From positions 1 to 25,703 of IMG/VR virus record IMGVR_UViG_3300037231_000090: a stretch of 25,703 nucleotides of DNA; one strand, given 5' to 3'. Under the pieces are notes generated by a model. The model did no database searches. It saw nothing but the letters and a program-made list of their open reading frames with translations, and was not told the DNA's origin. Below, piece after piece: positions 1 to 25,703 of this stretch (the first letter of the stretch is position 1; each line of letters begins with the position of its first letter). The position numbers were made by a program, and so were the translations under genes. The DNA comes from a virus.

Positions 1-222
1 ATGTAGTTGTATTCCAGTGTTTTACCACTGCTCTGCGCAGTGCTCCCGACTGCGCTTTGCGGGGCGATGTGCAGCGGTCTTTTAGGGTGTGACAGGTCTC
101 CGTGGAGTCTCTACTGTACGTTGTGGAAGCATGTTCCAACGTTTCGATAGTGTCAATGGAGGGGATAGGGGCGTCCAGGGTGCTTGATCGCTTGGAGAGT
201 GGCTGGTGAGCCAGGAAGTTGG
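1..222. other. Gene-free left flank of the origin
   Basis: No convincing coding region is seen here on either strand. It holds a short hairpin with arms CACTGC and GCAGTG at 26-42 and a dyad TGGAA/TTCCA at 124-138. Neither is followed by a T-run, so neither looks like a terminator. It may be the outer part of the replication origin or the downstream flank of a gene beyond the left edge. Confidence 0.4.
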
Positions 223-249
223 TTTTCCACATTTTCCACAGAATCCACA
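223..249 (+). promoter_or_regulatory. Three tandem DnaA boxes
   Basis: TTTTCCACA occurs at 223-231 and again at 232-240, and GAATCCACA at 241-249. The first two match the relaxed DnaA box TTWTNCACA fully, and the third matches TTATCCACA at 7 of 9 bases. They are head to tail with no spacing, next to the iteron array, and probably recruit host DnaA. Confidence 0.7.
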
Positions 250-321
250 GGCATCGACTCCTGCGGTTTCTCCTCTTGCCTCTCCTGCACCTCATGCCCT
301 CTCTTGCTTCCTATTAAGGCG

Positions 322-429
322 TACGCGGAAGCACGTGTGGAAATACGCGGAAGCACGATAGTCTGTACGCGGAAGCACGATAGTGGCGTACGCGGAAGCA
401 CGATAGTGGCGTACGCGGAAGCACGATAG
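322..429 (+). repeat. Iteron block 1, five copies
   Basis: The motif TACGCGGAAGCACGATAG starts at 344, 366, 389 and 412, with a degenerate first copy at 322 that keeps TACGCGGAAGCACG. The period is 22-23 bp with spacers of 4-5 bp. All copies face the same way. Repeats this short with such spacers fit Rep-binding iterons and not a CRISPR. Confidence 0.9.
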
Positions 430-469
430 ACCCTCGCAGCTCTATGGAAATTTAGGAAATCATCGCCTG

Positions 470-756
470 TACGCGGAACCACGATAGGTGTTCCTACGCG
501 GAACCACGATAGGTGCCTGTACGCGGAAGGACGATAGTTTCCTACGCGGAAGGACGATAGGTGTTCCTACGCGGAACCACGATAGGTGCCTGTACGCGGA
601 AGGACGATAGGTGTTCCTACGCGGAACCACGATAGGTGCCTGTACGCGGAAGGACGATAGTTTCCTACGCGGAACCACGATAGGTGCCTGTACGCGGAAC
701 CCCACTACTCCCGTACGCGGAACCCCACTAGGTGTTCCTACGCGGAAGCACGATAG
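470..756 (+). repeat. Iteron block 2, twelve copies
   Basis: Copies start at 470, 495, 520, 543, 568, 593, 618, 643, 666, 691, 714 and 739. All keep TACGCGGAA, while the second half varies: CCACGATAG, GGACGATAG, CCCCACTAC or CCCCACTAG, and GCACGATAG in the last copy. The period is 23 or 25 bp. Spacers are mostly GTGTTCC, GTGCCTG or TTTCC (TCCCG before the copy at 714), and they alternate with the two main iteron classes. This gives a higher-order unit of about 50 bp; one 43-bp stretch is identical at 495-537, 568-610 and 618-660. Confidence 0.92.
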
Positions 757-764
757 CCCACACG

Positions 765-788
765 TGAAAGACCACCCGCTTGGGGTGG
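765..788 (-). terminator. Possible rep terminator
   Basis: A six-pair stem CCACCC/GGGTGG (772-777 with 783-788, loop 778-782) lies about 26 bp beyond the rep stop codon. Read on the minus strand it is followed by TCTTTC, a weak T-rich tail. It fits a modest intrinsic terminator for the leftward rep transcript and separates it from the iterons. Confidence 0.4.
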
Positions 789-813
789 GCCTCAAACGCT
801 TCGCCTGCGGAGT

Positions 814-1776
814 TTATCTACCTAGCATACGAATGCGCTTCCTTGCGGGATCGTTGGGCAAGAGAGGCTGCGAACGATCCACGAGGATGCCGGTGTCGAT
901 CGCCTCGATCTTGCATCCAGGCCAGAAGCTGCGCAGGAAAGTGACCGCCTGGCGTGCATAGTCTCGCTGACGCCTAGGATTGCTGGAATGACCAAACTGG
1001 TCCGCCAGAGCTTCCCAGGGGATGACAGATTCACTCGCGGCAGAGTAGCAGCGCCAATAGAAAAACAGAACCATATCCTGAAACTGAGAGTTGCCCTTGA
1101 GTGTCATCCACAACTCATAAGGAATCGCTACATTAGAACCACTGCGCAAAAGATCACTATGGAAAATAGGGTCGATCAAGACACCGTGCAAGATGGTGGA
1201 ATCATCGGAAATAGGAACGATCTTGTCGTTATGGGCTTCATGGGAAGAGATGAAATTGGGCAGATGGTATTTACGAATGATGGAAAAAGTATCGCCCTGG
1301 GTAAACTTGAAACTGGGCGCCCCGGTCAAATTCACAGCCAATCCGCTAAGCCTTATCAAGCTATCTTTCAACTGTTGGTAAGTTCGTCCGCTTTTAGACT
1401 TCCTTCCGATTTCATCGATGTATTCATACGCGGAATCCCATGGGATCAGTGGAGTTTTTTGCTTGAACGAGCGATTGAGCAACCAAGCCAGTAATCGCCT
1501 ATCCGATCCAAAAGGAAGCCCTACACCCTTAATGGCAGCTGTAAACGTGGCTTGGAGCGTGGAATCGTCCCCGAGGCGAGCAGTGCGCGTGAGCTGGCTC
1601 ACCTTGGGGCGGCTATAGGGCAATGTGCATAAGAGCATCACCTTTGCCATATGGACCGATTCCTCGGCCAGTTTTCCTGTCAGGAGATCGTCTTTCAATT
1701 GCCCTAACCTTTGCGCCCGATTTTCCAAGCTCGCACGGCGCTCTGCTGCGTAATCCCGGGGGTTTATTTCTGACAT
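814..1776 (-). CDS. repA: Plasmid replication initiator, RepA_C family
   Basis: A 320-residue protein resembling the plasmid-encoded RepA family (RepA_C, PF04796), which binds iterons and opens the origin. Recognisable parts are LPYSRPK near residue 52, LPFGSDRRLLAWLL at 87-100 and SGRTYQQLKDSLIRLSG around 129-145, the last like the conserved helix of this family. The start at 1776 is chosen because GGAGAGG sits at ribosome-binding distance; a longer reading frame would run into the upstream gene. The gene lies beside the iterons, on the strand reading towards them, downstream of the RHH gene and ParA. One iteron-like core lies inside the gene at 1427 and another upstream at 1836, suggesting handcuffing or autoregulation. 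The family call rests on motif memory, not a search. Confidence 0.82.
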   Translation of the reverse strand: MSEINPRDYAAERRASLENRAQRLGQLKDDLLTGKLAEESVHMAKVMLLCTLPYSRPKVSQLTRTARLGDDSTLQATFTAAIKGVGLPFGSDRRLLAWLLNRSFKQKTPLIPWDSAYEYIDEIGRKSKSGRTYQQLKDSLIRLSGLAVNLTGAPSFKFTQGDTFSIIRKYHLPNFISSHEAHNDKIVPISDDSTILHGVLIDPIFHSDLLRSGSNVAIPYELWMTLKGNSQFQDMVLFFYWRCYSAASESVIPWEALADQFGHSSNPRRQRDYARQAVTFLRSFWPGCKIEAIDTGILVDRSQPLLPNDPARKRIRMLGR

Positions 1777-1794
1777 GCTATTGAGCCTCTCCAG

Positions 1795-1823
1795 TTGTCT
1801 AGCAATCGGAAGAATCGTATCAT
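1795..1823 (+). promoter_or_regulatory. Candidate antisense promoter upstream of rep
   Basis: TTGTCT (1795-1800) and TATCAT (1818-1823) are spaced by exactly 17 bp and face right, away from rep. Overlapping it on the minus strand is an extended -10 element, TGATACGAT (complement of 1814-1822), that could drive rep. An iteron-like core ACGCGGAAC at 1836-1844 lies just to the right, where bound Rep could affect both. These are matches by eye only. Confidence 0.35.
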
Positions 1824-1829
1824 TACCCA

Positions 1830-1920
1830 AGTAACACGCGGAACAAGAATGACATAAGCACACTCTCGAATCAGAGAGAACCAAGGCAGATTGGCCCCTC
1901 AACACGAGGGGCCGTTTTTT
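1830..1920 (+). ncRNA. Candidate antisense RNA in the par-rep gap
   Basis: A rightward transcript starting about 7 bp after the TATCAT box would end at the strong terminator at 1893-1920, giving an RNA of roughly 90 bases. It is complementary to the leader that a par-rep polycistronic message would carry upstream of the rep start. No plus-strand gene lies to the left that would otherwise need this terminator. Antisense RNAs control copy number in several plasmid families. A role here is inference. Confidence 0.33.
1893..1920 (+). terminator. Strong intrinsic terminator, plus strand
   Basis: A perfect eight-pair stem GGCCCCTC/GAGGGGCC with loop AACAC is followed at once by GTTTTTT. The T-run is on the plus strand only. 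Read leftwards the stem is followed by AATCTGCC, so it should not stop the leftward par-rep transcript efficiently. The last T overlaps the stop codon of the RHH gene. Confidence 0.75.
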
Positions 1921-2230
1921 AGACCTGGGGCAGGCAGCGGTCGATGAAGTCGCGCAGCAGTTTGCTGGGAACGATGCCACGCTTGGCCTTCAGCTTCTCC
2001 AGCTGCTCGACCTGGCTGAGCTTCAGTCGCACCGAATACGACACCAGACGGTCCTTAGCTTCAGCCTCCACAACCGATGGAAACGGGGCATCGGCCTGTT
2101 TCATCGGTTCAGGATGATCCGAGGAATCGCTGGGAGCCTCTACAGGCGATTGCTGATCGGATTTGTGGGGTAGAGGTATGTGAAAGTCCGCTAGATCAAC
2201 TGAGACGATTGGGGCGCGTTTATGAGCCAT
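1919..2230 (-). CDS. RHH partition partner of ParA
   Basis: A 103-residue protein with a polar, proline-rich N-terminal half and a C-terminal ribbon-helix-helix from about residue 64: strand SYSVRLKL, then helix SQVEQLEKLKAK, a turn, and helix PSKLLRDFIDRCL. It overlaps the end of ParA by 40 bp and has a clear AAGGAGAT ribosome-binding site. Small ParA proteins of the type Ib class are typically paired with a short RHH centromere-binding protein encoded just downstream, so this is probably the ParB-equivalent. It would bind a centromere-like site, perhaps the repeats at 2899-2977, and may also repress the par promoter. Sequence identity to a named family was not tested. Confidence 0.7.
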   Translation of the reverse strand: MAHKRAPIVSVDLADFHIPLPHKSDQQSPVEAPSDSSDHPEPMKQADAPFPSVVEAEAKDRLVSYSVRLKLSQVEQLEKLKAKRGIVPSKLLRDFIDRCLPQV

Positions 2231-2880
2231 GGCAGGATCTCCTTGGTTAGGTCAACGTACTCCCTGACCGCCGCATGGCCGGGAGCGTAGTCGAAGATTG
2301 TCTTTCCGGAGCCCGAAACTTCCGTGATGGGAGCGCGGAGGCCGATGGTGGTTTCGAGGACGATCGCGCCGGCGATCGGCGCGAACAGGGTCGCCGCATG
2401 ATCGCGGGACTGCCGGCCGAGGAGGGTATGCTGACGGGCGTTGATCAGGACAGCGACCCTGGTCTCTTTGGCCTTCTCCCGGACCAGGTAGCGAACGAAG
2501 CTACTGGCGGCGGAGAAGTCGAGCGTGGATGGACGGAGCGGAACGAGGATCGCATCCGCGCCACGGAGCACCGCCCTGGTGAACTGGGAGGCATCGTCCT
2601 GCGTCTCAACGATACCCGGAGGGCAGTCCACCAGGACAAACTCCTCCTCGGCCGCCTGGAGGCCTGAGAAGCGCCACTTGAGCTGACGCCCAGGTCGCAC
2701 ATCGAACGGGAGGCTTCCCTGCCCCTGTGCCACGCTCCAGGTCGTCGCGCTGGCCTGCGGATCGGCGTCGACGACTAGAACGGAGTACTTCGCCCGCGAG
2801 AGCCCTCCCGCGAGGTTCATTGCCGTAGTGGTTTTGCCACAACCGCCCTTTTGGTTCGCAACTGCAATAATAATAGGCAT
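2191..2880 (-). CDS. parA: ParA-type partition ATPase
   Basis: A 229-residue ATPase of the ParA/MinD group that moves plasmid copies apart on the nucleoid. The deviant Walker A motif KGGCGKTTT is at residues 11-19, followed by VVDADPQ near 40 and the Walker B-like LVDCPPG near 75. There is no N-terminal helix-turn-helix, so this is the short type Ib form. The ATG at 2880 is preferred because it places the Walker motif at the usual distance from the N-terminus; an in-frame TTG at 2916 is the alternative, and neither has a clear ribosome-binding site. The upstream gap carries inverted and direct TATGTA-type repeats overlapping a candidate promoter, suggesting autoregulation. Together with the rep gene it marks the element as a stably inherited plasmid. 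Confidence 0.92.
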   Translation of the reverse strand: MPIIIAVANQKGGCGKTTTAMNLAGGLSRAKYSVLVVDADPQASATTWSVAQGQGSLPFDVRPGRQLKWRFSGLQAAEEEFVLVDCPPGIVETQDDASQFTRAVLRGADAILVPLRPSTLDFSAASSFVRYLVREKAKETRVAVLINARQHTLLGRQSRDHAATLFAPIAGAIVLETTIGLRAPITEVSGSGKTIFDYAPGHAAVREYVDLTKEILPWLINAPQSSQLI

Positions 2881-2898
2881 GAAGCAAACATACTGCCT

Positions 2899-2977
2899 TA
2901 TGTATGTCTCGCGCAAGCGTATAAACGTATGTAAGAAATAAGTAATACAAATGACATGCGTATGTATGTCTTACATA
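2899..2977. promoter_or_regulatory. par operator / candidate centromere
   Basis: TATGTATGTCT occurs exactly twice, at 2899-2909 and 2961-2971. TATGTAAG at 2928-2935 faces its inverse CTTACATA at 2970-2977. On the minus strand a possible promoter TTACTT-N16-TATACG (complements of 2940-2945 and 2918-2923) overlaps these repeats. Iterated short motifs ahead of parA are where type Ib systems often place the operator and centromere. Confidence 0.5.
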
Positions 2978-3216
2978 ATGTGGCTAAAATTAGACTCGGC
3001 GAGGGCCAGTTCTTTTTTGGCTGCCTCTACGCAGGCGCGAAGGCAGAAGTTATTCTTCGACACCGCAAGATGAAGCCGAGCGGCTTCATGCTGAGTCGCC
3101 TGAGCAATCAACGCCGCTTCTTCCATGTTTACGCGCAGACCCAGATGAGCCCAGATAATGTTTTTTTTCGGCCTGCCACGCTTTGCCGCCTTTTTTTCTT
3201 TCTTCTTTGTGTTCAT
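2971..3216 (-). CDS. Small AT-hook / RHH DNA-binding protein
   Basis: An 81-residue protein with a strongly basic N-terminus containing the AT-hook-like core KRGRPKK (residues 12-18), then a strand (HLGLRVN) and two helices that fit a ribbon-helix-helix fold. It lies just upstream of parA on the same strand, its last codons running into the par operator repeats, and is divergent from the RusA gene with only 17 bp between the start codons. A small dimeric repressor acting on the gap palindrome and perhaps on the par promoter is the simplest reading. It has no obvious ribosome-binding site. An alternative is a copy-control or lysogeny-control protein. Specific family unknown. Confidence 0.6.
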   Translation of the reverse strand: MNTKKKEKKAAKRGRPKKNIIWAHLGLRVNMEEAALIAQATQHEAARLHLAVSKNNFCLRACVEAAKKELALAESNFSHIM

Positions 3217-3218
3217 GG

Positions 3219-3231
3219 CTGTATTGTACAG
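3219..3231. promoter_or_regulatory. Palindrome in the divergent gap
   Basis: CTGTATTGTACAG has perfect five-base arms around TTG. It almost fills the 17 bp between the divergent start codons at 3216 and 3234, so a repressor bound here would cover the start of both genes. It is probably an operator for a dimeric regulator, possibly the neighbouring RHH protein. Confidence 0.45.
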
Positions 3232-3233
3232 AT

Positions 3234-3677
3234 ATGAAATTGTCTGGCGCAATTCTTTTGGTCGAGCCTGAGAAGGTGGTCGATTTCACCGTGCCGTACC
3301 TCACGCCGCCGAGCGTGAATCACTACACCCGGCCCTGCATGTATACAGGCAAAGACGGGTTCCCGCATCGCGGTAAAAAGCTCACCAAAGAGGCGAAGGC
3401 CTACATCGAAGCCGTGGCGATCTTCGCTCGAGGCCGCACCGTCGCACCGAACACAGACTCCGAACGTAGACGCGTTCGCTATCGCATTGTGGTGCGGGTT
3501 GTCCTGGGATTCAACCAGAGACTCGACAGCGATAACTCGCTCAAGGTGGCGATCGACGCACTCAAGCATTGTGGGGTGATTCATTCCGATGCCTACTCGG
3601 AAGACTCCAGGGCGCTCATCGTGAAGAACGACCGCCAGAATCCACGAACCGAGTTCTTGGTTGAGAGGATGGATTAA
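3234..3677 (+). CDS. rusA: RusA-type Holliday junction resolvase
   Basis: A 147-residue endonuclease of the RusA family, which cuts four-way DNA junctions and in phages clears branched DNA before packaging. The N-terminal motif VPYLTPPSVNHY (residues 20-31) fits the family. Asp98, Asp100 and Asp119, with Lys104, have the same spacing as the E. coli RusA catalytic residues Asp70, Asp72, Asp91 and Lys76. The surrounding stretch LDSDNSLKVAIDAL is typical. The chosen ATG lies 18 bp from the divergent start and lacks a ribosome-binding site, so translation may be leaderless or begin slightly downstream. Its stop overlaps the next ATG by one base, so it heads the rightward gene cluster. Confidence 0.88.
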   Translation: MKLSGAILLVEPEKVVDFTVPYLTPPSVNHYTRPCMYTGKDGFPHRGKKLTKEAKAYIEAVAIFARGRTVAPNTDSERRRVRYRIVVRVVLGFNQRLDSDNSLKVAIDALKHCGVIHSDAYSEDSRALIVKNDRQNPRTEFLVERMD

Positions 3678-4006
3678 TGGCGCGTAAAACTTACGACGAC
3701 GTGAAGACGCTTTGCATCATCTGCGGCCAGGACGTTCCAAAAGACCGCTTGATGCGGGGCGCGATCACATGCAGCAAGGAACATGCGAAGCTGCGCTGCT
3801 CCCAACGCCAGGCCATCACCGACAAGAAAGAATGCCGCTACTGCCGCAGGCCCAGCACACCCGAGGAGCGGGACGCTTATAAGCGGTTTCGCACGCTCGA
3901 ACGGAAGCAACCGCACCTGCTTTACCCTGAGGCCTACGAGTATTGGATGGCCAGTAGCGGCATATCCTCGCCTGAGGCCTTCGCGGAGTACTGGAGTAAA
4001 AAATGA
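3677..4006 (+). CDS. Zinc-finger orphan protein
   Basis: A 109-residue protein of unknown function. Its N-terminal part has Cys-x2-Cys near residue 13, then TCSKEH around 32-37, and a second pair Cys-x2-Cys near 54. The first half resembles the N-terminal finger of the HNH protein at the right edge of this window (C-x2-C, then YCSRAC), with His in place of the last Cys. There is no HNH or catalytic motif, so it is probably a small zinc-binding accessory protein. It is translationally linked to rusA upstream (TAATG) and to the next gene (ATGA), suggesting one operon for DNA processing. Confidence 0.65.
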   Translation: MARKTYDDVKTLCIICGQDVPKDRLMRGAITCSKEHAKLRCSQRQAITDKKECRYCRRPSTPEERDAYKRFRTLERKQPHLLYPEAYEYWMASSGISSPEAFAEYWSKK

Positions 4007-4518
4007 CCCGAGCCAGCGTAGAAAGACTACGGAAACAGGCGAGGCTCTACCGCGCCGCTCTGGCGGTGAGCAATGAGGTGGATGGGTCACTTCATCCAGG
4101 CGAGATATTCGATGACATCGCGGACACCGAAGTGATCGAAGTTACAGTCAGTTTGTTGCGCGAGTTAAAACGTGCGGTGAGGAGCCAGCAGATGGCGCTG
4201 GTGGACATCCTTGTGGCCTACTTGCGAAGCGACGGCGTGCAGGAGTTTGTGGACGTATGCGCCGACGTGACCACTACACCAGGCGACCTGCTGCGGATCT
4301 GCGGCGACCTGCGCGAGATAATAGAGGTGGAAAAGTCCGAGCAGTTGCAGAAATTAGTGGAAATCTATCGGCCTTGCAAAGAATGCGGTCACAGCAGAGC
4401 TGCCCACTGCAACCTCCTCAACGAAGGCCAATGGACCTGTTCTATGTGCCTGTGTGGGTTTTACGATCCTGATGTCAGCTGCGAGCAGGAGGTGCAGCAT
4501 GAAGCCGCTACCACCTGA
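4003..4518 (+). CDS. Unknown protein with C-terminal zinc ribbon
   Basis: A 171-residue protein I do not recognise. Residues 1-120 look helical and acidic. Residues about 124-150 carry PCKECGHSRAAHC followed by WTCSMCLCGF, a probable zinc ribbon or knuckle. The start overlaps the previous stop as ATGA, and its end overlaps the next gene by 20 bp. The setting between a resolvase and small phage genes suggests an early or replication-associated accessory role; nothing in the sequence says which. Confidence 0.65.
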   Translation: MTRASVERLRKQARLYRAALAVSNEVDGSLHPGEIFDDIADTEVIEVTVSLLRELKRAVRSQQMALVDILVAYLRSDGVQEFVDVCADVTTTPGDLLRICGDLREIIEVEKSEQLQKLVEIYRPCKECGHSRAAHCNLLNEGQWTCSMCLCGFYDPDVSCEQEVQHEAATT

Positions 4519-4735
4519 CGCCGAACCCTTTCTCCATACCCTCACCTGGGATCGGCTGGGCCGCAAGGGGCAACGCTGCGAGATCATCGGCACCAGGAAC
4601 ACGATCGGCAATGTGCAGATCCGCTTCGAGGATGGCTTCACCGCCATCGTCAACCGGAAAGCTCTGCGTAGAAAGTCGGGTAGTAGTACACTTGCGCAGA
4701 ATATGCAGCACAATGCATCCCCACAAGGAGAGTAA
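4499..4735 (+). CDS. Small SH3-like phage protein
   Basis: A 78-residue protein beginning at an ATG with an AGGAGG ribosome-binding site. The middle, WDRLGRKGQRCEIIG followed by VQIRFEDGFTAIVNRKALRR, has the strand pattern of the small SH3-like proteins common in phage genomes, where a conserved F-x-DG and a final alanine-leucine-arginine are seen. Function is unknown. A serine-rich tail follows. It closes the small-gene cluster before the beta-rich protein. Confidence 0.62.
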   Translation: MKPLPPDAEPFLHTLTWDRLGRKGQRCEIIGTRNTIGNVQIRFEDGFTAIVNRKALRRKSGSSTLAQNMQHNASPQGE

Positions 4736-4737
4736 CC

Positions 4738-5367
4738 GTGGCCATTTCAGATCGCCCGTACGGCCCGACTTCCGGAGCCGCCAGCGTAGCCAACCAGATC
4801 CCGCTCAACCAGCAGGCGACCCAGACCCAGACGCTGGCCGGCGTGCTACCGGTGGAGTTCACCCTGGGCGCGGCCACCCAGACCATCGCGCCCAGCGCGC
4901 CGAATGCGGCCGTTCCGCTTTCGATTGTGATCCCCCCCGATACCCAGATCGAGCAGACCGTCTTCGACCTGTGGGCGTCCGGGTATATCCAGACCAGGGC
5001 GGCTGGAACGCTTACCATCGATGTCTATGAGGGCAGCAGCGAGACGATCGCCAGCAACACCCTGCTGGGTACAAGCGGAGCTATCGCACAGAACACCGAG
5101 ATCGCAGCGTGGTTCGCCCATGCGGTACTGATCTTCGACTCGGTGAGCGGAACGCTGGCCGGCGAGATCGAGTTCTACGTCAACAAGACCATCGTTGCCG
5201 CAGTGACGCTTTCCAACTTCCCGACCGGATTCCTCAACCAGGCCAATCCGTCCGCGAACCCGCCGACCGTCGCGGTCCTGCCGAGCTTCACCCTTACCTT
5301 TGCTTCGAGCGGAGCTACTGGTGGGGCGCCGACGACCGTGAACATTCAGAAGTTCAGCTGCGGCTAA
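4738..5367 (+). CDS. Beta-rich putative virion protein
   Basis: A 209-residue protein starting at GTG behind an AAGGAGA ribosome-binding site. It is rich in Thr, Ala and Ser with regular strand-like segments (VFDLWASGYI, TLTIDVYEG, FTLTFASS) and almost no charged helices. No signal peptide. It resembles in pattern the protein at 13881-14525, so it may be a capsid decoration or spike-type protein, even though it lies outside the main virion operon. No named family is recognised. It could also be an early-expressed surface or adhesion protein. Confidence 0.6.
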   Translation: MAISDRPYGPTSGAASVANQIPLNQQATQTQTLAGVLPVEFTLGAATQTIAPSAPNAAVPLSIVIPPDTQIEQTVFDLWASGYIQTRAAGTLTIDVYEGSSETIASNTLLGTSGAIAQNTEIAAWFAHAVLIFDSVSGTLAGEIEFYVNKTIVAAVTLSNFPTGFLNQANPSANPPTVAVLPSFTLTFASSGATGGAPTTVNIQKFSCG

Positions 5368-5418
5368 ACGAGATTGGGGGTCCCATGAACTTCGAGGCTT
5401 GTAACTATCGAGGCTCAT

Positions 5419-5449
5419 TCCCCATGGGGATGGCTGGGACGCCATCCCC
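5419..5449 (+). other. Overlapping palindrome and strong hairpin
   Basis: TCCCCATGGGGA (5419-5430) is a 12-bp perfect palindrome. Its right arm also belongs to a nine-pair stem GGGGATGGC/GCCATCCCC (5426-5434 with 5441-5449). The two structures cannot form together. There is no T-run, so a simple terminator is unlikely. It sits 10 bp before the tRNA-like element and may aid processing. Confidence 0.5.
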
Positions 5450-5458
5450 CCAAAGTTT

Positions 5459-5529
5459 GCGGTAGTAGCTCAGGTGGATAGAGCACTCGGCAGGGCCGAG
5501 AGGTCGGTGGTTCGAGCCCACCCGCCGCA
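5459..5529 (+). tRNA. tRNA-Arg-like element with shortened anticodon loop
   Basis: Acceptor GCGGTAG, then TA, D arm GCTC-AGGTGGATA-GAGC, A26, anticodon stem CTCGG/CCGAG, variable loop AGGTC, T arm GGTGG-TTCGAGC-CCACC, and a 3' acceptor strand CGCCGC followed by A. It closely follows the layout and wording of bacterial tRNA-Arg. Two defects stand out: the anticodon loop is CAGGG, five bases and not seven, with no U33, and the 3' acceptor strand is one base short. CCA is not encoded. It cannot decode normally, so it is a decayed tRNA, a specialised tRNA-like RNA, or a processing signal. Confidence 0.6.
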
Positions 5530-5573
5530 ATTCAATCATGGGAAAGCGCGGAGAATATCCGGCAGCGCATCCG

Positions 5574-5602
5574 TTGACTCGGGTCGAATAGGAGCCTAAA
5601 AC
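5574..5602 (+). promoter_or_regulatory. Candidate promoter of the packaging operon
   Basis: TTGACT (5574-5579) and TAAAAC (5597-5602) are separated by 17 bp, a good sigma-70-type match. Transcription would start near 5609, about 26 bp before the ATG at 5636, leaving room for its TAAGGAGAG ribosome-binding site. It lies between the tRNA-like element and the first gene of the packaging and capsid run. Confidence 0.55.
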
Positions 5603-5635
5603 TCCCGCATAACCTTCAAATTAAGGAGAGACGCG

Positions 5636-5950
5636 ATGGCCGAAGAGAAAGAACACGAGGGCAAGAAAAAGCCAGCGAAGAAACATCTGCACGAGATCCG
5701 CAGCGAAGCGACCGAAGACGGCCACATCTTGCACCACCATACCTACAAGGCTAAGAAGGGTGATGCTCAGACCGAACCTGAGCGTAAGAATGTGGCTGTC
5801 AGCTCTTCGCCCGAAGAGGCTGGAGAGCACGTCGCTGATCAGTTTGCCATGAACCAGCCCGCGCCCGACGCGGGAGCCGACCCCGATGCGGGAGCTGCGC
5901 CCGGCGGGGCAGCACCGGATGCAGCAGCAGCACCCTCAGCGGGGATGTAA
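5636..5950 (+). CDS. Small low-complexity phage protein
   Basis: A 104-residue soluble protein with a Lys/Glu-rich N-terminus, a His-containing middle (HILHHHTYKAK) and a tail of Pro, Ala, Gly and Asp repeats including two DAGADPDAG-like units. A strong ribosome-binding site precedes it, and its stop shares one base with the next start. It is the first gene after the candidate promoter. Position ahead of terminase would suit a small terminase, but no helix-turn-helix or oligomerisation motif is visible, so function is left open. Confidence 0.6.
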   Translation: MAEEKEHEGKKKPAKKHLHEIRSEATEDGHILHHHTYKAKKGDAQTEPERKNVAVSSSPEEAGEHVADQFAMNQPAPDAGADPDAGAAPGGAAPDAAAAPSAGM

Positions 5951-6483
5951 TGGCTAAATTGGGCTATTGTCAATGCGGATGCGGCGTGAAAACACGCATT
6001 GCCAAGTTCAATAAGAAGTCGCGGGGATACATCAAGGGGAGGCCGATTCGCTATTTAGTGGGACACGGCAGTCGGCTTTCTCCGGTTGAATATATCGAAC
6101 AGGATATGGGATACAAAACTCCATGCTGGGTTTGGCAGAAGAGCCTTAGACCAAATGGATACGCGCAAATGCCTGCCGATGGAACCATCCGCTTATCCCA
6201 TATTGTCTATTACGAGCGTCGTTTTGGCCGCGTTCCAAAAGGCAAGATGCTCGATCATCTATGCCGCATCCGACGTTGCGTAAATCCAGACCACATGGAG
6301 ACCGTATCGAATCAGGTCAACTCACAGAGAGGCAATAAAAGTAAGATCAACCCTGAAATTGTGGCGCGGATTCGCGCACTTCGAGCGTCCGGACTCTTTA
6401 TGAGAGAGATAGCATCCCAGCTTGGAATCGGCAGGACAACGGTTGTGTATGTCTGCCAGAGAAGAATCTGGAACAACGTCTGA
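5950..6483 (+). CDS. HNH homing-type endonuclease with C-terminal HTH
   Basis: A 177-residue free-standing endonuclease. It has an N-terminal cysteine knuckle (CQCGCG, residues 8-13), an HNH core at about 83-125 (SHIVYYERRFG, then LDHLCRIRRCVNPDHME and a following Asn), and a C-terminal helix-turn-helix (REIASQLGIGRTTV). This is the HNH_3 type common in phage homing genes. It sits between the first operon gene and the large terminase, overlapping both by one base. The DNA is visibly more AT-rich than its neighbours, suggesting recent arrival. It may spread itself by cutting related phages; a role in packaging, as for some HNH proteins beside terminases, is an alternative. Confidence 0.85.
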   Translation: MAKLGYCQCGCGVKTRIAKFNKKSRGYIKGRPIRYLVGHGSRLSPVEYIEQDMGYKTPCWVWQKSLRPNGYAQMPADGTIRLSHIVYYERRFGRVPKGKMLDHLCRIRRCVNPDHMETVSNQVNSQRGNKSKINPEIVARIRALRASGLFMREIASQLGIGRTTVVYVCQRRIWNNV

Positions 6484-8183
6484 TGATCGAACTAGACGAC
6501 CACGAACGAATTGTGCGGGATGCCGAGTACCGCGAAGGCCTGCGGCACCGCTTTATTACTGACCACTTCTTTGCTGCGAAAATGTTGGGCTTTAACGGAT
6601 TCCATCCCGTCATTCATAAGCCTGCGGTCGATCTGTACTTCCCGAAGAATTCACTGCTCCCGATTGAAGAGCAAGACTCTATCAAAAACCGGATGCACTT
6701 AGACCCACGGTTTTCGTTTAAGACGACTCTTAATCGAATTGACAAAGTGCAGTGGATATGCGCCTTTCCCAAGATCATCACCGTCCTGAACGAGACGGCA
6801 ACACAGCCGCTTGCCAAGGCCATCTCCAAAGGAATCGCCAATTTCTTCTACTGCCCGAAGTACCAGAAGCCGAGCCGATTTCAGTTGTGCTTTCCGGAGT
6901 TGGTGGTAGAAAAGCCGCCGTTTGGTGTCGGCGACACCTGGAGTACGCCGGTTCACGAAAGCAATTCGCTCGATGAAACCATCTCCTATACGTCGCCACA
7001 GACGGAACAATCCGGCTGGCATCCGTGGGTGCTGAACTGCGATGACATGGTGGCGACCAAGAACAGCGGAATCCGCGCCACGCAGGACGCGCGGCAGGGC
7101 GTCATTGATACCTTCGACACCAACAAAAATACATTGGTTCCAGGTGGCTACCTGTACCTCGTAGGCACCCGATATGCACCCTTTGACCTGTACGGCGTAC
7201 GCCTCAATGACATGGACCCGGATTTATGGAAGGTTCTAATCCGGCAATCGGTCATTTGCAAGGACGGTGCGCGGCTGCTCCCCGGAGAATTTCCAGCGGA
7301 AGACGATGTAATTTTGCCTTTCAATGAGCTGCCCGGAATGAACTATAAACGACTGCGTTCGATGTTCTTTGAGAACTATGAAACCTTTCTCGCACAGCAG
7401 CAGAACGACCCGCAAGGCGGCCACACACCCATCTTCGACGAGAAGCTGTATGGGACGTGCGAGGCCAACATCGAGCGGATTCCGCCGTATGGTGGCGAGA
7501 CGTTTGTGTGCTGGCGGCTGCCGTATGGAAGCAAGCCGGCGACGAGCAAGTTTCTCGAGGGCGCGGCGGCGAGGATCCTCGACGGCAAGGTATATGTGAT
7601 CGACTGCTGGCAGATCGGCGGCACGCCCAGCCACCAGGCCGAGAGGATGGTGCAGATCCACAAGCGGATGCAGGCCGACGGCATGATGATCCTGAATACG
7701 CCCGGCAGCGATGGCTTTGCGCCGCACCTGCGCAATGAGGCGGCACGGAAGAATGTCAGCATCCGCATCCGGTGGACAGACTGGGAAGACAATGAAACTC
7801 TGCGCGACGACTCGATCAAGCAGATGGAGCCGGTGTTGAAGGTGGGACGGATCCTCTTCGCGCGAGGCATGACCAAGGGCGGCGAGTGCAAGAAACAATT
7901 CGTCTACTTTGGCCTGATCGAGGAGAATGGAATCATCGAGTGCATTTCGAAGCTGGGGAACCTGGTGCCAAGGTCGCAGATGCGTGCCGCTATGGAGGAT
8001 GATGAGTTGGAACACCAGAGACGCCGCAGTGACGATGCCAGCCTGAATTGGTTGCTGGATCTGCAAGGCAAACCCATCGTGGATGAGCAGGCGAAACGGA
8101 AGACTCTGGCGCATGTGCAGGCCATGCAGAAGGCGACCACGTATAGCTTCCTGCCTAAGATGCCTGGGGGGCTTGATGGTTAA
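6483..8183 (+). CDS. terL: Terminase large subunit, divergent
   Basis: A 566-residue packaging motor that would cut concatemeric DNA and pump it through the portal. The N-terminal ATPase shows DPRFSFKTT at residues 74-82 in the Walker A position, an odd form where Phe replaces the usual Gly before Lys, and VLNCDDMV at 183-190 as Walker B. The C-terminal nuclease half contains VYVIDCWQIGG near 370 and a later acidic segment. Length suits the family. Genes following it (winged helix, portal, scaffold candidate, capsid) support the call. No standard small terminase precedes it. The terminal eight bases overlap the next gene. Confidence 0.82.
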   Translation: MIELDDHERIVRDAEYREGLRHRFITDHFFAAKMLGFNGFHPVIHKPAVDLYFPKNSLLPIEEQDSIKNRMHLDPRFSFKTTLNRIDKVQWICAFPKIITVLNETATQPLAKAISKGIANFFYCPKYQKPSRFQLCFPELVVEKPPFGVGDTWSTPVHESNSLDETISYTSPQTEQSGWHPWVLNCDDMVATKNSGIRATQDARQGVIDTFDTNKNTLVPGGYLYLVGTRYAPFDLYGVRLNDMDPDLWKVLIRQSVICKDGARLLPGEFPAEDDVILPFNELPGMNYKRLRSMFFENYETFLAQQQNDPQGGHTPIFDEKLYGTCEANIERIPPYGGETFVCWRLPYGSKPATSKFLEGAAARILDGKVYVIDCWQIGGTPSHQAERMVQIHKRMQADGMMILNTPGSDGFAPHLRNEAARKNVSIRIRWTDWEDNETLRDDSIKQMEPVLKVGRILFARGMTKGGECKKQFVYFGLIEENGIIECISKLGNLVPRSQMRAAMEDDELEHQRRRSDDASLNWLLDLQGKPIVDEQAKRKTLAHVQAMQKATTYSFLPKMPGGLDG

Positions 8184-8364
8184 TACGGAAGAGGATGAAC
8201 TTTTGGACGATGCCGTAGCAATTACGTTCTCGATAGGTAGGGTAAGTGCGCAGATTTTACAACGTAGACTCCGAATCGGATATGGCCGAGCGGCATGCCT
8301 GATAGAGCAAATGCGGAGCAAGGAACTGATAAAGAACGATGCGGAGATAACCCATCATGGCTGA
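8176..8364 (+). CDS. Free-standing FtsK-gamma-like winged helix
   Basis: A 62-residue protein that is almost only the winged-helix gamma domain found at the C-terminus of FtsK/SpoIIIE translocases, where it reads KOPS sequences and orients DNA movement. DELLDDAVAI (7-16), SAQILQRRLRIGYGRAA (24-40) and LIEQM (42-46) match the family closely. There is no motor domain. At the recognition helix, the positions equal to E. coli Asn1296, Arg1300 and Glu1303 (from memory) are Gly37, Cys41 and Glu44, so its target sequence probably differs. It overlaps the terminase stop and the portal start. It could be the unusual small terminase or packaging-site reader of this phage, or a regulator. Confidence 0.78.
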   Translation: MVNTEEDELLDDAVAITFSIGRVSAQILQRRLRIGYGRAACLIEQMRSKELIKNDAEITHHG

Positions 8365-10570
8365 AGAGCTCGATATCGAACGCGAGAGCGATGACGTAGC
8401 GGCGCGGCCTGGTGGCGACGGACTCCCGCTCGGCAATGAGTTCACGCCGCGCATCGCGCAGTCGCAGGCCGAGCTGGGAGAAGACGGCGCGACCGAGACC
8501 ACCTTTGACGACGATGCCGCCGCGACGCTGGTGTACGAGAACTACCAGGCGTGGGTCGCGTGGCTGGACGAGAACGCTTGGTTAAACGAGTGGCAACTCA
8601 CCGATTATCTGAAGCAAAGCCCGAACTTCGATCGCAACTGGCGGGGAGGCGACAACGGGACGGCGCGCATCTCGCGGTTCAACGTGGCCAAGAACTCGCA
8701 GACCGTCGCGACCCAGATCAAGCGGGGCGTCTTCTCCGACCAGACGCCGTTTCTGCTGGAACCGCGCGGGCCGCTGGCCGACGACGACGACCAGCAGCTT
8801 TATGTCGATGCCATCACCGAGATCTTCACCACGCTGAGCGAACGCGCCGACCTGGAGTACAACGTGGGCCTGCTGATCGACTGCCAGGTGTTGCAGGGCA
8901 CCGGGCTGGGCGACATGGGGTACGAGGAGCGCGAGTGCGTCTACACCACGCGCAGACGCAAGAAACAGCCGCAACAGATCCAGATGCCGATGGGACCTCC
9001 GGTGACCGTCAACACCTGGGAGAGCGATACGTTCGAACCTGTCCACAACAAAGTCACGGAGACGTGGCCGTACTTCGAATACCGGAAGCTGGGAACGACG
9101 CTCTACGATCCGGGATGGCGGACGCCGAACCGCCCGGAGCTGAGCTCGTCGGGAAAGATCGATGTCGATTACCTGACGTTGCAGGACCTCCAGCAGTTGC
9201 GCGGCATGGACTGCTACAAGGACATCCCATCCGACGAGGACCTGAAACAGTTCTTCTTCGAGAATCCACTGGGCGATGCGCCGCCGGCCTCGACGACCTC
9301 CGCCAGCATGAACTCCAACTCTGCCGTCGTGATGCATGCGGCGGGCGAGCACGAACAGACCAATGTGGACCCCACGCGGCGGCCGCTGATGCGCCTGAAG
9401 TACTCGACCAAAGAGACGATCGTCGAAGTGCTGTGCTACATGGGACGGCGCAAGACGATTCGCAATGGGCCGCATGAGCTGCGGGACTTCGCGCTGGGGG
9501 TGGCCGCGAACTGGTGGGACATCGACAACAGCGGCTACGGCATGGGTGTGGGGAGGCTGAATCAGGGCGACCAGCGCATGGCGCAGGGAATTTTGAATAA
9601 AATGCTCCAGCTGCTGGGCTACTGGGGCGACCCTCCGTTGCTGTACGACAGCGCAAGCGGCAACGAGCCGACCCAGAATATCGTGATGGGGTTGGGCACG
9701 CTGTGGGGAGTGACCGCGCCCGGCGGGGATGTCGCCAAAGCCTTCCAGTACATCCAGCGGCCGGAGATCCATCCGGCGAATATGCAGATCTTCTCGGACA
9801 TCGCGAACCGGGGGGGCGAGGACCTGGTGGGAGCGAACAGCACGACGGCGCAGGGTAACCCCGGCGCCGGGGCGACGGCGCTGAAGACAGCCACCGGCGT
9901 GAACCGGCTGGGAAGCAAGGCGGATGAAGTGCTCTCCGAGCCGATCGCGCACATCGAAGGCGTGCTGGTGCGGTGGTATCGCTTTCTGTGGTGGATCGTG
10001 CAGACGAAGATGCCGATCGCCGAGATCCGCAGAATCCTGAGCAAGAAGTACGCCGACGCGATCATCAACAAGATCGATCCGGAGAAGCTGGTCAACGCGG
10101 AGTTCAATATTAAGATCCTCGCGGGGCAGAAGCTGGCGTCGAAGGCGGCGATCCAGCAACTGATTCCCTTCCTGCTGCAACTGCTGCAGCAGCCGCAACT
10201 GATGCAGTTCATGCATGACAAGGGGCAGACGATCAACTTCTCCGCGATCGAGAAGATCTTTATGCGCGTGAGCGAGCTGCAGGGCGCGGAAGACATCATC
10301 GTGGACCTGACGCCGCAACAGCTCCAGCAGGTGCAGGCGGCCAACCCGGCCGCGCAGAGAACCCAGAGCGCGGCGGCGATCGAGAAGGTGCGCGGACAGA
10401 ACAAGCTGCAGGCCATCAGCGCCAAGGGGCAGGTGGATACGCAGATCGCGGTGGTGAAGGCGGCGGCGGACAAGGCCGCGGAACGGCTGCAAGGGCCGGA
10501 GGAGTTTGAGGACGCCGAAGGCAGGCTGGAGAGAAACACGGATCTGACGGAGTTGCAGAATGGCATATGA
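8357..10570 (+). CDS. Portal protein
   Basis: A 737-residue protein forming the dodecameric channel at one capsid vertex. The length is close to that of P22-type portals (about 725). The N-terminal third has the aromatic, helix-rich pattern usual for the clip and wing (YENYQAWVAWLDENAWLNEW and nearby). The region near 375-410 (AANWWDIDNSGYGMG, then QGDQRMAQGILNKML) is typical of podovirus portals. From about 640 the chain is Gln/Ala-rich and probably coiled-coil, suiting a long C-terminal barrel inside the capsid. The gene overlaps the winged-helix gene by eight bases and the next gene by 11, indicating translational coupling. Confidence 0.85.
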   Translation: MAEELDIERESDDVAARPGGDGLPLGNEFTPRIAQSQAELGEDGATETTFDDDAAATLVYENYQAWVAWLDENAWLNEWQLTDYLKQSPNFDRNWRGGDNGTARISRFNVAKNSQTVATQIKRGVFSDQTPFLLEPRGPLADDDDQQLYVDAITEIFTTLSERADLEYNVGLLIDCQVLQGTGLGDMGYEERECVYTTRRRKKQPQQIQMPMGPPVTVNTWESDTFEPVHNKVTETWPYFEYRKLGTTLYDPGWRTPNRPELSSSGKIDVDYLTLQDLQQLRGMDCYKDIPSDEDLKQFFFENPLGDAPPASTTSASMNSNSAVVMHAAGEHEQTNVDPTRRPLMRLKYSTKETIVEVLCYMGRRKTIRNGPHELRDFALGVAANWWDIDNSGYGMGVGRLNQGDQRMAQGILNKMLQLLGYWGDPPLLYDSASGNEPTQNIVMGLGTLWGVTAPGGDVAKAFQYIQRPEIHPANMQIFSDIANRGGEDLVGANSTTAQGNPGAGATALKTATGVNRLGSKADEVLSEPIAHIEGVLVRWYRFLWWIVQTKMPIAEIRRILSKKYADAIINKIDPEKLVNAEFNIKILAGQKLASKAAIQQLIPFLLQLLQQPQLMQFMHDKGQTINFSAIEKIFMRVSELQGAEDIIVDLTPQQLQQVQAANPAAQRTQSAAAIEKVRGQNKLQAISAKGQVDTQIAVVKAAADKAAERLQGPEEFEDAEGRLERNTDLTELQNGI

Positions 10571-10964
10571 CCTGACAGCACATGAGAAGTTTTTGCGCGG
10601 GGAGCCGCTGACCCCGGAGCTGGCGGCGTTGCGCGAAGGACGCGATCCGCAGACGACGAAACCGAGGCCTGCGCCGGCGGAGCGGAGAGCCTACGACGAC
10701 CTGGAACGCGAGCTGAGCCGACCGGAACGGCTGGATCTGAAGGAGTTCTGGGAGATGGAGGGGCGGAAGTTATACCAGCGCCTCGCCGAAAAAGCTGTAT
10801 ATTTGCATCAGAAACGTGCTATAGCTCTAAGCCTGGACGATCCGCTTGGCAGCCGCGATGAAGTCGCGGCTGCCTGGGCCTACGTTAAGATGTTTAAGCG
10901 CGTCGTCGCGGAGCTGGACGTGTTTGTACGCGTGGAGATTGCTGAGTTGGAGAACGAACAATGA
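10560..10964 (+). CDS. Small helical protein after portal
   Basis: A 134-residue, highly charged and mostly helical protein. I do not recognise a family. The middle (LKEFWEMEGRKLYQRLAEKAVYL) and the end (VFVRVEIAELENE) suggest a coiled coil. It is coupled to the portal gene upstream and by a four-base overlap to the scaffold candidate downstream, so it is likely made with the head proteins. It may be a head-completion or assembly helper. A short interior stretch (about 10770-10835) is AT-richer than its surroundings. Confidence 0.6.
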   Translation: MAYDLTAHEKFLRGEPLTPELAALREGRDPQTTKPRPAPAERRAYDDLERELSRPERLDLKEFWEMEGRKLYQRLAEKAVYLHQKRAIALSLDDPLGSRDEVAAAWAYVKMFKRVVAELDVFVRVEIAELENEQ

Positions 10965-11800
10965 GGACTGAATGGGTTACAACGCGACCGAACGGTAAGC
11001 CCGTAGAACCCGGCACCTTTTGCCGTGTGCTGGACATGGAAGACGGCACGAATCCGATCTACTACTACGGGAAAACCGAAGAAGAAGTAAACGACAAGAT
11101 CGCCCTGAACAACATGCACGCGCAGCGCGCCCTGGCGCGACGCGCCGAAGCTCCTCCCCAGAACGGCACTGCAACCCCCTCTCCCGTAACACCACGCAAG
11201 CGTATGACCGCCGACGAGACCATGCAGGCAACCACAGACCTGCAAAACCCGGCGAAGGCAGCAGAGGCAGTAACCAAGTTGGTACAGGACGCGACCGGCA
11301 TGGACCTGCGCCAGATGGCGATGGATGCCTTCAAGACGCGGGCCGACGAGTGGGTGAAGGAGACCCCGGATTTTTACAACTGCAAGCCGAATCGATCCTT
11401 GCTGGCGACGCGGTTGGGTGTGCTGGTGAACGGCGATGTGGCCAGGATCTCGAAAGAGATGATGACCCAGACCTTTCACCAGATGTTGGAAGCCGGAGAT
11501 CTGGTCGAAGATCCCGGTGAGGCAGCACCGAACGTTGCAGCACAGAACGTCACAGCGTTTCCTGACGAGAATCAGGTCCAGCGTGTCGAGACGAGCCGAG
11601 GCGGGCGCAGTGGGACAGGGACGCGGAGCACCAACTTCCGCACTCCTCCCCAGGGCGTCCAGACAAGGACACTCAAATACACGCGGGAGCAGATCGACAG
11701 GATGAGCCTGACCAAGACCGAGGCGTTAATCCGCAGCGGCGACAAGGACTATGCAGAGGCCTGTGAGTTCTACTACCCGTCAGCGAAGGCTATGGCCTGA
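10961..11800 (+). CDS. Putative scaffolding protein
   Basis: A 279-residue hydrophilic protein placed just before the major capsid gene, the standard position for a scaffold. It has a short folded-looking N-terminus (residues 1-45), a Pro/Ala/Thr linker, a helical middle (about 75-185, including ATTDLQNPAKAAEAVTKLV) and a basic, disordered C-terminal region ending in a small helical motif. High charge, low complexity and a basic tail that could touch the capsid inner wall fit scaffolds such as T7 gp9 or P22 gp8. There is no sequence signature, so the call rests on position and composition. Confidence 0.5.
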   Translation: MRTEWVTTRPNGKPVEPGTFCRVLDMEDGTNPIYYYGKTEEEVNDKIALNNMHAQRALARRAEAPPQNGTATPSPVTPRKRMTADETMQATTDLQNPAKAAEAVTKLVQDATGMDLRQMAMDAFKTRADEWVKETPDFYNCKPNRSLLATRLGVLVNGDVARISKEMMTQTFHQMLEAGDLVEDPGEAAPNVAAQNVTAFPDENQVQRVETSRGGRSGTGTRSTNFRTPPQGVQTRTLKYTREQIDRMSLTKTEALIRSGDKDYAEACEFYYPSAKAMA

Positions 11801-11817
11801 GCTGAGGGAGCGCAACA

Positions 11818-13080
11818 ATGCGTCAGACAATGACGTACCGGATGTGGAAGCGAAAGAAGCAATGGGTGAGCGGAACGAGCCAGCAGTTCCGCCCGATGGG
11901 GATGCCGTCCAGAGTGCAGGACGGGATCGCCGCATTTCTGTTTAAGTACATCCTGTGGCCCTTGCTGCAGGTGCTGATGGCGGTGGCGGCGGCGCTGATG
12001 GCGACCGGAGCCACGGCGATGACGATGGCAGCCCAGGCAGCGCACGCGCCGGTGGTAGGGGAGGGTGGCGCAACGCAGGCCGCCCAGACCTCCGCCAACA
12101 TGCCGCAGGCGCGGCTGACGGTCTATTACAACCGCGTCTTCATGCAGTGGCTGTACGCCAAGACGAACAAGCTGCTGATGTGTACGCACATGGACCTGCC
12201 CGAGAAGAGTGGACAGACCTGGCGCAACTTCATGTCGATCCCGCTGGGGCCGGATACCACCCAGCAGACCGAGGGCACGCCTGGGCCGCCGGAGCAGATC
12301 AACGTCAACTTCAAGGACATCGTGGTCGGGCAGTGGGCGAACTTCAACACCATCTCCGACTTCGCCGCCTTGACCTCGATCTCCGACGATCTGGTGGAGA
12401 ACAGGCGCATTATGGCCTACCAGCTCGCGCTGACGATCGACGACCTGATCATGTTCCAGATGGACTTTCTGCGCACGATGGACACGCGGACAGCCAACCA
12501 GGATTCGACCACCGCGCCCTTCGCGTTCACCAAGAACATCATCGAGCAGATGCCGGGTTCGCTCGAAGGTGCGGAAGTGCCGCAGATGAAGGATGGCTGG
12601 TACAACGGAAGCATTCATCCGTTCTTTACCTCGGACCTGATGCTCGACGACTCGAATAACTCCATCGTGGACATCTGGAAGCACACGGATGCAGGACAGT
12701 TGAAGCTGGAACCGCTGGACGGCGACGACGGCGATGCTCCGGTAAAGACGCTCGAACTGTTCGGCTGCCACTGGAGAAAGAGCACCAACCAGACCCAGAC
12801 CGCGAACTGGCAGGGATCCGGCGAGACCGGAATCAGCACCTATCTCGCGGGCATGGACGGCATGGTCTTCATCCAGTTTCCTCACGGCAAACTGACCAAG
12901 CCCGGCCACAAATGGCAGAATCTCGATCTGTGGGCTGAAAAGTTCACCGCCCGTACCGCCTATGACGCCAACCAGCTCATCCAGGCGGGAACCGGGTACA
13001 ACTGCGTTCTGGGTATCGGGCCACCGCCCGACATCACCAGCCGTATGCGGATCGCGATTGCTGTACCGATGACGACGTAG
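11818..13080 (+). CDS. Major capsid protein, N4-gp56-like
   Basis: A 420-residue protein that should form the capsid shell. From residue about 103 the pattern follows the N4-gp56 major capsid family: YYNRVFMQWLYAKTNKLL, a TEGTPGPPEQI segment like the family's TEG-x-TP, then a segment on the pattern of YGDYVEFTDLLELT (here WANFNTISDFAALT) and a long helix with DDL. The odd part is the N-terminus: residues 1-36 are basic, and 37-72 are almost wholly hydrophobic (FLFKYILWPLLQVLMAVAAA and on), long enough for a membrane span. This arm may be cleaved, bind lipid or act as a built-in assembly element. No maturation protease gene is seen nearby. Confidence 0.8.
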   Translation: MRQTMTYRMWKRKKQWVSGTSQQFRPMGMPSRVQDGIAAFLFKYILWPLLQVLMAVAAALMATGATAMTMAAQAAHAPVVGEGGATQAAQTSANMPQARLTVYYNRVFMQWLYAKTNKLLMCTHMDLPEKSGQTWRNFMSIPLGPDTTQQTEGTPGPPEQINVNFKDIVVGQWANFNTISDFAALTSISDDLVENRRIMAYQLALTIDDLIMFQMDFLRTMDTRTANQDSTTAPFAFTKNIIEQMPGSLEGAEVPQMKDGWYNGSIHPFFTSDLMLDDSNNSIVDIWKHTDAGQLKLEPLDGDDGDAPVKTLELFGCHWRKSTNQTQTANWQGSGETGISTYLAGMDGMVFIQFPHGKLTKPGHKWQNLDLWAEKFTARTAYDANQLIQAGTGYNCVLGIGPPPDITSRMRIAIAVPMTT

Positions 13081-13084
13081 CTTA

Positions 13085-13123
13085 CCGTAACCTCCACCGT
13101 AGAGAGTACGGTGGAGGTTACGG
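13085..13123 (+). other. Perfect 17-bp hairpin after the capsid gene
   Basis: The left arm 13085-13101 and right arm 13107-13123 are perfectly complementary over 17 bases with loop GAGAG, starting five bases after the capsid stop. No T-run follows on either strand, so simple intrinsic termination is doubtful. It may protect the capsid mRNA's 3' end, act as an RNase site, or partly limit read-through. Confidence 0.8.
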
Positions 13124-13205
13124 CGTGTAATCTCTGACGTGTTTGTGTATCCGGCGTTGTGGATCGCAGTGCTCTGCGAAGCGTGTATCAAAACGGGAGG
13201 GTGGT

Positions 13206-13802
13206 ATGGCGGAAAAAACGAAGTCGATGCATGAGCAGCTGGAAGAGATCCAGCTCAGGACCGCGCAGATGAACATGAAGCTCGCCGAGCGCGAGCTGCA
13301 GAAGTTCGAGGCGAAGGAACGATCGAAGTCTGTTCAGAATGCGCAACGCCAGAGCGAGCTGGCCAGCAAGATGCGTGGCCGCTGGGAGGTTGCGAGGAAG
13401 TGCGCCCACAAGCAGGGAGCCAGCCCGAAGAACATCTACAAGGGGAAGGGCGATACGACGTTGAAGAAGGTCCGGATGATGGATGGCTTCACCATGCTGA
13501 TCCACTGCGCGATCTGCCGGCTCGCCGTCTTCAGCCCGCATCCCTACGACCGCAACCCCGAGCCCCAGATCGACTACCGGACGCGCAGGATGGAGACCGA
13601 AGTCCAGGCCAGGAAGCGCGTCGCCAAATGGGAGTCGGATACGGAGGCCTTCGCCGAACTGATGGAGAAGAGCGAGGAGTCGAAGTCCGACGAATACTCG
13701 TCTACGATGGACTGCGGCAACAGCTTCGAGGTGAAGGACCACAAGGGGATGCCGGTGTATCGGCGGCGCCCGAGTGACTTCTATCCGCAACCGGCAGCGT
13801 AA
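13206..13802 (+). CDS. Coiled-coil protein with Cys/His cluster
   Basis: A 198-residue protein starting at an ATG behind GGGAGG. Residues 1-60 form a charged helix likely to be a coiled coil (MHEQLEEIQLRTAQMNMKLA). Residues about 66-105 hold Cys and His residues (KCAHKQ, later IHCAICRL) that could bind zinc. The C-terminal part is acidic and ends in a Pro-rich tail. I know no family. Its place between the capsid gene and the minor virion genes suggests a head-associated role, such as a vertex or internal protein. Confidence 0.6.
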   Translation: MAEKTKSMHEQLEEIQLRTAQMNMKLAERELQKFEAKERSKSVQNAQRQSELASKMRGRWEVARKCAHKQGASPKNIYKGKGDTTLKKVRMMDGFTMLIHCAICRLAVFSPHPYDRNPEPQIDYRTRRMETEVQARKRVAKWESDTEAFAELMEKSEESKSDEYSSTMDCGNSFEVKDHKGMPVYRRRPSDFYPQPAA

Positions 13803-13819
13803 GTTCCTGTTTTTCGACT

Positions 13820-13847
13820 TGGTTTGATGTTTATTTCGTGTATGATT
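13820..13847 (+). promoter_or_regulatory. Candidate promoter for the late tail module
   Basis: TTGGTT (13820-13825) and TATGAT (13842-13847) are separated by 16 bp in a short AT-rich gap. A start near 13854 would leave about 27 bp before the ATG at 13881, with its AGAGGAG ribosome-binding site. It would give the decoration, tail and ejection genes their own transcript after the capsid hairpin. Confidence 0.45.
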
Positions 13848-13880
13848 CGGGTCGCGTGAGCGGGGCAGAGGAGCAAAACA

Positions 13881-14525
13881 ATGGGTGCAGATCGCGTAAC
13901 CTACGGACCACCGAGTGCCAGCGGAGTGAACTCCTTCGACCAGAAGGCCATCGTGCTCGACCAGACGAACGGCGTGATGTATTCGAGCGGCGCGGCCAAC
14001 AATCGTAAGCTGATGGCCGCCATGGGAGCGCCCCTGGTGCTGTCCGCGCAGCCTGCACTCGCGGCCATCACGGCAGCGCAAACCCTGCTGACCTTTCTCT
14101 TTGGCGCGGGCGCGCTGAATGTGACCGGGCGCAAGCTGCGGGTGAAGGGGGTCCTGATCTACTCGACCACGGCGGCGAACGTGGCGACGATCAGCCTGCA
14201 ACTGGTGTTGGGCGGAGTGGTACTCTGCACGATCACCACCGCCGCGACCAACACCGCGGCCAGCGCCAACCTGCCCATCCAATTCGAGTTCGAGGCGACC
14301 GTGGTGACATTGGGCGCGACGGCCACGCTCGAGAGCCATGGCAGGGTGGACGCGAACCTCGGAACCGTGGCCGCCGGCGCGGTGACGACCTCCCTCGATA
14401 CCAACGTCGCCGTGTCGGCGGCGGTGAACCTGAGCGCGGCGGCCACGCTGGCCGTGAGGATCGCAGCCAGCGCGGCGATTCCGAGCGCGCAACTGCGCTC
14501 CGCGACCGTGATGTACGAAGCCTGA
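13881..14525 (+). CDS. Beta-rich putative decoration protein
   Basis: A 214-residue protein, very rich in Ala, Thr and Val, with alternating strand-forming segments throughout the C-terminal two thirds (VATISLQLVLGGVVLCTI and others). No helices with strong charge, no catalytic motif and no signal peptide. Such composition right after the capsid gene suits a decoration or fibre-base protein. Its strand pattern resembles the protein at 4738-5367, hinting at shared ancestry. The family is not recognised and a role in the virion is inferred. Confidence 0.6.
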   Translation: MGADRVTYGPPSASGVNSFDQKAIVLDQTNGVMYSSGAANNRKLMAAMGAPLVLSAQPALAAITAAQTLLTFLFGAGALNVTGRKLRVKGVLIYSTTAANVATISLQLVLGGVVLCTITTAATNTAASANLPIQFEFEATVVTLGATATLESHGRVDANLGTVAAGAVTTSLDTNVAVSAAVNLSAAATLAVRIAASAAIPSAQLRSATVMYEA

Positions 14526-14537
14526 GGAGGCGTCTCC

Positions 14538-14744
14538 ATGAAGAAGGCAGCAACGAAGAAAGAAGCAACGAAGAAGGAAGCCGCAGACAAAGAACCGGCT
14601 CACGTTTCGGAAAAGGCCGCCGCACCGGACCCGTATAAAAAGAAGGTGGCCGAGGTTCGCAGGGACCTCAACATCCTGATCGCCAAGTTGCGGACGCACG
14701 GTATCCACCTGGATCTCGATCCGAAAGAGCACGAAGAGGTCTAA
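14538..14744 (+). CDS. Small Lys/Ala-rich protein
   Basis: A 68-residue protein with GAGGAGG ahead of its ATG. Residues 1-30 are Lys/Ala/Glu-rich with a near-repeat (KKAATKKEATKKEA), and residues 33-68 form one probable amphipathic helix (VAEVRRDLNILIAKLRTHGI) followed by an acidic end. It may be a small virion or head-tail protein; the basic tail could contact packaged DNA. Function is unknown. Confidence 0.6.
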   Translation: MKKAATKKEATKKEAADKEPAHVSEKAAAPDPYKKKVAEVRRDLNILIAKLRTHGIHLDLDPKEHEEV

Positions 14745-14747
14745 GCT

Positions 14748-15752
14748 GTGGGCAACTCGACCATCAAGCTGAGCAACGTGTTCAACGTCATCGCCGCGAA
14801 GGGGATTCCCGATCCGAGGGGAGGCCCCAGCGGCTATGGCGATCAGCTTGCCTTGGAGTGCGCCAGCGAGGTGATGGCGGATATCGTCTGCGAACGGTAC
14901 AACCAGAAGTGGAACCGCGCCTTCGCCGCGCCGTTCTTCACCAACAGCTTCCAGCAGGACTATCCCCAGCTCGCGCAGGCGGCCGGGCCGATCGGGTGGG
15001 GCGAAGACGGCGACGTCATCGACGTGAACAACACCTTCCTGCCGAAGCCGATGTCGAATATCAAGTGGCGGCGGGGGCTGAGCCGCACCAACGTGAGCCG
15101 GTGGTGGCCGGAAAACCTGTGCTGGTTTTACAACAACGAGCTGGAGATCGCGCACTGGCCGGGGCCGGATGTGACCATCTTCCCGCTGCTGGGAACGAGC
15201 GCGCCGGGTGGGCAGAACCCGATCCTGAATATGCGGGACGCCAACGGCAACATCCTGATCGTGACCGGATTCGGTACGACCGGGGCCACGGCGGCGGTGC
15301 TGCCCGCGAACTCCGTGGAAGGGACGACCGTGGTGGACGGAACCGTGACCTGGACGTGCGTGAGCCCGACCTCGCAGGGATTCCGCATCGACCGGCTGCC
15401 CTCCGCCGCCGGGCCGACGCTCGAGATCAAGCCCTACTACCAGATCGACCCGCCCCGCTTCACCGTCATGCAGCAGCTTCTGAACCCGATCCCGGACAGC
15501 TTCAGCCGGTTCTTCTTTCGCGGATTGCAGGCGCAGTGCCTGCTGAACAGCCCGAACCCGAACGACGTGAAGCGCGGCGAGGCGCTGACGGAACGGGACG
15601 AGCACGGCGAGCCGGCATGGATGAAGGAACCCAAAAAGCAGGGCGACCGCGAGCTGAATGTATATGCGCTGGTGCCGGCGACGAGCGTGGTCGAGCCGAG
15701 GTGGGGCGCGGGTATGCCGCGCACGGCCGATAATCCGTATGGGTGGTGGTAG
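14748..15752 (+). CDS. Putative head-tail adaptor with inserted beta module
   Basis: A 334-residue protein starting at GTG behind AGAGGT. The N-terminal part (about 34-75) has a helical stretch followed by KWNRAFAAPFFTNSFQQDYP, a pattern of W/N-R, Phe and a final DY seen in adaptor proteins of the T7 gp11 and P22 gp4 kind. Around residues 160-205 an apparent insert carries DANGN, then GTTVVDGTVTWTCV, a beta module also present in the large tail protein at 16461-19745. The rest returns to adaptor-like segments. It is followed directly by a second, shorter protein with a similar N-terminal pattern. I infer a role at the portal-tail joint. Confidence 0.5.
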   Translation: MGNSTIKLSNVFNVIAAKGIPDPRGGPSGYGDQLALECASEVMADIVCERYNQKWNRAFAAPFFTNSFQQDYPQLAQAAGPIGWGEDGDVIDVNNTFLPKPMSNIKWRRGLSRTNVSRWWPENLCWFYNNELEIAHWPGPDVTIFPLLGTSAPGGQNPILNMRDANGNILIVTGFGTTGATAAVLPANSVEGTTVVDGTVTWTCVSPTSQGFRIDRLPSAAGPTLEIKPYYQIDPPRFTVMQQLLNPIPDSFSRFFFRGLQAQCLLNSPNPNDVKRGEALTERDEHGEPAWMKEPKKQGDRELNVYALVPATSVVEPRWGAGMPRTADNPYGWW

Positions 15753-16460
15753 ATGCCCATCACCCTGAGCGTCCAGAACTCGATGACCTATGTGCAGTCG
15801 CTGATCGACAATCAGAGACTGAACGTGAACAACATGGAGCCGGGTGTGACCATGGCGAACACGGTGCTGGGCACGATGCTGGGGGCGCCGTTCATCTGGA
15901 GGCAGAACCGCACGAACGTCAGCTTCGCCATCGGTACGGCAGGAGGCACGGACTACTTCCAGTCGGTGCCGACGCTGGGCTTTATCGAGACGCAATGGCT
16001 GGAGGATGCGACCGGCGACATCCTCGAGCTGAACGGAGCGACCGCGCTGGCCAAGGTGAGCTTCCTGAGGCAGCCCACGCTGATCGCGCCGCAGTACGAC
16101 GACAACCAGGGCAACATCACCTTCCGGTTCAACTCCGTTCCCGACACGGCCTACACCGCGTTCCTCGATATCCAGAACACCGCGCCGCTGATTACAGCCC
16201 CCTCCGACACGTTCGCGCCCTTGAGCGACTACTTCGGTTACCTGTTCAACAAGGGCATGTTGAGCGAGGGCGCGCTGCTGGTGAACGACGCGCGCTTCTC
16301 GATCTGGCGCTCGGAGTGGATCGCGCAGTTGCTGGCCACCCAGGACGGACTGGACGCGCAGGCGAAGGATATGTTCTACAGCCAGTTCATGAACACGACG
16401 CGCACCGTACAGCGCAGCCAGGATATGAGCAAGAACGGCGGACAGGGACGGGCGCGCTAG
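15753..16460 (+). CDS. Putative tail tubular A-like protein
   Basis: A 235-residue protein. Residues 46-68, FIWRQNRTNVSF then GGTDYFQSVP, resemble the conserved adaptor pattern of the protein upstream. The middle is beta-rich, and the C-terminal part (about 150-235) is helical and ends in a polar tail. Position directly before the nozzle protein matches T7 gp11 before gp12. It starts immediately after the preceding stop. A connector or gatekeeper role is likely, and the precise family is uncertain. Confidence 0.5.
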   Translation: MPITLSVQNSMTYVQSLIDNQRLNVNNMEPGVTMANTVLGTMLGAPFIWRQNRTNVSFAIGTAGGTDYFQSVPTLGFIETQWLEDATGDILELNGATALAKVSFLRQPTLIAPQYDDNQGNITFRFNSVPDTAYTAFLDIQNTAPLITAPSDTFAPLSDYFGYLFNKGMLSEGALLVNDARFSIWRSEWIAQLLATQDGLDAQAKDMFYSQFMNTTRTVQRSQDMSKNGGQGRAR

Positions 16461-19400
16461 ATGCCGGGACCGATTGCAGCCGCGGGAGCGGTAGCCAACC
16501 CGACGAAGTACGCCGCGCTGAGCATGGGCGCGCGCCAGATGACCGGGCTGTGGACCCAGCGGAGCCCGTACCGGGACGCCGCGGTGCCGTACCTCGCGGC
16601 GAAGTTCTACTCCGGCAGCCGCTTCGATTCCATGCTCGATGGGCGGAACCGCGAGATCTCCGTCGACCTGACCGACAAGCGCAGCCCGGGTTCCATCGTC
16701 TTCAATGAACTGACCTTTCCGGGGTGCGTGAGCTACTACCCGTGGAAGACGCTGCGCAACAGCGTGGAAGCGATCCGCGTGATGTACGACGGGATCGACG
16801 GAACCCTGTACGACGCGACCCCGGGGCAAAAGAGTGCGATCTTCACCAAGAGCGCGGGAGCCGGGCCGAACCGGATGCTGGGCCTGCCCAACGCGCAGTT
16901 CTACGTGGGCAATGGCGTCGATCAGAAGAAGTGGCTCTTCCCCGGCGGATGGCAGGCGAACAAGATGGTCACGCCGGGCACCCTGATCAACCAGGGTGCG
17001 GAGCCGGGCACGCTGTTTATGGCGCTGGGAGGCATCACGGTGCCGATCGTGGCTACGGCGGTATCCGGCAGCGGATCGTCGTGGCAACACCTGGTGTACG
17101 TGAACCCCGCGCAGGTGCCCATCAACTTCGCCAACCTCATCGGCGTCGAGATCGCGTTCTCCGGCCTGACCTCGGATACGGACCTGAACGGGCAGACGCT
17201 GCCGATCGCAGGCGTGCCGAGTTCCACGCTGGGCATCCTGGAGGTGAACTTCACGAGTGGGACGGTGCAGCCCTATACGCCGGATACCGGATCGGCGACG
17301 ACGGGCAACGGAACTACCGGAGGCGCTGCGCCTGCCTTCGATGCGACCCGGCTGGCGGTGACGCAGGACGCGGGCCAGCAGTGGAAGTGCTATGGCATCG
17401 CGCTCCAGAATACAGGCCTGGCCGCGCCGCTGGTGCCGCCGACGCTGACGCCGGTCACAGGCCGATTCTGGCAGCCCAACACGGCTTTTCCGCAGTTCAC
17501 CAGTCTGCTCGATTCGAACGGCAACATCGAAGTGGTGGCCTCGGTAACGGGCACCATGCGCAGCGGCCCGGTGTACCCGACGTGGAACGTGGCGGGCGCG
17601 GCCGCGCAACTGGTGGCGACCAACCTGGCGACGACGCTGGCCGATCAGGGCGGAAACCTGCTGGGAGCGATCTTCCAGAACACGAGCGCGAACCCCGCGT
17701 TCCAGAGCGGATTCGCGAACATCGCGGGCGGCAGCGGCGACTCGAAACTCCAGGCGTTCATCGGGCCGACCAGCCCGCCGGGAATACCCATCTGGGCGGA
17801 CACCTCCACCGGAACCATCTCGGGCGAGCCGTTCGGATTCGCCTTCGCGGTGCCGCCAGGATACTTCTACCAACTGAACGGAACGGGCAACGTCGCCTTC
17901 GTTCCGGGCACGAGCCAGTGGTTCGGCGCGCAGCTCGCCCCGGTGACGACGGGCGTCTCGACGCCGGGCGGGGCGAATATCGTCACGAAGGACGGCGGGC
18001 TGACCTTCTTCAACCTGGGGCAGCCGGGCGTGTGGCAGGCCGATGCCGCCAACGCGGGCGTGACCGGGAGCTGCCTGATCGACTCGAACAACAACCTGCA
18101 ATGGCTGTTCAGCGGTGTAGGGGGAACAAGCGGCGCAACCGAGCCGGTGTGGGCGACGGCCACGCTGGGCGATATGACGACGGACGGCGGACTGACCTGG
18201 GTGCTCATCTCGACCGGAGGATCCGGAGTCGCGCTGAGCTTCCAGACGGTGCAGTACTCCTACAGCCTGCATGGAGTGGATGGAAGCCTGAGCACCGCCG
18301 CCCCGGTGGCGACGATCTTCGGCGGGGTGCTGGGCGCGACGCCCGAGGTGCTTGAACCCACGCTGGTCGTCGCGGCGACGGCGCCCGGACTGTTCGCCGA
18401 TCCGCAGATCGATCAGATATGGATCTGGCGGACGGCGCAGGGCGAGCCGACGCTCGTGCTCGAAGATCAGATCGCGGCGGATGGGCTGACCGACTCGTTC
18501 GGCTATGGCGAGGCCGGAATCGCCGATACGTCGATCCTGGGGCTGGCCGCGCTGAATCCGCTGATCCCGGCTCCGATCAACGGCACGAACAGCCCGCCGA
18601 CGCCGACCAGCCTGCCGATGTGCTTCGCCTTCCAGCGGGTATGGTGGGCGGATGGAACGATCCTGCGCTACTCGGGAGGGCCGGACACGCTCGCGGCCAA
18701 CGGCAACACCACCCAGCCTCCGCTGAACATCATCCCGATGCTGGGGCAGATCTACGACGTGGTGCCGGTGACGGTGCAGGGCGGCGGCCTGATCGTGTTC
18801 ACCAGCTCCGGGATCCAGATCGTCCTGGGCGAAGGGACGGCGAGCAACCCGTTCCTCGCGACCAGCTACTACAACAGCGTGAACGTCTTCGGCTACAACT
18901 GCGTCTGCATCCAGGGCACGACGATGTTCGTGCTCGAGGCGAACCTGAAGCTCAGCTCGATCGCGATCCAGTTCCCGTTCAACCCCAATACCGGGTACAC
19001 CGAGATCGGATTCCCCATCGGCGACCAGTTGCGCAAGGTGACGACGGGTGGATTCAATGCGCCGCTCTACAGCTCCGCGACGGCGTTTGTGAGCTGGAAC
19101 AACCAGAGCACCACCGAGAACGCGCTGTATGTGGCCGATGGCGCGGTGGGATGGTTTCGCATGTCCGAGGTGTCCCCGCCCGAGAGCGGCCTGATGTGGC
19201 ACCCGCACCGGGATATCGTGGGAGGCACGAGCGCGGTGCAGGCGATCGAGACCTCGCCCGGTGTGACCCAACTGCTGATCGGGCCGCCCGCGGCCACGCC
19301 GGGGCCGATCCTGTGCCGCGACGACAGCGGCGAGGTGTACAGCGACAACGGCGTGGGGTATCCGAGCTTCGACGTGAAGGGCGTCAACCAGCTCTGCTCG

Positions 19401-19745
19401 ACCGGCCAGTATGCCGAGACCGTGCATATCAGCACGAAGTCGATGGCGGTGGGGGCGAGGCCGGTGGTGAGCGTGCTGCTGGGGGAGATCAAGCCCAGCG
19501 TGAAGCGGCCGTACCGCCCGCTGACGCTCGACGACAAGAGCAACGACCCGGCGCGATCGCCGAAGAGCGAGAGCGTCTACAGCGACAGGTACGTGCTGAA
19601 ACAGAGCGGGATCAACACGCTCAGCGACTCGCTGCTGACGATGTTCGATTACGGTACGCAGACGGTCGCGGATGAGTTGCTGGACTGGGGCATCTACGCC
19701 CGCGAGCACGATGAACGCGAAGAGCAGGTCGCAAACGCAAAGTAG
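16461..19745 (+). CDS. Tail nozzle / beta-propeller-type tail protein
   Basis: A 1094-residue protein, the largest of the window, starting straight after the previous stop. The N-terminus (GLWTQRSPYRDAAVPYLAAK, then FDSMLDGRNREIS) is the opening typical of podovirus nozzle proteins of the T7 gp12 and P22 gp10 kind. The C-terminal 400 residues have short repeated strand segments such as VWWADGTILRYSG, GLIVFTSSGIQIVLG, TMFVLEANLKLSS and NALYVADGAVGWFRM, fitting propeller blades. In the middle, modules with DSNGN or DSNNN, P-x-W and TTDGGLTW repeat. It would form the tail tube tip and may carry receptor-binding modules. No catalytic site is evident. Confidence 0.65.
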   Translation: MPGPIAAAGAVANPTKYAALSMGARQMTGLWTQRSPYRDAAVPYLAAKFYSGSRFDSMLDGRNREISVDLTDKRSPGSIVFNELTFPGCVSYYPWKTLRNSVEAIRVMYDGIDGTLYDATPGQKSAIFTKSAGAGPNRMLGLPNAQFYVGNGVDQKKWLFPGGWQANKMVTPGTLINQGAEPGTLFMALGGITVPIVATAVSGSGSSWQHLVYVNPAQVPINFANLIGVEIAFSGLTSDTDLNGQTLPIAGVPSSTLGILEVNFTSGTVQPYTPDTGSATTGNGTTGGAAPAFDATRLAVTQDAGQQWKCYGIALQNTGLAAPLVPPTLTPVTGRFWQPNTAFPQFTSLLDSNGNIEVVASVTGTMRSGPVYPTWNVAGAAAQLVATNLATTLADQGGNLLGAIFQNTSANPAFQSGFANIAGGSGDSKLQAFIGPTSPPGIPIWADTSTGTISGEPFGFAFAVPPGYFYQLNGTGNVAFVPGTSQWFGAQLAPVTTGVSTPGGANIVTKDGGLTFFNLGQPGVWQADAANAGVTGSCLIDSNNNLQWLFSGVGGTSGATEPVWATATLGDMTTDGGLTWVLISTGGSGVALSFQTVQYSYSLHGVDGSLSTAAPVATIFGGVLGATPEVLEPTLVVAATAPGLFADPQIDQIWIWRTAQGEPTLVLEDQIAADGLTDSFGYGEAGIADTSILGLAALNPLIPAPINGTNSPPTPTSLPMCFAFQRVWWADGTILRYSGGPDTLAANGNTTQPPLNIIPMLGQIYDVVPVTVQGGGLIVFTSSGIQIVLGEGTASNPFLATSYYNSVNVFGYNCVCIQGTTMFVLEANLKLSSIAIQFPFNPNTGYTEIGFPIGDQLRKVTTGGFNAPLYSSATAFVSWNNQSTTENALYVADGAVGWFRMSEVSPPESGLMWHPHRDIVGGTSAVQAIETSPGVTQLLIGPPAATPGPILCRDDSGEVYSDNGVGYPSFDVKGVNQLCSTGQYAETVHISTKSMAVGARPVVSVLLGEIKPSVKRPYRPLTLDDKSNDPARSPKSESVYSDRYVLKQSGINTLSDSLLTMFDYGTQTVADELLDWGIYAREHDEREEQVANAK

Positions 19746-19755
19746 GATCCCCGCT

Positions 19756-20208
19756 GTGAACCTTCCGATGTATACGTTCGACGGGTACACGTTCCGCCCT
19801 GCTACCACGGAAGATCAACCTTTAGCCCGGCTCTGGAACCTGATGGACCCGGACCACACATGGGAGAGGCAGTTCCTGGACTACTGGATCCAGCAGAACG
19901 ACCGGGTGAACAGCTATGTGCTCGAAGACGCGATCGGAATCGTGTTTTTTGTGAAGGCGATCCGGCATGGAAGCCATGAGGTCGAGATCGCGTTGCAGTT
20001 CGATCGCAGTTATAGGATGGTGTCGAAGGCGAGGGCGATGCGAGGCATGGAGGCCGGCTTCGCATGGCTGAAAAAAGCGTTGCCGAGGAACGGATTCAAA
20101 AGCTTATATTTCAGGAGCAGGAGTGTGGAGTTGATCGGGTTCACGGAAAAGAGGCTGGGGTTCGTCAAAGATGGGACGCGGGAGATCTACAGTCTGAAGG
20201 AGGCGTGA
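19756..20208 (+). CDS. GNAT-fold protein, T7 gp13-like
   Basis: A 150-residue protein, most likely starting at GTG 19756, with AGGA at good distance; the ATG at 19768 is the alternative. The pattern fits an N-acetyltransferase fold: YTFRPATTEDQ at the N-terminus, a central strand IGIVFFVKAI, a strand VEIALQFDRSY followed by a helix with RAMRGMEAGFAWL, and a final RLGFVKDG. The acetyl-CoA-binding loop R-x-x-G-x-G/A is not clear. T7 gp13, a protein involved in virion assembly, belongs to a GNAT-like group and occupies the same place after the nozzle gene, so this may be a structural or chaperone protein and not an enzyme. Confidence 0.6.
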   Translation: MNLPMYTFDGYTFRPATTEDQPLARLWNLMDPDHTWERQFLDYWIQQNDRVNSYVLEDAIGIVFFVKAIRHGSHEVEIALQFDRSYRMVSKARAMRGMEAGFAWLKKALPRNGFKSLYFRSRSVELIGFTEKRLGFVKDGTREIYSLKEA

Positions 20209-20474
20209 TGGCAGGATGGATCGGTAAGGCAACAGCGAAGATGAAGAAAAAAGGTACTCTCGGCAAGTTCGGAAAGGCCACCGAGAAGAACATCGCGGCA
20301 GGGAAGAAGGCGGGCGGCGTCAAGAAGAAAGAAGCCATCTTCGCGGAGAACATGAAGGGTATCGCCGCGAAGCACAAAGACCACGCGGGCAAAGGCGGCA
20401 AGCGCGAGGCCAAAGGGCATGACGCCATCGGCAGCCATGAGGGCTATTCGATGGGAATGAAGAAGGGAAGATAG
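20208..20474 (+). CDS. Small very basic protein
   Basis: An 88-residue protein made mostly of Lys, Gly and Ala (KATAKMKKKGTLGKFGKA and similar). Its ATG overlaps the previous stop (TGATG). Its size, charge and place just before the ejection-protein genes suggest a DNA-binding internal virion protein or a partner of an acidic ejection protein. No family is recognised. Confidence 0.6.
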   Translation: MAGWIGKATAKMKKKGTLGKFGKATEKNIAAGKKAGGVKKKEAIFAENMKGIAAKHKDHAGKGGKREAKGHDAIGSHEGYSMGMKKGR

Positions 20475-20477
20475 CCT

Positions 20478-21101
20478 ATGTCTGGCCCGACCCAGCAGCA
20501 ACAAACTTTGGGCAATGAACAGATCCAGGCCTACCAGCAGGCGCAACAGCTGACCCAGGAACAGTATGCGAACCAGCAAGCCATCTATGGGCCGCTGACG
20601 GCGCAGTTTCAGTCGATCTTCGCGAAAGGACCCAACCAGCAGGGCTTCAGCGCGGAAGAGGACTCGGAGCTGAACGCGCAGGCGGAAGAGGGAACCGCCG
20701 AAAACTACGGCAATGCGGCGCGTGCGGTGGGCGAGAGCGAGGCGGGGGCGGGCGGGGGAACGAACGCGCTGCCGACCGGAGCGCAGTCGGCGATCCAGGG
20801 CAATATCGCGACCAGCGCGGCGCAGGAGGAGTCCGCGCAGGAGGGCCAGATCAACGCGGCCAACTATACGCAGGGCTACAACGAATGGCAGAACGCGGGC
20901 GCGGGACTGGAGTCGATCGCCGCCGGCGATAACCCGCTGGGCTTCGAAAGCGCGGAGACCGGAGCCGGATCGGCGGCCTCGACCACCGCCGGGCAGATCG
21001 CCAGCGAAGACGATAGCTGGATCAATGCAGCCATCGGAGGAGCAAGCTCGCTCGCCGGTTCGGTGGCCAGTGAGAACCCGGGCGGAATTTTTGGAGGATA
21101 G
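20478..21101 (+). CDS. Putative ejection protein, gp14-like position
   Basis: A 207-residue protein with a Gln-rich helical N-terminus (QAYQQAQQLTQEQYANQQAI), a Gly/Ala/Ser-rich middle and a hydrophobic, Gly-containing C-terminus (AAIGGASSLAGSVASENP). This make-up is common among small internal proteins of podoviruses that insert into the host envelope during DNA delivery. Order in the cluster equals T7 gp14. No sequence homology is claimed; the assignment is positional. Confidence 0.5.
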   Translation: MSGPTQQQQTLGNEQIQAYQQAQQLTQEQYANQQAIYGPLTAQFQSIFAKGPNQQGFSAEEDSELNAQAEEGTAENYGNAARAVGESEAGAGGGTNALPTGAQSAIQGNIATSAAQEESAQEGQINAANYTQGYNEWQNAGAGLESIAAGDNPLGFESAETGAGSAASTTAGQIASEDDSWINAAIGGASSLAGSVASENPGGIFGG

Positions 21102-21103
21102 GG

Positions 21104-23086
21104 ATGGGCGGAACAGCGACAGGAGCACAGGCGGCGGCGCCGGCGGCGGCAGGGCCTGCGGACAGCGGATGGGACGCGGCGGCAAGCCCGGCGGCGGGAG
21201 GGCCTGTCGACAGTGCGTGGAACCCGGGGGCACAGACACCCCCATCCGCTCCAGCGGCCCCGCCTGCGGGCGCGGCACCGGGTTCCACGCCCGCCGCACT
21301 GGAGAACGCGACTACCAGCGCCATGATCCCCAGCCAGCCGACGCCGCAGTATCAGGCGCAGCCGGTGGTGGTGACCTCGCAGAAGGCTCCGGGGATCCTG
21401 GGCGTCGTAGATTCGATCGCAGATGCGCTGGTGGGGAAGACAAAACCGGAGATTGGCACCGACGCCCAGGGCAACCAGTATGTGAAGCAGCAGACGCTAA
21501 GCCGTGGCCAGCAGTGGGTGCGGATCGGCGCGGGTGTGGTAGGTGGGGCGGCCAAGGGATTCGCGGCGGGAAAGGGACGCAACCCCGGAGCGGCTGCCGC
21601 TGCGGGATTCGACCAGGGCCAGCAGCAGGCCCAGCAGCGCAACCAGCAGCAGAAGGACATGAGCGACCAGGCGCAGAAACAGATGCTGGCGAACGCCAAC
21701 TACCAGAAGCTGCGCATGGATACTGCGGAGCAGTCGTGGCACCTGACCGCGATGCAGCACGAGGCGAGCGACCACGATGTGGCCTTCGCGCAGGGGCAGG
21801 AAGACAGGCTGATGAAGGTGGACGGTGCGACGCTGCTGGGAACGGCCGCCAACCCCAACGACATCGACAAGATCCTGAAGGTGGATCCGGACGTGATGAA
21901 GAGCATGATTCAGAATCATCAGATCGAGATCCTGCCGCACTACAACCCGGACGGCACCGCCGCCGGAATACGCGTCTTCAAGATGCCGGATGGATACCGC
22001 AAGACGATCGAGCCGGCCGGGACTGTCTTCCATACCTTCGACAGCACCACAGGACAGTACGCCGAGCACAAGAGCAGCGAACCCCTGACCGCCGGCGAGG
22101 TGGACGACTACGAGACCGCAGCCAGCAACGCCGCGCAGAAGTTCAAGCTGGACCAGGCGAACCTCGCGCAGAAACAGGCGCAGACCGAGGAGGCGAAGGC
22201 CAACGCAGGCAAGGCGAATGCAGAGGCGACGAAGGTGCCGAGCGAGATCGCCGATACCAAAGCACGAGCCGATGCCAGCGAGGCGTCCGCGGCGAAGGAC
22301 CGCGCGATAAGCGGGACGGGAGAAGGAGGGTCCAGCCTGGTCGATTCGATTGGAACCGGCAAGATCGCTCTCGATCGACTGGGATATCTGGCTGCGCGGA
22401 ATCCGGAGCTGCTGGCCGCAGTGCAGCAAAAATATCCGGACTTCGACAGCTCGAAAGCCCAATCGTACCCCGCGGTGTACAAGGAGTTCACCAGCTCCAA
22501 AAAAGGCACCGCGGGAGCCGCGCTGAATGCGGGCGGGACGGCCTTGAAGCACTTGCAGGAGTTGCAGCAGCTCAACACGATAGGCAGCCACATCCCCGGC
22601 ACGTCCGCCTATACCGCTTACCAGAACAAGGCCGATACGCTCTCGACTGAGCTGGCTTCGTTCTACGGCGATACCACCATCCCCGCGATCGCCGCGATCA
22701 AGAGCACGCTGACGAGTCAGGTTCCCGGTGGACGAAATGCCGCCATCAGGACGCAGGCGCAGTCGATGGGAGACAAGTTCAACAGCTACCAGCAGACCTG
22801 GGACAACGCCGCGCCCAGCAAAGCGTATGAAGCACCCATGCCGCAGATCGACCAGGAAGCGAAGGAGGCAAGGGCCGCGCTCGATCCCCGCTACCATGCT
22901 CAGCTCGTCGCAGAGCAGCAGGGTGCGCCGCCGCCGTCCAAACAGGTGCAGCCGCCGGCGCTTCCGGCCAACGCCGCGCCGCCGGCGCAGGGGATGAGCC
23001 GCATCTGGGCGCCGGGCTCCCCGACGTGGAAAGACGTGCCGACGAACCAGGTGCCTAAAAACGTTCCCGGCCTGGTGGTGCGATGA
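21104..23086 (+). CDS. Putative ejection / internal virion protein, 660 residues
   Basis: A large protein with a Pro/Ala/Gly-rich N-terminal 90 residues, a hydrophobic stretch near 140-170 (VRIGAGVVGGAAKGFAAG), a Gln-rich helix at 170-225 (QGQQQAQQRNQQQKDM), a globular region, and a long Ala/Lys/Glu coiled coil at about 340-405. A second globular part follows, then a Pro-rich tail. Coupled by ATGA to the next gene. Such long helical proteins after the nozzle gene match T7 gp15 in place and character. No lytic domain motif is seen. Confidence 0.55.
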   Translation: MGGTATGAQAAAPAAAGPADSGWDAAASPAAGGPVDSAWNPGAQTPPSAPAAPPAGAAPGSTPAALENATTSAMIPSQPTPQYQAQPVVVTSQKAPGILGVVDSIADALVGKTKPEIGTDAQGNQYVKQQTLSRGQQWVRIGAGVVGGAAKGFAAGKGRNPGAAAAAGFDQGQQQAQQRNQQQKDMSDQAQKQMLANANYQKLRMDTAEQSWHLTAMQHEASDHDVAFAQGQEDRLMKVDGATLLGTAANPNDIDKILKVDPDVMKSMIQNHQIEILPHYNPDGTAAGIRVFKMPDGYRKTIEPAGTVFHTFDSTTGQYAEHKSSEPLTAGEVDDYETAASNAAQKFKLDQANLAQKQAQTEEAKANAGKANAEATKVPSEIADTKARADASEASAAKDRAISGTGEGGSSLVDSIGTGKIALDRLGYLAARNPELLAAVQQKYPDFDSSKAQSYPAVYKEFTSSKKGTAGAALNAGGTALKHLQELQQLNTIGSHIPGTSAYTAYQNKADTLSTELASFYGDTTIPAIAAIKSTLTSQVPGGRNAAIRTQAQSMGDKFNSYQQTWDNAAPSKAYEAPMPQIDQEAKEARAALDPRYHAQLVAEQQGAPPPSKQVQPPALPANAAPPAQGMSRIWAPGSPTWKDVPTNQVPKNVPGLVVR

Positions 23087-25284
23087 GCGCCGCCGCAGAC
23101 CCGCTCGCAGGCATCGGTACGCCGGTAGGGACGCCGCCGCCAGCCAGCAGCAGCGATCCACTCGCGGGGCTGGGCGCGCCGGTCGGAGCTGCTCCAGCCA
23201 CGACATCCGCACCCGATGAAGACTCCTTCGGCCAGCAGGCGAGTGAAGCGTGGCAGGGAGTGAAGAAAGGCGGCGCGGAGACGCTTTCCACGCTGGGCAA
23301 ACTCTTCACCCCGGCCTTTGCCAACGATCCGGCGACCGGCAAGCCGCTGACCAGTGCGCTCGACCTGGCCCCGGAGGCGAAAAGCAAGATCGAATCCGCC
23401 GCTGCCGCACCCGTGCCGGACACGATTGCAGGGAAGACCGGATATGGCCTGGAAAATATCGCGGAGTTCATGCTGGGAGACGAGGCCGTGAAGGGCATGA
23501 GCGTCGGCGAGAAGCTTGCGCACCTGGCCCCGGTGATGAAGACGATGGAGAAGTACCCGCGCATCGCGGAGGCGGTACAGACGGGACTGAAGGCGATGGG
23601 GATCGGCACCGCACAGGCTGGGGTGCATGGTGCGGGGCCGGTGCAGGCGCTGGAGAGTGGAGCGGTGGGAGGGGTGACCGCAGGCGCGCTCGAAGGGGGC
23701 GTGAGCGCGCTGGCGGGTGCGGCCCAGCGCGCTGCGCCCGCAGTCGAGAAGATCGCGGGGGAGGACGTGCAGACGCTCTCCTCGCAGCGGCCGGGCACAG
23801 GACCGCGCGGGAGCGTGAAGGTAGGCGAGGTTCCCAAGGTGGGCGCGGCGCAGCAGGCGGCCGCTCCGCGCGTCTTCCGGAACATCGCGCAGCGCGCCAC
23901 CCACGACGCGCTGGAAGAGGCCAATCTGAGCCGCGTGGGGCCGACGCCCATCACCGATCCGGCGCGGTTGCTGGCCCCGCCCGAGGACATGCGCCCCTAT
24001 CCCTTCACGATCGAGGGGCCGGGTGCGGTCTCCGAAGAGACGCCGGCGGGATCCACGCCGCGCACCAAGCAGATCGGCACCGAGTATGTGCCCGGGAAAG
24101 GTTCAGGGACCGCCGCGAAGACCGAACCATACAACGAGGGCGCATTCAAGTATGGCGACGAGGAGCCGTTGCCGCCGGTCAACGATCAGGAACCCTTCCA
24201 GGGGCCGACACACAAAGAGCCGATCCTGCAATACCTGACCAGCCTGAAACCCGGGCAGGAGGCAGGCAGTACAAGCGTGACCGGCGGCGGCGACCTGGTG
24301 GCAGCCGATCCGGAGACCGCGCAGGCGCATCTGAGCCGGCTGAACGAACTGGTGGACAACCCTCCGGAAGAAGCGAGCCCGGGCCAGATGTCCGCGATCC
24401 AGAGCGCACGCGACAATCTGCAGGAGCAGATGGACATGTACAACAGCCATCAGCGGACGCTGCCGAACTTTTCGCCCCTGAACGCCAGCCGGGCGGCCGA
24501 GAGCGTCGGCCACTTCGGAGATGCGGCGGACCAGCTGCAGAACGCCGCGCAGCCGATCTATCAGAAGTTCGACGAGCTGACGGATGACAAGTTCAGCGAC
24601 CTCAACCGCGCGAGGGCGGCAGCCGGCAAGCGCGGCGACTTCCCCGCGAAGCACGACTACGAAAACCAGATCGATCAGCTCATCGACAAGACGCCGGGGA
24701 TCTCCCAGGGAGACCGCCTGCAGGCGACGAAGCTGTGGAACAAGTCCAAGGTGCTGGACGGCCTGAACGATGTAATCAACCACGCGGCTAACGTGGACGA
24801 CAAGTACGCCTCGCAGGTTGCCGGGGGGCGCGTGCTGAGCGGCGTGCGGATGCAGAACGGCTTGAAGCAGCTCATCAACCGCTACGGAAACGATCGCCTG
24901 GAGAGCGTGATCGGCAAAGACGGCATGGAGAACATGACCCGCATGGCCGACCTGCTGAATGTGCCTAAGTCCGGTTCCGGGATAAGGGCAATTGCCATGA
25001 CCGCGCTGGAACACATCAGGCACGGCGGCGCTGGAGGCGCATTGGGAGGTTATCTGGGCCACATGGCAGGAGGGCCTGTCGGAGGCGCGCTGGGTGGGGC
25101 TGCAGGCTATCAGGCCGAGCGATGGATGTTGCAGATGGCGGCGACCAGTCCGCGCGTGGGACAGTTACTCGATTACGCGGTGCGGAACAATGTGACGCCG
25201 AAGGTGGCGGCCGGGTTGATATCATCGGCGATGATTCAGGAGAACCAACCACAACAGACGGAAAAGAAAGAGGGGCAACAATGA
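23083..25284 (+). CDS. Putative ejection / internal virion protein, 733 residues
   Basis: The N-terminus contains two copies of a short repeat, DPLAGIGTPVG and DPLAGLGAPVG. A Gly/Ala-rich stretch at about 180-225 and another near 645-675 (GGAGGALGGYLGHMAGGPVG) have GxxxG spacing expected of membrane-inserting helices; between them lie polar helices (for example 475-560). It is last in the ejection cluster, like T7 gp16, though shorter, and lacks a recognisable transglycosylase motif. It probably enters the host envelope during genome delivery. Its stop overlaps the start of the HNH gene. Confidence 0.55.
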   Translation: MSAAADPLAGIGTPVGTPPPASSSDPLAGLGAPVGAAPATTSAPDEDSFGQQASEAWQGVKKGGAETLSTLGKLFTPAFANDPATGKPLTSALDLAPEAKSKIESAAAAPVPDTIAGKTGYGLENIAEFMLGDEAVKGMSVGEKLAHLAPVMKTMEKYPRIAEAVQTGLKAMGIGTAQAGVHGAGPVQALESGAVGGVTAGALEGGVSALAGAAQRAAPAVEKIAGEDVQTLSSQRPGTGPRGSVKVGEVPKVGAAQQAAAPRVFRNIAQRATHDALEEANLSRVGPTPITDPARLLAPPEDMRPYPFTIEGPGAVSEETPAGSTPRTKQIGTEYVPGKGSGTAAKTEPYNEGAFKYGDEEPLPPVNDQEPFQGPTHKEPILQYLTSLKPGQEAGSTSVTGGGDLVAADPETAQAHLSRLNELVDNPPEEASPGQMSAIQSARDNLQEQMDMYNSHQRTLPNFSPLNASRAAESVGHFGDAADQLQNAAQPIYQKFDELTDDKFSDLNRARAAAGKRGDFPAKHDYENQIDQLIDKTPGISQGDRLQATKLWNKSKVLDGLNDVINHAANVDDKYASQVAGGRVLSGVRMQNGLKQLINRYGNDRLESVIGKDGMENMTRMADLLNVPKSGSGIRAIAMTALEHIRHGGAGGALGGYLGHMAGGPVGGALGGAAGYQAERWMLQMAATSPRVGQLLDYAVRNNVTPKVAAGLISSAMIQENQPQQTEKKEGQQ

Positions 25285-25703
25285 AACATTGCGTCATATG
25301 TGGGGCTGAATTTGATGTGCTGCCATACCGACTTGCAACTGCGAAGTATTGTTCCCGAGCCTGCCATCGGCTCGGGCTAAAGCTGCCGCCTTCTGAATTC
25401 ACATATCCACGAAAATGTCGCAAGTGCGGAGAAGAATTTAATGAAGACGGATTTTATATTGACAACAACCGAGCGAGAGGGAGAACTGAACGGTGCAAAG
25501 GCTGTTTTGCGACTTTGAAAACATATTTCAAGACGAGGCCGCGCTATCACTTTCAGCAACTAAAAGATGGGGCAAAAAGCCGAGGATACCGCTTCGATTT
25601 GACTCTGGACTGGTATATCCAGTGGATATGGCAAGCGCCGTGTTTTTACTGTGGACGTGAATCTTCCGGCGGAATGGATAGAGTTTGCAATGAGCCGTAT
25701 TAT
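25281..25703 (+). CDS. HNH endonuclease, cut off by the window edge
   Basis: An open frame of 141 codons continuing past the right edge. It starts with a zinc finger (HCVICG, then YCSRACH), followed by a second one (RKCRKCGEEF, later CKGC), and then the HNH-type core CFYCGRESSGGMDRV, where C-x2-C and the DRV segment are usual for phage HNH homing proteins. The DNA is clearly more AT-rich than the ejection genes to its left. It overlaps the previous gene by ATGA, so it would be co-translated. It is the second homing-type gene in the window. Confidence 0.8.
   Translation, partial: MKHCVICGAEFDVLPYRLATAKYCSRACHRLGLKLPPSEFTYPRKCRKCGEEFNEDGFYIDNNRARGRTERCKGCFATLKTYFKTRPRYHFQQLKDGAKSRGYRFDLTLDWYIQWIWQAPCFYCGRESSGGMDRVCNEPYY

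Follow-up and report, generated by a model that had tools for sequence, protein, structure and literature searches.

A tRNA-shaped element with a five-base anticodon loop in an intergenic slot ahead of the packaging genes of a soil phage

The DNA analysed here, the window, is the full 25,703 nucleotides of IMG/VR record IMGVR_UViG_3300037231_000090, a 25.7 kb virus contig of a soil phage. A tRNA-like element lies in an intergenic slot ahead of the packaging genes, sense to the genes that flank it, and is enclosed by two short flanking sequences, here termed the frame. The features of the region are:

4738..5367, + strand: 209-aa gene, function unassigned, upstream of the slot and kept in relatives
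5368..5635, + strand: intergenic slot of 268 bases between the 209-aa and 104-aa genes (ORF map, relatives)
5426..5449, + strand: GC-rich 9-bp hairpin GGGGATGGC/GCCATCCCC, in the same slot, just 5' of the frame (sequence, folds)
5453..5462, + strand: 5' arm of the frame (AAGTTTGCGG), in which U5457 and U5458 lengthen the acceptor stem
5459..5529, + strand: tRNA-like core with acceptor, D, anticodon and T arms and a discriminator-like A5529, no encoded CCA (Rfam tRNA, ARAGORN, fold)
5468..5484, + strand: D arm, stem GCTC/GAGC, loop of 9 bases (sequence, cmscan, fold)
5486..5500, + strand: anticodon arm CTCGG-CAGGG-CCGAG, with a loop of five or a C(AGG)G triloop, 15 nt and not 17 (sequence, cmscan, fold, comparison with tRNA-Pro(CGG))
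5506..5522, + strand: T arm GGTGG-TTCGAGC-CCACC (sequence, cmscan, T-arm search)
5525..5535, + strand: 3' arm of the frame (CCGCAATTCAA)
5636..5950, + strand: 104-aa gene, downstream of the slot and kept in most relatives
6483..8183, + strand: terminase large subunit, terL, the query for relatives (phrog_38)

We did not find a promoter-like site near the element in a search with one consensus type. An intrinsic terminator was set aside, as no terminator-like site (a GC-rich hairpin followed by a T run) was found on the + strand between 4600 and 6600, and cmscan gave no ribozyme in the searched slots. A gene encoding an HNH endonuclease lies between the 104-aa gene and terL (5950-6483). It had no tblastn match in the first 20 relatives checked, and a different HNH-like ORF takes its position in relative L011. 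This turnover of HNH genes next to the slot suggests an insertion hotspot. Elsewhere in the window, positions 318-756 hold an array of direct repeats of about 22-25 bp with the core TACGCGGAAGCACGATAG, adjoining a minus-strand cluster that encodes a ParA ATPase (2191-2916) together with a gene at 814-1980 that may serve replication and has no family match. The repeats and the ParA cluster resemble a plasmid-type origin, and the phage may have a phage-plasmid lifestyle.

The element at 5459-5529 is tRNA-derived, lies on the + strand and has complete internal stems. The D stem (5468-5471/5481-5484) is paired at 4 of 4 positions, and the anticodon stem (5486-5490/5496-5500) and the T stem (5506-5510/5518-5522) at 5 of 5 each. 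The T-loop is TTCGAGC and the variable loop, at 5501-5505, is AGGTC, whereas the anticodon loop, CAGGG at 5491-5495, has five bases in place of the normal seven. In the canonical register the acceptor has six bases on its 3' side (5523-5528) against seven on its 5' side, and its stem is lengthened by the pairs U5457-A5530 and U5458-A5529. The Rfam tRNA model matched with 38.1 bits (E 8e-7, cmscan), above the gathering score of 29, and ARAGORN called a tRNA-Pro(AGG) at 5457-5531. The cloverleaf is the unconstrained minimum-energy fold, in which the anticodon loop closes further into the triloop C(AGG)G. In energy, shuffled sequences are only moderately worse (z -1.67; 14 of 200 shuffles were equally good). 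A preliminary description of the locus, made from the sequence alone, had given the same coordinates, arms, five-base CAGGG loop and acceptor 3' strand one base short, and had proposed Infernal as a check; cmscan and the fold bear it out on these points. It delimited the core correctly, and missed that the unit is larger, taking in the frame flanks and the pairs formed by U5457 and U5458.

The conserved D- and T-arm cloverleaf of a functional tRNA gene is thus present. The seven-base anticodon loop with U33 that such a gene needs is absent; the lack of U33 is deduced from the length of the loop, from which it cannot be told which bases were deleted. A five-base anticodon loop is not expected to adopt the standard U-turn. 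A functional tRNA also has an acceptor of 7 bp with a free 3' end and CCA, whereas here the 3' strand is one base short, positions -1 and -2 are paired and CCA is not encoded, although it could still be added enzymatically.

The preliminary description took the element for a tRNA-Arg, which did not hold. The closest tRNAs found were tRNA-Pro(CGG), with 80% identity over 62 nt, in a comparison set of 297 genomes from one phylum (around a Blastocatellia genome) picked via a chance locus, and the ARAGORN call is likewise a proline tRNA. Judged by sequence similarity, the element is Pro-like and not Arg-like. Relative to this tRNA-Pro(CGG), which is the nearest tRNA found and not an ancestor of the element, changes fall on 1 of 28 stem positions and on 11 of 29 loop positions (p 0.0014), and the single difference in an internal stem leaves pairing intact. 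No exact copies of the element were found among viral contigs. Distant blastn searches among phages yielded ordinary tRNAs along with tRNA-like matches that carry no annotation. The tRNA-Met located upstream of the terminase genes of Bordetella phage PHB09 was considered as a counterpart and rejected, its loop being normal. No provirus came to light when genome contigs were searched with TerL.

The comparison of the slot covered 58 terminase relatives for which upstream sequence was available, counting the window. Perfect T-arms, defined by five pairs, a TTCRANN loop and a closing G-C, number 8 on the sense strand of the 74,440 bp that precede terL, versus 1 in 1,304,310 bp elsewhere in the same loci. 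Detection by T-arm misses elements that lack an intact one; the D, acceptor and anticodon stems are untouched by this bias. Searches of whole records with the tRNA model found no canonical tRNA in the clade. Two canonical tRNAs were seen solely in a distant relative, G063.

Each clear tRNA-like element in the clade has a non-decodable anticodon arm. In the close relative L007 the same slot holds a class-II-type tRNA-like element (Rfam 36.4 bits) with the arm CAGCC-GGAGA-GGCTG and a five-base loop. Five-base loops are also found in L018b (GCGGC-CGGGG-GCCGC) and L079 (CCCGT-CATGG-ACGGG), while L018a has a three-base loop (GTGGTCACCAC) and in L019 a six-pair hairpin replaces the anticodon loop. 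L069 carries two tandem, circularly permuted tRNA-like units without an anticodon arm (3308-3473). The slot of L064 holds a T-arm-like piece alone, which may be a remnant. Pairing holds at about 117 of 120 canonical stem positions (about 97%) across six elements, a count that uses the L018a acceptor in its fully paired register; an automated count with this strand out of register gave 112. Comparison of relatives for a normal seven-base loop at the slot, another check proposed in the preliminary description, found none, the loop of L007 being GGAGA. The view that the stems were kept while decoding was lost gains from the five-base loops of L007, L018 and L079, which make ordinary decay or a sequencing error unlikely. 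In brief, elements that are independent and of differing tRNA types lack the decoding end, which was lost by various routes, and retain the remaining fold; they share one slot and, in part, one frame. What is kept seems to be shape rather than decoding.

Other relatives differ in what the slot contains. In L005, L006, L008, L009 and L022 it is filled by other stable hairpins, and in the close relative L002 the gap between the homologues of the 209-aa and 104-aa genes measures 10 bases. Structure is common in the slot across the clade, with a mean fold z of -2.0 and 28 of 53 slots below -2. The closest syntenic relatives (75-80% TerL) are mostly without any tRNA-like element, and the window element is therefore dispensable. 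Searches with the portal and additional TerL sequences gave few new slots and zero new tRNA-like elements. Structured classes without a match in Rfam recur in the slots, one in L005, L006, L009 and L059 and another in L008, L075 and L077. The GTGCG...CGCACGTTAAATA core of the latter is reminiscent of a pistol ribozyme, which was not retained as Rfam gave no confirmation.

The frame around the window element consists of AAGTTTGC (5453-5460) and GCAATTCAA (5527-5535). The elements of L018 and L019, which are arranged in tandem, share these flanks, with 5' AAGTTTGC (AAATTTGC in one L018 unit) and 3' GCAATTCAA. The flanks extend or enclose the acceptor stem. Searches with the flanks found the frame also in L031, an unrelated phage with a 7-deazaguanine-type gene set, around a tRNA-like interior without an anticodon arm. 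Positions 1850-5730 of L031 hold queuosine/7-deazaguanine-like genes and two frame units, of which the first kind is tRNA-like and the other a short hairpin. Six further sequence groups, L281, L282, L283, L286, L287 and L301, also carry the frame; on the stretches covered, the terminase, portal and slot genes of the clade gave no tblastn match in them. Some interiors in these six groups are not tRNA-like, and the L283 group has a T-arm. In L283 a frame unit at 853-950 lies downstream of terL, between late genes, with the T-arm followed by a CCA-like end; the terminase for L283 sits on the related contig L285.

Among the distinct sequences found by their flanks only, 6 of 12 have three or more further base pairs (chance about 1.5e-5, with equal base use). 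The frame stem covaries. Its four variable positions pair in 66 of 68 cells across 17 units, a count slightly biased towards a stem by L080 and, by eye, L016 and L091, which were picked with pairing in view, and each of the four pairs occurs as three or more standard pair types in these units. Eleven of the 17 units have a frame that opens within 2 nt (-2 to +2) of the stop codon upstream, and the units are sense to their own genes. The window unit is off this rule, starting 85 nt past the stop codon and ending 102 nt before the next start. Frame neighbours that could be named are head and packaging genes (terminase, head maturation protease, major head protein) and, in L281, an endolysin. Neither such elements nor the frame were described in the papers covered by a limited open-access literature search.

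Among known systems, the bacterial Y RNA YrlA has a stem-attached tRNA-like domain that mimics the D, T and acceptor arms without an anticodon arm (PMC8394870). This domain escaped cutting by an anticodon nuclease, and competitive inhibition was proposed (PMC7790460). The two units of L069 match the YrlA model (RF02553) weakly and share its permuted layout. The window element differs in being unpermuted, in keeping a closed anticodon stem and in having no match to the model. Membership of YrlA was rejected, with no match in the window record and a best score in L069 of 38.8 bits against a cut-off of 69. The neighbour gene of YrlA, Rsr/Ro60 (TROVE), was found in 0 of 50 phage records; a host gene cannot be excluded. 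By analogy, the window element may work like a YrlA-type tRNA mimic, but it is not a YrlA RNA. Phage-encoded tRNAs, among them those associated with theta ribozymes, likewise place tRNA sequence in a phage genome; they decode, one in five is a suppressor, and their 3' end is probably matured by a ribozyme (PMC10879173). The window anticodon loop cannot decode, and the slots searched with cmscan hold no ribozyme.

tRNA-like substrates of RNase P occur in mRNAs and phage RNAs, an example being the C4 antisense RNA precursor of P1/P7 (cited in PMC11143913). They have a tRNA-like fold in common with the window element; theirs lies within a longer phage or polycistronic transcript and serves processing. 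An RNase P substrate has a stacked acceptor-T helix and a 5' leader that can be cleaved. The window element has the helix, but its leader bases -1 and -2 are paired in the fold, which is unfavourable.

Phages also carry tRNA sequence in attP fragments. The attP tRNA fragment of a tyrosine integrase has a 3' part identical to the host tRNA, whereas the window element is whole and about 80% like the nearest tRNAs found in the one phylum sampled. Among those window proteins that were compared with PHROG or Pfam, none was recognisable as an integrase, and there is no sign that the element is an attP fragment, a reading that was set aside. A frame-plus-T-arm pattern gave 22 matches in 84,980 genomes, none tRNA-like and about the chance level. 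A recombination target, one of three functions put forward in the preliminary description, found no support: no integrase was recognised among the proteins examined, the pattern matches are at chance level, and the element is whole and not a 3' half. A processing or mRNA-structure signal fits the position best of the three, and a decoy is possible.

From sequence comparison we suggest, with a probability of about one half, that the element is a non-coding RNA module, tRNA-shaped without a usable decoding end, placed in a slot between two cistrons of the late (morphogenesis) transcript. Ordinary decay would not repeatedly confine damage to the anticodon arm, and a structural part of this transcript is the simplest reading. 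The module probably acts in cis on the late mRNA: it is sense-oriented and lies between genes, frames are tied to stop codons, and relatives hold further stable structures in the slot, all of which favours this role. The structure might serve as a recognition site in the mRNA for host enzymes that bind or process tRNAs, such as RNase P, exonuclease-blocking enzymes or modification enzymes; alternatively it might be a barrier that separates expression of the upstream and downstream cistrons. Loss of the anticodon loop would prevent charging and use in translation, which could be harmful. It should be noted that RNase P usually prefers a single-stranded 5' leader, and that the window frame pairs the leader, which counts against use by RNase P. 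The distance of the window unit from a stop codon, unlike most frame units, also speaks against the module reading, as do the pieces in L069 and L064, which can be read as a decaying tRNA array, the lack of a tRNA-like element in most of the closest syntenic relatives, and a detection that for the most part needed an intact T-arm.

Such decay would mean that phage tRNA genes acquired at an insertion hotspot are losing function, with stems remaining through recency or chance. The slot is such a hotspot, next to which HNH genes and small ORFs are gained and lost; fragments are present in L069 and L064, and most close relatives have nothing there. We nevertheless regard this as rather unlikely, given several independent elements with the same type of damage limited to the anticodon arm and about 97% of stem pairs kept, a frame stem whose covariation extends to non-tRNA interiors, and no intact ancestor among the 58 relatives. 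About equally doubtful is a mimic acting in trans, in which a released RNA would soak up a host tRNA-binding factor such as an anticodon nuclease, a modification enzyme or PNPase. A single shape that is retained across differing isotypes and layouts would suit a decoy under changing pressure, the permuted units of L069 match YrlA at 38.8 and 25.6 bits, and the YrlA tRNA-like domain is a precedent (PMC7790460, PMC8394870). The position in the late morphogenesis operon and the frame tied to stop codons point to action in cis, however, and neither a promoter-like site near the window element, with one consensus type, nor a TROVE/Ro60 gene, in 50 records, was found.

The frame could also be a mobile DNA cassette or an insertion site, with the tRNA pieces incidental. 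Identical ends surround unrelated interiors in unrelated phages, and units stand in tandem in L018 and L019; yet no recombinase is linked to them, and a start just past stop codons in sense orientation is better explained at the RNA level, which makes this reading improbable. A group I intron was considered and set aside. Least credible of all is an odd functional phage tRNA whose short loop would read proline or leucine codons: ARAGORN assigns the anticodon AGG and the GG of Pro anticodons is retained, but the loop is not expected to make a U-turn, -1 and -2 are paired, CCA is unencoded, and relatives have counterparts without the loop or without the whole arm.

Beyond the module reading for this locus, we tentatively consider it possible that the frame units form a new class of RNA lying between cistrons of phage morphogenesis and late operons. 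Such a class would have a covarying frame, AAGUUUGC...GCAAUUCAA, usually opening just after a stop codon, around an exchangeable structured interior, often a tRNA mimic without a decoding end (short loop, hairpin-substituted, armless or, in a related slot, permuted), and might control how ribosomes or tRNA enzymes handle the late-gene boundary. Odd phage tRNAs are commonly dismissed as pseudogenes or counted as decoding tRNAs. If shape is all that such elements are kept for, some of the phage tRNA catalogue is mis-annotated; ARAGORN labels the window element a tRNA-Pro. The frame offers a simple handle for finding further elements and testing what they do. If shape is indeed all that is kept, phages have repeatedly made tRNAs into structural RNA parts, as bacteria have with Y RNAs.
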